Assembly (NCBI GenBank): GCA_016930085.1 | Contig: JAFGHO010000018.1 | Location: forward strand, 62,001 to 126,000 | Direction: 5' to 3' | Origin: Spirochaetales bacterium | GTDB lineage: Bacteria > Spirochaetota > Spirochaetia > SZUA-6 > JAFGRV01 | Length of the DNA stretch: 64,000 bases | Shown here: piece after piece, positions 1 through 64,000 of the stretch | Layout: each line of letters begins with the position of its first letter | Numbering within the stretch: the stretch's first letter is position 1 | Notes under the pieces: model-generated | Told to the model about the DNA's origin: nothing | Database searches by the model: none | What the model saw: only the letters and a program-made list of their open reading frames with translations | Made by a program: the position numbers and the translations under genes

Positions 1-358
1 GACCCAGAATGAGATTATCATCAAATTTCTCAATTTTGACGTTTATTCCTTTTTTTTCCGATTTTCTTATCTTGTTGCGTACATTTGTATGGATCTGACC
101 GGAAAACCAATCTTCGTATGTTGAGATCGGCAGGGCTGCTATATTGTCCGGTTCTCTATAATACAGATATTTCGGTTCCGTTTCTTCTATATTCTGGACG
201 ACCGTCAAAATATCCGCCTTCAATTTCCTTTTTTTAATCTCTTCCATTATTTCAGCAGGATCTTTGACAGGGAATATCCACTCATCTCTAACAGAAATTT
301 TTCTAATTAATTTCCCCTTGCTTTCGAAGCATAATTGTCTGATATCAGCATATTTCAT
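1..358 (-). CDS. FemAB/GNAT-fold protein, 3' end cut by window
   Basis: An open frame starts at an ATG at 358 and runs off the left edge, giving 119 N-terminal residues with no stop. Near the visible end is a motif of the form N-x-R-N-K-I-R-K-S-E-K-K-G, typical of the GNAT-fold FemAB family, which transfers aminoacyl or acyl groups in cell-wall and exopolysaccharide pathways. The more complete protein at 10439-11482 carries the same type of motif (R-R-N-I-V-K-A-E-K). It sits on the same strand as the flippase and GT2 genes next to it, so a role in surface glycan or glycolipid modification is likely but inferred. The catalytic domain lies mostly outside the window, so the substrate cannot be judged. 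Confidence 0.6.
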   Translation of the reverse strand, partial: MKYADIRQLCFESKGKLIRKISVRDEWIFPVKDPAEIMEEIKKRKLKADILTVVQNIEETEPKYLYYREPDNIAALPISTYEDWFSGQIHTNVRNKIRKSEKKGINVKIEKFDDNLILG

Positions 359-519
359 AGATGACAACCTTTACTATTTTTTATTGTTTATACCATGTAT
401 GCCAAAAATACCCAAGAAAATAAAATACCATTACCGTTGTCTGTAAAATGATGTTAACTTTATTTTAAAACGTAACCCTTTCCAACTCAATCCCTCATCA
501 TTCAACTTTTTAAAAAAGT

Positions 520-2031
520 CTATTTATTATCGATCATTTTCAGAAAATGCGACATAACCTGCCTGAACGGTTGTACTCCCCGAAAGAATATGATCAATGT
601 TAAAACATACACTCCGATAAATACCGGTAATGTGTACAATATATTAATGAGAGGATTTGAGGAGGAAAAGACAAAATTAAGCAATATAAAACATATTACC
701 GCGGCGATTGCTGAACAGACAAAATATTTCCAGATAGTTTTGATTATCATAGAAACTTTCAAGCCTATTTCTTGGCCCGCATAATGCATTCCCGGAAAAA
801 CCAGTATATAGATGACAATGATATATGCAACCGCGACCCCCATCACGCCAAAAAACAACCCGATAATATACGAAGCAATATTCAAGATTGAATCAAGGAT
901 ACCCCAGCGGAACCATTTGTCCGGTCTTCCCAGAGAAACAAAAAGCCAACCCTGGGTTCCATATAAAATCTGCATTGCGGCGCCAACAGCCAGAACAGAG
1001 AGAATTTCTCCCGTTTTAAACCACTGTTCGCCTATGATCATTCTGATAATATCTGTGCTTTCTATACTCAGGTAAAAACAAAACGGTGTCGTGAGTATGC
1101 ATATTGTTTCTATGGCGTTCAGGAAATAACGTATAAAACGCTGGTGGTCATCCTGCAGCTTGCTTAACGTAACGACAGCTACATTCTGCAAAGGGAATAT
1201 CAACTGATTCAACGGCATGAGAAAAAGACTGTATGCTTTACTGTATAATCCCAACTCATGGGCGCCGAATTTCCACCCGATCAGGGTTTTGTCGATATTT
1301 TTCGAAAAATATTTCATAAAATAATAGCCGCTTAAATTCGCACCGAATAATAAAAACGATCTCACACTGGTTTTTCTCGACGGCCTTGACGGAACCCATT
1401 TACTTACAATGCAGATGGCGACAAGATAGAAAAAACTATACAGCAGAAATCGAATCACAATAGCCCAGTAGCCGAATTCCAATATTGCGGCTATTATCGC
1501 GATGACTGAACTGAGAAATGTTGCTACTATTTCTACGACAGCCACCCTTTTAAAAAACATCCCACGTTTCAGCAAAGCCTGGTGCTGGATCGACAGACAG
1601 AGGAAAATAAAATTTGTTGAAAAGATAACGGCTATCATCGTAAGCTTGGGTTCTTTATAAAGCAATGAAATAACCGGTGCAAATACGATTGTTAATACCG
1701 CAAATCCAAATCCGAATAATGTATTAATCCAGAATAAATTACTTACCTGTTGATGAGTGATATCCTTTTTTTGAATTGTCGCATCACTCAATCCCATATC
1801 CTGAAAAACCATAAAAAACCCTGTCAGCGACGTCACCATGGCAATCAAACCAAAATCTTCGGGAGCCAATATTCGCGAGAGGATTATTGTCCCCCCCATC
1901 TGAACAAGATATACGATAAAACGGGATATAACCGTTATACCGCCTCCTTTGATGGCCTTTTTGTTTAAACCGTCCTGCAGATGATCGGCATTAAAATAAT
2001 GGCTGTATCTGGATTGTCCGCTACTGTTCAT
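520..2031 (-). CDS. Wzx-type polysaccharide flippase (MOP superfamily)
   Basis: This 503-residue protein has about 12-14 hydrophobic segments from residue 30 to the C-terminus, the length and layout of Wzx/RfbX polysaccharide transporters. The N-terminal stretch with G-G-T-I-I-L-S-R-I-L-A-P-E-D-F-G-L is characteristic: a Gly-rich first helix followed by the L-x-P-x-x-F/Y-G motif. Such proteins flip undecaprenyl-linked sugar repeat units across the inner membrane. It starts at ATG 2031 and is followed upstream by a GT2 gene on the same strand. A Wzz-type protein (19987-21183) and an initiating sugar transferase (23069-24340) elsewhere in the locus fit a Wzx/Wzy-dependent pathway, although no Wzy was recognised here. 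The family call is firm; the sugar is unknown. Confidence 0.9.
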   Translation of the reverse strand: MNSSGQSRYSHYFNADHLQDGLNKKAIKGGGITVISRFIVYLVQMGGTIILSRILAPEDFGLIAMVTSLTGFFMVFQDMGLSDATIQKKDITHQQVSNLFWINTLFGFGFAVLTIVFAPVISLLYKEPKLTMIAVIFSTNFIFLCLSIQHQALLKRGMFFKRVAVVEIVATFLSSVIAIIAAILEFGYWAIVIRFLLYSFFYLVAICIVSKWVPSRPSRKTSVRSFLLFGANLSGYYFMKYFSKNIDKTLIGWKFGAHELGLYSKAYSLFLMPLNQLIFPLQNVAVVTLSKLQDDHQRFIRYFLNAIETICILTTPFCFYLSIESTDIIRMIIGEQWFKTGEILSVLAVGAAMQILYGTQGWLFVSLGRPDKWFRWGILDSILNIASYIIGLFFGVMGVAVAYIIVIYILVFPGMHYAGQEIGLKVSMIIKTIWKYFVCSAIAAVICFILLNFVFSSSNPLINILYTLPVFIGVYVLTLIIFFRGVQPFRQVMSHFLKMIDNK

Positions 2032-2142
2032 ATTGTATCACTTTCATAATCTGCTTAATTCACCATCCGGGGTTTGGACCGAAATATCTATAAGCAAGGA
2101 ATCGCGATTCTAAAACAGCCTCAATTATATATCAAATACTAT

Positions 2143-3051
2143 TCAGAAATCACGCTTAATATCTTTGATAATTCCAAGAATTGCAAGACATCTGCTGAAG
2201 TGATCTGTTATTTTAATCAGATACCTGACAAGCAGATGAACACTAATAAAAAATAAAAAGGGTAACATTAGTATATAAAGGATAATTGCCGTCATCGATT
2301 TCAACAATATCTTTATTTTCTGAAACCGTGTCGTTTCTTTTTTATTATTGGTAAATGAAAGTACTCCTCGTAAATACGCGCGTTTGAAAAAATATCGTAA
2401 CGTCATTCTATCCGAAGGAACATACTCATAAACGATCGCTTCATCACACCATAGGAACGTGAAATTTTCCGCGGCAAGCCGCCTGAAAAAATCAACGTCT
2501 TCCCCGCCTTCACCGAGTTCCCTGTTGAAATAATGAGCAGCGTCATCGAAGATCTCCCTTTTAATGATGACGTTTCCGGTTCGTGTATCTTTCCAATGAA
2601 TAAACGTCCCTGTTTCATGTCGGGGTCTCTCGAAAATTTTGCCATTCCCCATCCACAATGGCGGTTTTTTTTCAAATTCAGGAAGAACCGGGCCGAGTAC
2701 CGCTACGACATCGAACCGCTTGATCGCGTTATAATGATTGCACAGCCAGGTATCGATCGGTATCTCATCATCATCGATGAACGCACAATAATCTCCGCTC
2801 GCATTCTGAATCGCGGTATTTCGTGCCAGGGCAATATTTTTCTCCGGGACATTGAAATATTCTATAGCAAGCCTGTCCCCCGTACTGTATTTTTTAACGA
2901 TTTCCATACCCCTACGGGCGCCGTCATTATCAACGACAACCGTGGAAAATGTAAATTGCGCTTCCGTCTTCTGACATAATAGTTTTTCAAGCAGTCGATC
3001 GAGCAGCTGCGGTCTTTTATACGTGCATATACATACGGTAATATGATCCAT
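2143..3051 (-). CDS. Family 2 glycosyltransferase
   Basis: This 302-residue protein opens with V-C-I-C-T-Y-K-R-P, the first strand of a GT-A fold. It then shows F-I-D-D-D-E near residue 95, the metal-binding DXD-type motif, and G-G-E-D-V-D-F-F near residue 182, the acceptor-side E-D motif. About residues 245-285 hold a hydrophobic stretch (I-I-L-Y-I-L-M-L-P-F-L-F-F-I-S) that could anchor it to the inner membrane. It would add a sugar to a growing lipid-linked glycan on the cytoplasmic side. Donor and acceptor cannot be read from sequence. It lies upstream of, and on the same strand as, the flippase gene, with a 111-base gap. Confidence 0.9.
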   Translation of the reverse strand: MDHITVCICTYKRPQLLDRLLEKLLCQKTEAQFTFSTVVVDNDGARRGMEIVKKYSTGDRLAIEYFNVPEKNIALARNTAIQNASGDYCAFIDDDEIPIDTWLCNHYNAIKRFDVVAVLGPVLPEFEKKPPLWMGNGKIFERPRHETGTFIHWKDTRTGNVIIKREIFDDAAHYFNRELGEGGEDVDFFRRLAAENFTFLWCDEAIVYEYVPSDRMTLRYFFKRAYLRGVLSFTNNKKETTRFQKIKILLKSMTAIILYILMLPFLFFISVHLLVRYLIKITDHFSRCLAILGIIKDIKRDF

Positions 3052-3368
3052 GGAAAGTAGTATAGCACATATCGGTGGTCATGAATATATATCACCTGTA
3101 TTCATCACAAACTGCTTTTAATTCCGGTTTCATCACGCATATACCAATGAAGCCGCATCAACATGTATCCGCCACATACATAAAAATCACATCTTTCCAC
3201 ATTCATCAAATATTAAGTGAAATCACTATTGACAGACATTACGACCTTGTATAATTTGATGAGTGAAACGATGAGAACCTGTATCGATAATGTCAGTCAT
3301 TTATAGGAATAATCTTACCAATTCATGATTACATTCAGGGAAAAGAACCGGACGGGAGTATACGGCAC

Positions 3369-4439
3369 GTGAAGAAGATATTACTCATATCAAACAAACT
3401 CATGCATTACAGGGTAAGCGTCTATAATTATTTTTATGATAATTTCAGGAAAAACGGGTATGAGTTCATCGTTCGGGCGGATATGCTTCAGAAGGAGAAT
3501 ACCCACCCGATTAAATTTGATTTCGCGGAAATACCATTTAAATTTCATCTGTACAGAAAAGAAATAAACAGAATAAAACCCGATTTCGTCATTTTCTTTC
3601 TGCATCTGAGGGATCTGATCATTTTCCCGCTTATTTATTGGCTGAAATCCAGGCATATTACCGTTATATTCTGGACAAAAGGGAAAAATCTGGATAATCC
3701 CGACTCTTTCATCGTCAACACCCTTTATTACCACACCCATAATCAGGTCGACGGTATTATCCTTTATTCGAAAAAAGAACTCGATTTTATTAAGCCCAAA
3801 AACCATCATAAAGTCACGTTCGCCAACAATACGATCAATTTTGCCGATTTTCCCGATATAACGGAATCGAAAGAAACGATAAAAAAAGAATTGCATATCC
3901 CGTTCAAAAAGGTCGCTCTCTTTGTCGGAAGAATGGAAATCAACAAAGGCAGGAAACGGGCCGATCATGCGATACGGATATTCAATACCCTGACCAATCC
4001 CGATTACGGACTCGTGCTCGTCGGTTCCGGTTTTAACGATGAAATGAAATCCATGATAAACAAAAAAAACACGATGTATCTGGGAGAAATCCATGATCCG
4101 GGTCATTATAAAATAAGTAAAATATTCAAAATGTCGGATGTTTTTATCATCCCCGGACATGTCGGGCTCGGATTAAACCAGGCGTTTTATTGGGGATTAC
4201 CGGTGATCACGGAAGAAGGGAAACAGCCGCCGGAAATACATTATCTTGTTGATGGAAGAAACGGTTTTATGGTAAAAGAAAACGATATCGCGGCGTTGAA
4301 GGAAAAACTGTTATATCTTCTTGAGAATGATCATATCAGGGCGGAATTCGGTAAAAAGGCGAGGGCGGATATTATAAAGAATGCTTCCATCGAAAACATG
4401 TTCAACGGTTTTCTGGAAAATATCAAATTAAAGAGATGA
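3369..4439 (+). CDS. Family 4-type glycosyltransferase (GT-B fold)
   Basis: The 356-residue protein begins with I-L-L-I-S-N-K at a GTG codon (3369) preceded by GGGAG about 11 bases upstream. The C-terminal half carries V-A-L-F-V-G-R-M-E-I-N-K-G near residues 178-190 (start of the donor-binding domain), then I-I-P-G-H-V-G-L-G and an E-E-G-K-Q-P-P-E segment near 260-285 where GT4 enzymes bind the nucleotide sugar. It would transfer a sugar from a nucleotide donor with retention. The stop overlaps the ATG of the next gene (ATGA at 4436-4439), so the two are translationally coupled. This pairing suggests, but does not prove, that its donor is the uronic acid made by that dehydrogenase. Confidence 0.88.
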   Translation: MKKILLISNKLMHYRVSVYNYFYDNFRKNGYEFIVRADMLQKENTHPIKFDFAEIPFKFHLYRKEINRIKPDFVIFFLHLRDLIIFPLIYWLKSRHITVIFWTKGKNLDNPDSFIVNTLYYHTHNQVDGIILYSKKELDFIKPKNHHKVTFANNTINFADFPDITESKETIKKELHIPFKKVALFVGRMEINKGRKRADHAIRIFNTLTNPDYGLVLVGSGFNDEMKSMINKKNTMYLGEIHDPGHYKISKIFKMSDVFIIPGHVGLGLNQAFYWGLPVITEEGKQPPEIHYLVDGRNGFMVKENDIAALKEKLLYLLENDHIRAEFGKKARADIIKNASIENMFNGFLENIKLKR

Positions 4440-5761
4440 AAAGTATGACTATAAGTATTTTTGGTCTTGGGTATGTCGGATGTGTATCCGGCGCCTGTCT
4501 GGCGGATTTGGGACATACGGTTATCGGTGTCGATATCAATGAAACAAAAGTCACAATGATCAATGAGGGCAAAAGCCCCATTATTGAAGAAGATATCGAT
4601 ACATTGATCGAAAAAGTGGTGTCCTCAGGCGCGTTGAGCGCGTCAACGAATACCGTATCCGCCGTTGAGAAGAGTGATGTTGCTATCGTCTGTGTCGGTA
4701 CGCCTTCGAGAAAAAACGGCAGCCTCGAGTTCAGGGCGGTGATGAATGTCAGTCACCAGATCGGCGAAGCACTGAGAGAGATATCAAAATATTTCGTCGT
4801 CATCGTAAGAAGTACCGTCCTTCCCGGTACCGTGGAAAATATCGTCATACCCGCTCTGGAAAAATCATCGGGTAAAAAAGCAGGAACCGATTTCGGTGTT
4901 TGTATGAACCCGGAGTTTCTGAGAGAGGGAACGAGCGTCTATGACTTCTACAACCCGCCGAAGAATGTAATCGGGGAATTCGATTCACGAAGCGGTGATG
5001 TTGTCGAAAACATATACGGAAAAATTCAGGTAAAAACATTCAGGGTCCCCATAAAAATAGCGGAAATGGTCAAATATTGCGACAATACCTTTCATGCCTT
5101 AAAGATCGCGTATGCAAATGAGATAGGGAACATCTGTAAAGAGTTTGAAATCGACAGTCATAAAGTCATGGATATATTCTGTTCGGACACGAAACTCAAT
5201 ATCGCCCCCACCTATCTGAAACCCGGATTCGCTTTCGGCGGATCATGCCTGCCGAAGGACCTGAGGGCGCTGACCTACGAATCGAAATTGCTCGATCTGG
5301 AAACACCGGTGCTGAACTCCATATTATCCAGTAATAAAAGGCAGATTACAAAAACAGTAAACAAATTGCTGGAATATAAAGGGAAAGTGATCGGTTTTCT
5401 AGGATTGAGTTTTAAAAGCGGGACGGATGATCTGCGGGAAAGTCCCATCGTCGAGGTCATTGAAACGGTTATAGGTAAAGGTCTTACGGTCAAAATATAT
5501 GACAAAAATGTCTCCATCGCCCGCCTGATAGGCGCAAACAAGCAATATATCGAAGAAGAAATTCCGCATATATCATCGCTTATGGAAGAAAAAATAGAGG
5601 ATCTCATACGGGATGCCGATGTACTGGTGATAGCAAATAAATCCGAAGAATTTAAAAATGTTGTACGGAAAGCCGGAAAGCCCAAAGTCATCATCGATCT
5701 TGTAAGGATTGTCGAGGATACATCCGAAATAAAAGCCGATTACTACGGAATATGCTGGTAA
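4436..5761 (+). CDS. AlgD-like GDP-mannose/UDP-sugar 6-dehydrogenase
   Basis: This 441-residue enzyme oxidises the C6 alcohol of a nucleotide sugar to a uronic acid with two NAD+. It has an N-terminal Rossmann motif (G-L-G-Y-V-G), the central helix region with E-F-L-R-E-G near residue 161, and the catalytic motif G-G-S-C-L-P-K-D with Cys at residue 271. Counted from the Met at residue 4 this is Cys268, the number of the nucleophile in Pseudomonas AlgD. The C-terminal domain has G-L-S-F-K-S-G-T-D-D-L-R-E-S-P and the protein ends in G-I-C-W like AlgD. The match is closer to GDP-mannose dehydrogenase than to Ugd or WbpA as I recall them. It is coupled to the GT4 gene upstream. If it acts on GDP-mannose, another gene outside the window must make UDP-GlcNAcA for the cassettes below. 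Confidence 0.88.
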   Translation: MKSMTISIFGLGYVGCVSGACLADLGHTVIGVDINETKVTMINEGKSPIIEEDIDTLIEKVVSSGALSASTNTVSAVEKSDVAIVCVGTPSRKNGSLEFRAVMNVSHQIGEALREISKYFVVIVRSTVLPGTVENIVIPALEKSSGKKAGTDFGVCMNPEFLREGTSVYDFYNPPKNVIGEFDSRSGDVVENIYGKIQVKTFRVPIKIAEMVKYCDNTFHALKIAYANEIGNICKEFEIDSHKVMDIFCSDTKLNIAPTYLKPGFAFGGSCLPKDLRALTYESKLLDLETPVLNSILSSNKRQITKTVNKLLEYKGKVIGFLGLSFKSGTDDLRESPIVEVIETVIGKGLTVKIYDKNVSIARLIGANKQYIEEEIPHISSLMEEKIEDLIRDADVLVIANKSEEFKNVVRKAGKPKVIIDLVRIVEDTSEIKADYYGICW

Positions 5762-5801
5762 CGACGGCCGTGTGACAATCTCGATGACACCGATAGTACC
5801 G

Positions 5802-6920
5802 TTACCGGTATACTGAATGCAGTACATCACAGACACATTCAATCTGTTCCGCCTTTATTTCCGGCCACAATGGCAGACTGAGAATACGTTGAGAAAGCCT
5901 TTCTGAGACAGGAAAATCACCCTTTTTATACTGCCTGTATCGATAGGCGGGCTGCAAATGGAGGGGGATCGGATAATGAATACCGCAGGAGATACCGGCT
6001 TCAGAGAGTTTTTGCTTTATCTCATCCCGATTTTCTATCTGTATGACGAATAAATGCCAGACGTGCTCCGCCTGAGGCGCGACATAAGGGAGCGTGATGT
6101 TCCCGTTATTTCCAAGCAGCTTCACATACATCGCCGCTTTTTCCCGTCTGATATTTGTCCAATCAGCAAGATGCCGTAATTTGATCGACAGGATCCCCGC
6201 CTGGATCGTATCGAGTCTGTTGTTGAATCCTTCGATAAAATGCTCGTACTTTGATTTCCAGCGGCCGTGATCGACCAGCATCTTGCAGCGTTTGTATAAT
6301 TCGGCATCATTGGTGACAATCGCCCCGGCATCGCCGAAGGCGCCGAGGTTTTTACCCGGATAAAAGGAAAATGTCGCCGCGTCCCCGTAAGAGCCCGGTT
6401 TTCGTCCCCCCAATGCCGCGCCATGCGCCTGTGCCGCATCTTCAATGACAAAAAGACCGTACCGTTCCGCAACGGCGCATATTTCCGGCATATTCGCCAT
6501 CTGTCCGTAGAGGTGAACGGGAATGACCGCTTTGATCCGTTTATTTCTGTTTCGTTCGCAATATGCTTCGAGTTTCGCCGGATCGATCGTTGCCGTACGT
6601 TCATCGACATCGATAAACCCGACCTCGGCGCCCATGCCGGTGACCGCTTCTGCGGTCGCGATAAAGGTGTTGACGGGAACCAGGACCGTCTCCCCGCGCT
6701 CGACACCAAGGGCTATCAGGGTATTCCTGATCGCGTCCGTCCCGTTCGAACACCCGACGGCGTAACCGGTCCCGCAGAATCCTGCGAAACTTTCTTCAAA
6801 GGCTTCGACTTCCCTGCCCCCGATATACTGCGAGTTGTCGATAAGTGACGTTATTTTTTCCATAATCTCGGGATAGATCGCATCGATGCTTTCCCGCAGA
6901 TTCATAAAAGGAACCTTCAT
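5802..6920 (-). CDS. DegT/DnrJ/EryC1 sugar aminotransferase (cassette 1)
   Basis: A PLP-dependent aminotransferase that installs an amino group on a keto nucleotide sugar. I start it at ATG 6920 (M-K-V-P-F-M-N-L-R-E), which has GAGGGAG about 9 bases upstream, rather than at the ATG 27 bases earlier that lies inside the previous gene; this gives 372 residues. The Schiff-base lysine is in S-F-Y-P-G-K-N-L-G-A-F-G (Lys190). Other family marks are G-C-S-N-G-T-D-A, V-I-E-D-A-A-Q-A-H-G and G-I-H-Y-P-I-P-L-H. It is the last gene of an oxidoreductase/acetyltransferase/aminotransferase operon, with 4 bases between it and the acetyltransferase. By analogy with WbpE/WlbC it would make a 3-amino sugar. 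Its paralogue is at 12910-14028. Confidence 0.9.
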   Translation of the reverse strand: MKVPFMNLRESIDAIYPEIMEKITSLIDNSQYIGGREVEAFEESFAGFCGTGYAVGCSNGTDAIRNTLIALGVERGETVLVPVNTFIATAEAVTGMGAEVGFIDVDERTATIDPAKLEAYCERNRNKRIKAVIPVHLYGQMANMPEICAVAERYGLFVIEDAAQAHGAALGGRKPGSYGDAATFSFYPGKNLGAFGDAGAIVTNDAELYKRCKMLVDHGRWKSKYEHFIEGFNNRLDTIQAGILSIKLRHLADWTNIRREKAAMYVKLLGNNGNITLPYVAPQAEHVWHLFVIQIENRDEIKQKLSEAGISCGIHYPIPLHLQPAYRYRQYKKGDFPVSERLSQRILSLPLWPEIKAEQIECVCDVLHSVYR

Positions 6921-6924
6921 GACA

Positions 6925-7551
6925 TCATTCTCCCTCTTCAATTTCATATTCCCCGATATTACGGATATGAGATATGCTGCGGGCCGGGTTCCCGGCTACG
7001 ACCGATCCCTCCTCAACGTCTTTTGTCACAACGGCCCCCGCACCGACAAGTGCGTGTCTGCCGATCGTCCTGCCGGGCAGCACCGTCACATTCGCTCCGA
7101 TTTTCGCGTGCTCGCAAATGACGGGTCCGGCGAGGGTTTGTTTGACATTTCTGCTTCGGGGATACTTCGCGTTCGTCAGGACGACATTGGGACCCAGCCA
7201 GCAATCGGTCTTCAATACGGAATATTCGGGGACAAAGACCTGGGAATGTATGCGAACGCCGTCTTCGATCCTGATGTGATGCTCGATGCAGGAAAGGCTT
7301 CCGATACTGACATTGTCGCCGATCGTATTCGACTCCCGGATCGTGACATGGTGGCCCGTGTTCAGGTTATCTCCAATATTATTGCCCGCGTAAATAACCG
7401 TGTGGCTTCTGATTACGGCGTTGTCGCCGATAACCGTCTCCAGTTCCCCCTCCGCCTTTCCGGCCGGCGGGACACCGATAACACAGAACTCGCCGATGCT
7501 CGCGTTCTTGCCGATAGTGACATTTCCGTAAACGACCGCCGATTCTTTCAT
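6925..7551 (-). CDS. Left-handed beta-helix N-acetyltransferase (cassette 1)
   Basis: A 208-residue protein made almost wholly of hexapeptide repeats (for example I-G-K-N-A-S, I-G-D-N-A-V, I-G-D-N-V-S, I-G-A-N-V-T), followed by G-A-G-A-V-V-T-K-D-V and G-N-P-A-R, the usual end of the WbpD/PglD-type acetyltransferase helix. It would acetylate the amino sugar made by the neighbouring aminotransferase, using acetyl-CoA. The frame stays open to 7764, but that part lies within the preceding gene and does not look like this family, so I start at ATG 7551 (M-K-E-S-A-V-V-Y-G-N). The previous gene stops at 7553, so the two overlap or abut. Its paralogue is at 14025-14510. Confidence 0.88.
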   Translation of the reverse strand: MKESAVVYGNVTIGKNASIGEFCVIGVPPAGKAEGELETVIGDNAVIRSHTVIYAGNNIGDNLNTGHHVTIRESNTIGDNVSIGSLSCIEHHIRIEDGVRIHSQVFVPEYSVLKTDCWLGPNVVLTNAKYPRSRNVKQTLAGPVICEHAKIGANVTVLPGRTIGRHALVGAGAVVTKDVEEGSVVAGNPARSISHIRNIGEYEIEEGE

Positions 7552-7552
7552 T

Positions 7553-8617
7553 CTATTTCCCCAATCGTGATTTTTTGGGCACGAACCGAAGATTGACTTC
7601 CCTTTCGGTTTCAGCCGATTCATAGATCGCGTTGATGAGTTCAAGGGATTTTCGACCTTCAATGCCGTCGACGAGGGCCCGCCTGTTGTTGATAATGCAG
7701 TCGATAACGTTTTCCAGATAACGTTTATGACCGAATCCGTATACATTCGGCGGATTTTCCGCATAATCGGTCAACACCTTTTTTTTCTCTTCTTCACTCT
7801 GATCTTCGAATTCCCAGGTAATCATTTTATTGACGGCGAATCCCCCAATGACGACCGTCCCCTTTTCTCCAAGGATCGAAATCGAGCCTTCGAGATCGAG
7901 GGGGCGCGTGGCCGTCGTGGCTTCGATAATACCCAGCGCGCCGTTTCTGAATTTGATAATCGCGGCGGCGGTATCTTCGACTTCGATATCGGTAAGGTAA
8001 TTCATGGTTTTCCCCATTACCGAGACCGGTTCTCCGAGCATCCACTCCAGAAGATCGATATGGTGGGAAGCCTGGTTCGCGAGAACGCCGCCGTCCAGTT
8101 TCCATGTGCCGCGCCATTGATCCATATTGTAATAACTTTGTTTTCTCATCCACCGGACCCGGATCGTTCCCAGGAATATCCTGCCGAATTTCCCCTCTTC
8201 CACCGCCTCCCTGAGTTTGGCGACCGGCAGATTGTATCTGTTCTGTTTGACGACGAACAACCTGCACCCGTATTCATCGCAGATCCGGATCATCTCATCG
8301 GCGTCGTCGAGCTGTAATGCCATCGGTTTCTCGCAGACAATATGCTTGTGATATTTCCTGACAATATCAATGGTATGTGTATGGTGGAAGCCGCTTGGCG
8401 TCAATATCGTCACCGCATCGACAGCTTCTTTTTGAAGCATCTCGTCATACGAGAGGTAATATGGAATATTGCCGCAATATTCGGCGGCCTGGACCGCCCT
8501 CTTTTTCTGACTGTCGCACACCGCGACCAGTTCCGCTTCCTTGATATCGATGAGTGCGTCAAAATGTCTTTTCGAAATCCTGCCGCATCCGACAACAGCA
8601 AACCTGATTTTATCCAT
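7553..8617 (-). CDS. Gfo/Idh/MocA oxidoreductase, WbpB/WlbA-like (cassette 1)
   Basis: The 354-residue protein has an N-terminal NAD-binding G-C-G-R-I-S-K-R-H motif and the family signature C-E-K-P-M-A-L near residue 97. A segment around 163-185 with Y-Y-N-M-D-Q-W-R-G-T-W-K-L-D-G-G and then H-H-I-D-L-L-E-W resembles WlbA/WbpB enzymes, which oxidise C3 of UDP-GlcNAcA and recycle NADH with 2-oxoglutarate. It is first in an operon with an acetyltransferase and an aminotransferase, the gene set that makes 2,3-diacetamido-2,3-dideoxy uronic acids. The substrate is inferred from this context. It begins at ATG 8617. A second, more divergent homologue with the same neighbours is at 14514-15521. Confidence 0.88.
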   Translation of the reverse strand: MDKIRFAVVGCGRISKRHFDALIDIKEAELVAVCDSQKKRAVQAAEYCGNIPYYLSYDEMLQKEAVDAVTILTPSGFHHTHTIDIVRKYHKHIVCEKPMALQLDDADEMIRICDEYGCRLFVVKQNRYNLPVAKLREAVEEGKFGRIFLGTIRVRWMRKQSYYNMDQWRGTWKLDGGVLANQASHHIDLLEWMLGEPVSVMGKTMNYLTDIEVEDTAAAIIKFRNGALGIIEATTATRPLDLEGSISILGEKGTVVIGGFAVNKMITWEFEDQSEEEKKKVLTDYAENPPNVYGFGHKRYLENVIDCIINNRRALVDGIEGRKSLELINAIYESAETEREVNLRFVPKKSRLGK

Positions 8618-8662
8618 GACTGTTACCTCTTGCTAATGATCCAACCGCCGTTTCCGGTCAAT

Positions 8663-10336
8663 TCAGTCAAGGGAGACGCTTATCGTACTCCCCCACGGTA
8701 TAACAGTATAATTTTTAAGTGTCTCCGTGTCTACAGGTGTCTTCGCCCCGCCCGGACGGTAACACCTGATCTGATGCGTGTTTTCAAGCACCCGGCTGTC
8801 TGCCGTGCTATTTTCATACTCGATATCACATGTGAAAAGATCATTCGCCAACGTCATATTTGTAAAGGAGATGCTTCTTCTTGCATGAAACCACATAACG
8901 ATATCGAGTGCTTTTGTTACCCATACCTTCCTTGCCTTTAAATAGTCGAGAAGTCTTTTATAAAAATTATCCCATAACCGTTCGGGCGCGATGCTTCGCA
9001 TGTGCCAGATGACCGTAACGGCACCGCCCAAAACAGCCGCTTCGTTGAATATATGTTCGCAATATGCCCATGCTTCGCTTTCCTTAAGATTCATTCTTCC
9101 CGGATAAAACATGGTCGAATCCTGTATGTGCATCGGTAGCTCATACAGCCCGGATACGCCCGGAAAACGGAATACCTGGGACGTTCCGGCCCGAAAACCG
9201 ACGGTTTCGTTATAGCCGTAACTGGAATCGTAAAAATAACCGCCCCTTTCAAGGTGACGTGGAGTGTTTTCGTTAAAAAACAGCCAGTGCATGCGAATCC
9301 CGACCTTCCGGTCTCTTCCGATTATTTCACGAACGCGATTCAGTTCGGATTGCGCCGACGATTCGCTGTTCCAGGAATCAAGGCCGTGAACCCCCACCTC
9401 ATTGCCGCAGGTATCCAGATACATAATCTCATCCCCGATATCGTCGATATCATACCTGGAAGCCCGTCTTTTTACATTACCGGCATTCTGATTTTTTCCC
9501 GTACGGCCTTTGAACGGGATGACATAAAACGTCGATGTCAATCCTTTTTCCAGTTTCACATATTCCTTGAATTGATTCCAGAAATCCTTTACCGCACCGG
9601 CAAGCACAAAAGGAAGTGAAAAAACGGAAATCAGGTTCCTGACAAGATGGCGGACCGTCCGTTTTCCTCTCACCACATCGAGCAAAGAACCGATCGTCGC
9701 CCTGTAGAGATACGCGATGAAGGTCAGGTCCGGGAAGTGCTTTCGGATCGAAACAAAATCGACATCATGGGTCAGGGCGACCATACAGGAATAACGGGGA
9801 TGAACGGGTGGAATTTCGATAACAGGTATTCTCCCGTAATCGAGAATGACGAGCTTAAGCAGCATGATGTGATAATCCAGCACAGGGATGCATGCGTTCC
9901 CGACGGGCTGTCCCTTTAGCAGAAGCCGGGAGATCTCGTCAAAAAGATTGAATCCGATGTGCAGGACGATCATACCGGCTTTCTCCCGCTTCATCATTAC
10001 CGGCTCGTTTGTTTCCTCAAGCAACAGTCTGGAAGAACAATCACCGGTAAATGTCACCACAGACCCGTATAACGGGACGCTCAGACCATATCCCGACAAC
10101 CTCACGGGTTCCGTATCGTAGCGCCTGCCGATACGCTTTCCCATCCCCCCCGTTGTCTCCCGTGAACAATAGACGATCAATAATCGCGCATCGATCGCGG
10201 TTTCGGGCACCTTTTTCGAACACATTACCACAGGGTACCGTTTACCTTTTTGATACAATTCCCATGGTGTTTTGAATAATTCAAATAGTTCTTCGACCAC
10301 CGATATTTCGGAATCGGAACAAATTATGCCAATCAT
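8663..10336 (-). CDS. Polysaccharide deacetylase-like protein (large)
   Basis: A 557-residue protein if started at ATG 10336, which has AGGTGATGGG just upstream; the longer frame begins at a weak TTG (10369). An N-terminal region of about 180 residues is unlike any enzyme I know. It is followed by a deacetylase (NodB-type) domain beginning A-L-T-H-D-V-D-F near residue 190. Asp-Val-Asp here stands where the metal and catalytic aspartates lie in carbohydrate esterase family 4. Further on are V-G-V-H-G-L-D-S, which keeps one His of the H-x3-H motif, and R-F-P-G near 400. No signal peptide is seen, so it may act in the cytoplasm or be peripheral. Such long deacetylase-like proteins occur in exopolysaccharide loci. 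A shorter relative is at 11937-12938. Confidence 0.75.
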   Translation of the reverse strand: MIGIICSDSEISVVEELFELFKTPWELYQKGKRYPVVMCSKKVPETAIDARLLIVYCSRETTGGMGKRIGRRYDTEPVRLSGYGLSVPLYGSVVTFTGDCSSRLLLEETNEPVMMKREKAGMIVLHIGFNLFDEISRLLLKGQPVGNACIPVLDYHIMLLKLVILDYGRIPVIEIPPVHPRYSCMVALTHDVDFVSIRKHFPDLTFIAYLYRATIGSLLDVVRGKRTVRHLVRNLISVFSLPFVLAGAVKDFWNQFKEYVKLEKGLTSTFYVIPFKGRTGKNQNAGNVKRRASRYDIDDIGDEIMYLDTCGNEVGVHGLDSWNSESSAQSELNRVREIIGRDRKVGIRMHWLFFNENTPRHLERGGYFYDSSYGYNETVGFRAGTSQVFRFPGVSGLYELPMHIQDSTMFYPGRMNLKESEAWAYCEHIFNEAAVLGGAVTVIWHMRSIAPERLWDNFYKRLLDYLKARKVWVTKALDIVMWFHARRSISFTNMTLANDLFTCDIEYENSTADSRVLENTHQIRCYRPGGAKTPVDTETLKNYTVIPWGSTISVSLD

Positions 10337-10438
10337 CCCATCACCTGCCGTCAAAAAAGATGTTTTCAAATTTTAGCCGGATAATTGAAACGGTGTATCC
10401 GGAATGCTTTGATTGAAACGAATCGCTCATAAGGCACC

Positions 10439-11482
10439 TTACCCCATATACCGGTACATGAACCTTCCTATCACCCTCAAAAGCGAAACGGGGATCAATT
10501 TCATATAACGGGCCAGCCGTTTCGAGCCGTAATGTATCGGTTCACCGGCCTTTTTTCTCACATCGACAGTCAGGTAGTTCATTTCCATTATTTCGGCGCC
10601 CCATTGCCCCTTAAAGGAGAGAAGACCCCGGTTGTCCGGGGAAGTTCTCCCGAAAGACATGCTGGCATACCCTTTTTCATGATACTTTTTAATGGCATCA
10701 CACATGATACAATTATTGGGCCGGAGATGATTAAATTTAGTATCGGAGGCACCATATTTATACAACACCTTCTTACCAAAATGAAAGAAAACGGCTCCGG
10801 CGATGATATTTTCCTCATGACTCGCTAGCGCGACAACCCCTTTCCCGTTTTTTAAAACGTGTTTCCAGATATTTCTGAAAAAGGAAAACGGCTGGGGAGG
10901 AACTCCATGCTTTTTTCTCGTTTTACAATGCAGCCGATAATACGCTTTTAAGCCGTTCAGATTGGTGTGATAGTCAATCTTGACCCCGCATTTCTCCGCT
11001 TTGACTATGTTTCTTCTGTTGCAGGATTTATACCGCGAAACGATATTGGCAAACGAATCGTCAAGGTCCACGATATGGTGATAGTATATCTGTCTGTGCC
11101 CCTCATATTGCAGGGCAACCTCCTTTATCACGTCGCGCAGTTCGATATATTGCCATCCGGTTTTTTTCGCATATGAGAGAATATGATAAATCATTTTTTC
11201 AAGATCAGACGTATCGGAAAAAACAAGCGGGGGGCAATAATCGGAAAAAGGGAGGGAAATCCCGTTTTTTTTCCCGACTATATTTCTTACTTCCAATACC
11301 GGGACGATTCCCCTTATCATGTCGTTTTTCTTGAAAATGAAAAAAAAGGGCTTATAATGATATGAATGATTCAACACCTCAAGCCAATACGTCGAATGAA
11401 AGAATGTATAATCCGGGTGTGAACGGACAAGGTCGTTCCAGCCCGTATACTGCAATGGATTTATCACCTCAACACATTCCAT
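10439..11482 (-). CDS. FemAB/GNAT-fold protein of exopolysaccharide locus
   Basis: This 347-residue protein resembles the FemAB-like family found beside exopolysaccharide and exosortase gene clusters. It opens with F-F-H-S-T-Y-W-L-E-V near residue 27 and has S-L-P-F-S-D-Y-C-P-P near 75. The centre carries Y-K-S-C-N-R-R-N-I-V-K-A-E-K, the basic motif of the family, and the C-terminal GNAT half has A-G-A-V-F-F-H-F-G and Y-K-Y-G-A-S-D near 240. Proteins of this fold transfer aminoacyl groups from tRNA or acyl groups from CoA; which one applies here is not visible. It lies just downstream of the opposing deacetylase gene at 11937 and upstream of the larger deacetylase on its own strand. A relative is cut by the left edge of the window. 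Confidence 0.78.
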   Translation of the reverse strand: MECVEVINPLQYTGWNDLVRSHPDYTFFHSTYWLEVLNHSYHYKPFFFIFKKNDMIRGIVPVLEVRNIVGKKNGISLPFSDYCPPLVFSDTSDLEKMIYHILSYAKKTGWQYIELRDVIKEVALQYEGHRQIYYHHIVDLDDSFANIVSRYKSCNRRNIVKAEKCGVKIDYHTNLNGLKAYYRLHCKTRKKHGVPPQPFSFFRNIWKHVLKNGKGVVALASHEENIIAGAVFFHFGKKVLYKYGASDTKFNHLRPNNCIMCDAIKKYHEKGYASMSFGRTSPDNRGLLSFKGQWGAEIMEMNYLTVDVRKKAGEPIHYGSKRLARYMKLIPVSLLRVIGRFMYRYMG

Positions 11483-11936
11483 AGTAACCGAATATTCCCG
11501 TCATAAAAGATTTTACCCTCACTATAGAGACTCGCCGCCGCTATGTAAATATCAAAATCAAGAAAGAGTTTCGGTAAAAACGCTTCCCAAAGGAGGGGCA
11601 TTGCCATAAGATTTTTAATTTTAGCTATTGACGATAATAAATGCCGATATCTCACGACTTTCATTACAAAGTGATAAAATAATAGTATTTGATATTTTCA
11701 TAAAAATCCAATATAACATATAGTATTGAAAACGACATTTTACTTACTCGTTTGAGAATTTTTTTATATGGATTGTTGCTTATTTTATAGGGAAATTAAC
11801 ATGTTTGATCGTTGATTAACCGGGATGTATACATAATGACAGGGGGAAAGAATTAACTATCACCGGATATTTAATTAAAGTAAAGTTGTTTTTTCATAAC
11901 AAGAAAAGTGATAGTGTCGTATTCGATAAATAACCT

Positions 11937-12938
11937 ATGCATCATCGAAATACAAGTCACATTCAAATCACGGCCGCGCGGAAGAGTTTTTATAACGTCT
12001 ATTATTGCTGTAAATCCTATATTCCAAAAAGGATCATGATTGCGGCAAGAAGACTCTATGCGTTTTATAAAAGCAGAAAATATAAAACGATATGGCCGAT
12101 CGACTTTTCGGCGGACAAAAAACCGGAATGGTTTCACGGATGGCCTCAAAAAAAGCGGTTTGCGGTGCTGTTGCGGCACGACATAGAATCGGAGGTCGGG
12201 TACCGGAAAATCAATGACCTCATCGATATTGAAGACGGACTTGGATTTAAATCCGTCTACAATCTGTTGTTTCAAAAATACGAGGTAACCCGGGAGATGA
12301 TAGACGGTATAAAGAAGAGGGGGTTCGAAGCAGGCATACATGGTCTCACGCATGACGGCAAACTGTATCTATCAAAAGAAATATTCGACAAACGGGTCAA
12401 GCTGATTAATCATTATCTGGAAAAACATCAATGTGCGGGTTTCGCATCGCCTTCGAGTTTCCACAATCTCGAATGGCTGCATGATCTGAACATCGAATAT
12501 GATTCATCCACCTTTGACACGGATCCCATAGAACCTCAAAACGACGCCGTGAAAACAATCTACCCGTTCATGGTCAAGAATTACCGGCAGCATTCCTACA
12601 TCGAAATTCCTTATACACTCCCGCAGGATTTTACCGTTTTTATATTATTAAAGCATAAAGATATAGATTTGTGGAAACGAAAAGTCGACTGGATTGCGGA
12701 AAAGGGGGGCATGGTTTTAGTAAATGTCCATCCCGATTATCTGCAATTTCACGGCGATAAAAAAAGGATCAACAATTATCCCGTCGATTTCTATATCGAG
12801 TTTCTTGACTATATAAAAACAAATTATAAAGACCAATACTGGCATGTTTTACCCAGAGAACTGGCCTCATTTTGCAGAAGTGAATGTATAAAAGACTTAA
12901 TTAACACATCTATACGGATGCCGCGAAATATTCCCTGA
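11937..12938 (+). CDS. Polysaccharide deacetylase-like protein
   Basis: A 333-residue protein with the start of a deacetylase domain at F-A-V-L-L-R-H-D-I-E-S near residues 76-87. The catalytic and metal aspartate position is covered by H-D-I-E, and H-G-L-T-H-D-G near residue 138 is an intact H-x3-H zinc motif. V-N-V-H-P-D-Y near 261 gives the C-terminal His. A stretch W-F-H-G-W-P-Q-K-K-R-F before the domain is typical of this group. An alternative start at ATG 12036 would remove 33 residues that look unlike the family, but its AGGA is too close to the codon to decide. Its 3' end overlaps the convergent aminotransferase gene by 29 bases. It probably trims acetyl groups from a surface glycan or a precursor; this is inferred. 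Confidence 0.78.
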   Translation: MHHRNTSHIQITAARKSFYNVYYCCKSYIPKRIMIAARRLYAFYKSRKYKTIWPIDFSADKKPEWFHGWPQKKRFAVLLRHDIESEVGYRKINDLIDIEDGLGFKSVYNLLFQKYEVTREMIDGIKKRGFEAGIHGLTHDGKLYLSKEIFDKRVKLINHYLEKHQCAGFASPSSFHNLEWLHDLNIEYDSSTFDTDPIEPQNDAVKTIYPFMVKNYRQHSYIEIPYTLPQDFTVFILLKHKDIDLWKRKVDWIAEKGGMVLVNVHPDYLQFHGDKKRINNYPVDFYIEFLDYIKTNYKDQYWHVLPRELASFCRSECIKDLINTSIRMPRNIP

Positions 12939-14028
12939 TAATCCCCGCCGTATATTCTATCTGCTCCCTTTCAAGATGTTCTCCCATGGGTAACGATACG
13001 TAATTCCGTGCGCATTCTTCGGCAACAGGATACCTTTTACCGGCGCAATCCAGCCCCCGGTAAGCGTCCTGCATATGCAACGGGACCGGATAATGTATTC
13101 CGCAGAAGATTCCTTTTCCTTTCAGATAATCCATAAAATCTTCGCGGTTCTCCGTCATGACGGCATAGATATGGTACACATGTTTCCCGTATTCCGCCTC
13201 ATACGGCAGCACAATCCCTTCGAAATGTTGAAGAAGCTCATTGTAGGCGGCGGCGTTTTCCCTGCGTCTGTCGTTCCATGCCCCGAGGTGTTTCAATTTG
13301 ACGCTTAAAATCGCCCCCTGGATCCCGTCCATCCGCGCATTCCAGCCGATCATCGAATGATAATACTTTTTCGACTGCCCGTGGTCCCGCAGCATCCTGC
13401 ATGTATCGGCATGCTTCCCGTCATTCGTCGTGATTGCTCCGGCCTCGCCGTACGCACCGAGATTCTTCCCCGGATAAAAGCTGAAAGCCCCCATCAATCC
13501 CATGGAACCCGCCTTTTTCCCCTTATACTCCGCCCCGTGCGCCTGGCATGCGTCCTCGATCACAACGAGTCCGTGTTTTCCGGCGATTTCCAGGATCGGG
13601 TCCATATCGCACATCTGACCGAACAGCTGCACGGGGATGACCGCCTTCGTCTTCTCCGTTATCGCCGCTTCTAGCAGACGGGGATTCATCGTGTATGTTT
13701 TGGCATCGATATCGATAAAAACGGGCGTCGCGCCCGCGTAACTGACCGCTTCCGCGGTCGCGATAAATGTATTGGGTACGGTGATGACTTCGTCTCCTTC
13801 ACCGATACCCGCCGCCAGAAGCGCCAGCCAGAGTGCGTCCGTTCCGCTTCCCACACCCACCGCATAATCGGTTCCGCAGAAAGCGGCGAACTCTTTCTCG
13901 AACTCCTCGACAAAGGGCCCCCCTGCGAAAGCGGTTTTATCGATCACCTGTTGTATCGCCTGATGGATTTCGGTCTTTATCGATTCATACTGTTTTTTGA
14001 GGTCTAAAAATGGAACATTCATCATCAT
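12910..14028 (-). CDS. DegT/DnrJ/EryC1 sugar aminotransferase (cassette 2)
   Basis: A 372-residue PLP enzyme, clearly related to the cassette-1 aminotransferase at 5802-6920. The Schiff-base Lys188 lies in S-F-Y-P-G-K-N-L-G-A-Y-G, preceded by V-I-E-D-A-C-Q-A-H-G; G-I-H-Y-P-V-P-L-H near residue 318 is also kept. Three in-frame ATG codons open the gene and overlap the stop of the acetyltransferase upstream (14025-14027), so translation is coupled. The sequence V-P-F-L-D-L-K-K-Q-Y is typical of WbpE/FdtB-like enzymes that aminate 3-keto nucleotide sugars. It is the last gene of the second oxidoreductase/acetyltransferase/aminotransferase operon. The exact sugar is not determined by sequence. Confidence 0.9.
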   Translation of the reverse strand: MMMNVPFLDLKKQYESIKTEIHQAIQQVIDKTAFAGGPFVEEFEKEFAAFCGTDYAVGVGSGTDALWLALLAAGIGEGDEVITVPNTFIATAEAVSYAGATPVFIDIDAKTYTMNPRLLEAAITEKTKAVIPVQLFGQMCDMDPILEIAGKHGLVVIEDACQAHGAEYKGKKAGSMGLMGAFSFYPGKNLGAYGEAGAITTNDGKHADTCRMLRDHGQSKKYYHSMIGWNARMDGIQGAILSVKLKHLGAWNDRRRENAAAYNELLQHFEGIVLPYEAEYGKHVYHIYAVMTENREDFMDYLKGKGIFCGIHYPVPLHMQDAYRGLDCAGKRYPVAEECARNYVSLPMGEHLEREQIEYTAGIIREYFAASV

Positions 14029-14510
14029 TCATTCTCTTTTCTTTTCCGTAATATTCTTGCGGGATTACCCGCGACGATCGTATCGGCAGGCACATCCTTT
14101 GTCACGACGCTTCCCATACCGATAATCGCCCTCTCGCCGATCGTTATTCCGCATTTGATCGTCGCGCTCGAACCGATCGAAGCCCCCTTTTTAACAAGGG
14201 TCGGGATACACATCCAGTCGTCCTCCGTCTGGAGTTCGCCGTTTATATTCGTGGAACGCGGGTATATGTCATTGATGAAGGTGACGTTATGTCCGATAAA
14301 CACCTCATCCTCGATCGTCACGCCTTCACAGATAAAGGTATGGCTCGATATCTTGCACCGTTCACCGATTGTCACACCCTTCTGAATTTCCACGAAGGTT
14401 CCTACTTTGGTCAGGCTGCCGATCTCACAGCCGTAAAGGTTGACAAATCCGTATATTTTGACATCCTTGCCCAACCTGACATCGTCCGCTATCTTCTGCA
14501 TGTTTTCCAT
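14025..14510 (-). CDS. Left-handed beta-helix N-acetyltransferase (cassette 2)
   Basis: This 161-residue protein is built of hexapeptide repeats such as I-G-S-L-T-K, I-G-E-R-C-K, I-E-D-E-V-F and I-G-S-S-A-T, and ends with G-M-G-S-V-V-T-K-D-V and G-N-P-A-R. It has the loop F-I-N-D-I-Y-P-R-S near residue 79, resembling the N-D-x-x-P-R loop of WbpD-type acetyltransferases, which acetylate the 3-amino group of UDP-GlcNAc3NA. It lies 3 bases after the oxidoreductase and overlaps the aminotransferase start. It is shorter than the cassette-1 acetyltransferase (208 residues), so the two cassettes are not a recent duplication. Confidence 0.9.
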   Translation of the reverse strand: MENMQKIADDVRLGKDVKIYGFVNLYGCEIGSLTKVGTFVEIQKGVTIGERCKISSHTFICEGVTIEDEVFIGHNVTFINDIYPRSTNINGELQTEDDWMCIPTLVKKGASIGSSATIKCGITIGERAIIGMGSVVTKDVPADTIVAGNPARILRKRKENE

Positions 14511-14513
14511 CCG

Positions 14514-15521
14514 TTATAAATTTATTTTTTTTCCTTCGGCCTTCAGGGACGCGGTTGAGGCTTCCAGTATCCTGACAATCTGCATACCGGCCTCACCGTC
14601 CGAAGGAGAAGGCTCCCCTTTTTCGATCGAATCGATAAACTGCTGGCATTCGATTCGCAGCGGTTCGGTCTGTTTTATATGGGGAATATACACGTCACCG
14701 TAATGATAGGCAAACTGAAACTCACCGAATGTATCGTAGTGATGGGGAATCTTTACGTGCTGATCGTAAATTTTTATTTTATAAAGGGGTTCCGTGTCAT
14801 CATAGACGATCATCTTTTTACTCCCGATAATGGTAAACTCGCGTATTTTTCTGGGGTCCAGCCAGCTGCTTTGAATAATGGCAAAAAAATTGTTGCTGAA
14901 ATCCATGGTGAGGGTGGTGACATCCTCTATTTTGGGATGAATGTGCGCTTTCCCGACGCAGTTTACTGAAACGGGTCTTTCATTAATGAGATAGAGAATA
15001 ATGGAAATATCGTGCGGGGCAAGGTCCCATGTGACGTTGATATCGTTCTGGAACAGACCCAGATTGAGACGCTGGGATTTTATATACAGGACCTCACCGA
15101 TGTCCCCTGAATCGATAATCTCCTTTATTTTCCTCACCGTCGCCGTATAGATGAATGTGTGACCGACCATTAACACAAGTGACTTTTCATGCGCTATGTC
15201 GTTGAGGGCCTGACATTCTTCGGTCGAACCCGCCATCGGTTTTTCGATGAATGTATGTTTTCCGGCTTGAAGAGCCATCCGGGCGAGTTTGAAATGAGTG
15301 GAAACCGGCGTCGCGACGACAATGGCGTCGATACGATCATCATCCACAAGACTGCTATAATCCGTTGTCGTATCGACCTCCGGATAGATTTCTTTCATAT
15401 GGTTGAGTCTTTTATCATCTTTATCGCATACTTTAATTACCCGGCAATCGGTGAGGGATCTGAAATTCCTGATGAGATTCGGACCCCAATAGCCGCATCC
15501 GACAATACCGATATTTACCAT
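14514..15521 (-). CDS. Gfo/Idh/MocA oxidoreductase (cassette 2)
   Basis: A 335-residue NAD(P)-dependent dehydrogenase with the Rossmann motif G-I-V-G-C-G-Y-W-G-P-N at residues 4-14, the E-K-P-M-A signature near 94 and D-L-A-P-H-D-I-S-I near 166, where the catalytic His of the family usually sits. It is the first gene of the second three-gene cassette, with acetyltransferase and aminotransferase genes directly behind it. That is the arrangement for making 2,3-diacetamido or 3-acetamido sugars in O-antigen loci. It differs strongly from the cassette-1 oxidoreductase and lacks that protein's W-R-G-T-W block, so it may oxidise a different position or substrate. About 275 bases before it hold no gene. 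Confidence 0.85.
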   Translation of the reverse strand: MVNIGIVGCGYWGPNLIRNFRSLTDCRVIKVCDKDDKRLNHMKEIYPEVDTTTDYSSLVDDDRIDAIVVATPVSTHFKLARMALQAGKHTFIEKPMAGSTEECQALNDIAHEKSLVLMVGHTFIYTATVRKIKEIIDSGDIGEVLYIKSQRLNLGLFQNDINVTWDLAPHDISIILYLINERPVSVNCVGKAHIHPKIEDVTTLTMDFSNNFFAIIQSSWLDPRKIREFTIIGSKKMIVYDDTEPLYKIKIYDQHVKIPHHYDTFGEFQFAYHYGDVYIPHIKQTEPLRIECQQFIDSIEKGEPSPSDGEAGMQIVRILEASTASLKAEGKKINL

Positions 15522-15797
15522 ATTTTATTTCCTTTTATGTGTATTTAAAGTGAGGCGGTATATTACCCCGCTTTATAACGTCAGCTTTTACCATATCGGT
15601 AATCAAAATGGTAAAATATTAAAGAAGTATTTCCTTTTAATATTATTTTGTCAAGGCTGACAGGAATTTTCAGTTTCATTAATAAAAACCGGCATTTTGT
15701 TCCATCTTTCGCTACCTGCATCGTTTTACTTAACGTTTGATACGTCCTGTTTGAAACCGGCTTTATCTATGCCCAATCCCTTATTAATAACCGCCGT

Positions 15798-16322
15798 CTA
15801 TCTTTTTCTCTTGACCGTTTTTAATTGCCTGTAAAAATCCCACATGTTCGTGTCCCGTGTCAATGACTTGCCGCACGTTGCCACAGCGGCCGCCGGATTC
15901 CCCTGAACCATCGTATGCGGCGGGACGGATTTTGTCACGACACTTCCCGCGGCCACCACAGCACCTTTCCCTATTTTAATGTTCGGCATGATTATGACTC
16001 CGGGCCCTATGAAAACCTCGTCCCCGATTACCAGAGAAGGTTTCCTGCTTGCCAGATGCTTTTCCCCGAGATTGTCGAAATGGGCGATCAATGTCGAACG
16101 AATACCGATGATCACCCTGTCTCCGATGACAATCTTTTCCGGATGTGCCGTGTCCAGAAGAACATCGGTGCCGATAAAGACATCCTTTCCTATTTTTACG
16201 CCGCGCAACTTATGAAGCCATATCCTGATTGTCGTAGAACCGGGAAAATTTCTCGCGATCGATTGCAGAAACCTGTTTTTAATCGCTTTCAGGAGAGATT
16301 CCTGCGTTAAAATTCTATTCAT
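15798..16322 (-). CDS. WcaF-like hexapeptide acyltransferase
   Basis: A 174-residue protein if started at ATG 16322 (M-N-R-I-L-T-Q), which has GAGAGGGC about 9 bases upstream; the open frame extends to a TTG at 16406. The N-terminus is basic and amphipathic. A left-handed beta-helix follows with I-G-K-D-V-F-I-G, I-G-D-R-V-I-I-G, I-G-P-G-V-I-I and G-K-G-A-V-V-A-A-G-S-V-V-T-K-S-V, ending at G-N-P-A-A. This is the pattern of colanic-acid-type O-acetyltransferases such as WcaF and maltose acetyltransferases. It probably acetylates a sugar hydroxyl of the surface glycan from acetyl-CoA. It sits alone on the minus strand between cassette 2 and the plus-strand asparagine synthase operon. Confidence 0.85.
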   Translation of the reverse strand: MNRILTQESLLKAIKNRFLQSIARNFPGSTTIRIWLHKLRGVKIGKDVFIGTDVLLDTAHPEKIVIGDRVIIGIRSTLIAHFDNLGEKHLASRKPSLVIGDEVFIGPGVIIMPNIKIGKGAVVAAGSVVTKSVPPHTMVQGNPAAAVATCGKSLTRDTNMWDFYRQLKTVKRKR

Positions 16323-16614
16323 TTGCAAAAGCCCTCTCAATACCATTTTATGAGGCCTTATGATGTTCGATATATCATCATTATCAGAGTGGGAAAGGAG
16401 TGTCAAGGAAAAAGAATCGTTGACTCAAATTGCCGTTTATGACCGGTATCTGAAATAATCGATATCCCCTCCCGTCCGTGCAATATAAATCCTGACTTTT
16501 ACCGCCGTCACCTGTAAAAAAATATTTTCAATGTTTGCCTTAAAATCGTATTTACGTTTATAATAACAAAAACAGGAAGAATAGTTTGTCTATTCCATGT
16601 ATGTATGAAACGGC

Positions 16615-16836
16615 ATGAATAATATAAGAAAATATATAACTGACTACTGCGAAAACAATAGATCTTTTAGAAAGGACGACCTTTATCTGCTTGAAACATC
16701 CCTGTATCTTGAAGACAGCTTCGGAATACGGCTTGCCGATGACCAGATATGTCCCGAAATACTCAACAATGCGGATACTATTGAAAAGTTCATACGTGAA
16801 AAAATAACCTCAAAAAAGGGAAAAAAAGGATTATAA
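16615..16836 (+). CDS. ACP-like protein lacking the phosphopantetheine serine
   Basis: This 73-residue protein aligns without gaps to acyl carrier proteins over the helix-II region: D-D-L-Y-L-L-E-T-S-L-Y-L-E-D-S-F-G-I where an ACP has D-S-M/L-x-L-L-E-L-x-x-x-L-E-E-E-F-G-I. The serine that carries 4'-phosphopantetheine in every working ACP is Asp22 here, so it should not be able to carry a thioester. Length and acidity otherwise fit an ACP. It starts 7 bases before the asparagine synthase gene and must be co-expressed with it; ACP genes beside AsnB-like genes are common in surface-polysaccharide loci. It may serve as a protein scaffold or regulator. An error at one base could in principle hide the serine, but GAC to a Ser codon needs two changes. 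Confidence 0.65.
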   Translation: MNNIRKYITDYCENNRSFRKDDLYLLETSLYLEDSFGIRLADDQICPEILNNADTIEKFIREKITSKKGKKGL

Positions 16837-16843
16837 AGAAAGA

Positions 16844-18835
16844 ATGTGCGGGATCTGCGGCGTCGTAACGGAAAACACGGAACTACCGGACATCGGAATA
16901 TTGCTGAACATGATGTCACGGCTCGTTCATCGCGGACCGGATTCAAGCGGCTATTTCCGTGACCATGATGCGGCACTCGGCCATACCCGCCTTTCGATAA
17001 TCGATCTTCAGGGAGGAACTCAGCCCCTTTCAAACGAAGACGGTTCTCTCTGGGTCATATATAATGGTGAGATATTCAATTATATAGAACTGGCCGCCGA
17101 ACTGAAAAAACTGGGACACGCTTTTTCGACAAAAAGCGATACGGAAGTCATCGTTCACGCCTATGAACAATGGGGGACGTCCTGTTTTTCCCGTTTTAAC
17201 GGGCAGTGGGCGATAAGTCTGTGGGACAGGAAAAAGAAAACCCTCATCCTTTCCCGCGATCGTCTGGGAATACGACCCCTCTATTATACCAAAACCGGAA
17301 ATAAATTTTTGTTTTCTTCCGAAATCAAGGCGTTAGCCGCTTGTCCGTTTGTCGATCTCTCCTTCGATCCGGCCGGACTGAATGAAGTATTCACTTTCTG
17401 GTGTCCCGTCGCGCCGCGGACGGTGTTCAACGGCGTGTATGAACTGAAACCTGGCCACTTCGCAGTACTGAAAAACGGCTCATTCACGGAAAAGCCTTAC
17501 TGGCAGCCTGATTTTGCAGAAAGGGATAACGAGAGGGAAGGAAGTGAAGGGGAACATATCGAACGATTGAAAGACCTTCTCGTCAAAGCAAGCCGGTTGC
17601 GCTTTACGCGAAGCGATGTTCCTGTCGGGGCGTTTATTTCCGGCGGTCTCGATTCGTCGATTACCGCCTCAATTATCACACATTTTACCGGGACACCCCT
17701 TCATACCTTTTCGATACGATTCAGTGACATGGCACTCGATGAAGGTCCGTACCAGCGGGAACTGGTAAAAAGACTCGGGACAAAACATGAGGATATCGTG
17801 GTTTCAGTCGATGATATCGGCAGGATATTTCCCGATGTCATCCTGCATACCGAACGTCCCATTCTCAGAACAGCCCCGGCGCCCCTTTTCCTTCTCTCCC
17901 GCCTGGTGAAGAAAGCGGGTTACAAGGTTGTCGTGACCGGAGAAGGTGCGGATGAAGTGTTCGCGGGATACGATATTTTCAGGGAGGCGAAGGTACGGGA
18001 GTTTCTCGCCAGGGATCCTTCATCCGCAAAACGGCGCGACATTCTCCTCAAACTCTATCCATGGATGTCCCGCTCGCCCCAAAGCATTCCGGCTTTCGCC
18101 CATCGATTTTACGGTAAATCCCTGGATCTCTCGGATCCCGGACTTTCCCATCGCCCGCGATGGGACACAACGATGATGATAAAAAGACTTGTCACACGGG
18201 ATTTCCTGCGTGAAATGGAAAAAACCGATGTCGCGCAGGAATTGCTCGGCCGGTTGCCCCGCACTCATGTCAAATGGGACAGCCTCTCTCGCGCTCAATG
18301 GCTCGAGATGACGACCCTGCTTTCCGGGTATATCCTCTCTTCACAGGGAGACAGCATGCTCATGGCACACTCTGTCGAAGGCCGGTTTCCCTTCCTTGAC
18401 AGTGATGTCGTCGATTTTGCCGATAATCTCCCCGCCAGGCGCAAACTGCTCGGGCTGCGGGAAAAACATATTCTCAAAAAGGCGTTTTCCGATCTTGTCC
18501 CGGACAGTATTCTTGAAAGGCCGAAGCAGCCCTATCATTCGCCGGACGCGGCAAGTTTTTTCGGCGGACACCGCCTCGAGTGGTTTGACGATATAGTAAA
18601 CCCGAACGCGATAAAAAAGGCGGGGATATTCAGCGAGGATGCCGTGGCGCTTTTACTTGATAAATGCAGAAACGCTAAAGGGGTAAACATGAGTAATGCG
18701 GATAATATGCGTATTGTGGGCATTGTATCGACGATGCTTATCCATCATCATTTTATGAAACACGGGGGTGAGATGTTCCGCAAAAAGAAGATGCCGGTAC
18801 TCAGGAAAATCGTCGATATGACCTGCAACAAGTAA
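16844..18835 (+). CDS. Asparagine synthase (glutamine-hydrolysing) family amidotransferase
   Basis: The 663-residue protein has an intact N-terminal class II glutaminase: Met-Cys-Gly-I-C-G with the nucleophilic Cys2, R-L-S-I-I-D, Y-N-G-E-I-F-N-Y and S-D-T-E-V. The C-terminal synthetase domain shows the PP-loop S-G-G-L-D-S-S near residue 266 and G-E-G-A-D-E-V-F-A-G-Y near 366. It would move ammonia from glutamine to an adenylated carboxylate. In its setting, between an ACP-like gene and an NAD-synthase-like gene within a polysaccharide locus, the carboxylate could be a uronic acid of the glycan rather than aspartate; amidated uronic acids are known in O-antigens. This is inference. A second homologue with a defective glutaminase is at 57140-59107. 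Confidence 0.9.
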   Translation: MCGICGVVTENTELPDIGILLNMMSRLVHRGPDSSGYFRDHDAALGHTRLSIIDLQGGTQPLSNEDGSLWVIYNGEIFNYIELAAELKKLGHAFSTKSDTEVIVHAYEQWGTSCFSRFNGQWAISLWDRKKKTLILSRDRLGIRPLYYTKTGNKFLFSSEIKALAACPFVDLSFDPAGLNEVFTFWCPVAPRTVFNGVYELKPGHFAVLKNGSFTEKPYWQPDFAERDNEREGSEGEHIERLKDLLVKASRLRFTRSDVPVGAFISGGLDSSITASIITHFTGTPLHTFSIRFSDMALDEGPYQRELVKRLGTKHEDIVVSVDDIGRIFPDVILHTERPILRTAPAPLFLLSRLVKKAGYKVVVTGEGADEVFAGYDIFREAKVREFLARDPSSAKRRDILLKLYPWMSRSPQSIPAFAHRFYGKSLDLSDPGLSHRPRWDTTMMIKRLVTRDFLREMEKTDVAQELLGRLPRTHVKWDSLSRAQWLEMTTLLSGYILSSQGDSMLMAHSVEGRFPFLDSDVVDFADNLPARRKLLGLREKHILKKAFSDLVPDSILERPKQPYHSPDAASFFGGHRLEWFDDIVNPNAIKKAGIFSEDAVALLLDKCRNAKGVNMSNADNMRIVGIVSTMLIHHHFMKHGGEMFRKKKMPVLRKIVDMTCNK

Positions 18836-18855
18836 AACAAGGAGTAACGATACAG

Positions 18856-19845
18856 ATGAAAACGGAATTCGGTTTTGAACGTCTTTTGCTGGATGAAAAG
18901 AAAGCAATAGAGAACATTACAAAAACCTTGAGAGAATATGTCAAAACGGAACTGAAGCGGCAGGGACTCGTCGTTGCCCTGTCGGGGGGAATCGACAGCA
19001 GTGTCGTCGGCGCACTCGCCGTGAAAGCACTCGGTCCCGACCGGATATTGGGGTTGCTGCTTCCGGAAAGGGAATCTTCTCCCGATACATTACGGTTAGG
19101 GAAACTCGTCGCGGACTATCTCGGGATCGAGACGATACGGAAAGACATTACGGGAACGCTGGAGTCGGCGGGATGCTATCGAAAGCGGGATGAGGCAATA
19201 AAAGAAGTCATTCCCGAATATACAAAAGAGTATAAAGCCAAACTGGTGCTGCCGGGTATTGTCGAAACCGGAAACCTCAGGCTTTTTTCCATCGTCGTCC
19301 AGGCACCTTCCGGACGGATAATAAAAAAACGTTTGACATCAAAAGCATATCTCGGTATAGTCGCCGCATCCAATTTCAAGCAGCGCGTGCGGAAAATGTT
19401 CGAATATTACCATGCCGACCGACTCAATTACGCAGTCGCCGGCACGCCGAACCGTCTTGAATACGACCAGGGGTTTTTCGTCAAGCTCGGGGACGGGGCC
19501 GCGGACATCAAACCCGTCGCCCACCTCTACAAGACCCAGGTGTACCAGCTGGCTGCCTTTCTTGGAATTCCGGAAGAAATCAGATCGCGTCCCCCCACCA
19601 CCGATACCTATTCAATGCCCCAGTCACAGGAAGAGTTTTATTTCTCATTACCGTACGACAAAATGGATCTCTGTCTTTATGGAAAGAACAACGGGATTCC
19701 CGCCATAAATGTGGCAAAAACGATCGGTCTGAGTGAAGAACAGGTCAACCGGGTGTATAGCGACATCGAACAAAAAAGAAAAACGACACGATACCTGCAT
19801 CTCCCGCCGCTTCTGATCGAGAACATTGAAATCATCAAGCCTTGA
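18856..19845 (+). CDS. NAD+ synthase family ATP-pyrophosphatase (NadE-like)
   Basis: This 329-residue protein has the PP-loop A-L-S-G-G-I-D-S-S-V-V-G near residue 41, then R-K-M-F-E-Y-Y-H-A-D-R-L-N-Y near 178 and G-T-P-N-R-L-E-Y-D-Q-G-F-F-V-K near 196. Next comes D-I-K-P-V-A-H-L-Y-K-T-Q-V, the block that in NadE binds deamido-NAD and AMP. There is no glutaminase domain, so it would use free ammonia. It is about 50 residues longer than E. coli NadE; part of the extra length is around residues 115-165. It lies 20 bases after the asparagine synthase gene, with GGAG about 12 bases before the ATG. Either it is a normal NAD synthase or it has been recruited to the glycan pathway; the sequence cannot decide. 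Confidence 0.82.
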   Translation: MKTEFGFERLLLDEKKAIENITKTLREYVKTELKRQGLVVALSGGIDSSVVGALAVKALGPDRILGLLLPERESSPDTLRLGKLVADYLGIETIRKDITGTLESAGCYRKRDEAIKEVIPEYTKEYKAKLVLPGIVETGNLRLFSIVVQAPSGRIIKKRLTSKAYLGIVAASNFKQRVRKMFEYYHADRLNYAVAGTPNRLEYDQGFFVKLGDGAADIKPVAHLYKTQVYQLAAFLGIPEEIRSRPPTTDTYSMPQSQEEFYFSLPYDKMDLCLYGKNNGIPAINVAKTIGLSEEQVNRVYSDIEQKRKTTRYLHLPPLLIENIEIIKP

Positions 19846-19849
19846 CTCG

Positions 19850-19986
19850 ATAACCCGGATATGCATTACCGTCTCGGTAAAAACATCCGCCGTGATTCAG
19901 CTTATACAGCGTATTCAACCTTTTCAAGCAGGTTATGCCTACGGGCCGCCTCCGAAGACCTGCAAAGCAGGTCGTGACAGGTGCCG
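19850..19986. other. Short intergenic region with small hairpin
   Basis: This gap lies between the convergent NadE-like and chain-length genes. It holds a short perfect hairpin, GACCTGC-AAA-GCAGGTC, near 19957-19974. There is no T-run behind it on either strand, so I cannot call it a terminator with confidence. Confidence 0.3.
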
Positions 19987-21183
19987 CTAAATCTGTTTCC
20001 GCTTGTTCAGCTGTTTCCTGATCAAATCAATAATTATAGCCAGAACCACAGCCAGGATGAATCCGCCGAAGGTCGCCCCGATGATAATAAGCGTTCGATT
20101 TGGTCCCGATTTCTGCTTTGGCACTTCCGGCCATTCGATTACCTGAAAAAGCGGTTCCGCTTCCAGCGTCAGTTTCGCTATTTCATATTGCTGGGAAAGG
20201 TTTTCAAAAATTCGATTCTGAATATCAAGACTTTGCTGAAGATGCGAGAAATCAAGCGCTATTTCAGGGAGGTCTTTTTTCGGCAATAACGAGCTGTCAT
20301 ACCCGGGCAGCCCTTTCTCGACTTGTTCGATGAGATCGAGGATATTTTCACGTTCCGATTTCAGCTTGGAAAGATGGGGATCCTGCATGGTTGCTATTTT
20401 CGAATAGTTTTTTATCTCCATTTCCTTGACGACAAGCTGCGACTGGAGACTCCCGATAATCTCCGCCTGCTGGGTTGCCAGTTCATCCAGCGAGAGGACA
20501 CCATATTGCTTCTGAATTTGAAGGATTTGCCTCTCCAGTCTTGTTATTTCCTCTCTTATTTCTATTAATTTCTGTTCATAAAGCAGCTTTTTATTTGTGC
20601 GCGCGGTAATGAGTTTGTTAAAAAACCAGTCCTGCAATTGCAGCACGATCGCGTTTAGAATTTCATACGCCCTTATCGGGTCCGTGTCCACATAGAGTAA
20701 AAAAAGCTCATAGGTTGGCCTGCTGTATTCCGCCTGCAACCTGCCGGTGATCGATCTCCGGGCATAAAGCTGTATTCTGTCTTCAATCCCGTATTTTTCA
20801 AAAACATCGTACTCTTCCGCAAGTTCATCGAGAAAAGATCTGCTGTACATAACCCTTATTGCCAGGTTTCCATAATCAAAGTTGCTGCGGGGAAACGCGG
20901 ATTCAAGTCCCATTGTCTGCCTGAGTGTATCCAGCCCGATATCTTCCTTTTGAAATAAAAGAAGGGCGTCCGCGGTAAACTCATTTGGCAGTGGACTTAT
21001 CTCGGAAGGGAGCATGATCGATATTATGGTAATGGTCAAAGCACCGACCGCAAACAAAATTGTAATAATAATGATGAATATCTTGTAACGGAGAAGAATC
21101 GCCACATAATGGAGAATTATTTCCATTATTGTTTTTTCTTTTGGTTTGCTTTCTCCCGCATTATTATACATGTCGCCATTCAT
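19987..21183 (-). CDS. Wzz/GNVR-type polysaccharide chain-length protein
   Basis: The protein is about 398 residues from ATG 21183; a TTG at 21192 is the longest option and an ATG at 21171 is also possible. It has one membrane helix near residues 35-60 (I-F-I-I-I-I-T-I-L-F-A-V-G), a long periplasmic part rich in coiled coil (about 190-330, with L-E-R-Q-I-L-Q-I-Q-K and similar heptads), and a second helix at about 370-392. The P-x-x-P-x-x-P-x-G-P-N-R motif just before that helix is typical of polysaccharide co-polymerases. Such proteins set chain length in Wzy-dependent assembly or help export. There is no C-terminal tyrosine kinase domain. It fits the flippase and initiating transferase of the same locus. 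Confidence 0.88.
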   Translation of the reverse strand: MNGDMYNNAGESKPKEKTIMEIILHYVAILLRYKIFIIIITILFAVGALTITIISIMLPSEISPLPNEFTADALLLFQKEDIGLDTLRQTMGLESAFPRSNFDYGNLAIRVMYSRSFLDELAEEYDVFEKYGIEDRIQLYARRSITGRLQAEYSRPTYELFLLYVDTDPIRAYEILNAIVLQLQDWFFNKLITARTNKKLLYEQKLIEIREEITRLERQILQIQKQYGVLSLDELATQQAEIIGSLQSQLVVKEMEIKNYSKIATMQDPHLSKLKSERENILDLIEQVEKGLPGYDSSLLPKKDLPEIALDFSHLQQSLDIQNRIFENLSQQYEIAKLTLEAEPLFQVIEWPEVPKQKSGPNRTLIIIGATFGGFILAVVLAIIIDLIRKQLNKRKQI

Positions 21184-21349
21184 AGCATACAATTATATTA
21201 AAAAATGCACTTTATGTAAACTCACGACAATCACCGATTCCTCGATTTCACTCTCATATTCTAATTGAAAATCCGAAGAAAGCACGTAAAGGAGAAATTT
21301 TCTCCTGATAAGATTGCTAAAACATTACTTTTAGGTTAAAATACCTATT

Positions 21350-22924
21350 ATGCATTTTTTTAACACGGCAGGTCCCGTCAACGCACTTGATCACTATTGT
21401 ATCGATCCGCTTCGAAGATTCGATTTAAGCGTTATCCTTAAGCTTATCGAACAGAAAAAATACTTTGTTTTACACGCCCCCCGTCAATCCGGTAAAACCT
21501 CGTGCATGCTCGCCCTTACGGATTATATCAACCAGAAAGACCAGTATAAATGCCTGTATATCAACCTCGAATCCAGCTATACCGCCGCCGATGACATAAC
21601 GGAAAGCATGAAATGCATTTTATCGGAACTCTCTTCAAGGGCCAGGGATTATCTGAACGATTATCTGCCGGAAAAAATAGCGTTCAATCTTCTCGAGGAG
21701 CGGGGTCCGAATCTCGCCTTTAACGAACTCCTCACTCAATGGTCGAAAAACAGCTTAAAACCGATTATTCTTATTTTCGATGAAGTCGATTCACTGCAAG
21801 GGAAAATCCTTGCCGCCCTGTTACGCCAGTTACGCGCCGGCTACGACAAGCGCCCCCGGCTTTTTCCCCAAAGCGCGATACTCTGTTGCGTGGAAGATAT
21901 CCGTTACAAAAAAATCGAACTCTCTCCGGGAAACGTCGTCACCGGCGGCAGCATTTTCAATATCGAGGCAAAATCACTCCGACTGAACAATTTCAGCAAA
22001 GACGATATCGAATCCCTCTTTCACCGGTATTCGAAAGACACACAGATAAAAGTCGATATGGCTGCGATAAATAAAATATGGCGGCTCACGGCCGGGCAAC
22101 CGTGGATCGTCAATGCGTTGGGGTATGAAATTTGTTCGGAAATGGTACCCCGGAAAAAGGATATTTCGACAATAAAAGAAAGAGATGTTGATGAAGCGGC
22201 GGAAAACATTATCCAGAAACAGGAAATACATCTTCAGAATCTCGTCGAGCAATTGAACCAGGAGGGGGTGAAAAAAATCATATCGCCGATGCTGACCGGT
22301 GAGGAGTTTTTCCAGGATATATCGGAAGAAGACTTTCAATACCTCTACGATCTCGGTCTGATCACAATAAGCAGCAGCCAGATCGGCATCGCAAACGAAA
22401 TATACAAGGAAATCATTCCCCGATCACTTATTTATTCCACACAACTTCTCATACGATACGATCTCGACCTCTTCTCCGAAGAAGACGGGATGCTGAACAT
22501 GAGAAAAATAATCAAATCATTCCAGAACTTTTACAACAAGTATTTCAGACGATGGGCGGAACGGTTCAGCTATCAGCAGGCCGGCGCATTCCTCTTTTTT
22601 CAGGCATTCCTGCAGCGAATTATCGACGGCGGGGGAAAGATACAGCGGGAGTACGGTATCGGAAGAAAATTCACGACACTGACTATTTCATGGCCTTACC
22701 GCCAATCGATCCAGAAAAACCTGATAGACCTTCATTTTTTCAAGCCGCCGTTAAAGGAACAGATGAGAAAGTCAGTGGAAGAATTGACGGTGCAGATGAA
22801 AGAAAGAAAGATCTCGGACGGCTATGTGATCATTTTCAGCAAAAATCCCGATGAATTATGGGAACAGAAGATTTACAAAAACAATAAAGAAGACGGCCTT
22901 ATCATCGATGTATGGCTTATATAG
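21350..22924 (+). CDS. AAA-like ATPase (AAA_35-type)
   Basis: A 524-residue protein that opens with F-N-T-A-G-P-V-N and then L-H-A-P-R-Q-S-G-K-T-S near residues 43-53, a Walker A motif of the AAA-like family seen in many bacteria as stand-alone ATP-binding proteins. P-I-I-L-I-F-D-E-V-D-S-L near residue 139 is the Walker B. The rest, to residue 524, is helical and not recognised. The role is unknown; relatives are often annotated only as ATP-binding protein. It stands alone on the plus strand between the chain-length gene and the sugar transferase gene, so it may regulate or energise assembly, but I have no evidence. No clear ribosome binding site precedes ATG 21350. Confidence 0.75.
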   Translation: MHFFNTAGPVNALDHYCIDPLRRFDLSVILKLIEQKKYFVLHAPRQSGKTSCMLALTDYINQKDQYKCLYINLESSYTAADDITESMKCILSELSSRARDYLNDYLPEKIAFNLLEERGPNLAFNELLTQWSKNSLKPIILIFDEVDSLQGKILAALLRQLRAGYDKRPRLFPQSAILCCVEDIRYKKIELSPGNVVTGGSIFNIEAKSLRLNNFSKDDIESLFHRYSKDTQIKVDMAAINKIWRLTAGQPWIVNALGYEICSEMVPRKKDISTIKERDVDEAAENIIQKQEIHLQNLVEQLNQEGVKKIISPMLTGEEFFQDISEEDFQYLYDLGLITISSSQIGIANEIYKEIIPRSLIYSTQLLIRYDLDLFSEEDGMLNMRKIIKSFQNFYNKYFRRWAERFSYQQAGAFLFFQAFLQRIIDGGGKIQREYGIGRKFTTLTISWPYRQSIQKNLIDLHFFKPPLKEQMRKSVEELTVQMKERKISDGYVIIFSKNPDELWEQKIYKNNKEDGLIIDVWLI

Positions 22925-23014
22925 CCGCTGAATGGCTTATAAGCCACCATCACGCTGCATACTTTTAACCGTATGATTGATACCTGAAAATTTAATAGCT
23001 TCGATAAGACGTTA

Positions 23015-23061
23015 AAAAGACACCGACTCAACGCTTATAAAAGCAATAGAAGGTGTCTTTT
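23015..23061. terminator. Possible bidirectional terminator
   Basis: The inverted repeat AAAAGACACC / GGTGTCTTTT, ten bases in each arm with a loop of about 27 bases, lies between two convergent genes (ATPase ending 22924, sugar transferase ending 23069). T-runs on both sides fit termination in either direction. The long loop weakens the call. Confidence 0.45.
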
Positions 23062-23068
23062 CAAAGCC

Positions 23069-24340
23069 TTATTCCTGCGAAAATATCTCTGCAATAAGAA
23101 GACTCAATTCCTTTTTGGTTTCTTTTGTCTCCATATGTTGTTCCCTGTTTCGTCTCAGCTTGTCGATAACCGATTCGAAGATTAATCCCATAATTGTCGG
23201 GATTGTTTTTATCATGATGAATACGTCAAATAAAAAAGACAGCTTTTTACCGTATTTTATATCAAGCCTGACCATCTGGTTGAATGACAGCCTGTTTTTC
23301 CCGCTTACCTGCCACAATCCGGTAAGACCGGGAAGCACATCGAATCGATAGCGATGCCATCTCGTATATTCGTTGACCTCATAGGGGATCGGCGGTCTCG
23401 GTCCGACAAGACTCATCTCTCCCAAAAAAACATTGATGAGTTGCGGAAGCTCGTCGATGCATGATTTTCGAAGCACATTCCCTCCACGGATGATTCTCGA
23501 ATCATTTTTACCGTCGAGTTTGGTCATTGGTCTATCACCACCGTTGATGAGTTCTTTCAGGTGATGCGCATGGACATTGACACCGATATTGTGGTGCATG
23601 GTACGGAATTTCAGAAGCGTAAATTTGTTGCCCTGATACCCTATACGTTCCTGTTTGAAAAAAACAGGTCCCGGTGACACGATTTTGATATATGCGGCGA
23701 CAAGGAGGAAGAGAGGGGATAACAACAGAAGGGCGGTCCCTGACAGGAGGAGATCGATAAGTCGTTTCCACAGAGGAATGTCCCGTGAAAAAACGTTCGC
23801 CAGCCGGCTTTTAAGCACTTCCGCTTTCTTCATGCAGCGGGTGGTCCCGGTCGGGACAGCCTGCTTCCCGGATATATTGATGACATTATTCTCCTCATCA
23901 TGTTCACCGGTTCCGGAGGTCGTATTTCCATTCGGATCACCATTCTCGAACCATGAATGCGGATAGGTAAAAATTGTAAAGGGCGGAGCGGGAGAAACCT
24001 CATAAATCTTCTTTGCCACATCGATGGCAAACATCCACGCCCCGTCTCCATCTGTCGCATGAAGAATGACACCAAGATAATGATCGTCGAGCCATCCTGC
24101 AACATCAACGGTCCGTATACGGTTTTTCAACGTATCGATAATCCTTCGAATCTGTTTTTTGTTATATACTTCATGGGTTTCAAAGAGGACGAGTGAAAAG
24201 ACATTATTGAGTCTGTCCGCCCTGTTTCTTTCGATATTGAGAAAAAGTCTAAACTCTTTTTTATTTAACACCTTTATATCGACTGAAGATATGGGATTAA
24301 TGATTTTACGGTCTTTTATACTCCTGTTTCTGTTTACCAT
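23069..24340 (-). CDS. Initiating sugar transferase with GGDEF-like N-terminus
   Basis: I start it at ATG 24340 (M-V-N-R-N-R-S), which has GGAGGAAGAA directly upstream, giving 423 residues. The C-terminal half is a bacterial sugar transferase of the WbaP/PssA type: a membrane helix (L-L-L-S-G-T-A-L-L-L-L-S-P-L-F-L), F-K-Q-E-R-I-G-Y, L-L-K-F-R-T-M, D-E-L-P-Q-L-I-N-V-F and P-R-P-P-I-P. It would load the first sugar phosphate onto undecaprenyl phosphate. The N-terminal part (about 20-115) resembles a degenerate diguanylate cyclase fold: F-L-N-I-E-R-N-R-A-D-R-L-N-N-V-F-S-L-V-L-F, then R-T-V-D-V-A-G-W-L-D-D-H-Y-L-G-V-I-L where GGDEF would lie. The catalytic GGDEF residues are absent, so it is probably a sensory or binding module. 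Confidence 0.87.
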   Translation of the reverse strand: MVNRNRSIKDRKIINPISSVDIKVLNKKEFRLFLNIERNRADRLNNVFSLVLFETHEVYNKKQIRRIIDTLKNRIRTVDVAGWLDDHYLGVILHATDGDGAWMFAIDVAKKIYEVSPAPPFTIFTYPHSWFENGDPNGNTTSGTGEHDEENNVINISGKQAVPTGTTRCMKKAEVLKSRLANVFSRDIPLWKRLIDLLLSGTALLLLSPLFLLVAAYIKIVSPGPVFFKQERIGYQGNKFTLLKFRTMHHNIGVNVHAHHLKELINGGDRPMTKLDGKNDSRIIRGGNVLRKSCIDELPQLINVFLGEMSLVGPRPPIPYEVNEYTRWHRYRFDVLPGLTGLWQVSGKNRLSFNQMVRLDIKYGKKLSFLFDVFIMIKTIPTIMGLIFESVIDKLRRNREQHMETKETKKELSLLIAEIFSQE

Positions 24341-24382
24341 TTCTTCCTCCTCATGAAATCGCACATGGCGCACCCCGCTCAT

Positions 24383-24991
24383 CCTTTCATGATATCATTT
24401 CATCATAAAAGGCAGCCTTTTGGCCTATGTGCTTTCAACTTATGCATACAAGACAAGAAAAAATCGGAAGTTATGTTTTTATATCCGCCATACACACTTC
24501 TCCTTTTTTCGCCTTCCGATTAATGCCTTTTCCCCCCTGACATTAATCACTGCATCTTTTGTATCTACCCTTAAATGGTCTTTTTTATGGAGAGCGTTTA
24601 GACATGCATTCCGCATGGTTGCTCAATAGCACTATTTTTTTATTTCTCTTTAAAAATCACTTTACTTTCAATCAATTACCACGCTTCAGGCATATACCCT
24701 TCCGCCAAAGTAACAGTTGTAAATATACTTGAAAATTTGAAAAACACAATAATGATAAAGAATGAATTTTGTACCAAATGGTATATTTTTAGTATTATTT
24801 TTTACTAGTTCGTTTTCAAACAGTAGTACTTTATTATGACTATTTTTATAGATTTAGCACCTTTATAGGGCTATTGTCCTATGGCTCAGTAGGTTTTTAT
24901 ATTTGAGAAACCATCAAGTTTATGTACTTCATAAATATCGTGTTTTCATGGATAAAAGATAATTCGTTTTTTACTATTTTATAGCGATCAA
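24383..24991. other. AT-rich intergenic region, no gene seen
   Basis: About 600 bases between the sugar transferase start and the propeller-protein end hold no convincing coding frame. Runs of A/T dominate from 24640 onward. A small hairpin ATAGGGCTATTGTCCTAT is present near 24866-24883. It must hold the promoter of the sugar transferase, but I could not fix a -35/-10 pair. I searched by eye for a c-di-GMP riboswitch core and did not find one. Confidence 0.4.
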
Positions 24992-25912
24992 TCATTGTTT
25001 CCGATATAGAAACCTCATTATATTCCCCTGTCCTCCGCGGCCTTCGTTCGACACAAACATATCTCCGCCGGGAAGAAAGCAAATCCCTTCCGGTTGTAAG
25101 AATAGTTGTCTGGGTAATTCGGTCACGGACCGTATTGCCCCGTCCGTATCGATAACGACAAGAAGTTTTTCGACGGAAGAAATGAGATAGATTTCCCCCG
25201 TCACCGGATGCACGGCAATCCCTGAAGGCTGTAATTTCCCCTTTATGAGAAAAGGATTTTCAGCTTTTTCCCTGATCGCGTCGATATCGATTGAAAAAAG
25301 CGGAACGGCCGTCATGCTTTTTTTATTGAGGTCAAAAGTATAAATGGGCTCGTCCATTCCTGCCAGGTACTGCGGATTTTTACAGGTGATAAGGAGGGCG
25401 TTCAATCCCCGGTGGTAGCAGAGACCTTCCGCATCATCCCGCGATGACAGGAATGTCTGGTATTTTTTTATTTTCTGATCCGCCAGCCCCAGATTCTTGA
25501 TGCGATAGATCGTTCCGGTATTGAGAAGGATATAAATCTTTGTCTCCATGTCGTCGATTGTGTCTTTCATTATCTCGATATCCTCGTAATCCTTATCCTT
25601 GCCGAATTTGTGATTCCCCTTCATCTCGCCGCTTTCATAATCCAGCAGATAGATGATACCGTTCTCATCTTCGATACAGGCGAGTATATTGTCCCTGTAA
25701 TACGATATACCGGAGACCTCCGTCAGTTCCGGCGGAAGTGTGATGATGGTATCGGGATGCAATATATCGTAGGGCAGGACACCCATCAGATTGACGACGG
25801 AAGTCCCGCTTTCACCTTCCGCCGGACGGGTAATCCAGATGCTTAAGACGGCGACCCCCGCGATAGTGCATAAAAGAATAATGATGAGTTTATTTTCTTT
25901 TTTCACAGGCAA
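24992..25912 (-). CDS. SdiA-regulated-type beta-propeller protein, membrane-anchored
   Basis: A 306-residue protein with an N-terminal membrane helix or signal anchor (residues 8-26, I-I-I-L-L-C-T-I-A-G-V-A-V-L). The rest matches the SdiA-regulated/YjiK-type repeats: E-V-S-G-I-S-Y-Y near residue 64, Y-E-D-I-E-I near 107, D-A-E-G-L-C-Y near 160, Q-P-S-G-I-A-V-H-P near 222 and Q-P-E-G-I-C-F-L-P-G-G-D near 275. These form a beta-propeller outside the inner membrane. The function of the family is poorly known. It lies 24 bases behind the DUF4956 gene on the same strand, and the VTC gene is further upstream, so the three may form one operon. Confidence 0.8.
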   Translation of the reverse strand: MPVKKENKLIIILLCTIAGVAVLSIWITRPAEGESGTSVVNLMGVLPYDILHPDTIITLPPELTEVSGISYYRDNILACIEDENGIIYLLDYESGEMKGNHKFGKDKDYEDIEIMKDTIDDMETKIYILLNTGTIYRIKNLGLADQKIKKYQTFLSSRDDAEGLCYHRGLNALLITCKNPQYLAGMDEPIYTFDLNKKSMTAVPLFSIDIDAIREKAENPFLIKGKLQPSGIAVHPVTGEIYLISSVEKLLVVIDTDGAIRSVTELPRQLFLQPEGICFLPGGDMFVSNEGRGGQGNIMRFLYRKQ

Positions 25913-25936
25913 TACCCCAAGACAGTACCGGTTTTT

Positions 25937-26653
25937 TCATCCGATCATCTCGCCTTTATGCGAAAGCAGGTTGATCGATCTGATACCGGAAAGCTGTTTC
26001 ACATTACTGACAAACGCATGTTCTTCTTTTTTCTTGATCTGGATTTCGTAGATCATCTCGTAACCGGAGGAGTCGCTGTTTTTCATTTTCAATTTATATT
26101 TATGGGAAAAATCCTTGAATACGGTTTCAAGCTGATTTTCGGAAAACCCATTACCTTTGACAATAAGGATATATGAAAACTGTTCACCCAGATAATAATG
26201 GAAAATGAACATTAACACCGCCACGATGAGGGTACCCAACACCGCGATCGTGTGGTTTCCCGTCCCGGCGGCAAGACCCGCGGACATTCCCCAGAACAGG
26301 TAACCGATATCCCGTATATCTTTAATAGCTGACCTGAATCTGATTATGGACAGCGCCCCCACCATGCCGAGGGAGAGGGCAAGGCTTCCCCCGATTACCA
26401 TCATCACGGCCGCGGTTACCACGGTAATAAGCACAAGGGTGATATTGAAATTTTTGGAATAGATGATTCCCGAGTAGGTCTTTTTGTAGACCCATGAAAT
26501 GATCAATGCCACGATGATCGCGATTGCCTGATTGAACAACATCTGCTCGACGGGAATATAAACGGTAACGATATCGATAATTCCCGGAAATAATTTTTTT
26601 TCCACCTCGCGTTCCTCTTTTCCTTTTTCCTCAATAAAAAGGTGTAACATCAA
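25937..26653 (-). CDS. DUF4956 membrane protein
   Basis: The 238-residue protein has about four membrane helices between residues 35 and 150. It carries the diagnostic stretch G-M-V-G-A-L-S-I-I-R-F-R-S-A-I-K-D near residues 97-113, the hallmark of the DUF4956 family, and G-L-A-A-G-T-G just after it. The C-terminal 70 residues form a soluble domain. DUF4956 genes are very often beside VTC-domain (polyphosphate polymerase) genes, as here (26805-27551). A role with that protein at the membrane is likely, but the biochemistry is not known. The first codons include alternatives; ATG 26653 is the longest. Confidence 0.88.
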   Translation of the reverse strand: MMLHLFIEEKGKEEREVEKKLFPGIIDIVTVYIPVEQMLFNQAIAIIVALIISWVYKKTYSGIIYSKNFNITLVLITVVTAAVMMVIGGSLALSLGMVGALSIIRFRSAIKDIRDIGYLFWGMSAGLAAGTGNHTIAVLGTLIVAVLMFIFHYYLGEQFSYILIVKGNGFSENQLETVFKDFSHKYKLKMKNSDSSGYEMIYEIQIKKKEEHAFVSNVKQLSGIRSINLLSHKGEMIG

Positions 26654-26804
26654 CGATTCAATAGTCTTTCGTTGGTTTCACGACTCACATAATCAAAAGA
26701 GAAATAATCTTTTTAACTACTCGACAATGCTCTTATATTCAATACGGATATATAATATAATATAATTAAAACAACCGGTGCAAGGCAAATGGGACGTGCA
26801 ATTA

Positions 26805-27551
26805 TCAGAGAATATTATATGTTTCCCTGCCGTAACAATATTTACTGATTGCCGAGTTGACTGTCTGTATACATGACAATACCATTTTCAACCATGCGGG
26901 TAAAAATACATTGTATTTGACCTCCATAACAACAGTCATGCTTTCGAAAACAGGAAACAGATGCAAATCGAGTCTGAAAATATCGAAATCCGTGGCGCAT
27001 GCGGTGATGTTCCTGTCAAAGGTAATGCGAATATTGTTGAAATCCTCGACAAACGCGTCCCGCATATAATCGATGACGACGACGGGGCTGTAATAATGTT
27101 CGGCCATCAAACAATAGACACGGTTCAGGACAGGGTTTCCGGGATTCAGTAAAAACGACCTGACGCCGTTTATCAACATCGATGCCTGTTCCCTTGTGAC
27201 AAACGCCGTCTCTTTCTTCAAATAATCGTTGTATTTGTTCTTGATCTCCAGTTTTATTTGATCGGTCTCCACATTATAAAGCCTCAATCTTATTTTTTTT
27301 CTCTCTTCGATACCCATTATCTTCTCCATGTACTCCTTGTTGTCCGGAGTATCGAAGTAAAGGCTTCGTATCCAATAGCCGTCAAACGATCTGGAATGCG
27401 AATCCGTTTTCATGAATCTGGAAAGTATCTCCCTGATTCGTACATAATCGATATAACCGATATAGTATTTCAATTCGTTTCTGAACAAGGAGATATGGTT
27501 ATTGCTTCCGTTTTTTCCATCATTCATCACGTTTTCCTGCCCTCTCATCAT
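26805..27551 (-). CDS. VTC-domain polyphosphate polymerase-like protein
   Basis: This 248-residue protein consists of one VTC domain, the tunnel-shaped fold that makes polyphosphate in the yeast vacuole. R-N-E-L-K-Y-Y-I near residue 25, I-R-S-L-Y-F-D-T-P near 65 and K-K-I-R-L-R-L-Y near 86 supply the basic residues that line the tunnel. L-E-I-K-N-K-Y-N-D-Y-L-K-K-E near 103 and M-E-V-K-Y near 215 supply the acidic metal ligands. The DUF4956 protein encoded 151 bases downstream is its usual partner. It may make or bind polyphosphate or another nucleotide-derived polymer; activity is inferred from the fold. A CotH gene, often found with this pair, was not seen. Confidence 0.85.
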   Translation of the reverse strand: MMRGQENVMNDGKNGSNNHISLFRNELKYYIGYIDYVRIREILSRFMKTDSHSRSFDGYWIRSLYFDTPDNKEYMEKIMGIEERKKIRLRLYNVETDQIKLEIKNKYNDYLKKETAFVTREQASMLINGVRSFLLNPGNPVLNRVYCLMAEHYYSPVVVIDYMRDAFVEDFNNIRITFDRNITACATDFDIFRLDLHLFPVFESMTVVMEVKYNVFLPAWLKMVLSCIQTVNSAISKYCYGRETYNIL

Positions 27552-27608
27552 CCATCACCGTTTCCATACCGCTCTCTTACAAACATCATACGAGTTTATC
27601 TCATATGA

Positions 27609-28327
27609 TATTATCGATCCATGAACATCGTATGCCGGATGTATGATTATTGAGTAAACATTTCATTCTATAATAATCGTCAATACCATGATATCCCGCA
27701 TTTGTACAGGGGGTTGAACAATTATACATCGAACGTTCATCATTCGTTCACACGATGATCACAATATTCGTGTATACTGAACCGAAAACTATTTATATAA
27801 TTTAGATTTCTTTCTTTTTACATAAAAACAAGAGTGCCGGAGTTGTTTGCCGATGGTAATGAATTCTTGTATGAGGGAAAAGACGCCGAATGAAGGCTGT
27901 GTGTGTAAAAACCACGCCGACAACGATGTCGCTTCAATAATGCAGGGAGTTTCGCTATCGATGTTACCTGCAACCTATCCTCCCGCATCACCATGAAAAC
28001 TCTTAGTGGGTGATTCAGCCGATTCTTTTAAGTGTTTTTAGGTGAATTGCTACAGGTAGCATATATATAAATCCCTATTCCGGCAATAGCATTTTATTGT
28101 ATAAAAATCGGGTGTTTACCGGCAATAGCTTATTGAAATATCATGTTTTATAGTATATTCTTTATATAGAATTATCCTATTGACAATACACACTCCCTCT
28201 CTATTCAATGTATAATGTAGAGTAAAATAAAAAGACATACGGATATGAGCGTTACGCCGACACATGATGAGGGGTATCATCGATGTGAAGATGAGACGTT
28301 ATTTGGTAAAAAAAGGGAACGTAAACA
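27609..28327. other. Long intergenic region upstream of response regulator
   Basis: About 720 bases between the divergent VTC and response regulator genes hold no convincing gene. A TATAAT sits at 28211-28216, with TTGACA at 28180 but 25 bases apart, too far for a standard sigma-70 pair. An 11-base sequence CCGGCAATAGC occurs twice at 28080-28090 and 28119-28129, 39 bases start to start, and could be a regulator site. The part from 27830 to 28050 is less AT-rich and might be an untranslated RNA, but I see no recognisable fold. Confidence 0.4.
28080..28129. repeat. Direct repeat CCGGCAATAGC (2 copies)
   Basis: Two identical 11-base copies lie at 28080-28090 and 28119-28129, with about four helix turns between starts (39 bases), in the leader of the response regulator gene. 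The spacing puts both on nearly the same DNA face, as for a protein that binds direct repeats, like OmpR/PhoB-type regulators. Autoregulation is a guess. Confidence 0.4.
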
Positions 28328-29017
28328 ATGAAAAAAATCCTGATTATCGACGACAATATCGAAAGTAAAAAGCATATTGCCGAATATCTTGAAGATGAAG
28401 GAAGTTTTCAGGTCGATATTAAAAATAAAAAACAATCGCTGGAACAACTGGAAAAACAAAATCTCTTTGATCTTGTCATCGTCGACATCCTCATCTCACA
28501 GAATAACGGCTGGACTATCTGCCGGGAAATAAAAAAGATCACCGATATACCGCTTGTTGTCGTTACCTCCAATCACGAAGATATCTATGAATTGTACGGA
28601 TATGAGATAGGGATCGACGAATATATAAGAAAACCCTTCAATCCGGAAATTTTGATAGCCAGAATGAACGCCCTGTTGCGGCGAAGAAACGGTAACCGCC
28701 AGATTCATACCTTTGATGAGTTTGAACTCAACAAAAAAGGGCATTATGTTTCGATAAAGGGCAAACCCCTCCACCTCAGACCAAAGGAATACGACTTGCT
28801 TTTATACCTTGTCGAAAATCATGGTGTGGCGCTAAGCCGGGATCAGATTCTCAAAGACGTCTGGAATTACGATTACGACGGCTATCACCGGACAGTCGAC
28901 TCCCATATAAAGCGCATACGTAAAAAACTGGGGACTAAAAACAGCTTTATCGAGACGGTAAGGAACTACGGGTATAAATTCGTCAATCCCGCCATGGACC
29001 CCCCCTATCAAAACTAG
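28328..29017 (+). CDS. OmpR/PhoB-type response regulator (orphan)
   Basis: A 229-residue two-domain regulator. The receiver (1-115) has the acidic pair Asp8-Asp9, the phospho-acceptor Asp53 in L-V-I-V-D-I-L, the Thr in V-V-V-T-S-N and the Lys in Y-I-R-K-P-F. The C-terminal winged-helix domain (about 130-225) has L-R-P-K-E-Y-D-L-L-L-Y-L and R-T-V-D-S-H-I-K-R-I-R-K-K-L-G, the recognition-helix region of this family. No histidine kinase gene is next to it, so its sensor is elsewhere. It has its own long leader and is followed by a convergent gene. Targets are unknown. Confidence 0.93.
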   Translation: MKKILIIDDNIESKKHIAEYLEDEGSFQVDIKNKKQSLEQLEKQNLFDLVIVDILISQNNGWTICREIKKITDIPLVVVTSNHEDIYELYGYEIGIDEYIRKPFNPEILIARMNALLRRRNGNRQIHTFDEFELNKKGHYVSIKGKPLHLRPKEYDLLLYLVENHGVALSRDQILKDVWNYDYDGYHRTVDSHIKRIRKKLGTKNSFIETVRNYGYKFVNPAMDPPYQN

Positions 29018-29067
29018 CACCGCCTCCACGGTAGCCGTCAAAAAAGAGCGGCCGGCACCCGTCGTCT

Positions 29068-30498
29068 CTATCGATTCAACTCCACGAGAATATCATCCCG
29101 GTGGAAAGATCGGGACTGTCCTTTATAAAGTTCGATTCCTTCCTTTATATTGTACTCCCCGGTTATAATTCGTGCGGCGATATTCTGTTTCAATACCATG
29201 ATATCATCGGCGTATTGAACATAGTACTCTCCGCCTTCGGGAAGCAGCATTTGATCGCAATACATGGCATGGACACTTCGCGACCTGATCACATCATCCG
29301 CCGGCTTTATGGGGAGGTCCCAGTCATTGAGGGTTAGTTCCGGGTGAACATAGGCCTTATTGAATGTTCTTGCCGGATTCTGCAATTCCCTCATCATTTC
29401 ATACGTCCCGCCCGTCTTTTTGTAGTGCAGGTCCGGAACGCCGTAGGTAAAAAGCATCTGGCCCGGCCCCTTGTCATGCATGATATCGATAAAACACCTG
29501 AAAGCGGCTTCCGGATCCTTTGCCTCTTTCGTGATCGCAAGACACGGGGCAACCCGTTCGAGGTACCGGGCATCGCCCACGGGAGGAACCGCGATCAAGA
29601 CCGATTCGGGACAACTGGTGCTTCGTATGCTTTCATTCAACCGAACCGCCCATTGGCCCGACCAATATTCGATTATTCCCACCCTGCTTTCATACAACTT
29701 TGTCCGGACCGTCGTCGTCGTATTGGTGAAGATTTCGTGATCGATAATGCCTTCTTCATAGCATCGCCTGAAGCGTTCCAGGGCATCCTCCATTTCCGGT
29801 TCCGTAAACCCGTCAACCCATTCACCGCCCCGTTTGAAAAAACCGAATCTCGCACCCTGCATTATCATCCGGTTGTAATAATCGAACTCGTTATTGACGA
29901 CTGTCGTATACCCGATCGTGTCCGCCAGGCCGTTTCCGTCAGGATCGTTTTCCGTGAACGCTTTCATGACCGTGTAAAACTCATCCCAGGTTTCGGGTAC
30001 TTCGAGACCGAGATTCGAAAGCCAGTCCTTTCTTATATAAGTAACACACCCCCCGCCCCTGTTAAGGGGAAAGCCGTATATATTGCCGTCCCTGAGCCGG
30101 TAGGCCGTATAATACCTTTCGTCTATGTCCTTTATATACCTGCTTCCCCTGATATAATCATTAAGCGCCAGAAGCTTGCCGGAGGCGGCAAGAACGATAT
30201 AATCCCCTGTCTGTATTTCACAGATGTCCGGAAGGTCGCCGGAGAGAAAAATAAACCTGAGTTTTTTGCTGTACTGGTCGTGAAGCGGTTGAACGATAAA
30301 CCATTCAACACCTGTTAGTTTAGAAAGCTCCTCACACCATTCCCTCTGCCCGTTCTGCGGTACCAGGACGATATCGAGCACCGCTTTCATGCGGACGGGT
30401 TTTTCCCGAACAACCGTTTTTTCTTTTGCGCAGTACGCCAACAACAAACACGCGACCGCCGTTAAACCGGTCCTGAGGAAAATCCATTTCTGTCTCAT
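29068..30498 (-). CDS. Extracellular solute-binding lipoprotein (family 1)
   Basis: Started at ATG 30498 (M-R-Q-K-W-I-F-L), it is 476 residues. Residues 1-23 form a signal peptide ending in a relaxed lipobox, L-L-L-A-Y-C, typical of spirochaete lipoproteins. The mature part shows the pattern of family 1 carbohydrate-binding proteins, with L-P-D-I-C-E-I-Q-T-G-D near residue 90 and V-P-E-T-W-D-E-F-Y near 170. It would capture an oligosaccharide for an ABC importer; no permease gene lies beside it. The AraC-type membrane regulator transcribed away from it (30657-32987) is a usual companion and may control it. The insert I-D-R-A-like hydrophobic patches are absent, so it should be a normal soluble domain. 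Confidence 0.85.
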   Translation of the reverse strand: MRQKWIFLRTGLTAVACLLLAYCAKEKTVVREKPVRMKAVLDIVLVPQNGQREWCEELSKLTGVEWFIVQPLHDQYSKKLRFIFLSGDLPDICEIQTGDYIVLAASGKLLALNDYIRGSRYIKDIDERYYTAYRLRDGNIYGFPLNRGGGCVTYIRKDWLSNLGLEVPETWDEFYTVMKAFTENDPDGNGLADTIGYTTVVNNEFDYYNRMIMQGARFGFFKRGGEWVDGFTEPEMEDALERFRRCYEEGIIDHEIFTNTTTTVRTKLYESRVGIIEYWSGQWAVRLNESIRSTSCPESVLIAVPPVGDARYLERVAPCLAITKEAKDPEAAFRCFIDIMHDKGPGQMLFTYGVPDLHYKKTGGTYEMMRELQNPARTFNKAYVHPELTLNDWDLPIKPADDVIRSRSVHAMYCDQMLLPEGGEYYVQYADDIMVLKQNIAARIITGEYNIKEGIELYKGQSRSFHRDDILVELNR

Positions 30499-30656
30499 TT
30501 TCCCGTTCCCCGTCTCTAAAAAAGCAAAGACTCTCATGCTAAAGATATTTTCCTACAACAAAGCTTTACTTAATTCTAAAACTATTTTATGATTATGTAC
30601 AGACAAATATCAAAAGAAGCCGATGCACCGCGGCAGAGACGACGATGTAAACAATT

Positions 30657-32987
30657 ATGGCTAAAAAGAAAAAGAGAATACACACAATCTTTTTCCGGTT
30701 TCTTACAATGTTTATCATAGTATTGATAATACCCGTCATTATCAGCTGGTTTACTTACCAGGGAATGCTTCGGGGCTATATCGAACAGGTAAAAAAAACG
30801 CATCTCGCCCTGCTTATCCAGACACGTGAAATTATCGATAATTACATGACCTCGATCGAATGGAAAGTCTTCAATATCGGAGAAAAGCAGCGGCTCAAGG
30901 AACTCCTGCGCCTGAGTGCAAACGAGATCGGTTCCGTCAATTATAAAATCAGGGAGTTTATCAATGAATTTTCATCCTATTTTTACGATGAAGATTTAAC
31001 GACAACATGCTACATCTATCTCAAAAAAAGCGATACCGTCATCACCCCGGACACATCGTTTTCCACCTCACTTTTCAACAGGGAATCCGTGTTTGAAATA
31101 CGGGGCTCGACGGTTCAATCGTGGAACAACAACCTTTCGCTCACCTACTTCAAGGGTCTGTTTCTGCCTTCGATAAGGATAAAAAGCGAAATGATTACCC
31201 ATTCGGAATATATCACCTATATACCCTACATTCATTCGCTTCCCGTTCTCAGTTTTACCGACAGACCCGAAGGGGCCATCGTATTTCTGATAAGCGAACA
31301 GAAAATCGAAAACCTTATCAGAAAATTCAACATTCCTCCCGGCGGACGCGCCTATATAACGGACAACCGCCGAACGATCATCACGAGTGTAACGGGAAAT
31401 ACCGCAGGCAAGACGCCCCGCCCTTCATTCAAAAGAACCTTTGATCAACAGGAAGGCATCATCATCGAAGAACGGGACGGCCTGCGGATGGTCTCCATCT
31501 ATACGACCTCGCCGAAAAACGACTGGAAATATGTGGTGACAATTCCCTATCAATATCTCATCGATCAACTGGGGTTTTCTAATAACATCATCATGTGGCT
31601 TCTTGTATCGTCGTTTGTCTTCAGTATCATCATCGCACTGTACCTCGCCTATGAAAACTCAAAACCGCTTCAGAAAGTGATTACAATGATGGGGGAGTTC
31701 TTCGGCCAGGATACCCCTAAAAAGGACTATCCGGATTTACAGGGAGGTGTCGCCGAACTGATAAAAAAAAGCCGGGGACTAAAGGAGGCTTTGGACCGAC
31801 AGTCCGATTTTGTTCAAAAAACCTTCTTCAACCGGCTTATAAAAGGTGGATTTAAAAACAGGGAGGAAATCGATGCGGGCTTATCGTTTGCCCGAATGCG
31901 GATAACGGGCGAGAAGTTTCTGATATGTATTATCGCACTTTCAGGCTATGAAGACCGCAGGGAAAAAGAGATATTCTCGGAACTCCAGATGACGAAAGTC
32001 GTCATCGCCAACATCATATCGAACACGATAGGCGGCAACTGCCATATCCATGATATGGACGAGGAACGAATGGCGGTGTTGCTTGCATTTTCGGACATGA
32101 GTGATTCAGCCTGTTTTTCATCGGCAGAAAAATCAATACAGACGATATACGACAATATCCGCGAGGTATACGTGTCGCAATTTCATATCGCCGTAAGCGG
32201 ACTCGCACGAAATCTGCTGGAAATCAACAAAGCGATGGAAGAAGCGATAGAGGCGTTGAATGTCACGGGAAAATCATCCGCCAACCCCGTTATCTGGTTT
32301 CACCAGCTATCGGAGAAGATCCAGGATTACTACTACCCCCTTGAAATAGAAATGCGGTTTATGAATGTCGTCAAGGCGGGGGATATTGACCAGGCAAATG
32401 CGATTCTGGATACCATCGCCGGGGTCAATCTGAATACGCTCAGGTTGAGCAGAAAAAAATGCGATCAGCTGATGATGGAAATACACGGAACATTTATAAA
32501 ACTCAAGAATCATATCGATATCGATTCGCGGGTCATGGAGATGATACGGCATATCACGGAGATTGAAGAACCGGAGGAGGCGTTCGGTCACATAAAAAAG
32601 CTGACGGGGCGTCTCTGTAAAATGATCGATGAAAAGAAAAAAAGCCACAATACAGCGCTGAGTGACAATATCGTTCATTACCTCGATGAAAATTATTCAA
32701 ATTCCCAACTGTCGCTTTACAGCGTCTCTTCCAGATTCGGGCTTACCGAGGTGTATCTCTCCTGTTTTTTCAAGGAGCAGACCGGTGTCAATTTTTCCTG
32801 GTATCTTGAAAAACTGCGGATCGACCACGCCACACGACTCCTTTCGGAAACCTCCCTCACGATCAACGAAATAGCTCAAAAAGTGGGATACAGCAGCGAC
32901 AAGGCATTCCGCAGGGCTTTCAAGCGGGTAACGAATATACCGCCGACGAAACTCAGACTTCTGCAAAAGCGTGCCGCCCCATCCTGA
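30657..32987 (+). CDS. Membrane-bound AraC-type regulator with extracytoplasmic sensor region
   Basis: A 776-residue one-component regulator. A basic N-terminus leads to membrane helix 1 (about 11-34). A sensor region of some 265 residues, probably Cache-like, follows, then helix 2 at about 308-335 (I-I-M-W-L-L-V-S-S-F-V-F-S-I-I-I). A cytoplasmic linker of about 330 residues ends in an AraC/XylS double helix-turn-helix near 675-770: L-S-L-Y-S-V-S-S-R-F-G-L-T-E-V-Y-L-S and I-N-E-I-A-Q-K-V-G-Y-S-S-D-K-A-F-R-R-A-F-K. Proteins of this build sense sugars outside the cell and switch on uptake genes. It is divergent from the solute-binding lipoprotein gene and 153 bases upstream of the pectate lyase gene, so pectin fragments are a candidate signal (inference). 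Confidence 0.88.
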   Translation: MAKKKKRIHTIFFRFLTMFIIVLIIPVIISWFTYQGMLRGYIEQVKKTHLALLIQTREIIDNYMTSIEWKVFNIGEKQRLKELLRLSANEIGSVNYKIREFINEFSSYFYDEDLTTTCYIYLKKSDTVITPDTSFSTSLFNRESVFEIRGSTVQSWNNNLSLTYFKGLFLPSIRIKSEMITHSEYITYIPYIHSLPVLSFTDRPEGAIVFLISEQKIENLIRKFNIPPGGRAYITDNRRTIITSVTGNTAGKTPRPSFKRTFDQQEGIIIEERDGLRMVSIYTTSPKNDWKYVVTIPYQYLIDQLGFSNNIIMWLLVSSFVFSIIIALYLAYENSKPLQKVITMMGEFFGQDTPKKDYPDLQGGVAELIKKSRGLKEALDRQSDFVQKTFFNRLIKGGFKNREEIDAGLSFARMRITGEKFLICIIALSGYEDRREKEIFSELQMTKVVIANIISNTIGGNCHIHDMDEERMAVLLAFSDMSDSACFSSAEKSIQTIYDNIREVYVSQFHIAVSGLARNLLEINKAMEEAIEALNVTGKSSANPVIWFHQLSEKIQDYYYPLEIEMRFMNVVKAGDIDQANAILDTIAGVNLNTLRLSRKKCDQLMMEIHGTFIKLKNHIDIDSRVMEMIRHITEIEEPEEAFGHIKKLTGRLCKMIDEKKKSHNTALSDNIVHYLDENYSNSQLSLYSVSSRFGLTEVYLSCFFKEQTGVNFSWYLEKLRIDHATRLLSETSLTINEIAQKVGYSSDKAFRRAFKRVTNIPPTKLRLLQKRAAPS

Positions 32988-33140
32988 CACTCCTCATCGG
33001 ACTGCTTTATACCGCATGACCGCGTCCATTATTAAATATTGTGTTCATTAATAAAATTTAATCCTTTAAAAAAATACCGTTTCATGATAGAATGAAGACC
33101 GAAATATCAACTATAGATAGGATGAAAAAAGGAAAAGCCA

Positions 33141-34325
33141 ATGAAAAAAAATGCCGGTTTCAATAAAAAACGGGTTCTTTGCTGTTTCATTCTCCTCATC
33201 GTCGCATTCACCGCCGCTTCCCAGAACCTGGGTGACGTGAACGGGAGCGGAAGTATCGATATTGTCGATGCCCTCCTGATCGCGCAGTTTTCAGTCGGGC
33301 TTAATCCTGGTAATTTCAACCAGGGTGCAGCGGATGTCAATTGCGACAACAACGTCAATATCGTGGACGGCCTTCTCACCGCGCAGTTTTACGTGGGACT
33401 CATCAATTCGTTTCCCTGTTCGCAAACCAATCCGCCCACATCACCACCCGCTTCACCGACGAATCCTCCCCAATCTTCCGGTGTTATCGGATGGGCGAGT
33501 CAAAACGGGGGAACGACCGGGGGCTCGGGCGGCAGTACGGTCAATGTATCAAGTTACTCGAGCCTTGAAAGCGCGGTTTCGGGTACGGAAAGCCGGATCG
33601 TCGTGATCTCGGGAACAATCACCGGCTCGGGGATGATGCAGGTCGGATCCAACAAGACGATCACCTCGTCGGGCGGAAACGGGACCATTTCCGGTTTCGG
33701 ATTCACCGTCAAGGAACAGCGGAATGTGATAATCCAAAACCTCAATTTTACCAATGCGGACGACGATTCGATCAATGTCGAAACATACTCGACCAATATC
33801 TGGATCGATCACTGTTCGTTATCGAACGGCTACGACGGACTCGTCGATATCAAACGGGGTTCATCATATATCACCGTCTCGTGGAACCGCTTTTTCAATC
33901 ACGGAAAGACCTGTCTCCTGGGTCATTCCGACGATAATGCGAGCCAGGACACCGGCAACCTCAAGGTTACCTATCACCATAACTTTTTCGACAATACGGA
34001 CACACGCCATCCCCGGGTTCGTTTCGGACATGTCCATGTGTTCAACAACTATTATATCGGAAACGAATATGGCGTCGCCTCAACAATGAATGCGGATGTT
34101 CTGGTCGAGGCAAATTATTTCAGGGATGTCGAAGATCCGGTACTTTCGGGATATGCAAGCTCCGATCCCGGCGATGTGGAGGAACGCAACAATGTGTACG
34201 ATTCCTGCGGCAATGGACCTCAGACACGGGGAAGCGTGCCGTCGTTCCCATACAGTTATTCCGTTGACAACCCTCAGAATATCCCTTCAATCGTATCCGG
34301 CGGTGCGGGGGCCGGAAAGATGTAA
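33141..34325 (+). CDS. Secreted pectate lyase (PL1) with dockerin-like module
   Basis: The 394-residue protein begins with a signal peptide (residues 1-29). A dockerin type I-like module follows (about 31-92) made of two repeats: G-D-V-N-G-S-G-S-I-D-I-V-D-A-L-L-I-A-Q and A-D-V-N-C-D-N-N-V-N-I-V-D-G-L-L-T-A-Q. Each is a calcium loop plus helix. A Pro/Thr/Ser linker (95-115) leads to a family 1 polysaccharide lyase: W-I-D-H-C-S-L-S near 217, the calcium-site aspartates around it, and T-R-H-P-R-V-R-F-G near 290 with the catalytic Arg. It would cut polygalacturonate by beta-elimination outside the cell. A strong terminator follows at 34356. The N-terminal position of the dockerin is less usual than C-terminal. 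Confidence 0.92.
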   Translation: MKKNAGFNKKRVLCCFILLIVAFTAASQNLGDVNGSGSIDIVDALLIAQFSVGLNPGNFNQGAADVNCDNNVNIVDGLLTAQFYVGLINSFPCSQTNPPTSPPASPTNPPQSSGVIGWASQNGGTTGGSGGSTVNVSSYSSLESAVSGTESRIVVISGTITGSGMMQVGSNKTITSSGGNGTISGFGFTVKEQRNVIIQNLNFTNADDDSINVETYSTNIWIDHCSLSNGYDGLVDIKRGSSYITVSWNRFFNHGKTCLLGHSDDNASQDTGNLKVTYHHNFFDNTDTRHPRVRFGHVHVFNNYYIGNEYGVASTMNADVLVEANYFRDVEDPVLSGYASSDPGDVEERNNVYDSCGNGPQTRGSVPSFPYSYSVDNPQNIPSIVSGGAGAGKM

Positions 34326-34355
34326 AAGGTGTATTGAGGCGAGGTACAAAAAAAA

Positions 34356-34372
34356 CAGGCGGTTTCCGCCTG
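34356..34372. terminator. Bidirectional rho-independent terminator
   Basis: The perfect stem CAGGCGG-TTT-CCGCCTG is flanked by A8 on the left and T8 on the right. It lies between the pectate lyase gene (plus strand, stop 34325) and the lipoprotein gene (minus strand, stop 34396) and should end transcription from both. Confidence 0.9.
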
Positions 34373-34395
34373 TTTTTTTTATCCGGCGGTCCGTT

Positions 34396-34884
34396 TCAGG
34401 GAACGACGACAACGTCTTTCGGCGAGAGATACCCCTCGCCGGAAAGAACCATCTCCCAGGCGTCCTTGTTGATCATAAGGCTGCTTCCCTCCTTTATCGC
34501 GTGACAGAGTCTTCCGACATCTCTCGCCACATACTGGATATTTTTACTCGCAGGATCGATATACAAGGCTATTCCCTTATAGACGGTCCCATCGATATCA
34601 ATATCAAGATAATAGTCCAGTTCCCACATATTGAACGACTCCTCTATTTTTTCCGGATACTTTTTATAATAGTCATCAGGCATCTCGAGATACAGATACA
34701 TATCCCCGGATTCCTTTTCGACTGTCGCATTGATATATGCCACGGGATGTTCGTCCGTCTGTCTGACAGGCGGAAGGGTACCGGTGCCTCCGTCCCGGCC
34801 GGCACCGGTGTTACGGTTTCCGCAGGTAAGAAACAAACCGAAAACAAGAACGAACGCAGAAAACAGTCCGATAATGCGTTTCAT
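34396..34884 (-). CDS. Small lipoprotein, unknown function
   Basis: I start it at ATG 34884 (M-K-R-I-I-G-L-F), giving 162 residues; the frame is open further upstream but without sense as a signal peptide. Residues 1-21 form a lipoprotein signal with L-F-L-T-C as lipobox. The mature part has a Gly/Arg/Thr-rich spacer and then a globular domain with Y-L-Y-L-E-M-P-D-D-Y-Y-K-K-Y and L-D-Y-Y-L-D-I-D-I-D-G-T-V-Y. The family is not known to me. It is transcribed away from the CARDB gene and toward the shared terminator at 34356. Confidence 0.7.
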   Translation of the reverse strand: MKRIIGLFSAFVLVFGLFLTCGNRNTGAGRDGGTGTLPPVRQTDEHPVAYINATVEKESGDMYLYLEMPDDYYKKYPEKIEESFNMWELDYYLDIDIDGTVYKGIALYIDPASKNIQYVARDVGRLCHAIKEGSSLMINKDAWEMVLSGEGYLSPKDVVVVP

Positions 34885-34937
34885 AAATAATAAACTATAT
34901 GGCTCCCCGAACAAAAGTCAAGAAGGTACCGGCGTGA

Positions 34938-37400
34938 AAAAGCCTGTCGGCTAAAATTTCGCCGAAAACACATGTTCTGGACTCACCGTCCCTTGATAGC
35001 CTGAAAATTAATCCGGATAATACGGATGAGTTTGTCTTTTATACGGAGGGTGATAACACACTCCCCGTATTGTCGGCCGGTGAAGTGATCGTATCTCCGG
35101 TACACCCGAACGCGCCGAATGGTTTTCTCAGAAAAATCGATAATATCGTTTCAGAAGACGACAGGTTGATCGTTTCGACCAGTCCGGCCGCTTTGGGAGA
35201 GGCGATAGAACAATGCGGCATCCACGAAATCGTTCCGATTGTCTTTGCCGAACCAGACAACACGGGAAGAACACTTCGCGGAGGAAGGGACATCGACGTT
35301 ACTCTTTCGGGCAACAAGATGACGATCGGCGAATCAATCGAATTTTTCGCCGATTCTTCCGCCGTAAAACTGGAAGTCCAGGCGGAACTGACACCAAGAC
35401 TCGAAATCGCCCTGAGAATCGAAAACGGCGAAATCAAACACTTTTTATTCAAACTTGTTTTCGATATCGGTTTGAAAGGTGGATTCGGCATCGGTGCTGA
35501 TACGGATGTTCTCAAATATATAACGGACCCGCAGCTTCTGGATCGCCTCTCCTGGCTCAACAAGAGCGGTGAAATTCCCGTTCCAATCAACATCAGCCCC
35601 ATCATCATTACGATTAGCGGTGTTCCTGTCGTGGTAAAGCCGATGCTTTCTCTTGCATGGGGAATCCAATTCAAGGCATACGGTTCCGGGAGCATTTCGG
35701 CGGAAAAACGGGGGAGTTTCGAGGCCGGTTTTCTTTACGACGATGACGGGTTCAAACCCATAGGTGGAATAAATGCCAAACCGGTAGAACTCGGTATCAA
35801 TGCGAAATGGGGCCTGAAACTGAAACCGTATATCGGTCCGAAAATTTTATTCGTCTTTTATGAAGCCGCTGGACCTTTCGTCATGTGCGATATCTTCCTT
35901 GAAGCGGACGGAAACATCAAATCCGAAGCCGTTTATTCGGACGACTCAATGACAATAAAGGGCAAACTCAAGGTCTGCTGCTCGAAAGGTGTCGAATGTG
36001 TTCTGGGATTTGACACGAGCCCGAAAGGAAAAGAAATATTGAAGATACTTTTCGGGGACCGGTTCATTACCTTTTTCAAGAAATGGGTACTCTTCTCGAA
36101 AAAGGAGGAGATTTTCTGTTTGCCCGAATTCGACATTTTCGAAATCGGGATACCGGCGGACCGGACCCCGGATTCACTCCCCGATCTGGTCTGTTCCGGC
36201 ATTACTATCCCCTCCGAAATACGGAAAGGAACGGATTGTACATTTACGGTTACCGTTTCAAATACCGGTCCCGTATATACGGGAGGCGTCAACGTCGACT
36301 GGTATATCGACGGAAGGTTCATGAAACAAACGACGATCGCCTCGGTCGTTCCACCGTACGGTTCCCAAAGTATTCAATACACCTGGCCGGCATCCTCCGG
36401 AACCCATATCGTCCATGCCGATATCGATCCGGACAACATTATCGCGGAATCAGACGACACGAACAATTCCTGTTCCGAATACACGTTCACGGTGGACGGC
36501 GGGGGGGGCGATACGACACCGCTGCCCGATCTCTTCTGTTCGGAAATCACCCTCCCGGCGCATATGAAGGCAGGCGAAAGCCACACATTTACGGCCGCCG
36601 TCTCCAATACCGGACGGGAATATACGGGCGGCGTATGCGTCAGATGGTACATCGACCGCCAGACCGTAACGGACACGCGCATCAATACCGCCATTGCGCC
36701 GGGCGGTTTCCAAACAACCTCCTGCACACGGGAAACGGCGCCCGGCCCTCACGTTATTTCCGTCGTCATCGATCCGGATAATGCCATTGCGGAAAGCGAT
36801 GAAACCAACAATGCCGGCCCCGAAAGGGAATTCATCGTTGATTACACCGGTTCTGTAACCACGACGACAATACCCGGAGAGCCCCAGTCATGGTCCTTCG
36901 ACTGGGTATCGACCGGGTCATCAGGCATGCAGAGTGCGCATTCGCAGACGGTGACAGCCGGAAGTTCGGTGACGGTGACGACAATAACGGAGTGGACAAT
37001 CTATACCGGCTCCGGGCCCTCGTATGCATTCGATCATTGGTCCGTTTCGAATGCGAAAGCTTCCGATCCGGCCTCCCCTTCGACGACGATAACCGGTTTT
37101 ACCGGAGACGCGAGTGCGGTACCGGTTTACACCGAAACACATCCGACTGCCGCCCCGACCCCGAAGCCGACCGGAACGACACTGCCGGCTTCGACCCCGA
37201 TTCCCGGACCGACTTCGATACCGACATCGCTTCCCGTCTACGTCCCGACCGACACCCCTTCCCCGACGCCGGCCCCGGAACCGACCGGAACGACACTGCC
37301 GGCTTCGACCGCGATCCCGACATCCCTTCCCGTCTACTTCCCGACCGACGCCGCCACCCCGACCACGACTCCGGGACCGGTTATCGGAACGCGTATATGA
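34938..37400 (+). CDS. CARDB-repeat surface protein with missing 5' end
   Basis: The frame opens after a TGA at 34935-34937. The first usable start seen is a TTG at 35070, but residues read upstream of it (L-D-S-P-S-L-D-S-L-K-I-N-P-D-N and F-V-F-Y-T-E-G-D-N) look like real protein, so coding seems to begin earlier without ATG or GTG. No signal peptide can be read, although all else suggests export. From the TTG: an unknown beta-rich domain (1-360), two CARDB adhesion repeats (about 370-465 and 484-590, each with L-P-D-L-x-C-S-x-I-T and D-P-D-N-x-I-A-E-S-D), a third domain (605-690) shared with the next protein, and a Pro/Thr tail. It may be a pseudogene or hold a frameshift near 34940. Confidence 0.7.
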   Translation, partial: KSLSAKISPKTHVLDSPSLDSLKINPDNTDEFVFYTEGDNTLPVLSAGEVIVSPVHPNAPNGFLRKIDNIVSEDDRLIVSTSPAALGEAIEQCGIHEIVPIVFAEPDNTGRTLRGGRDIDVTLSGNKMTIGESIEFFADSSAVKLEVQAELTPRLEIALRIENGEIKHFLFKLVFDIGLKGGFGIGADTDVLKYITDPQLLDRLSWLNKSGEIPVPINISPIIITISGVPVVVKPMLSLAWGIQFKAYGSGSISAEKRGSFEAGFLYDDDGFKPIGGINAKPVELGINAKWGLKLKPYIGPKILFVFYEAAGPFVMCDIFLEADGNIKSEAVYSDDSMTIKGKLKVCCSKGVECVLGFDTSPKGKEILKILFGDRFITFFKKWVLFSKKEEIFCLPEFDIFEIGIPADRTPDSLPDLVCSGITIPSEIRKGTDCTFTVTVSNTGPVYTGGVNVDWYIDGRFMKQTTIASVVPPYGSQSIQYTWPASSGTHIVHADIDPDNIIAESDDTNNSCSEYTFTVDGGGGDTTPLPDLFCSEITLPAHMKAGESHTFTAAVSNTGREYTGGVCVRWYIDRQTVTDTRINTAIAPGGFQTTSCTRETAPGPHVISVVIDPDNAIAESDETNNAGPEREFIVDYTGSVTTTTIPGEPQSWSFDWVSTGSSGMQSAHSQTVTAGSSVTVTTITEWTIYTGSGPSYAFDHWSVSNAKASDPASPSTTITGFTGDASAVPVYTETHPTAAPTPKPTGTTLPASTPIPGPTSIPTSLPVYVPTDTPSPTPAPEPTGTTLPASTAIPTSLPVYFPTDAATPTTTPGPVIGTRI

Positions 37401-37439
37401 CCCCCACGGTGAGGGAGGGTGTGACGTTGCCGGGGGATT

Positions 37440-37656
37440 AGCCGGTGTTGACGCATCATCGGTCTCGATCCCTTATTTTCGAAACCGCCGCGCACGGAGT
37501 TCCCGGTCAAGAAATGGCTATGCTACTCCGGCGCATGAGAATTCCTTCGTACCGGAAAAATTCGGTAAGGGATGGGAATTCCCAAAAACAACTATTGCGG
37601 AAGCGGCCAAGACAAGCTATGATCTCATTGGTTTATTGATCAATGAGAAATTGTAA
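37440..37656 (+). pseudogene. Possible gene remnant between CARDB genes
   Basis: Between the two CARDB genes a frame that ends with TAA at 37654 reads in its last 35 codons like real protein (E-K-F-G-K-G-W-E-F-P-K-T-T-I-A-E-A-A-K-T and S-Y-D-L-I-G-L-L-I-N-E-K-L). No start codon or ribosome site is connected to it; the frame upstream runs into the Pro/Thr tail region of the preceding gene in a different phase. It may be the leftover C-terminus of a lost gene. The family is unknown to me. Confidence 0.25.
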
Positions 37657-37676
37657 AATCATTCCGGAGGAAATAA

Positions 37677-40037
37677 ATGAAAAACTACTGTGTTTTATCG
37701 CTTGCGTTTGCGGTATTGACGCTTTTTTTGTCCGCTTGCAGTTTTTTAGAGGATGACAACAAAAAAAATGTCGATGATATTCCGTTTTCGGACTCGAACA
37801 ATTCGGAAGCCGCTTTGAATTTATGGGCGGCACTGATTACCGGCACATACGTGAAACTCGAATGGGATATGCCGGAACCGGAAAATAACGAGGTGCTTTT
37901 CTACCGCGTTTATAAATTCAAGGATCCGATAGGCACAACAAGGGAAAAGAACTACACGGTATCGGGATTGTCTCTCAATACCAGATATACCTTTCGTGTT
38001 ATGGCCTATTATCGAATTGCCTCCCGCTGCGATATCGCATCCGCTTATGATACAGTGATGGTGACGACGGGACAACTCGGCATACCCGTTATTGAAGGAT
38101 GTATTCCGACGCCGCGGCCGCCGGCAACGACAATATCGGACAACGGAGTCGATATTTTCCCGAAATCCGGTTCCTCGTCTGCCGTCTGTATTTGCGCGGC
38201 GCCGGGGGAATGTTCGGTCTGGGTCGATTGTACTCCTGCCCCGGGAGATTATGATCCCTGTCCCGGCGGTTCATGGACAAAGGCGATAATCGATCTATAT
38301 ACGCCGGTCGTCTATGATAATAAAGCATATACACGGATATGGTATCAACATCTGGACCCCGAATCCCTGATTTACAATTCCCCGGTTAAAAAACATATCG
38401 GACTCGGGGATAAAATCGGCAACACCGGCAATTGCAATGCCAACCATTTGCATTTCGGCCTGTTGCGGGAAGCGACGGAAGAAGACAAGAAAAAATACAA
38501 CAATTACGCCTTAAAGTGGGTGTCTCTGGACGATCGAAGCGCGGTGATCGAGCTCCTTCTGGGAGACGATGAATACGGCAGCACGAAAGCGGTCGAGTTG
38601 TCGGGCGGCCAGTATCCGACGGAACCTCACGATATCGGACCACTGGAAATATATACCTTCAATTGGGAAGGTTTTACTCCATTTTGTGACGATAACAGAA
38701 ACACGGCATGCGTACTGAAAGACGACATCATCAGGATATCAACCCCTTCTGTCTGCAAAGGATATGAAAAGGACGGTAAAATATACCAATTTACAAAATG
38801 GATCGGGGACGGTCTTTCGACGATTATTGACGACAAACAACCCGAGACCGATGTGACCGGTTTCGCGGGCGATTCGATCATTCACGCGGAGTACGTGGAG
38901 GTATCCGATAACACCCTGCCCGATCTCGTCTGCAGCGGCATCACGACGCATAAGAATATGTTCGAAGGGTTAAATTACCCGTTTACGGCGGTGATTTCCA
39001 ACATCGGTATTGAATATACCGGAATGGTGAGGGTTGTCTGGTATGTCGACAACATGAAATCGGGCGTCGAAACAGCGATCTCTCTGCCCATTCCGCCGGG
39101 GGGTTCACAGAGTACGACATTCATCTGGAACAATGCTTCGGTCGGCGGCCACCGAATATCGATCGTTGTCGACCCGGACAACAAGATCATCGAATCCGAT
39201 GAATCCAACAATGCCTCATGCCTGATAGATTTTCTGGTGAGTTCATACCCCCGCCCCAACCTGGTATGTTCGGATATCATTATCCCGTCGAATATGATTC
39301 CGGGCGTAAATTACACCTTCGAGGCTATTGTTTCCAATACGGGAACTGACCATGCGGGCAACGTTTCCGTTGACTGGCATATCGGCGGAAGGGAGACGGT
39401 CCGAACCACGATAAATTCGATCATTTCCCCTGGAAGTTCACGGACCGCAACATACACCTGGTTGGCAGAATCCGGAAATTATATTATCTCCGTATTCGTC
39501 GACCCTGAGAATGCCTTCATGGAATCGGATGAAACCGACAACGCATGTCTGGGACAAAGCTTTTACGTTCCTTATCCTGTATTCAATACGACAACGACCT
39601 CTTCCATATTGCCGCGGATAGAACCGGAGAATTGGTCCTTCAACTGGATTTCGATCGCGACAGACGGCGATCAAACTCCGTATTCGAAAGCAGTGACATC
39701 TTCGGATTCCGTTCCCGTTTACACCGCATCCCAATATAGCGCCTACTCCGGCGAGGGTTCGACGTATATCTTCGACCATTGGGAGATATCCAATGCCGCC
39801 GCATCCAGCCCCCGTTCCGCCTCCACAACAATAAGCAATTTCACGGGAAACGCAAGTGCCCAACCGGTATATAATGAAATACCGCAGACTCCGGCACCCA
39901 CGTCTGCTCCGACATCCCCGCCCACTGCCGTCCCGCCGCCCCCGACAAATCCGCCGACCGATGTACCGCCGAATATCGATCCCGACCATTCGACCCCGAC
40001 TCCCACGCCTGTCCCGGTCGTCGGCACACCGCGTTGA
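37677..40037 (+). CDS. CARDB lipoprotein with FN3-like and degenerate M23-like domains
   Basis: A 786-residue lipoprotein, lipobox L-F-L-S-A-C with Cys21, with CGGAGGAAATAA just before ATG 37677. Domains in order: a fibronectin III-like domain (about 45-120, ending Y-R-V-Y-K-F and Y-T-F-R-V-M-A); a LytM/M23-like domain (about 140-265) with Y-Q-H-L-D-P-E-S-L, G-L-G-D-K-I-G-N-T-G-N and N-H-L-H-F-G, so the H-x-H metal motif is kept but the first H-x3-D is not seen; two CARDB repeats (414-510, 525-628); a domain at 650-735 shared with the preceding protein; and a Pro/Thr tail. It is likely surface-exposed and binds or cuts cell-wall material. Whether it is an active peptidase is doubtful. Confidence 0.75.
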   Translation: MKNYCVLSLAFAVLTLFLSACSFLEDDNKKNVDDIPFSDSNNSEAALNLWAALITGTYVKLEWDMPEPENNEVLFYRVYKFKDPIGTTREKNYTVSGLSLNTRYTFRVMAYYRIASRCDIASAYDTVMVTTGQLGIPVIEGCIPTPRPPATTISDNGVDIFPKSGSSSAVCICAAPGECSVWVDCTPAPGDYDPCPGGSWTKAIIDLYTPVVYDNKAYTRIWYQHLDPESLIYNSPVKKHIGLGDKIGNTGNCNANHLHFGLLREATEEDKKKYNNYALKWVSLDDRSAVIELLLGDDEYGSTKAVELSGGQYPTEPHDIGPLEIYTFNWEGFTPFCDDNRNTACVLKDDIIRISTPSVCKGYEKDGKIYQFTKWIGDGLSTIIDDKQPETDVTGFAGDSIIHAEYVEVSDNTLPDLVCSGITTHKNMFEGLNYPFTAVISNIGIEYTGMVRVVWYVDNMKSGVETAISLPIPPGGSQSTTFIWNNASVGGHRISIVVDPDNKIIESDESNNASCLIDFLVSSYPRPNLVCSDIIIPSNMIPGVNYTFEAIVSNTGTDHAGNVSVDWHIGGRETVRTTINSIISPGSSRTATYTWLAESGNYIISVFVDPENAFMESDETDNACLGQSFYVPYPVFNTTTTSSILPRIEPENWSFNWISIATDGDQTPYSKAVTSSDSVPVYTASQYSAYSGEGSTYIFDHWEISNAAASSPRSASTTISNFTGNASAQPVYNEIPQTPAPTSAPTSPPTAVPPPPTNPPTDVPPNIDPDHSTPTPTPVPVVGTPR

Positions 40038-40046
40038 CCGCTTTAT

Positions 40047-40089
40047 ACGGCGCCGAACCCCCCTGTTTTTCAAGGGGTTTCGGCGCCGT
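40047..40089 (+). terminator. Strong hairpin after CARDB lipoprotein gene
   Basis: The arms ACGGCGCCGAA and TTCGGCGCCGT pair over 11 bases and are extended by CCCC/GGGG around a loop that includes GTTTTT. The hairpin begins 10 bases after the stop of the lipoprotein gene. It is followed only by GTTTATC, so the T-run is weak, but stem strength and position fit a terminator. Confidence 0.6.
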
Positions 40090-40142
40090 GTTTATCACGG
40101 CGAAACAGCGGCCCGCCGGTCTCCGGGATTATCCCTCGCAGG

Positions 40143-40367
40143 TCAATATGCGATATGGAACGAGACACTCACCTTTCCTTTTTGAGGGACCGGTACGATA
40201 CGCCAGCTTCCCGACGGCACGGCCGTAATGTCTTTTTTCGCTTTCCATGCCCGGTACTCGTCAAAAGCGGCTTCCGCCCTGCTTTTTATTGGAAAGCTGA
40301 CGATACCGGAACCGGCTATCATTATACCGCTCAGCATGGCTGTATGCATCATGGCCTCCGGAAACAA
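40143..40367 (-). other. Small ORF or gene remnant
   Basis: This 74-residue frame on the minus strand lies in the gap between the CARDB lipoprotein and the YkgJ-like gene. The part R-A-E-A-A-F-D-E-Y-R-A-W-K-A-K-K and the ending G-S-W-R-I-V-P-V-P-Q-K-G-K-V-S-V-S-F look like the C-terminus of an outer-membrane or barrel protein. GGAGG lies too close to the first ATG. It may be a remnant of such a gene; there is no proof of expression. Confidence 0.25.
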
Positions 40368-40478
40368 ACACCAACTCCCGCGGCAAACGAAAAATAAATA
40401 TCTTTAATCTTGACACAAGCCACATTTTTAAATAATGATACGGGCATTCATTTTTTCTCTATACAATGAGGATCGCCT

Positions 40479-41225
40479 ATGGTTCAGGATAATAAAAAAA
40501 ATGGTGAACACTCGTGGCATGAAAGCCCCTGTTCCGCGTGTCCGCAGACGCCATGCTGCAATCATGTTCCCGTCTGCACAATTCCAATGGAAACGGAACT
40601 CGATCTTAGAAAAGCCGCCACATTACTGTATCACATGAATATCGAAATCGGTCTCTATGATACCGGAAAATGGGTTGTCTATTACAAAACGCCATGCCGG
40701 TATTACGATAAAGCGACGACAAAATGCGCCCTTCACGGTACTGAAAACAAGCCGGTCGTATGCAGAGAATATCCCTCACTCAAGTGCTGGTACCGGGAGT
40801 ATTTTCTCAAGGAGACCTCGATCAGGTTTATACGATTCAATCTCGATCGTTTCGTCCGGCTTTTTTCCAGCGTTGTATTCGACGGCAGCGGAGAAATATG
40901 CGAAACCCCTGATTGGGAAACGATGGCGGCCTGCATTTCGAATATTCCACTTGAGAGTGGGAAATCCCTTTTCAGAGAAATCAGGTACAGAAACCTTTTC
41001 GGCTGCCACAAAAATTGTTCGTATCCGCAACAGGCGAATCCGTGCTCCTCACTCGTCTTCCCGGTCAGCGATGCGCCATCGTTACCGGTAGAAGAGATGC
41101 TGCACTTTCGCAGGAATTTCATCGGTATCGATGTCACGACGGATAACACCGGAAGGTACCTGGTACTCGAAAGTCCCTGCCGCTTTATATCCGGCAGGTC
41201 CTGCCGGTACAGAAAGGCCGCCTGA
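40479..41225 (+). CDS. YkgJ-type cysteine-cluster protein
   Basis: A 248-residue cytoplasmic protein with 15 or so cysteines. The N-terminal C-S-A-C-P-Q-T-P-C-C near residues 16-25, then P-C-R-Y-Y-D near 73, K-C-A-L-H-G near 83 and V-C-R-E-Y-P near 95, are the pattern of the YkgJ/zinc-or-iron-chelating cysteine cluster family, which is thought to bind a metal. C-terminal pairs (C-H-K-N-C, P-C-R-F and S-C-R-Y-R) suggest a second, weaker cluster. The function of the family is not settled. It stands alone on the plus strand and faces the FecR/TPR gene. ATG 40479 has GGATCGCCT before it, a modest ribosome site. Confidence 0.78.
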   Translation: MVQDNKKNGEHSWHESPCSACPQTPCCNHVPVCTIPMETELDLRKAATLLYHMNIEIGLYDTGKWVVYYKTPCRYYDKATTKCALHGTENKPVVCREYPSLKCWYREYFLKETSIRFIRFNLDRFVRLFSSVVFDGSGEICETPDWETMAACISNIPLESGKSLFREIRYRNLFGCHKNCSYPQQANPCSSLVFPVSDAPSLPVEEMLHFRRNFIGIDVTTDNTGRYLVLESPCRFISGRSCRYRKAA

Positions 41226-41300
41226 CCAGGGCTTCTCGTAAAAAGTTTCGCCATTCACGATAAACCCGTGTTCAGGAGATCGTCCGCCTACAAAAAAAAA

Positions 41301-41319
41301 GAGCGGGGATACCCCGCTC
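41301..41319 (-). terminator. Rho-independent terminator (minus strand)
   Basis: The stem GAGCGGGG-TAT-CCCCGCTC, followed on the minus strand by nine Ts, lies 38 bases after the stop of the FecR/TPR gene. This is a textbook intrinsic terminator for the three-gene envelope operon that starts at 46252. Confidence 0.9.
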
Positions 41320-41356
41320 CATTATGTTATTACGGCTTCTTTATTTTTCCGCAGTG

Positions 41357-42271
41357 TTAAAGCGATTCGAGGATCTTCTCCGCCTCTTTTCCTATTGCCG
41401 TCGCAGGATCGATCTCGACCGCACTCGACAGCGTTTTCTTCGCTTTCTTCACATCGCCGAGTCCGCGGTAGCAGTATGAGGAGATAATAAGAAGCGCCTG
41501 CGCGAACTCCCCGTCGGGATATTTTGTCAGATACCCCGAACAGACATTGAGGGCCTCCTGAAAGGCCATTCCCTCGACAAGCAGCCTTCCCTTGAGAATG
41601 ACGATATCCCTCAGAAACGGGTGCTCGTCCGGTATATCGACTTCAGTCAGGTATTTAAGGGCGAGTGCCTTTTTTTCCATCTGACTGCATGTGTAGGCGA
41701 TATAATAGCGGTAAGTAATTTTGTCTTCATTGTCAGTCGAACGACCGAGTCCCTCCTGAAATACGGCGAGGGCTTCCTTGTAATTTCCTTTTTCGATAGA
41801 GGAGAGCCCCTCCCGGATAAACTCGTCATCCTCTTCGATATCGATAAACTCGACTTCATCCTCGAGCGAAACACTCTGATCCGGCCCACGTACGCCTGCC
41901 TGGGATTCCTTTCCGTGAACGGTTTCCTCGCCGGCAAATACCGCTTTCATTTTTACCTCGAACAAATCCGCCACGCCCCACGAGGAAACTTTCTTTGACG
42001 CATTGACGATGTTATCGAGGCGGTAGACGCCTTGTTCAAAGATAGAAATCGTATCCCCCCCGGAAACGAGTTCGATCAAACTGTCCTTTCCCAGCCGGAT
42101 CGAGGACTCTATAGGAAGCTTGTCCCCGAACGAAACGGGTTTCCACTGGCCCTTTATCCTGATATCCACATCGCCATCGACATAATCCACGACAAGGGAG
42201 TCGGAAAAAGACACGGAGGAGATCATAAGAAGCGATAATAAAAGCAATCCTTTTATTCCTGCTTTTGCCAT
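41357..42271 (-). CDS. FecR-like/TPR secreted protein
   Basis: A 304-residue exported protein: signal peptide 1-23 (L-L-L-L-S-L-L-M-I-S-S-V-S-F-S), then a FecR-like beta domain (about 25-95) with Y-V-D-G-D-V-D-I-R, F-G-D-K-L-P-I-E-S and I-E-L-V-S-G-G. An acidic linker with V-E-F-I-D-I-E-E-D-D-E-F follows, and then tetratricopeptide repeats from about 155 to the end (A-L-A-V-F-Q-E-G-L, A-L-K-Y-L-T-E, A-L-N-V-C-S-G-Y). Such proteins usually help build or monitor an envelope complex in the periplasm. It is the third gene of an operon with the PKD lipoprotein (89-base gap) and the transglutaminase protein. GTGAGG precedes ATG 42271. Confidence 0.75.
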   Translation of the reverse strand: MAKAGIKGLLLLSLLMISSVSFSDSLVVDYVDGDVDIRIKGQWKPVSFGDKLPIESSIRLGKDSLIELVSGGDTISIFEQGVYRLDNIVNASKKVSSWGVADLFEVKMKAVFAGEETVHGKESQAGVRGPDQSVSLEDEVEFIDIEEDDEFIREGLSSIEKGNYKEALAVFQEGLGRSTDNEDKITYRYYIAYTCSQMEKKALALKYLTEVDIPDEHPFLRDIVILKGRLLVEGMAFQEALNVCSGYLTKYPDGEFAQALLIISSYCYRGLGDVKKAKKTLSSAVEIDPATAIGKEAEKILESL

Positions 42272-42359
42272 AGTACGAACCTCACTTTCCGAATATAATC
42301 ATAGACATATAATAAACCCTCTCACATACTCCTGCTGCCATTCTCATACCGCCTTCCCT

Positions 42360-44099
42360 TCAGGGCTTAAGAATTGATGTTGTCAGCGGCAATACAATAA
42401 TCGATGTCGTCGTCGTTTTTATCGGAATAATAGTTGTCGTTGAGATCGAAGGGGTGGAGGTCGTCGTTGTTCTGATCCCTATAGTGGTCGTCGTCGAAAT
42501 CGAAGGGGTGGAGGTCGTCGTCGTGGTTTTTATCGGAATCGTCGTCGTCGTTGTCATCACCGGAATAGTGGTCGTCGTCGTTTTTATCGGAATCGTCGTC
42601 GTCGTTGTCATCACCGGAATAGTGGTCGTCGTCGTTTTTATCGGAATAATAGTTGTCGTCGAGATCGAAGGGGTTGAAGTCGTTGTAGTTTTCGACGCAA
42701 TCGTGGTCGTTGAAATCGACGGGGTGGAGGTCGTCGTTGTTCTGATCCCTATAGTGGTCGTCGTCGAAATCGAAGGGGTGGAAGTGGTTGTCGTGGTCTT
42801 TATCGGAAGAGAGGTCGTCGACGTGGTTTTTATCGGAACAGTGGTCGTCGTTGAACGCCGGTATTCGATCGTGTCGTTGAAAGCTTTCGTATTTTCAAGG
42901 CGGTCCTTGAACTCCGCGTACACTTTCTTGAGTCCCGGGGTAGAATCAAGGGTCCAGCGTTTTTCATTATCGTATTCTTCCCAATCCGACCATTCCTCTC
43001 CTTCGTTTCTGAAACGCATCTCGATCATGCCGCTTCCTCTGTCGGTAATATTCATCGTCAATGTCACACCGGTCGTTGTGGTGGATTTCGCGTCATTATT
43101 AATCGTAAATGTTCCGCCCGGGGGCGTGTTGTCGACATATACGGTATATTTCGTCGAATTGACGGCGTTTCCCGCCTTGTCGTATACCCTGGCATAGACG
43201 ACATAATCGCCGTCGCCGAATTCCTTTCCTTTCGTGTCCCAGGCATAAGAGAACGCGCCGGAAGTCTCCGAAACGGTTCTGTAGGTTTTTTCGATATAAA
43301 GTCTGACGAAATTCAGGTTAATATCGCTTGCGCTTCCTGAAACGGTAACGGTACCGTTTGCAAAAACTGTGTTATCCTTGTATGGTATCGACGGCGAGAT
43401 GGATAGAGAGCCTGTTGTGGGCGGTGTATTGTCCACGGTCACCCAGATAGATAACGGATCCGATTCCTCATTGTCATCATCGATGGCAACGGCTTCGAGG
43501 AGATAGAGCGTATCAGCCGCCGTTACCCAGTCGAAGGTATGGGTAAACTTTGTCGAACTTGCCGGCACGATCTGTGTATCGCCCCCATTGACCTCGAACG
43601 TGATCGCCTTAAGCGGGACATTCGTAAACGCGGAGCCTGCGGTCACTGTGACATCGACCGTCGTTCCCTTGACGAATCCGCCGTCTTTGGGATTATCGAA
43701 AGAAATAACGGGTTTATCGGACTGGGCCACGATAAAACCCTCTTTTGTGACTGTGTTGGTGCCGATCGGTCCGGTTACGGTCAACCGCACCGTATAAACA
43801 CCCGCTTCGTCGTACACGTGACTCGGGTTCCTGATCGTGGCGCTTCCGCCGTCGCCGAAATCCCATTCCCACGAGGAAACGTCGCCTTTTGATTCGTCTG
43901 AAAACATGACGGTGAGGCTTACCGGGCCCATCGTCTTCGATGCCGAAAAATCGGCGGTTATCTTATTTTGCGAATAAACGGCATCCTCGATGGCATCCAG
44001 CAACGGGCTGCCGATATCATTACATGAAAGAACGCCGCATAATACGATCGCGAGACATGTCAGCCCCGAAATCGTCCATGTGATTATTCTTCTATCCAT
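42360..44099 (-). CDS. PKD-domain lipoprotein with Thr-rich repeat tail
   Basis: A 579-residue lipoprotein (lipobox G-V-L-S-C, Cys26) with GGAGGAAGT before ATG 44099. A PKD domain (about 47-130) has the typical W-E-W-D-F-G-D-G-G and H-V-Y-D-E-A-G-V-Y-T-V-R-L-T-V. Two or three Ig/Big-like domains follow (about 135-330, with V-D-N-T-P-P twice), then a domain rich in charged residues (E-W-S-D-W-E-E-Y), and finally about 150 residues of Thr blocks separated by short hydrophobic links such as I-P-I-K, I-P-V-M and S-T-P-S-I-S. The tail is encoded by tandem DNA repeats. It probably projects from the outer membrane. The start overlaps the upstream gene by 16 bases, so the two are coupled. Confidence 0.8.
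   Translation of the reverse strand: MDRRIITWTISGLTCLAIVLCGVLSCNDIGSPLLDAIEDAVYSQNKITADFSASKTMGPVSLTVMFSDESKGDVSSWEWDFGDGGSATIRNPSHVYDEAGVYTVRLTVTGPIGTNTVTKEGFIVAQSDKPVISFDNPKDGGFVKGTTVDVTVTAGSAFTNVPLKAITFEVNGGDTQIVPASSTKFTHTFDWVTAADTLYLLEAVAIDDDNEESDPLSIWVTVDNTPPTTGSLSISPSIPYKDNTVFANGTVTVSGSASDINLNFVRLYIEKTYRTVSETSGAFSYAWDTKGKEFGDGDYVVYARVYDKAGNAVNSTKYTVYVDNTPPGGTFTINNDAKSTTTTGVTLTMNITDRGSGMIEMRFRNEGEEWSDWEEYDNEKRWTLDSTPGLKKVYAEFKDRLENTKAFNDTIEYRRSTTTTVPIKTTSTTSLPIKTTTTTSTPSISTTTTIGIRTTTTSTPSISTTTIASKTTTTSTPSISTTTIIPIKTTTTTIPVMTTTTTIPIKTTTTTIPVMTTTTTIPIKTTTTTSTPSISTTTTIGIRTTTTSTPSISTTTIIPIKTTTTSIIVLPLTTSILKP
42400..42860 (-). repeat. In-frame tandem repeats encoding Thr-rich tail
   Basis: A 54-base unit (18 codons: five Thr, I-P-I-K, five Thr, I-P-V-M) occurs in near-identical copies around 42525-42650. 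A longer block with G-I-R and S-T-P-S-I-S occurs near 42455-42530 and again near 42735-42790. All repeats keep the frame. Such tracts change length easily by slippage or recombination. Confidence 0.85.
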
Positions 44100-46252
44100 A
44101 ATACTTCCTCCTTAATTTTTGTTATATCCGAAGCCCGTTCGGTCGTGGCGCCCGACATATCGATATAGGCATATCGTTTTGCCAGACCGGAATCGATTTT
44201 CCTGAGTTTGTCGTATGTTTTTTTCGCAAGGGCATAATCTTCCATCTGATGATAGGTCCTGGCAACGGAAAGAAGGACCGTCGCGTTCGAGGGTTCTCTT
44301 TTCAACGCGCGATCGTAAAACGCCAGGGCCTTGTCCCACTCCTCGTTGAAATAATGGATATTCCCCATATTGACAAGACTCGGGACGTATTCGAGTTCAT
44401 CCAGCACTTTTGCGAACTCCGCTTCGGCCTTATCCAGCAGCCCGTATTTCGCATAGAGGATCCCCAGCTTATTTCTTTTGACATGGCTTCCACCGGATTT
44501 TTTGATATCCTCTTCCAGTTCCGCAACCATGGGGTAGATCTCCCTGTCGATGAACTTGAGCATTTCCTCCTGGAACGAACCCACGATTTTCTCGTCTTCG
44601 GGAAGCCGCAGATCCGCGTTCCCCCCCGGCAAGCCGACCGGTTCGTACTGGTTCCACGCCTCATGAAGCGGGTAAAAAGCCGCCTGTTTTTTCTGTTCGT
44701 ATTCACGCCACTGGCCGGCTCCTTCCTGCCAGGCTTTCAGGAACCCCCCGCTTCGTTCGGTCACCTCGACGGGTATCCATATTTTCCCGAATTTTAAAAG
44801 GAGATCCTCGGTATGCGAAAAATGTCTGGATGCGTCCCCTTCGGGGATATCGGTCGAAAATGCCATGAGGATATGTCCCGGCACCGTGATGAAAGCCGTT
44901 TCGATTCCCGCCGCTTCAAGAAGCGAGCAGTAAAGGATCGAAAGATCGTCACAATCTCCGGCTTTGTATTCGAGACTCTGTCTGGGAAACTGGAGAAAAT
45001 CAATCGCTTTACTTTTTTTCGAAAATTCCTTGTACGGTGTCCGCGGATCAACCACATAATGCAAACCGTAGAGATCGAGGGCGTTATGAATCGCCATCGC
45101 GGTGCGAAGATTGGCGTTCACCGACCTGCTCCCCCTCTCCCGTACCATGCCGGCAACATTCTTTGCAAGGGCCAGAACCTTCGGGTCCTTGGCCGTCACG
45201 AACGCCGCCGCTTTGCGGTCGTCATCCCACGTCATCGCGTTCCGGTCGTACATTCGCAGTGTGGCCGTCTGTACGTCCCTGTACCATTCATCGTTCATGA
45301 AATATTCGAGCTGAACCTCCGCCGTCACCTTTGTTCCTTCGGTAATATCCAGAACCTTGTCGGTAAAAAGCGAGAAGAGTTCGATTTCCTTTGATTCTCC
45401 GCCCGCGAGTTCGGAGGGCGCCGGGCATTGCTTTGCCGCATCCATATACTGTCTGATTAAAAAGCCCACCTTGATACTCGAAACGGATCCGCCCTCTTTA
45501 TTCCTGAGTGTCACCTTGCCGACCGGGTGATCGTCGTAATATTTGAAAAAAACGGGAAACACCTCCTGCAGATCGAGTCCGCTTAATTCGATGCCGCGGC
45601 CCGGTTCGGGCTTTTTATATCCCTCCAGATATTCCGGGAGAATGGTTGCTGGACCCTGCAGGGATTTTTTCCTTTTATCGAGCCCTGTCAGATAATACGA
45701 CACACCAAGCGAAACATTCATCTCATGAAGTCTCAGCCCCATAAAATACGCATATGAACCGTTCAGGTACAGATTCAGGGAAGGCGTCACGACATAGGAC
45801 AGCCCCAACCCGCCGGATGCGAAAAAATTATTGCTGCTTAATTCCATCGCATCGTTGAAAAAACCGTAATAGTATCCCCCCGATCCATATACCTTCGCGG
45901 CAAGGCGGGGAAGCAGATAAAAATACATTCCGCCGATCCCCTCGGCCCCGACAAGGGAGACCGACCGTTCAGCCTTGATTGGGGCAAAGTTGTACCGGAT
46001 TCCCCCGCCGGCAAACAGAACGGGATTTGAGGTAAAACCATACTCGAGTCCGATCAAGGCGGAACCGCCCAAATCGAAATACTCACTGCTTGAACCAATC
46101 GGTATTTCAAAAGCGGGGGAAAGGAAGAGAGAGAGTGTGTTCGGGTTCTCTTCCCGGTTATCCGGCGATTTGCCTTCTCTGAGTTGACCGAAACAAAGCG
46201 GTGCAAGACACACGACCAGTATAATGCCAATAAAAAGACCTTTTCTTCCCAT
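44084..46252 (-). CDS. Barrel/transglutaminase/TPR exported protein
   Basis: A 722-residue protein with a signal peptide (1-22, ending L-C-F-G-Q). An N-terminal region (about 35-190) looks like outer-membrane beta-barrel strands (alternating aromatic and polar residues, as in G-S-G-G-Y-Y-Y-G-F-F). A linking beta domain is followed by a transglutaminase/cysteine-peptidase-like domain (about 375-500) with G-D-C-D-D-L-S-I-L-Y-C and V-P-G-H-I-L, which supply Cys and His. The C-terminal part (about 590-705) holds TPR repeats (G-L-L-D-K-A-E-A-E-F-A and A-L-A-F-Y-D-R-A-L-K). It would process or cross-link an envelope protein; the substrate is unknown. It is the first gene of the operon with the PKD lipoprotein and the FecR/TPR protein. 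Confidence 0.78.
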   Translation of the reverse strand: MGRKGLFIGIILVVCLAPLCFGQLREGKSPDNREENPNTLSLFLSPAFEIPIGSSSEYFDLGGSALIGLEYGFTSNPVLFAGGGIRYNFAPIKAERSVSLVGAEGIGGMYFYLLPRLAAKVYGSGGYYYGFFNDAMELSSNNFFASGGLGLSYVVTPSLNLYLNGSYAYFMGLRLHEMNVSLGVSYYLTGLDKRKKSLQGPATILPEYLEGYKKPEPGRGIELSGLDLQEVFPVFFKYYDDHPVGKVTLRNKEGGSVSSIKVGFLIRQYMDAAKQCPAPSELAGGESKEIELFSLFTDKVLDITEGTKVTAEVQLEYFMNDEWYRDVQTATLRMYDRNAMTWDDDRKAAAFVTAKDPKVLALAKNVAGMVRERGSRSVNANLRTAMAIHNALDLYGLHYVVDPRTPYKEFSKKSKAIDFLQFPRQSLEYKAGDCDDLSILYCSLLEAAGIETAFITVPGHILMAFSTDIPEGDASRHFSHTEDLLLKFGKIWIPVEVTERSGGFLKAWQEGAGQWREYEQKKQAAFYPLHEAWNQYEPVGLPGGNADLRLPEDEKIVGSFQEEMLKFIDREIYPMVAELEEDIKKSGGSHVKRNKLGILYAKYGLLDKAEAEFAKVLDELEYVPSLVNMGNIHYFNEEWDKALAFYDRALKREPSNATVLLSVARTYHQMEDYALAKKTYDKLRKIDSGLAKRYAYIDMSGATTERASDITKIKEEVLWIEE

Positions 46253-46631
46253 GATACCATCCTTTATTAATTTATTTATTATATCGTTTTTATTAATTGT
46301 CGAGAGAAAGGGTGGAATATAATCCTCTCAATGTGGCGTTAAAAGAAAACGGCGACATGCAGCCTTACAACATCCCTTTCCCCACATACAAAACCCTTTA
46401 TTGATGAGCGGCTCTATTATATCCTTTTTAATTTGATATGTCAAGAAAAAACGGAACCCCTGATACATGCCCTCTTTTTTTTAACAATATAGCACATCAT
46501 AAAAGGATTTCAGGTTTTTTTATAAAAAAAATTTTTTCGGGAGGTTTTACCGCTCGAATCTCCCCGGTTTGTTGTATCCGGGTTTTTTCCACAAAGCCCG
46601 ACAAAAAAACGCCGCTTCCCTCGAGCCCGTT
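46253..46631. other. Intergenic region between two minus-strand operons
   Basis: About 380 bases hold no convincing gene. The region must carry the promoter of the transglutaminase operon. A small stem CCCGG-loop-CCGGG followed by TTTTTT lies near 46563-46586 on the plus strand, without an upstream plus-strand gene to terminate. Confidence 0.35.
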
Positions 46632-47516
46632 TCACGCCTCACCGGAACAACAATAATAATCGAGGCTTTCGGCAGATATTTCAAAGACATTCACCGCATT
46701 TCCCGTCATAAAAACAGGACTTCCGATTCCCTCCCACGCGATGTGCAGGATGCCGCCCGGCAGCCTTACAAAGGCGCTTTTCTTTGCGTACCCATTGACG
46801 GCGGCCGCAACAAAACCGGCGCATGCGCCTGTCCCGCAGGCAAGGGTGACACCCGCACCCCGTTCCCAGACATACATGGTAAACTCCTGCGGTGAATCGA
46901 TCTTGACAAACTCGACATTTGTCTTCGCCGGGAATAGCGAGCTGTTTCCCTCGATTTTTGGACCGAAGTACGCCACATCGCGTTCCGGTGTATCGGTAAA
47001 AATTACCGCATGAGGATTGCCCATACTCACAAAAGTGAACCAAAGACCCTCGGCATTTCCCCGAACGGCACCTTCCTCACCGGGTTCGACGGTCACCTGC
47101 TGAGGATTGAAAAGTACCGGTTCTCCCATATTTACCTTTACCTGGGCCTCGCGCGCCGAATACCCGATGAGTTCCGGTTTGATCAGACCCGCATCGGTAT
47201 CCACGGAAAGCGAACCGTCTCTGTCGACAAGTCCCCGGTCCGCCAGGTACTTGGCGAAACACCGGATACCATTTCCGCACATCTCCGCCACGGACCCGTC
47301 TGGATTGAAAAACTTCATCCTGAAGGTGGCATCGGGCCTGCGTGAAGGCATCACGGCGATCAGTCCGTCCGCTCCCACGCCATAATGACGGGCGCATAGT
47401 TTTTTCACCTGGTCCGGCAGCAGCCTGCCTTCCCGGTCCGTGAGTACGATGAAATCATTGCCGCACCCGTGCATTTTCATGACAGGCTGATCGTTGACGA
47501 TGTCTTTGATCTTCAT
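46632..47516 (-). CDS. dapF: Diaminopimelate epimerase
   Basis: A 294-residue enzyme that converts LL- to meso-diaminopimelate for peptidoglycan and lysine. The two catalytic cysteines are present: Cys80 in A-E-M-C-G-N-G-I-R-C-F and Cys227 in L-A-C-G-T-G-A-C-A. N-terminal M-H-G-C-G-N-D-F and S-M-G-N-P-H-A near 165 are also family marks. It needs no cofactor. Its ATG overlaps the stop of lysA (47513-47516), so the two are coupled, lysA first. The order lysA-dapF is common. Presence of this pair argues that the organism uses the diaminopimelate route. Confidence 0.95.
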   Translation of the reverse strand: MKIKDIVNDQPVMKMHGCGNDFIVLTDREGRLLPDQVKKLCARHYGVGADGLIAVMPSRRPDATFRMKFFNPDGSVAEMCGNGIRCFAKYLADRGLVDRDGSLSVDTDAGLIKPELIGYSAREAQVKVNMGEPVLFNPQQVTVEPGEEGAVRGNAEGLWFTFVSMGNPHAVIFTDTPERDVAYFGPKIEGNSSLFPAKTNVEFVKIDSPQEFTMYVWERGAGVTLACGTGACAGFVAAAVNGYAKKSAFVRLPGGILHIAWEGIGSPVFMTGNAVNVFEISAESLDYYCCSGEA

Positions 47517-48847
47517 ATGCTTCCCTCCAGCGGCAATTCGTTTTCCGTTATCTGGTCCAGACGCTGATGCTTTCGTATGAGTTCGAGCCGCCCGTTTTTC
47601 CGGAGCAGGACTTCCGGCGCCTGCGGATGGGAATTATAATTATATGGCGACATTGAAGCACAATAGGCACCGCATCCGCCTACAACGACAATATCGCCGA
47701 TCTCAGGCTTCGACATAAGCCGTGGGACGATATGGCCGTGTTCGTCAAGGCATTGGGAATCGCCGCTTTCACAGCAGCGCCCCACGATGATATGCCGGTC
47801 AAAGGCCGGATCGAGATGCTCCAGCGCCTCTTCCCGTGAAAGAAGACTGCCGTTACGTGAAATTATATAAAAAGGATGTCTTGAACCGTAGAGAAGGGGC
47901 CGCGCATTCGTTTCCATGCCCCCGTCGGTGACGATAAACCGGAATCCGTCCTCTCCCGTCTGCTTGAAGTCGATCACCCTGGTGACGAGGTACCCGGCAC
48001 GCGCGATCACATAGGTTCCCGGTTCCACTTCCATACGTAGTTTTCTCCCCGTTCGTCTGCCGAATGCTTCGATCTGTTGTTTCGCGTAGTCTCCCAGCCT
48101 CATGATGTCTGCGGGCCTTTCATCCGGCATTCTCGCCTCCCTGAGTCCGCCCCCGAAATTGACTGTGGTCGCGTCCGGGAAATATGTTTCGAGAAAGCCG
48201 AGTTCACGGTCGATATTTTCTTTCCACGTGACGGGATCCCCCCCCGACCCGATATGAACATGCACCTCATCGATAACGAGGCCCTTTTCCCGTGCGAAAC
48301 CGACGGACCGCTCGAGATCGGTAAGATGAATACCGAAACAGGAATACTTGTCCCCCGTGTTTCGCGTCGCCGATTCTCCGGAACCGACTCCCGGATGGAC
48401 CCGCATGGAAAGTGAAAGGGAATTATTGGCGGCATAATCGGCGACGGCCTCGAGCTGTCTGAAAGAACATATATTATATTTCATGTCTTTCCGCATATAT
48501 GCCTCGAGTACCAACCGGTCCTCCCCCGAAGGAATTTCCTGTGTCGTCAGCATGATCGAACCGTGAGGAATTCCCGCCATGACCGCCCTTCTCGCCTCAT
48601 TGAGCGAACTCGCATCGATCAGGAGTCCCTCTCCGGCTATCAGTTGAAGCAGCGCCCTGCTCGAATTGGCCTTCATCGCATAGCGAACACGGAGACCGAA
48701 CGCCGAGGGCATGGAAAGAAGTTCCCTGCATTTGGAGACAATGACGGCTTCATCGTAGAAGTAGAGGGGTGTTCCGTAATCATCCGCCGCTTTCACGCAA
48801 TCGGCCGGCGTGATATTGCCTTGAGGGTAAAGAAGGTGTTCGTTCAT
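47513..48847 (-). CDS. lysA: Diaminopimelate decarboxylase
   Basis: A 444-residue fold-type III PLP enzyme, which makes lysine from meso-diaminopimelate. The PLP lysine lies in R-Y-A-M-K-A-N-S near residue 59. H-V-H-I-G-S-G near 196, F-G-G-G near 234, E-P-G-T-Y near 270, and G-R-C-C-E-S-G-D near 349 with the substrate-binding Cys of the partner subunit all match alanine racemase-like decarboxylases. It also resembles the group that decarboxylates related diamino acids, but the coupling to dapF favours LysA. The protein is slightly longer than the common 415-420 residues. It starts at ATG 48847 with GGAAGC before it. Confidence 0.9.
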   Translation of the reverse strand: MNEHLLYPQGNITPADCVKAADDYGTPLYFYDEAVIVSKCRELLSMPSAFGLRVRYAMKANSSRALLQLIAGEGLLIDASSLNEARRAVMAGIPHGSIMLTTQEIPSGEDRLVLEAYMRKDMKYNICSFRQLEAVADYAANNSLSLSMRVHPGVGSGESATRNTGDKYSCFGIHLTDLERSVGFAREKGLVIDEVHVHIGSGGDPVTWKENIDRELGFLETYFPDATTVNFGGGLREARMPDERPADIMRLGDYAKQQIEAFGRRTGRKLRMEVEPGTYVIARAGYLVTRVIDFKQTGEDGFRFIVTDGGMETNARPLLYGSRHPFYIISRNGSLLSREEALEHLDPAFDRHIIVGRCCESGDSQCLDEHGHIVPRLMSKPEIGDIVVVGGCGAYCASMSPYNYNSHPQAPEVLLRKNGRLELIRKHQRLDQITENELPLEGSI

Positions 48848-49075
48848 TGAAGCTTCCTTTCTGAAATTCCGGAAACAGGAAGAAAAAACAGCTTCGCTGT
48901 GTTCGGTCCCTCTACTATACAGGAATAAAAAAAAAAAATAAATATGAATTCATCAAAGCTTTACCATTTGCGGGAAGACCGGGGGTCAATCACTTGACAA
49001 TAACGGCATAACCAATTAAGTATACGTAAAGGTCCATGCGCGGAAAAAGGCGTGCGGCATGAGGGACGACAAACG

Positions 49076-51262
49076 ATGTTAATGAAACGCTACTACTGCG
49101 TAAAACAGCATGATATCACGGATTGCGGGGCCGCATGTCTTGCCACGATAACAAAACAATACGGCAGAAAACGTTCGATTGCCGCCATCAGGGAAATTTC
49201 CGGAACAGGACGGATGGGGACGACGGCGTACGGCCTTATCGAGGCCGCGCGCCATATCGGATTTAACGCAAAAGGGGTAAGGGGCACAATCGATCAACTC
49301 ATGACGGAAAAGATTCCCCTTCCGGCCATTGCGCACGTAAAGAAAGGGAATTTCCTCCACTTTGTCGTTATCCACAGAATAAAAAAAAAGACCCTGCTTG
49401 TCGCGGATCCGGCCGAAGGCCTTGTCGTTTATTCAAAAGAGGACTTCGACCGATTATGGACGGGTGTTCTTATCCTTCTTATTCCCGATGATTCATTCAG
49501 ACCCGCTGATGAAAGCAGGGGTATCGCGGGCCGTTTCATCTCGCTTCTGGTTCCTCACAAAAAAATGATCATCGAAATCTTTCTCGCTTCACTGCTATTT
49601 ACCGTACTGGGGATTCTCGGCGCATTTTATTTTAAATTTCTCATCGACGATATCCTTGTTATCGGACTCGAAAACACATTTCATATCATATCACTGGGAA
49701 TGGTCATTCTTACGCTTTTCCGTGTGGTACTCAATGGTTTCAGAAAGCATATCCTTCTCTACCTGAGTCAGAAAATAGACATTTCGCTTATTTTCTCCTT
49801 TTACCGTCACGTCCTGCGATTGTCACTCCCTTTTTTCGACGCGCGGAAAGTGGGAGAAATTCTCTCGCGCCTCAATGACGCTTCGAGAATCAGGGCGACG
49901 ATTTCAAGCGCGACCCTTTCGGTCCTCATCGATACACTCATGATCCTTGTCGGAGGCACGGTGCTGTTTCTGCAGAATCGCGCGTTGTTTTTCGTAAGCC
50001 TTCTCTTTATCCCGTTTTCGATGCTCATCGTCTGGGTTTTTCTCAAACCTTTCAGAAAAGTAAACAGGACCCAGATGCGTGAAGCCGCGGATACCGAAGC
50101 GTATCTCGTCGAATCGCTTTCCGGTATCGCGACGATCAAATCGCTCAACGCGGAAGAGGAAGCCGGTTTTGAAACGGAACGCCGTTTTATACGATACCTC
50201 AAGGCCGCGTTTAAAGGAACATGGCTTTCGAATCTGCAATATTCGCTGCAGGAAATCCTTATGCTGACGGGAAGCATCGTTATTCTTTGGGTCGGGGGAA
50301 TCGAGGTAATGCGCGGAGTCATGAGTCTCGGCCAGCTTATTACCTACAACGCCCTTCTCGCGTATTTCCTCACACCGGTCGGAAATCTTATAAACCTCCA
50401 GCCGGCCCTTCAGGAAGCGGGTGTCGCGGCCGAGCGACTCACCGAAATCCTTGATATCCCCCCCGAAGAAAGCGGAGAGAAAAGTCTTATCCGGTGTGAA
50501 AGCTTCAACGGAGAGGTCGCCATCTCGAACCTGACATTCAGGTACCCCGCGGGCGAACCGGTCCTTACAGGTATATCGTTTTCCGTAAAAAAGGGTGAAA
50601 AAATCGCGATCGTCGGAGAAAGCGGGTCGGGTAAAACGACGATCGCGAAACTGCTTCTCAAATATTATCTCCCTGAAAAAGGCGAGATTACCATTGATTC
50701 TTACAATATAAAGGATATTCATACCGAGAATGTTCGGGAGCACATCGGTTATGTTCCGCAGGATGTCTTTCTTTTCAGCGGCACCATTAGGGAAAATATC
50801 GAATTCGGAAGAAAAAACGAGCGGTTCGAGCTTATCGTCAAAGCCGCGCAGGCGGCACGCGCGGATGAGTTCATCGACAGGTTTCCCCTTCGTTACGATA
50901 CACTCGTCGGCGAACGCGGCGCGACGCTTTCAGGGGGGCAAAGGCAAAGAATCGCGCTTGCCCGTGTCATTCTGAAAAACCCGGACATCCTCATCCTGGA
51001 TGAAGCGACAAGCAGTCTCGATTCCATGACGGAAAAAGCCATTCACGATTCGATCACAACGCTTTTTAAGGGAAAAACAATGATCATCATCGCGCACAGG
51101 TTGAGTACGATCTCAAAAAGCGACAGAATATTATTGCTCGATAAAGGCGATATCGTTGAAAGCGGAAATCACATGAACCTCCTTCGGAAAAGGGGCAAAT
51201 ATTACGCGATGTGGAAGGGGCAATCGGATTCCGATAATTATTCGGAAGCGTCTATGACATGA
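49076..51262 (+). CDS. C39-peptidase ABC exporter (PCAT) of RiPP cluster
   Basis: A 728-residue bifunctional transporter from ATG 49076, with GAGGGA 9 bases upstream; the frame extends to a GTG at 49052. The N-terminal C39 peptidase (1-130) has Q-H-D-I-T-D-C-G-A-A-C-L with catalytic Cys17, His in F-L-H-F-V-V-I-H and Asp in V-A-D-P-A-E-G. Six membrane helices follow (about 150-450). The ATPase domain has Walker A G-E-S-G-S-G-K-T-T, signature L-S-G-G-Q-R-Q-R and Walker B I-L-I-L-D-E-A. Such proteins cut a leader after Gly-Gly while exporting the peptide. The precursor at 52552 has exactly such a leader. It is coupled (ATGA) to the HlyD-like gene. Confidence 0.95.
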   Translation: MLMKRYYCVKQHDITDCGAACLATITKQYGRKRSIAAIREISGTGRMGTTAYGLIEAARHIGFNAKGVRGTIDQLMTEKIPLPAIAHVKKGNFLHFVVIHRIKKKTLLVADPAEGLVVYSKEDFDRLWTGVLILLIPDDSFRPADESRGIAGRFISLLVPHKKMIIEIFLASLLFTVLGILGAFYFKFLIDDILVIGLENTFHIISLGMVILTLFRVVLNGFRKHILLYLSQKIDISLIFSFYRHVLRLSLPFFDARKVGEILSRLNDASRIRATISSATLSVLIDTLMILVGGTVLFLQNRALFFVSLLFIPFSMLIVWVFLKPFRKVNRTQMREAADTEAYLVESLSGIATIKSLNAEEEAGFETERRFIRYLKAAFKGTWLSNLQYSLQEILMLTGSIVILWVGGIEVMRGVMSLGQLITYNALLAYFLTPVGNLINLQPALQEAGVAAERLTEILDIPPEESGEKSLIRCESFNGEVAISNLTFRYPAGEPVLTGISFSVKKGEKIAIVGESGSGKTTIAKLLLKYYLPEKGEITIDSYNIKDIHTENVREHIGYVPQDVFLFSGTIRENIEFGRKNERFELIVKAAQAARADEFIDRFPLRYDTLVGERGATLSGGQRQRIALARVILKNPDILILDEATSSLDSMTEKAIHDSITTLFKGKTMIIIAHRLSTISKSDRILLLDKGDIVESGNHMNLLRKRGKYYAMWKGQSDSDNYSEASMT

Positions 51263-52407
51263 AAGGATACATTCTCGATTTCAAAGACATTACGGACACA
51301 CGGGAAATATACGAGGCAAACCCTCCACCCTTTATGTCGATTTTCATATACGGCATCCTTTCCATGATCGTTCTTTCGATAACCTGGATGTGGTTCGGTG
51401 ATATCAATGAAGTGGTACTGGCGGACGGCATCGTGAGAACAAAGGATCCGGTAAGTATCGTGACAAATATTGTCGAAGGGGAAGTAAACGACGTATTCTT
51501 TGAGGAAGATATCTTCGTGAACAAAGGGGATACACTGTTTACTCTTGAAACGACGACATATAGAATCGAACGGGAAAGCGTATCGGCCCAACTGAATCGT
51601 CTCGAAGCGAGACTCGGAAACCTCAAACTCCTCGAGGAAAGCATCGACAGAAACAAGAATCTTTTCGATGAGGCGAATATAGAATTTCATAACCGCTTCA
51701 ATGCCTATTCGTACGAACTTGAACTGCTTAATCTCGCCATTGTACAGGCAAAAGCCGCTTATGACCGGCATTCATCCATGCAGCTTATGGTTTCGGAAGC
51801 AACGATGGAAGAACTCGAATCACGCCTGAAAGTTGCCGAACTCAATCTGAGAAAATACAAAAGCAGGCACAAAGTCGAAATAAAGGAAGAACGCGACCGG
51901 ATCGAGTCCGAAATCATTATTCTCACCGAAAAACTCGACAATCTCTCGGAAAAAATCGATCTCTGCAATATCAAGGCGCCGATCAGCGGAAAAGTTCAGG
52001 TCGTCACCCATTTTAATCCCGGTGATTACCTGCGCGCCGGAACCGAAATCGCGAGAATCATTCCGGAAACGGACTCGCTTCTCAAAGTGGAACTCATCAT
52101 TTCCAACAAAGATATCGCAAAAATTGAACGGGGAAGAAAAATACGGTACTCTTTTCTCTCGCTTCCGCAGAACAGGTACGGCTTTGCAGAGGGTGAAGTC
52201 ATCACGATCGGCAGTGACATTTCAATGAGGCAGACCTCGAAAGATCCCGTGTTTGTCGTCGAGGGAAGCCTCGACACTCCCGAACTCACGGATTCGAACG
52301 GCGTTCCCACCGCCATAAAAACCGGCATGATATGCAGCGGGAGAATTATCATCAGACAAAAAAAAATAATCGAATACGTCCTTGAAACACTCAATTTTCT
52401 TCCGTGA
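51259..52407 (+). CDS. HlyD-family membrane fusion protein
   Basis: A 382-residue adaptor protein with one N-terminal membrane helix (about 33-55, F-I-Y-G-I-L-S-M-I-V-L-S-I-T-W), a barrel-sandwich lipoyl half (V-S-I-V-T-N-I-V-E-G-E-V-N-D-V near 72), a long coiled coil (about 110-230) and the second lipoyl half (I-K-A-P-I-S-G-K-V near 238). It would link the ABC exporter to the outer membrane. It overlaps the exporter stop by four bases. Together with the C39 exporter it forms a type I-like secretion route for the double-Gly peptide. No TolC-like gene is next to it. Confidence 0.93.
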   Translation: MKGYILDFKDITDTREIYEANPPPFMSIFIYGILSMIVLSITWMWFGDINEVVLADGIVRTKDPVSIVTNIVEGEVNDVFFEEDIFVNKGDTLFTLETTTYRIERESVSAQLNRLEARLGNLKLLEESIDRNKNLFDEANIEFHNRFNAYSYELELLNLAIVQAKAAYDRHSSMQLMVSEATMEELESRLKVAELNLRKYKSRHKVEIKEERDRIESEIIILTEKLDNLSEKIDLCNIKAPISGKVQVVTHFNPGDYLRAGTEIARIIPETDSLLKVELIISNKDIAKIERGRKIRYSFLSLPQNRYGFAEGEVITIGSDISMRQTSKDPVFVVEGSLDTPELTDSNGVPTAIKTGMICSGRIIIRQKKIIEYVLETLNFLP

Positions 52408-52425
52408 AATACCGGAAAAAAAAGA

Positions 52426-52453
52426 TTGATTTTTTATATATCTGTGATAGAAT
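52426..52453 (+). promoter_or_regulatory. Possible sigma-70 promoter before RiPP precursor
   Basis: TTGATT (52426-52431) and TAGAAT (52448-52453) are separated by 16 bases and lie 98 bases before the precursor start. This would let the precursor be made in excess of the transporter. Matches are partial. Confidence 0.4.
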
Positions 52454-52551
52454 GATCATGTATCGCTTATATAATAAAAGGAACGTTTTTCCGAAAAAAA
52501 TAATGACGGCGATCCGTTTCTGTTTAAATCATTGCAGTAAGGAGAATGGGT

Positions 52552-52770
52552 ATGAAAAAATTTGAAAAGCTTTCCCTGGTCAAAATGCACGATGAGGAAT
52601 TGAAAAAAGTGATCGGCGGAGCTTCGGCGCTTGAAAGAAACCGCCTGCTGTACGGCATAATTCCCAAGCCGCCCGTGCTGAAATATGGAATCACACCATT
52701 GTACGGGATTATCGTCCAGCCGCTGTACGGGATCTCCGTTCCGTTGACGGAAGAAATCCAGGCCGAATAG
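52552..52770 (+). CDS. RiPP precursor with double-Gly leader and four X-Y-G-I motifs
   Basis: A 72-residue precursor peptide. I use ATG 52552 because AAGGAG (52539-52544) is 7 bases away; the ATG at 52546 is too close to it. The leader (residues 1-23) reads M-K-K-F-E-K-L-S-L-V-K-M, then H-D-E-E-L-K-K-V-I-G-G, a classic double-Gly leader with E-L-x-x-V/I-x-G-G. The 49-residue core has four Tyr-Gly-Ile sites (Tyr34, 45, 51, 59), three as L-Y-G-I and one as K-Y-G-I, spaced by Pro-rich links, and an acidic end. No Cys is present, so lanthionine, disulfide or sactionine rings are excluded. The next gene encodes a radical SAM/SPASM enzyme and the previous two encode a C39 exporter and adaptor, so it is most likely modified and exported. 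Confidence 0.85.
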   Translation: MKKFEKLSLVKMHDEELKKVIGGASALERNRLLYGIIPKPPVLKYGITPLYGIIVQPLYGISVPLTEEIQAE

Positions 52771-52819
52771 CAGACAATCGGTATAATCATCGGTCCGGAC
52801 AAGGACAGACAACCACATT

Positions 52820-54361
52820 ATGGCGTATTCATTAAGTAATGCAGTATGGGAGATAACCTACGCCTGCAACATGCGATGCAAACATTGCGGTTCGAGCTGC
52901 GGTGAAAAATATCCTGACGAATTGACAACAGAGGAGGCCCTCGGACTCTGCGATGACCTTGCGGGGCTGGGCCTTCAGATTCTCACGCTTTCAGGGGGCG
53001 AGCCCTTTTTAAGAAAAGACTGGTTTCAACTCGCGAAAAGACTTTCCTCTCAAAACGTACTGGTCAACGCGATCTCGAACGGATGGTATATTACGGAGGA
53101 ACTCATAGACAAGGCGCGGGAAAACGGGCTTGTCAATATCGGAGTCAGTCTCGACGGCTTAAAAGAAACGCATGATTTTATACGGATGAAAGGTTCCTTT
53201 GAACGTGTAGTGAATGCGCTCGAAACCATGAGAAGACTCGGTATGTCTTCTGTCGTGTGTACGAGCATCAATAAAAGGAACCTCCCCGAGCTTCCCGAAC
53301 TATACAAACTCATCAAAGACAAAGGCGTGCAGCGCTGGCAGTTCCAGATCGCTTCGCCGATGGGCAATCTTCTCGAACACATGGAACTGGTCATGGAACC
53401 GAAGGAAATCGATGTCCTCATCGATTTTTGCCATACCGTGGCGTGCGAACGCTTCATGGCGGTCGATATTGCCGATGATATCGGGTATTACAATGTCAAA
53501 CTCAAGGAAATAAGGCAGCAGGAAGAAAACGGCGATAATGAAGTATTTGTCTGGTCGGGATGCAAGGCGGGAAAATGCGTGGCGGGGATACGGGCAAACG
53601 GGGATATAACAGGATGTCTCTCCATACGCGACGATAATTTTATCGAAGGAAATGTCCGTTCCATACCGCTCAAAAAACTCTGGACGAGCCCAGGGGCGTT
53701 CGCGTGGAACCGGGAGATGACGAAATCTCACCTCAAGGGATTCTGTCGTAAATGCCAGTACGGCGCTTACTGTCTTGGCGGATGCACGGGCGCGAAACTC
53801 ACCCTGACCGGTTCGCTGTATGAAAACAAATACTGCTCTTTCAGAATCGCGATTGAAAAAGAAGAAAAGAAAATCGGTGAGATCGACGATTTCAATGAAC
53901 TGATCTCCGGCGCACGCAAAGCGATAGAGGATGAAGAGTATCAGATTGCCGAATTATACCTCTCGCGGGCTCACCGTCTCCGTTTGGATGAACCGGAAAT
54001 ACTCAAAATGCTCGGATTTGTCAATTTCTTTCTCGAAAATTACGAAGAGGCCGAAACGTATAATGAAAAAATCATCGCGATGTATCCTCGGGATGCGTAC
54101 GCGTACAAGGGACTCGGGCTGTGCCTTGCGAAAACGGGAAGGGTTGAAAAAGGTATCGATTATCTGAAGCAAGCGATATCGCTCGCTTCCGATGATTTCA
54201 TGGATCCATACTATGATCTTGCCGTCGTTTTGGATGAGAATGACAGAACGAAAGAGGCGGTCGCCTTGCTCGAAGAGGCAAGAGGTAAATCGCAGCCGTT
54301 TATCGGTCAATCCGAAGATCTCTATCAATCACTAAAAAGTAAACTCACTCATACAAATTAG
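52820..54361 (+). CDS. Radical SAM/SPASM RiPP maturase fused to TPR repeats
   Basis: A 513-residue enzyme. The N-terminal motif A-C-N-M-R-C-K-H-C (Cys16, Cys20, Cys23) binds the SAM [4Fe-4S] cluster. T-L-S-G-G-E-P-F-L near 57 is the SAM-binding G-G-E. A SPASM region (about 250-345) with G-C-K-A-G-K-C, G-C-L-S and then F-C-R-K-C-Q-Y-G-A-Y-C-L-G-G-C and Y-C-S-F would hold auxiliary clusters. Residues 355-505 form about four TPR-like repeats (A-E-L-Y-L-S-R-A, A-E-T-Y-N-E-K-I, G-I-D-Y-L-K-Q-A, A-V-A-L-L-E-E-A), an unusual fusion. It lies 49 bases after the precursor gene and is the only candidate modifier. The X-Tyr-Gly motifs of the precursor recall PlpX-type splicease substrates; other outcomes (epimerase, cyclophane) are possible. 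Confidence 0.9.
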   Translation: MAYSLSNAVWEITYACNMRCKHCGSSCGEKYPDELTTEEALGLCDDLAGLGLQILTLSGGEPFLRKDWFQLAKRLSSQNVLVNAISNGWYITEELIDKARENGLVNIGVSLDGLKETHDFIRMKGSFERVVNALETMRRLGMSSVVCTSINKRNLPELPELYKLIKDKGVQRWQFQIASPMGNLLEHMELVMEPKEIDVLIDFCHTVACERFMAVDIADDIGYYNVKLKEIRQQEENGDNEVFVWSGCKAGKCVAGIRANGDITGCLSIRDDNFIEGNVRSIPLKKLWTSPGAFAWNREMTKSHLKGFCRKCQYGAYCLGGCTGAKLTLTGSLYENKYCSFRIAIEKEEKKIGEIDDFNELISGARKAIEDEEYQIAELYLSRAHRLRLDEPEILKMLGFVNFFLENYEEAETYNEKIIAMYPRDAYAYKGLGLCLAKTGRVEKGIDYLKQAISLASDDFMDPYYDLAVVLDENDRTKEAVALLEEARGKSQPFIGQSEDLYQSLKSKLTHTN

Positions 54362-54434
54362 GAAGGGTCCGTTTTGTTTTGCCCCGCAAAAATATCCTGG
54401 CTGCAGGGCATTCGTCTCATATACATGCCGGATG

Positions 54435-55892
54435 TCAACCGGACACCTGTTTCATGGCATATTCAAAGGCCTCCTGAAGCATTGCCTGCGGCGGTCGCTT
54501 GATAAAACCCTTTTTAATGAGCAGATGAACGGTATCTTGAGCCAATAAAATATCCTTTTTTGCCCTTTCATAGATCTCGTCCCTGCTTTTCGATATTCGC
54601 GCGAGACCGTCTTCTACGGCACTCATTGCGACATCCGCCGCTTCATGGGGAAAAACATCGGTTTCATCCATTGCGGCGATGATATTTTCAGGGTGAATAC
54701 CCCTTTTTTCCGCAAAGGTGGCAAGCGAATTTGCAGCGGCGATCACCATCCTGTCCGATATTTTCGTTGCCCGGATCAAGAGCGCGCCTTTGAGGATTCC
54801 GGGAAATCCCAATGCATTGTTGACCTGGTTGGGGAAGTCCCCCCTCCCCGTTGCGACAATAAAAGCGCCGGCTTCCTTTGCCGCGTATGGATAAATTTCA
54901 GGGACCGGATTGGCGCAGGCGAACACGATCGGCCGTTCATTCATACGGCCGATCCAATCCCGCTTTACGATATCCGGACCGGGTCTGGAAAGCGCGATCA
55001 ACACATCTGCGCCCGTCATCGCTTTCTCGATATCGGTAACGCAGGAGGGATTTGTCTTATTACAGAGTTCCCATTTTCTGTCGTCCGGGGAATCCGTTTT
55101 CAGGTCATCACGTTTTTTATGGAGGGCGCCCTGTGAATCGAACATAATAATCCGGCCGGGATCCGCTCCGGCTTCGCAGATGATTCGGGCGATGGCCGTA
55201 TTCGAGGCGCCCGCGCCGATAAAGACGGCTCGCATGCTATTCATCGCTTTTCCGGCAAGCTTGAGCGCGTTAAACAACGCCCCGAGGGTAACGCAGGCCG
55301 TTCCCTCGGCATCATCATGCCAGACGGGAATTGAACATCGCTCTTTCAATCTGTCCAGTACCGTATAACAGTTAGGTTGTGAAATATCTTCGAGGTTGAT
55401 CGCCCCGAAACTCGGTTCCACCATGGAAACAAAATCAATGATCTTTTCAGGATCATGTTCTCCGTCTTTATTTCTGCTGTCGATGCAGAGGGCCGTCGCT
55501 TCGAGTCCGCCAAGATATTTCATGAGAAAGGCCTTTCCCTCCATGACACCGAGTCCTCCGGGCGGCGTACAGTCCCCGTCACCGAGTACACATGTGGAAT
55601 CGCTGACCACCGCCACATGATTTCCTCGTCCGGTCAGCTCGAACGAGGTGTCGTTGTCGTCACGGATCGCGGTCGAAACACCCGATACTCCGGGTGTATA
55701 CCAGACATTGAACCAGTTGAAACCGAAAACCCCTGCCATCGGAATGGTCTGCATTTTCCCACCGTAAAACCGGTGTGCCAAAAGACTGAGTTTTTTAAGG
55801 AAAATCGTTCGTGCACGCGCCGTGATTTCGGGAGAAAGTCTTTCCGAGAAGAGATTGTCGATATTCTGCAATGTTATTTTCACTTTCTTCAC
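54435..55892 (-). CDS. NAD(P)-dependent malic enzyme
   Basis: A 485-residue malate dehydrogenase (decarboxylating). It has Y-T-P-G-V-S near residue 66, L-G-D-G-D-C-T-P-P-G-G near 102, the metal and catalytic region H-D-D-A-E-G-T-A near 190 and the NAD fold motif G-A-G-A-S-N-T-A near 222. F-A-C-A-N-P-V-P-E near 320 and G-R-G-D-F-P-N-Q-V-N-N near 344 are also typical. It starts at GTG 55892 with GGAGG about 10 bases before it. It makes pyruvate, CO2 and NAD(P)H from malate in central metabolism. It is not related to its neighbours and stands alone, convergent with the RiPP cluster. Confidence 0.92.
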   Translation of the reverse strand: MKKVKITLQNIDNLFSERLSPEITARARTIFLKKLSLLAHRFYGGKMQTIPMAGVFGFNWFNVWYTPGVSGVSTAIRDDNDTSFELTGRGNHVAVVSDSTCVLGDGDCTPPGGLGVMEGKAFLMKYLGGLEATALCIDSRNKDGEHDPEKIIDFVSMVEPSFGAINLEDISQPNCYTVLDRLKERCSIPVWHDDAEGTACVTLGALFNALKLAGKAMNSMRAVFIGAGASNTAIARIICEAGADPGRIIMFDSQGALHKKRDDLKTDSPDDRKWELCNKTNPSCVTDIEKAMTGADVLIALSRPGPDIVKRDWIGRMNERPIVFACANPVPEIYPYAAKEAGAFIVATGRGDFPNQVNNALGFPGILKGALLIRATKISDRMVIAAANSLATFAEKRGIHPENIIAAMDETDVFPHEAADVAMSAVEDGLARISKSRDEIYERAKKDILLAQDTVHLLIKKGFIKRPPQAMLQEAFEYAMKQVSG

Positions 55893-56056
55893 TTATATCA
55901 TACCTCCGTTCGTCTCCGATTCCCGGATACAAACCGCCGCGTTATTTCTCATCACCTCATGCCGCGACACGAACAAAATGCCGCAGGTTAAGAACCCGGA
56001 CAACTGTCTTCCTTTTTATTATTGCTTAATGAGAGAATGTAGCATAAACTGAACAT

Positions 56057-57055
56057 ATGAGCAATAAAATTCAATGGGGAATTATCGCGACGGGTACCAT
56101 TGCCAACAAGTTCGCCGCCGATTTTTCAAGGGTCGGGGAAGGAGAGTTGGCCGGTATCGGTTCCCGCTTCACCGACAAAGCGAAAAGCTTTGCGAAAAAA
56201 TACGGTATCAAGCGCTTTTACGGCTCCTACCGGGAACTGGCAGAAGATCCGGCGATCGACGCGATATATATCGCAACACCCAACCACCTCCACCATGATA
56301 ACACCCTGATGTGTCTCGACGCCGGAAAATCCGTTCTCTGTGAAAAACCCTTTACCCTTAACAAGGATCAGACAGCCCGGTGTATCGATACGGCCGTAAA
56401 AAGAAAAGCGTTCCTTATGGAAGCGATGTGGATGAGGTTCAATCCCGCGATCACCCGGTTGATGGAATATCTTTCGAAATCATCAATCGGCGATATCGTC
56501 GGTATCCGGGCCGATTTCGGTTTTTCAACACCCTTTGACCCCGCATCGCGTCTTTTTAATCCCGGGTTGGGCGGCGGCGCGCTTCTTGATGTGGGCGTAT
56601 ATACCATTTCACTCGCCGTCATGATTCTGGGAAAACCACTTGAAATCAAAAGCATGGCGGCCATCGGAAAATCGGGAGTCGATGAGGAAAACTCGGTTGT
56701 TCTGCGGCATAAAGGCGACAGATTGTCGGTCCTTACATCGGGCTTCCGCGCCAACACATCGCGGGAAGCGGACATCTACGGCACGGAGGGAAACATCAAA
56801 CTCCATGCCCCATGGCACCGGGCACCGAAGCTTACCCTGTTCAGAAACGAAAGCAGGAAAACAATAATCGTGAGGAAAGACACCTTTGCGGAAAAAAGCC
56901 AGGGGCTCAACAATCAGGTAGACCATGTGATCGGCTGTATGAAAAAGGGGTACGGGGAAAGCCCGGTGATGCCCTGGTCGGATTCGCTTCTGGTCATGGA
57001 AATAATGGATGAGATCCGCACCCAATGGGGACTCAGATACCCGCAGGAAGCCTGA
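56057..57055 (+). CDS. Gfo/Idh/MocA family oxidoreductase
   Basis: A 332-residue NAD(P)-dependent dehydrogenase with N-terminal I-I-A-T-G-T-I-A-N-K-F (the G-x-G-x-I-A pattern, first Gly replaced by Ala), C-E-K-P-F-T-L near residue 97 and E-A-M-W-M-R-F-N-P near 124, as in dihydrodiol dehydrogenase-like members. G-G-A-L-L-D-V-G-V-Y near 174 carries the usual aspartate and tyrosine. The substrate is likely a sugar or polyol. It is 84 bases upstream of the second asparagine-synthase homologue on the same strand; the two may be co-transcribed. It is unlike the two oxidoreductases of the polysaccharide cassettes. Confidence 0.85.
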   Translation: MSNKIQWGIIATGTIANKFAADFSRVGEGELAGIGSRFTDKAKSFAKKYGIKRFYGSYRELAEDPAIDAIYIATPNHLHHDNTLMCLDAGKSVLCEKPFTLNKDQTARCIDTAVKRKAFLMEAMWMRFNPAITRLMEYLSKSSIGDIVGIRADFGFSTPFDPASRLFNPGLGGGALLDVGVYTISLAVMILGKPLEIKSMAAIGKSGVDEENSVVLRHKGDRLSVLTSGFRANTSREADIYGTEGNIKLHAPWHRAPKLTLFRNESRKTIIVRKDTFAEKSQGLNNQVDHVIGCMKKGYGESPVMPWSDSLLVMEIMDEIRTQWGLRYPQEA

Positions 57056-57139
57056 TCGAAATGAATTTGATTCTTTTTAAACAATACGATACAATACCGC
57101 CACACGATGTTACGGCATCGAAAACGAGGAGGTATATGA

Positions 57140-59107
57140 ATGAGCGGTATTGCGGGTTTTCTTGATTTCGGCGAAGAATGGAGAGGGAAGAATAAACATG
57201 ATGTTCTGCTCAGGATGATCAAAGTGCTCGAGCACCGGGGACCCGATATGTCCGGAACATACGAAAAGGATCCATGTCACCTTGCGCACTGCCGGCTCAG
57301 CATCATCGATTTGAGTAAGGCGGGAAGACAGCCCGTAACGAACTCAAAAGGTACCATCACGATGATCTATGCCGGAACAACATACAATTACAAGGAATTG
57401 CGAAACCGCTATCACCTTGATGAAAAAGGATACGTCTTCAATTCGTCGTCCGACGCCGAGGTCCTCCTCCATCTCTACGAAGAACTCGGGATCAACTTTT
57501 TAAAGCAGCTCAACGGGATTTTTTCCCTCGCAATCTGGGACACCCGTTCAAGGACATTGTATTGCGCGCGGGACCCGTACGGGTTCGCGCCGCTTTTTTA
57601 TCTCCATCAGGGGAAAAGCTTCTGGTTCGGATCCGAGATCAAGGCCGTTCTTCAATCTCCCTTCTACACACCGCAGCCGGACCTCGAAGCCCTTTACCAC
57701 TTTTTCGGCTACGACTATGTTCCGGGAACCCTCACCCCGTTTCAGGGAATCAGGGAACTGCCCCCGGGCCGCGTTCTTGCAATCGGCATGGACAAACGGG
57801 AACCCGTGCTTACCCGTTTCTTCGATATCGCCTATGATATCGACAAACGGATATCCGAAAAGGAGGCGATCGCCCGTTCACGGGACCTCATGATACAAGC
57901 GGTAAAGCGGCAGCTCGCGGCCGATGTTAAGGTGGGCGTCATGTTGTCCGGGGGCATGGATTCGAGTACACTTTCGGCATTGTGCGCGAAGATTCGCGGA
58001 GATTCGGACTTTCATACCTTTGCGCTTTCTTTCGACGATGTCTCCTTTGACGAATCGCCCTACTCGCAACTCGTTTCGCGCGTACTCGGAACCCGTCATC
58101 ACGAAATCAAGGTAACGGCGGAAAAGGTGAAAGCGCTTTTACCGAAGCACCTCGTCTATATCGACGAACCGTATGCCGACGGCGCGGCCATTCCCACCTA
58201 CCTCCTCGCCGAGACGGCAAAAGACTTTGTCTCCGTTCTCCTTTCCGGGGAAGGGGGGGATGAGTTTTTCGCCGGATACACGCTCTACAGCGCCTACAAG
58301 ATCAGACGATTGTACCGCGCGCTCGTTCCGGGGTTCATTCGCAAGGGAATCATCCGCCCGCTCGTCCACAAGCTTCCCGTTTCCTACGACAAACTCAGTT
58401 TCGATTTCAAGGCGAAACGATTCACACACGGGTGCGAACTGTCGGTCCCGCATTCGCATTACAAGTGGCGGGAGGTGCTCTCGAAGGAGGCCCGGCTCGA
58501 GGTATTCGCTTCACCGGAACGTTTTTCCGGATTCCCCGAATCCCAGCAGTTTTTCATCGACACATTCGAGTCGGCAAATGCGAAAGACACCCTCAACAAA
58601 CTGATGTACGTCGAGTTCAACAACCAGCTTCCCAACGACCTCATGATCAAAAACGAGCGGATGACAATGGCCCACTCGATCGAGGCCCGTGTCCCCTTTA
58701 CCGACAACGACCTCGTCCGCTTCCTCTCCACCATGCCGGTGCATTATAAAATGAAGGGGATGAGGAAAAAGCATCTCATGCGTTCGGCCATGAAAGGTCT
58801 TCTTCCCAAAGAAATCATCGAGAAAAAAAAGGTTGGGATGGAGATGCCCTACTCGAAGTGGTTTTGTTCCGAATTGCGCGATTTCACGGACGGGATCATA
58901 TCGGAAAAAAGGTTGAACGACACGGGACTCTTCAACGGCAAAGAGGTCCGGCGGCTCTGGGACGAACACCAGACCATGAAGGTGGATCACGGAAGGTTCT
59001 TCTGGGGACTTCTCAGCTACATGCTCTGGCACGAGGCGTATATCGAAAAACGGAACTTCGCCGATTACCTTTCTCCGCCGCGAAAACCGAGAGTGAAAAA
59101 CGTTTAA
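57140..59107 (+). CDS. Asparagine synthase homologue with Cys2-to-Ser change
   Basis: A 655-residue AsnB-like protein. The start is set by GAGGAGG seven bases before ATG 57140, so the mature N-terminus is Ser-Gly-I-A-G. All working class II glutaminases begin with Cys at this place. The otherwise invariant N-G-E-I-Y-N is also changed, to A-G-T-T-Y-N. R-L-S-I-I-D and S-D-A-E-V are kept. The synthetase domain looks intact: L-S-G-G-M-D-S-S near residue 270 and G-E-G-G-D-E-F-F-A-G-Y near 369. It probably cannot take nitrogen from glutamine, and may use ammonia or another amine, as beta-lactam synthetase and lasso-peptide cyclases do with the same fold. It follows a Gfo/Idh gene and precedes the ATPase gene by 23 bases. 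Confidence 0.85.
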   Translation: MSGIAGFLDFGEEWRGKNKHDVLLRMIKVLEHRGPDMSGTYEKDPCHLAHCRLSIIDLSKAGRQPVTNSKGTITMIYAGTTYNYKELRNRYHLDEKGYVFNSSSDAEVLLHLYEELGINFLKQLNGIFSLAIWDTRSRTLYCARDPYGFAPLFYLHQGKSFWFGSEIKAVLQSPFYTPQPDLEALYHFFGYDYVPGTLTPFQGIRELPPGRVLAIGMDKREPVLTRFFDIAYDIDKRISEKEAIARSRDLMIQAVKRQLAADVKVGVMLSGGMDSSTLSALCAKIRGDSDFHTFALSFDDVSFDESPYSQLVSRVLGTRHHEIKVTAEKVKALLPKHLVYIDEPYADGAAIPTYLLAETAKDFVSVLLSGEGGDEFFAGYTLYSAYKIRRLYRALVPGFIRKGIIRPLVHKLPVSYDKLSFDFKAKRFTHGCELSVPHSHYKWREVLSKEARLEVFASPERFSGFPESQQFFIDTFESANAKDTLNKLMYVEFNNQLPNDLMIKNERMTMAHSIEARVPFTDNDLVRFLSTMPVHYKMKGMRKKHLMRSAMKGLLPKEIIEKKKVGMEMPYSKWFCSELRDFTDGIISEKRLNDTGLFNGKEVRRLWDEHQTMKVDHGRFFWGLLSYMLWHEAYIEKRNFADYLSPPRKPRVKNV

Positions 59108-59130
59108 TCTGATAATAAAGAGGAATCATT

Positions 59131-60312
59131 ATGGATAATTTTTTCTGGCTTCCTTCGATACGCATTAAAGGATACCGTCCATTTAATGACGTGTTATTCA
59201 GATTCAGGAAACTACAGGTTATCGTCGGTGCGAACGGATCGGGAAAATCGAGTCTATTTGAATTCCTGAAATTTCTCCGGGATGCATGCTATCAGGAAAT
59301 ACCCCCTGAAATAGTCAGCGGTACCATTGGACAGCAAATTTTCCATAAACCGGGCGAGGACAAACTCTGGTGGAGTGCGGAAATTGATTTAAGTGAGAGA
59401 GTCCCGCTTTATTTCCAGGGAGAATTGATAGGGCCCATCGGTTCAACGAAAATCATATTCGAACGGGTCATTTCAAAAAGGCCGTTACATCCGGAATTCA
59501 ACGCCGGCTACAAATTCCTGGATTTGAGAAACGGGAAAGGGAACATCCGGGATCCAAGAGACGGCAAATTCAAACGAAGAGAGTGGGATTTGAAGAAACC
59601 AAATCTCCTCGGTTTGAGTGCAATCACGGATCCATCGTTATTTACGTTATATAAATTGAGAGAGTTTGTCCGCGGATGGAGATTCTATAATTCCTTTAAC
59701 ATAAACAATGAAAAAATAAGGAAATCGGTCCCGACAAGCCAGGAACCTGTTTTACACGAGGACGCCGGAAATCTGAGCGCCGTTCTGTTTTATCTTATGA
59801 GTGAGCACAGAGACAAATTCGAAGAACTAAAATCTGTTATTAAAGAAGCCGTACCCGGATTCAGTAATCTTAACGTCAAAGCACGAGGAGGGCCGGGGGA
59901 GGTTATTGCATTCTGGCAGGAAAACAACATCGACCAGGAATTATCGCTGGCCGATTTATCAGACGGAACACTCCGATTTATTTCATGGGCAGTTCTTTCG
60001 ATAATGCCTCATCCGCCTTCATTGATCTGCATTGACGAACCGGACCAGGGGGTTCATCCGAGAACATTACCGATATTGGCGGGACTTTTTTTAAAGGCAA
60101 CGGAACGAACACAAATGATAGTTGCGACACATTCATCATATTTCCTTACACAATTCGATCTAAAGAATATATCCGTTATGAAGAAATTTGAAGGAAGAAG
60201 TGTTTACTGCAGAGTTACCGATTCACAGACATTAATCGACGACCTTGAGGATTTCGGCAGCGAGGAAATCGAAAGAATGCATCGATCTGATGAACTCGAG
60301 GCTCTTTCATGA
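59131..60312 (+). CDS. AAA_21/RecF-like ATPase of putative two-gene defence system
   Basis: A 393-residue ABC-type ATPase of the AAA_15/AAA_21 group. It has Walker A V-G-A-N-G-S-G-K-S-S-L near residue 31, a signature-like L-A-D-L-S-D-G-T-L-R-F near 273, Walker B L-I-C-I-D-E-P-D-Q-G-V-H near 297 and H-loop I-V-A-T-H-S near 330. Proteins of this family paired with TOPRIM or DUF4276/DUF4435 partners act in phage defence (as in PARIS or OLD-type systems). Its stop overlaps the ATG of the next gene (60309-60312). The two genes are visibly richer in A and T than those on both sides, a mark of recent transfer. AGAGGAAT precedes ATG 59131. Confidence 0.85.
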   Translation: MDNFFWLPSIRIKGYRPFNDVLFRFRKLQVIVGANGSGKSSLFEFLKFLRDACYQEIPPEIVSGTIGQQIFHKPGEDKLWWSAEIDLSERVPLYFQGELIGPIGSTKIIFERVISKRPLHPEFNAGYKFLDLRNGKGNIRDPRDGKFKRREWDLKKPNLLGLSAITDPSLFTLYKLREFVRGWRFYNSFNINNEKIRKSVPTSQEPVLHEDAGNLSAVLFYLMSEHRDKFEELKSVIKEAVPGFSNLNVKARGGPGEVIAFWQENNIDQELSLADLSDGTLRFISWAVLSIMPHPPSLICIDEPDQGVHPRTLPILAGLFLKATERTQMIVATHSSYFLTQFDLKNISVMKKFEGRSVYCRVTDSQTLIDDLEDFGSEEIERMHRSDELEALS

Positions 60313-60947
60313 AAGAAATATTCGTGTATGTCGAAGGCCCGAGCGATAAATTGGGTTTGGAAGCCATTCTATACAATCATATTCAATTAGCTTCTCAGAA
60401 AAATAATTATATTTATTTTATTGCTCTTAACGGCAAAGACGCGTTACTCAATAAAGGCCCGATAAAAGCGATTAATATATTGAAAAACAAGAAAAACAGC
60501 CATGTTTTTATCGTACCCGATCTTTATCCTCAAAACAAACCGTTTCCTCATGCAAGCTATGAAGAATTAAAAAATGAAGTGGAGAAACGCTTTTTATATG
60601 AAATAAAGAGGAAGAATTCGGATGCAGGATTAATACATCGATTTCATGTACACTGTTTCAAGTACGAGCTTGAAGTTTTATTATTGGCTTCACCTGAAAT
60701 ATTATTAAAAAGATTGGGAAAGGAAAAGATAAGACAAACATGGAAAATACCCGTCGAAAATCAAAATTTCAACAAACCTCCCAAAAAAGTAATAGAATTT
60801 CTTTTCTCAGAAAATAAAAAAAGATATAAAGATACAGCCGATATACCATGGGTACTGGAGCGTTCTCAACTAAAATTATTAATGGAAAGATGCCCACAAA
60901 ATTTCACTCCATTTATCGAAGATCTTTTAGCCATTATTTCAGCTTAA
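60309..60947 (+). CDS. DUF4276/TOPRIM-like partner of the ATPase
   Basis: A 212-residue protein that begins K-E-I-F-V-Y-V-E-G-P-S-D-K, the E-G-x-x-D start seen in DUF4276-type TOPRIM-like proteins, followed by H-V-F-I-V-P-D-L-Y-P near residue 68, where a TOPRIM D-x-D would lie (only one Asp visible). C-F-K-Y-E-L-E-V-L-L near 117 is the third usual block. If TOPRIM, it would be the nuclease effector released or triggered by the ATPase. It is translationally coupled to the ATPase gene and is AT-rich like it. Its last four bases overlap the convergent PfkB gene. The family is assigned from memory of this pattern. Confidence 0.7.
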   Translation: MKEIFVYVEGPSDKLGLEAILYNHIQLASQKNNYIYFIALNGKDALLNKGPIKAINILKNKKNSHVFIVPDLYPQNKPFPHASYEELKNEVEKRFLYEIKRKNSDAGLIHRFHVHCFKYELEVLLLASPEILLKRLGKEKIRQTWKIPVENQNFNKPPKKVIEFLFSENKKRYKDTADIPWVLERSQLKLLMERCPQNFTPFIEDLLAIISA

Positions 60948-61834
60948 CCGTCAAACGTCGATACGCCCATCTCCCCCCTATACGGAAGCCCGTCTCGCGC
61001 GCCCGGTTTTCTGCATTTGCGTGCGGCAAGCTCTGCGGCGAAGCGAAGACAACGTTCGATTTCCCAGTCGTGCAATGTTCCGTAGACGACCCCCGCAATG
61101 AAAGCATCACCCGCACCGGTCGTATCCACGACAGCCGTTTCAAAAGCGGGCTGTTTTATAATGCCGTTATCCGTCAGACAGAGAGAACCATCGGCCCCCA
61201 GCGTAGTGATGACGCAACGTACGCCTGTTTTTTTGAGTTCCCGCATATACGGCTCGATCCGGTTTTCGCCAAGGGTCCGGCCGAGATAATCCCGCGATGT
61301 CACGATAATATCGGCATACCGGAAAAGACGCTCGACGCCGAGCCCCGTCCGTTCGGCTTCGACAACCAGGGGGACGCCTTTTTGCCGTAATTCCGGACAG
61401 AGGTTTAAAACTGTCGGAGAAAACCGTCCGTCGCAATAAACAAGATCGACACCGTCGAGTACCCTTTCCGGGCAGGGAAGTCCGACCGTGTAATCGCCGC
61501 CGCTCCGGTGGATAATTGTCCTCGAGGAGTCCTCCTTTCCGACAATGATGACCGAAAATGGGGATTCCCCGTTCCCTTTGACCACGGCATCCGTTCCGAC
61601 ACCTTCTTCCTGAAGCGATGACACGATCATTCCCGCGATCGCGTCATCTCCCGTCCTCGTCACCATTTTCGTCTGCAGGCCGAGTCTGGAAAGGGCGACC
61701 AGGGTATTCGCACAGTTCCCCCCGCCCGAGGTGATAAAGGAAGAGCAGTGGTTTTTCGTATCGCGGGGGGGATATCGCGGGACTTCGAGAAGATAATCCA
61801 TTGTCGCGATACCGACGCCCAGAATTGTTTTCAC
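60944..61834 (-). CDS. PfkB-family carbohydrate kinase
   Basis: A 296-residue ribokinase-fold kinase if started at GTG 61834, with GGGAGG upstream; the frame is open to a GTG at 61885. Family marks are G-V-G-I-A-T-M-D-Y near the N-terminus, G-G-G-N-C-A-N-T-L-V-A-L-S-R-L-G (PfkB signature 1), and D-T-T-G-A-G-D-A-F-I-A-G near residue 235, with the catalytic Asp in G-A-G-D. It phosphorylates a sugar or nucleoside; resemblance is to ketohexokinase/sulfofructose-kinase-like members, but the substrate cannot be read. It stands alone. Confidence 0.9.
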   Translation of the reverse strand: MKTILGVGIATMDYLLEVPRYPPRDTKNHCSSFITSGGGNCANTLVALSRLGLQTKMVTRTGDDAIAGMIVSSLQEEGVGTDAVVKGNGESPFSVIIVGKEDSSRTIIHRSGGDYTVGLPCPERVLDGVDLVYCDGRFSPTVLNLCPELRQKGVPLVVEAERTGLGVERLFRYADIIVTSRDYLGRTLGENRIEPYMRELKKTGVRCVITTLGADGSLCLTDNGIIKQPAFETAVVDTTGAGDAFIAGVVYGTLHDWEIERCLRFAAELAARKCRKPGARDGLPYRGEMGVSTFDG

Positions 61835-62023
61835 CTTTTCCGGAACCTCCCTCTTCGCTCCGACGCCCCCTTCAGGTGCGTACACGGGCTCTCACTTTCT
61901 TTTACGTCCGCAAGATTGATGTTTTTTATCGGAAATTTCGGGTACGTTTTCAGGTATGTACACACTCCTGATTCTCATATCGGAATTATATCATTATATC
62001 ATCAAGAAACACAAAGCGCCGAC

Positions 62024-62974
62024 TCAGATGTGTCCGTAGCCCAGTTTATCGACGACGACTTCGTTATGGACCCTGTCATTGAGATCGAAAAACCGGTCCC
62101 GGAACCTTCTCATCGGCCGTTCGTTCATCGTTTTTACCAGTAAATTCGGATGAAACTGAAAATAGACGGGTTTATCCTGATTGAGTATCGTGAGCTGCCG
62201 GTGAAACCTCAGTATTGGATTTTTCGGAAGCGGCAGATCGATATAGACCTGAAAATCGGGCTTATAGTATTTAACGAACAAGGTTTTCCCTATCGTGTTC
62301 TCGATGAGGAATCCTTCTTTTTGAAAGGTGATGTATTCGTTGATGATCTTCTTTCTTTCTATAGCTTTTGATCGCAGGGCTTCACTCGCCTTTGTCAGCG
62401 TTTCAACGATTTCACGCGCATCCGAAAGAACAATCGCCGTTTCTTTCTCCGGATCCTTCTCCTCTCGCTCCCTGAACCGTTCGAGCAGTTCCTCCGGGGT
62501 AAATCCGATATTCTCGAGCATGATCGCCGCGCTGATTTTCTCTTCACCGGGAATATCGTTTCCGATCATCCCGAACTCCTGTAAGCCTTGCCAGAGATTT
62601 CTCAAAAAACGGCTGTTTTTCACCGAATGCTTCAAATCCTCCAGGCTGATAATCCACGCTTCGTCCAAAGCTTTTCGCCCGAGGCGATCGTCTTTCCTTC
62701 TTCCAAGAAAACCGATTGTTTCGCCCCAAAGTTTTTCATAATTTTTCAAAACCAGTTTGCAGAAATGGTCCCGTTTTTTATTTGGATTGTTCACTTGATC
62801 TTTGACGATAGCCATAATCGCCTTGTTCAGGGGAATGGTTTTCCTTTCTTTTACCAGCATCACACTTCTTTCACACTGCATGATGCTGGGCAGAAAGAGC
62901 AACGGACTCAATGGCATATGTTGAATGATCCCGTGAGTGATGACGATTTCATCCAACGGATCCTTCTTTTTCAT
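62024..62974 (-). CDS. Unknown protein, mainly helical
   Basis: From ATG 62974 (M-K-K-K-D-P-L-D-E-I-V), which has GGGAGG about 9 bases upstream, it is 316 residues. No signal peptide or membrane helix. The first two thirds are helical and charged (for example E-E-L-L-E-R-F-R-E-R-E-E-K-D-P-E-K). The last third holds beta-type segments (T-L-F-V-K-Y-Y-K-P-D-F-Q-V-Y-I-D and P-V-Y-F-Q-F-H-P-N). I do not recognise the family. It lies between the PfkB gene and the frameshifted CsgG-like gene; it may have replaced the CsgG 3' end. Confidence 0.6.
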   Translation of the reverse strand: MKKKDPLDEIVITHGIIQHMPLSPLLFLPSIMQCERSVMLVKERKTIPLNKAIMAIVKDQVNNPNKKRDHFCKLVLKNYEKLWGETIGFLGRRKDDRLGRKALDEAWIISLEDLKHSVKNSRFLRNLWQGLQEFGMIGNDIPGEEKISAAIMLENIGFTPEELLERFREREEKDPEKETAIVLSDAREIVETLTKASEALRSKAIERKKIINEYITFQKEGFLIENTIGKTLFVKYYKPDFQVYIDLPLPKNPILRFHRQLTILNQDKPVYFQFHPNLLVKTMNERPMRRFRDRFFDLNDRVHNEVVVDKLGYGHI

Positions 62975-63029
62975 TATATCATCCTCCCTTTCTCCATATA
63001 TCCGTATAATGCGAGACAACGATTTCAAC

Positions 63030-63362
63030 GGTTATTGCATCGAGATGATCGGACCGCCGTTTCATCATCGGAAAGATCGCTCATCTGAAACTCGAGTTCT
63101 TCCAGGATCCGGTTTATTTTCTCGCGTTCTACAAGAATGAAACTGCGCGATCTGCTCATTTCGGTGACGAGAATATCCGAGGCCGAATCCGAAAGCCGTC
63201 TTTCCCCGTACTTTGTTTTATCTTTACTTCGATCACGGCAACAGTCAGTTGTTTTTCAAACCGAATATCGTATTCCGTCACTTTCGTTGTCTTCGTCGTG
63301 ATACAGCCAGAGGCGGTTACGACAAGAACCATCGCACAGACCGTCGCATGCATCTTTTTCAT
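63030..63362 (-). pseudogene. Frameshifted, truncated CsgG-like lipoprotein gene
   Basis: ATG 63362 (AAGGAG five bases upstream) opens a lipoprotein (M-K-K-M-H-A-T-V, lipobox V-T-A-S-G-C), which reaches Q-L-T-V-A-V-I-E-V as CsgG-family proteins do and then loses sense before a stop at 63156. In another phase of the same strand the sequence goes on without a gap: K-Y-G-E-R-R-L-S-D-S-A-S-D-I-L-V-T-E-M-S, then R-S-F-I-L-V-E-R-E-K-I-N-R-I-L-E-E-L-E-F, both typical of CsgG, up to a stop near 63020. So a frameshift lies near 63215-63230, and the C-terminal half of a CsgG protein is missing as well. It lies behind the GNA1162-like gene, its usual partner. Confidence 0.75.
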
Positions 63363-63378
63363 GTTCACTCCTTTCGTG

Positions 63379-63984
63379 TTACGGCTTCGGTATACTTCTC
63401 ACACTTGTCTGAACGACTTTTTCCATATGCTTGATCAATGGATGACTGTCGAGCGACTTCATGACGAGGTCATCGGCGACTTCATCCGCGGCGGTTTCGA
63501 TAACCGTATCGGGATTGAACACCAGTCTGCTTTCGCTGCTTTCCCTCTCATCCTCCCATACGGTGTTTCCCGAATATGCATCGACGATCCTGAAAGCGGC
63601 TTTGAATTTTTTCTCGAAATAAATCCCGAGCAGCACCCGTTTTGCCTCAATAATATCGCCGTACAAAAACGCATCCGCATCGATCTTTTCCCTCAACTCC
63701 ACGATCGTCACCGTCGGCAATTGACCGCCCTCGGTAATACCCAGTTCGTTCAGTCGCATGTCAATCTCATTCAAATCGACCAGATCATATTTTTTATTGC
63801 GTAACGTGCGGTACATGAGTGCCCGGGCAAACTTCTCCACGGATACATCCACACTTTCATTGGTAAAAGGAAGTACGGCAATCCTGCCCGGCGTCCAGCC
63901 GGGATCGAGAAATTTCGGCTTTGTCGCGCACCCCGCAAGCAAAAGCAGCGCAATCAGACTGCCCATACAGACCATTTTTCTCAT
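63379..63984 (-). CDS. GNA1162/DUF799-like lipoprotein
   Basis: A 201-residue lipoprotein with AGGAGGAAG before ATG 63984. Signal peptide with lipobox L-L-A-G-C (Cys19). The mature part has G-R-I-A-V-L-P-F-T-N-E-S near residue 33, L-N-E-L-G-I-T near 77, D-A-F-L-Y-G-D-I near 102 and V-D-A-Y-S-G-N-T-V-W near 132. This is the pattern of the GNA1162/DUF799 family, relatives of CsgG and TolB-like proteins that are usually encoded with a CsgG homologue and a DUF4810 protein. The partner CsgG-like gene directly behind it is broken. Its role is probably at the outer membrane in secretion or assembly. Confidence 0.8.
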   Translation of the reverse strand: MRKMVCMGSLIALLLLAGCATKPKFLDPGWTPGRIAVLPFTNESVDVSVEKFARALMYRTLRNKKYDLVDLNEIDMRLNELGITEGGQLPTVTIVELREKIDADAFLYGDIIEAKRVLLGIYFEKKFKAAFRIVDAYSGNTVWEDERESSESRLVFNPDTVIETAADEVADDLVMKSLDSHPLIKHMEKVVQTSVRSIPKP

Positions 63985-64000
63985 TTTTGTACTTCCTCCT

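Follow-up and report, generated by a model that had tools for sequence, protein, structure and literature searches.

A predicted tyramine-splicing radical SAM enzyme with a TPR domain and its four-site precursor peptide in a Spirochaetales genome

We describe an operon in a 64,000-nucleotide stretch of a Spirochaetales genome (the window, that is, the whole stretch that was analysed), in which a small precursor peptide with repeated X-Tyr-Gly (XYG) sites lies beside a radical SAM/SPASM enzyme. The best reading of the locus, which we hold at a probability of about 0.75 from comparative sequence analysis, is that tyramine would be excised at the sites of the peptide's core, giving up to four α-ketoamides. 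A sequence-only reading made earlier had proposed a multi-site splicease; the way of working that it implied is well supported by conservation of the sites and by the enzyme's ancestry, while strict membership of the PlpX family was not borne out.

Results

Four genes lie in a row on the + strand, encoding an exporter, an HlyD adaptor, the precursor and the radical SAM/SPASM enzyme; by this gene order, which is seen directly, the locus is a self-contained RiPP operon. The peptidase-containing (C39) ABC exporter (49052-51262) scores 675 bits against TIGR01193 (bacteriocin_ABC; cut-off 524) and matches Peptidase_C39, ABC_membrane and ABC_tran. Its gene overlaps by 4 nt that of its partner, an HlyD-type membrane fusion protein (51259-52407, + strand; HlyD_3 53 bits, over the gathering score; TIGR01843 152 bits, under the cut-off). 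The enzyme, a predicted splicease of 513 amino acids by Pfam, NCBIfam, structural model and tree, is encoded at 52820-54361. Since a malic-enzyme-like gene (recognised by eye) occupies 54435-55892 on the opposite strand, there is no space for a further partner gene after it. Scans for promoters and terminators gave matches no more frequent than in shuffled sequences, and one promoter-like match at 52426-52453 was given no weight. The surrounding draft genome comprises 5.36 Mb in 135 contigs, and the nearest named relatives that GTDB records give for it are MAGs of Spirochaetales. Farther along the window (59131-60947), an AAA ATPase gene (weak MAD3/PtuA-like profile match) is followed, with a 4-nt overlap, by a gene for a DUF4276 protein; the two look like a defence-type pair.

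The precursor open reading frame (52546-52770, + strand) reads MGMKKFEKLSLVKMHDEELKKVIGG/ASALERNRLLYGIIPKPPVLKYGITPLYGIIVQPLYGISVPLTEEIQAE. We prefer ATG 52552 as its start because a Shine-Dalgarno sequence, AAGGAG, read at 52539-52544 (+), ends 7 nt ahead of it. From this start the peptide has 72 amino acids (stop at 52770) and consists of a double-glycine leader, MKKFEKLSLVKMHDEELKKVIGG, ending in KKVIGG (52552-52620, +), and a 49-residue core (52621-52767, +), with KKVIGG/ASA as the junction. Matches of the leader to TIGR04149 and TIGR01847 were weak and below the cut-offs, and a Pfam scan of the precursor gave no match. A double-glycine leader next to an exporter that passes the TIGR01193 cut-off and carries a Peptidase_C39 domain is the combination that marks a C39-processed peptide, and the exporter is predicted to cut the precursor behind its Gly-Gly and to carry the core out of the cell.

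The core contains four sites, all on the + strand: LYGI (52648-52659), KYGI (52681-52692), LYGI (52699-52710) and LYGI (52723-52734). Gly-Ile after each of Tyr34, Tyr45, Tyr51 and Tyr59, and Leu, Lys, Leu and Leu ahead of them, had been reported from the sequence alone; both statements are confirmed, and the numbering fits ATG 52552. The array is no DNA-level repeat, since the four motifs differ in their codons (CTGTACGGCATA, AAATATGGAATC, TTGTACGGGATT and CTGTACGGGATC), and an origin of the repeats in recent DNA duplication was rejected on the same ground. When the core was shuffled 200,000 times, four YG appeared in one shuffle and four YGI in none; the window has 456 ORFs with 40 amino acids or more, and the precursor has the highest YG density among them.

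Elsewhere in the same genome (L146:9396-9575, contig C13) lies another double-glycine peptide, GGSPTIPLYGVVPYL..., with one PLYGVVP site and a leader similar to that of the window precursor. It adjoins two more double-glycine peptides, a C39 exporter and an HlyD gene, with no radical SAM gene nearby, and is possibly a substrate in trans.

The enzyme has the radical SAM barrel cysteines C16, C20 and C23 and seven SPASM cysteines (C248, C266, C309, C312, C318, C322 and C339); the CxxxCxxC motif and all seven are invariant in 32 aligned sequences, which identifies a radical SAM enzyme with a SPASM domain. Its AlphaFold2 model (mean pLDDT 92.5), for which four alignment rows from plasmid records were left out, begins directly with the barrel and ends in a helical TPR domain (about 340-512) that is backed by Pfam TPR matches and is found in most members of the enzyme's clade. 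Because the model begins at the barrel, the enzyme lacks an N-terminal RRE, and neither the model nor a Pfam scan gave an RRE domain in the enzyme or in the rest of the window operon. A 71-residue PlpY-like query returned nothing from five same-family genomes, a weak negative because the search had no positive control. The TPR domain may take over substrate recognition.

Short members of the clade, in Agathobacter and Blautia, have no TPR tail and a single MYGT site, and no PlpY-like neighbour is annotated in the Agathobacter record. A tie between the TPR tail and multi-site substrates was considered and is not clean, as loci with NHLP leaders (L053, L054, L067 and L083) combine the tail with one site. 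The window's own genome also encodes a TPR-less paralogue of 41% identity (L124:5873-7057), with no XYG gene beside it. In a fold search against the PDB, the nearest structures were SkfB, PqqE, SuiB and anSME, with the epimerase EpeE lower; the fold is generic SPASM and does not discriminate.

All NCBIfam scores of the enzyme are below the cut-offs. The GDL maturase family TIGR03913 gave 249.7 bits (cut-off 592) and the PlpX family TIGR04103 244.7 bits (cut-off 725; a Nostoc positive control scored 853.1), and these two lead the other profiles (TIGR04133 162, AhbD 156 and NirJ 152 bits) by about 85 bits. The profiles of the crosslinkers WgkB and DynA gave 109 and 70 bits, far under their cut-offs. 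Identity to the PlpX/GDL enzymes is 29-31% (29% to the Nostoc PlpX-type protein). The TIGR04103 profile is named 'nif11-class peptide radical SAM maturase 3', and we take it to be equivalent to IPR026482. In one review (PMC11002830), PlpX is placed in IPR026482 and assigned to an uncharacterised subclass of SPASM enzymes that accompany nif11 precursors and an RRE protein. The Nostoc TIGR04103 enzyme (C057) has a precursor ending in ALYGLPPELF and a 71-amino-acid gene just downstream, as in plpAXY; from these features and the published description of PlpX (PMC11002830), TIGR04103 was taken as the PlpX family.

In a careful tree, in which PlpX was represented by family (the TIGR04103 Nostoc protein, not the characterised Pleurocapsa sequence), the window enzyme falls in its own 100/100 clade and the PlpX/GDL enzymes form another 100/100 clade. 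A superclade of moderate support (89/82) unites the two, its inner branching order being unsettled, and TIGR04133, AhbD, NirJ, MftC and TIGR04053 fall outside, MftC and NirJ on long branches. Cyclophane synthases, such as XncB, OscB and MscB, and proteusin epimerases are compared at most by profile scores, outside the tree. By these sequence comparisons the enzyme is in a sister-level clade to the PlpX family and is not a strict member. The refuting condition attached to the earlier reading, a place in another SPASM clade such as that of epimerases or cyclophane synthases, was mostly escaped, and the suggested kinship with PlpX-type spliceases stands in part: the enzyme lies beside them, with StsB sactipeptide, WgkB, DynA, MftC, NirJ and AhbD lower or outside, but as a sister-level clade that stays under the TIGR04103 cut-off.

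Close homologues of the enzyme (47-57% identity over the full length) occurred only in five same-family genomes among the 61 genomes searched, and an XY[G/A] gene adjoins 10 of the 11 in these genomes, window included. The neighbours carry LYGI three times (L002/L039), KYGI and MYGV (L008/L042), RYAI and LYGI (L010/L043) or MYGI (L005/L126); those at L003/L127, L004/L041, L006/L125, L007/L040 and L009/L044 are larger proteins with an N-terminal hydrophobic segment, XYG in Pro-rich linkers and dockerin repeats. The sole exception is L013/L052, where the adjacent gene has no XYG-type site. At L125:5713-6270 (own genome, contig C61), L127:5627-6547, L040, L041 and L044, dockerin-type proteins of this build, hydrophobic at the N-terminus and with XYG in their Pro-rich linkers, lie upstream of TPR radical SAM homologues and are possibly spliced extracellular proteins.

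A scan of GTDB genomes added clade members in Bacteroidota, Aminicenantes, many Bacillota and Thiodiazotropha. Precursors with five LYGI sites were found in Pseudobacteroides cellulosolvens (L056), with six KYG/LYG sites at L096, with five sites in Anaerobacterium (L050), with four sites, downstream of the enzyme, in Acetivibrio mesophilus (L063), and with three LYGI in 49 residues in Bacteroidales (L047). Counted mechanically under fixed rules, an upstream ORF with at least two YG was present at 22 of 32 TPR-clade loci; the corresponding counts were 1 of 32 for the opposite strand, 3 of 32 with the dipeptide reversed to GY, and 1 of 13 at unrelated radical SAM loci of the same scan (Fisher p 2.3e-4 for this last comparison, only a guide because related sequences are not independent). 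Most of the ten TPR-clade loci below two upstream YG have a single or a downstream site.

The neighbouring precursors have 1 to about 10 XY[G/A/N] sites and comprise double-glycine peptides, NHLP peptides, and dockerin or chagasin proteins. The site consensus is P-[LK]-Y-G-[IV]-x-P (60 sites in 20 curated peptides, picked only for YG or YA), with Ile or Val after YG/YA in 57 of the 60. A few sites have Ala or Asn replacing Gly, and some in dockerin- and chagasin-type substrates have Thr, Ala, Phe or Tyr at +2; constant across substrates are Tyr and a small residue, and X varies. The consensus resembles the tag PIRPLYGLPI derived from PlpA2, which is a substrate of the proven splicease PlpXY (PMC10533398). 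An X-Tyr-Gly precursor beside the enzyme gene, the arrangement of spliceotide loci, is therefore found in the window and in the clade. The pairing of enzyme and precursor, at first only assumed, is supported by two separate searches in which XYG genes lie beside homologues of the adjacent enzyme.

XYG neighbours also occur in several branches of the superclade, with the PlpX/GDL enzymes (LYG, PYG, MYx), in Methanosarcina and in Asgard archaea, and the parsimonious reading is thus that XYG chemistry is old in the superclade; no such neighbour was seen beside its Elusimicrobia members or the own-genome paralogue L011. In Methanosarcina sp. UBA289 (L077), a 43-residue peptide with IYGV and LYGV lies 394-263 nt upstream of the ORF of a short homologue, a candidate archaeal system. 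In Lokiarchaeota and Heimdallarchaeota (L084, L086), tandem membrane proteins of about 130-165 amino acids beside a short enzyme relative mostly end in XYGV[FY] (LYGVF, WYGVY, AYGVY; LYGVY, EYGVF, DYGVF, RYGVY, MYGVF). DUF1843 peptides beside GDL maturases (L015:5153-5866, L016:5025-5740) carry LYG, PYG, MYA, LYA or MYM close to the N-terminus; this points to a possible role of DUF1843, a domain of unknown function, as a splicease-type substrate.

Discussion

In the mechanism that we propose, the TPR-fused radical SAM/SPASM enzyme would bind the double-glycine-leader precursor and act on up to four X-Tyr-Gly sites. At each of them the Tyr would lose a tyramine equivalent (C8H9NO, 135.07 Da), and X would become linked to what had been the Tyr carbonyl. 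The core would be left with up to four α-keto-β-amino residues, three from Leu and one from Lys; its calculated mass is 5405.04 Da unmodified and 4864.77 Da with four splices. The C39 exporter would then remove the leader after Gly-Gly and secrete the core. Excision of tyramine at XYG is known from a characterised member of the superclade (PMC10533398, PMC11002830), and several splicing events in one precursor have been reported to be possible (PMC10373908).

The PlpXY spliceotide system of Pleurocapsa sp. PCC 7319 shares with the window locus the XYG sites, a radical SAM/SPASM enzyme of the same superclade and the site context (RPLYGLPI in PlpA2, QPLYGISV in the window). It differs in its nif11 or nitrile-hydratase-like leaders, whereas the window has a double-glycine bacteriocin leader and a C39 exporter; in addition, the window enzyme has a TPR tail, and PlpY was not found at its locus. 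The GDL maturases (TIGR03913, DUF1843 peptides) belong to the same superclade and likewise adjoin small peptides with LYG, PYG, MYA or LYA near the N-terminus, but theirs is a single site, N-terminal to the DUF1843 domain, and they branch with the PlpX-type enzyme and not with the window clade. Class II bacteriocins exported by C39/PCAT transporters have the same kind of leader, exporter and adaptor, to which the window adds a modifying radical SAM enzyme and XYG repeats.

Against splicing we counted the score of 245 where the cut-off is 725, the identity of 29-31%, and that no PlpY or RRE was found though PlpX works with PlpY; further, the moderate superclade support, the Ala/Asn sites, the Elusimicrobia members and L011 that have no XYG neighbour, and Ile/Val at +2, which also suits an i/i+2 cyclophane. 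This last point leads to the strongest rival, three-residue cyclophanes, in which a C-C bond from Tyr (i) to Cβ of Ile/Val (i+2) would close four small rings at -2 Da each. The near-constant Ile/Val fits the i to i+2 spacing, and three-residue cyclophanes are made by SPASM enzymes that target conserved motifs (PMC11002830). We nevertheless consider it unlikely. The same review lists Arg, Asn, Asp and Ser, and neither Ile nor Val, as characterised partners of the aromatic residue (PMC11002830); Leu or Val stands at +2 in PlpXY tags as well (PIRPLYGLPI; AVAAGYGVVFP; PMC10533398); WgkB and DynA score far lower on the enzyme than the 245-250 bits of the PlpX/GDL families; and the Thr, Ala, Phe and Tyr at +2 in dockerin- and chagasin-type substrates suit a reaction at the backbone, not at Cβ. 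The triceptide enzymes XncB, OscB and MscB are, like the window enzyme, SPASM enzymes acting on conserved aromatic motifs, but they come from different families and use Asn, Asp, Arg and Ser as crosslink partners. With Ile at i+2, the window falls outside the cyclophane families, as judged by the WgkB and DynA profiles.

The diversity of SPASM chemistry, the action of MftC on Tyr and a fold that does not discriminate would all allow another change centred on Tyr or X, such as oxidative decarboxylation, epimerisation of X or Tyr crosslinks between sites. We regard such a change as decidedly unlikely, given that MftC and NirJ branch outside the superclade, albeit on long branches, and that Tyr with its small residue is constant across substrates while X varies. 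Most improbable, in our view, is an unmodified bacteriocin in which the YGI repeats serve structure or cleavage, with the radical SAM enzyme acting elsewhere. The L146 peptide, with its C39 exporter and no radical SAM gene nearby, would fit this, but XYG accompanies the enzyme gene even where leader types and protein architectures otherwise have little in common.

Tyramine excision, the reading that we prefer, bears on the function of the product. Spliced units are α-ketoamides with X in the P1 position. As each site would become an α-ketoamide with Leu or Lys at P1, the core is probably a multi-headed serine/cysteine protease inhibitor. The β-residues of spliceotides are reported to confer protease inhibition (PMC10373908). 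A role in protease inhibition is independently supported by sister loci (L051, L055 and L060), in which a chagasin domain (PF09394, I42; a cysteine-protease inhibitor family), scoring over the gathering threshold, is fused to XYG arrays. At L055:4083-4910, L051:3862-4806 and L060:3923-4774, the chagasin protein has about 5-10 XYG/XYN sites at its C-terminus, and its gene immediately precedes that of a TPR radical SAM enzyme; L061, L062 and L064 look similar by eye, with L064 below Pfam significance. The family is widespread, and its products are probably protease inhibitors with several heads.

A wider picture, to which we give slightly less than even odds, is that of a PlpY-independent, TPR-bearing branch of spliceases. 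These enzymes would install arrays of up to about ten α-ketoamide warheads per chain in bacterial peptides, dockerin proteins and chagasin-fused inhibitors, with short relatives acting on Asgard membrane proteins, and X would set the protease specificity of each warhead. The novelty of the window clade is uncertain, since part of it may already be covered by the main spliceotide survey (Scott et al. 2022, Chem 8, 2659).

If the splicing reading is true, tyramine splicing would not be bound to nif11-type leaders and a PlpY partner. A natural enzyme that works at several sites would also serve protein labelling, a field in need of more processive spliceases (PMC10533398). The reaction would offer a modular route to several reactive ketoamides, their side chains open to choice, at different points of one genetically encoded chain, and it would apparently need no separate recognition protein. 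Through the chagasin fusions the modification would be tied directly to protease inhibition, so that its biological role becomes testable.
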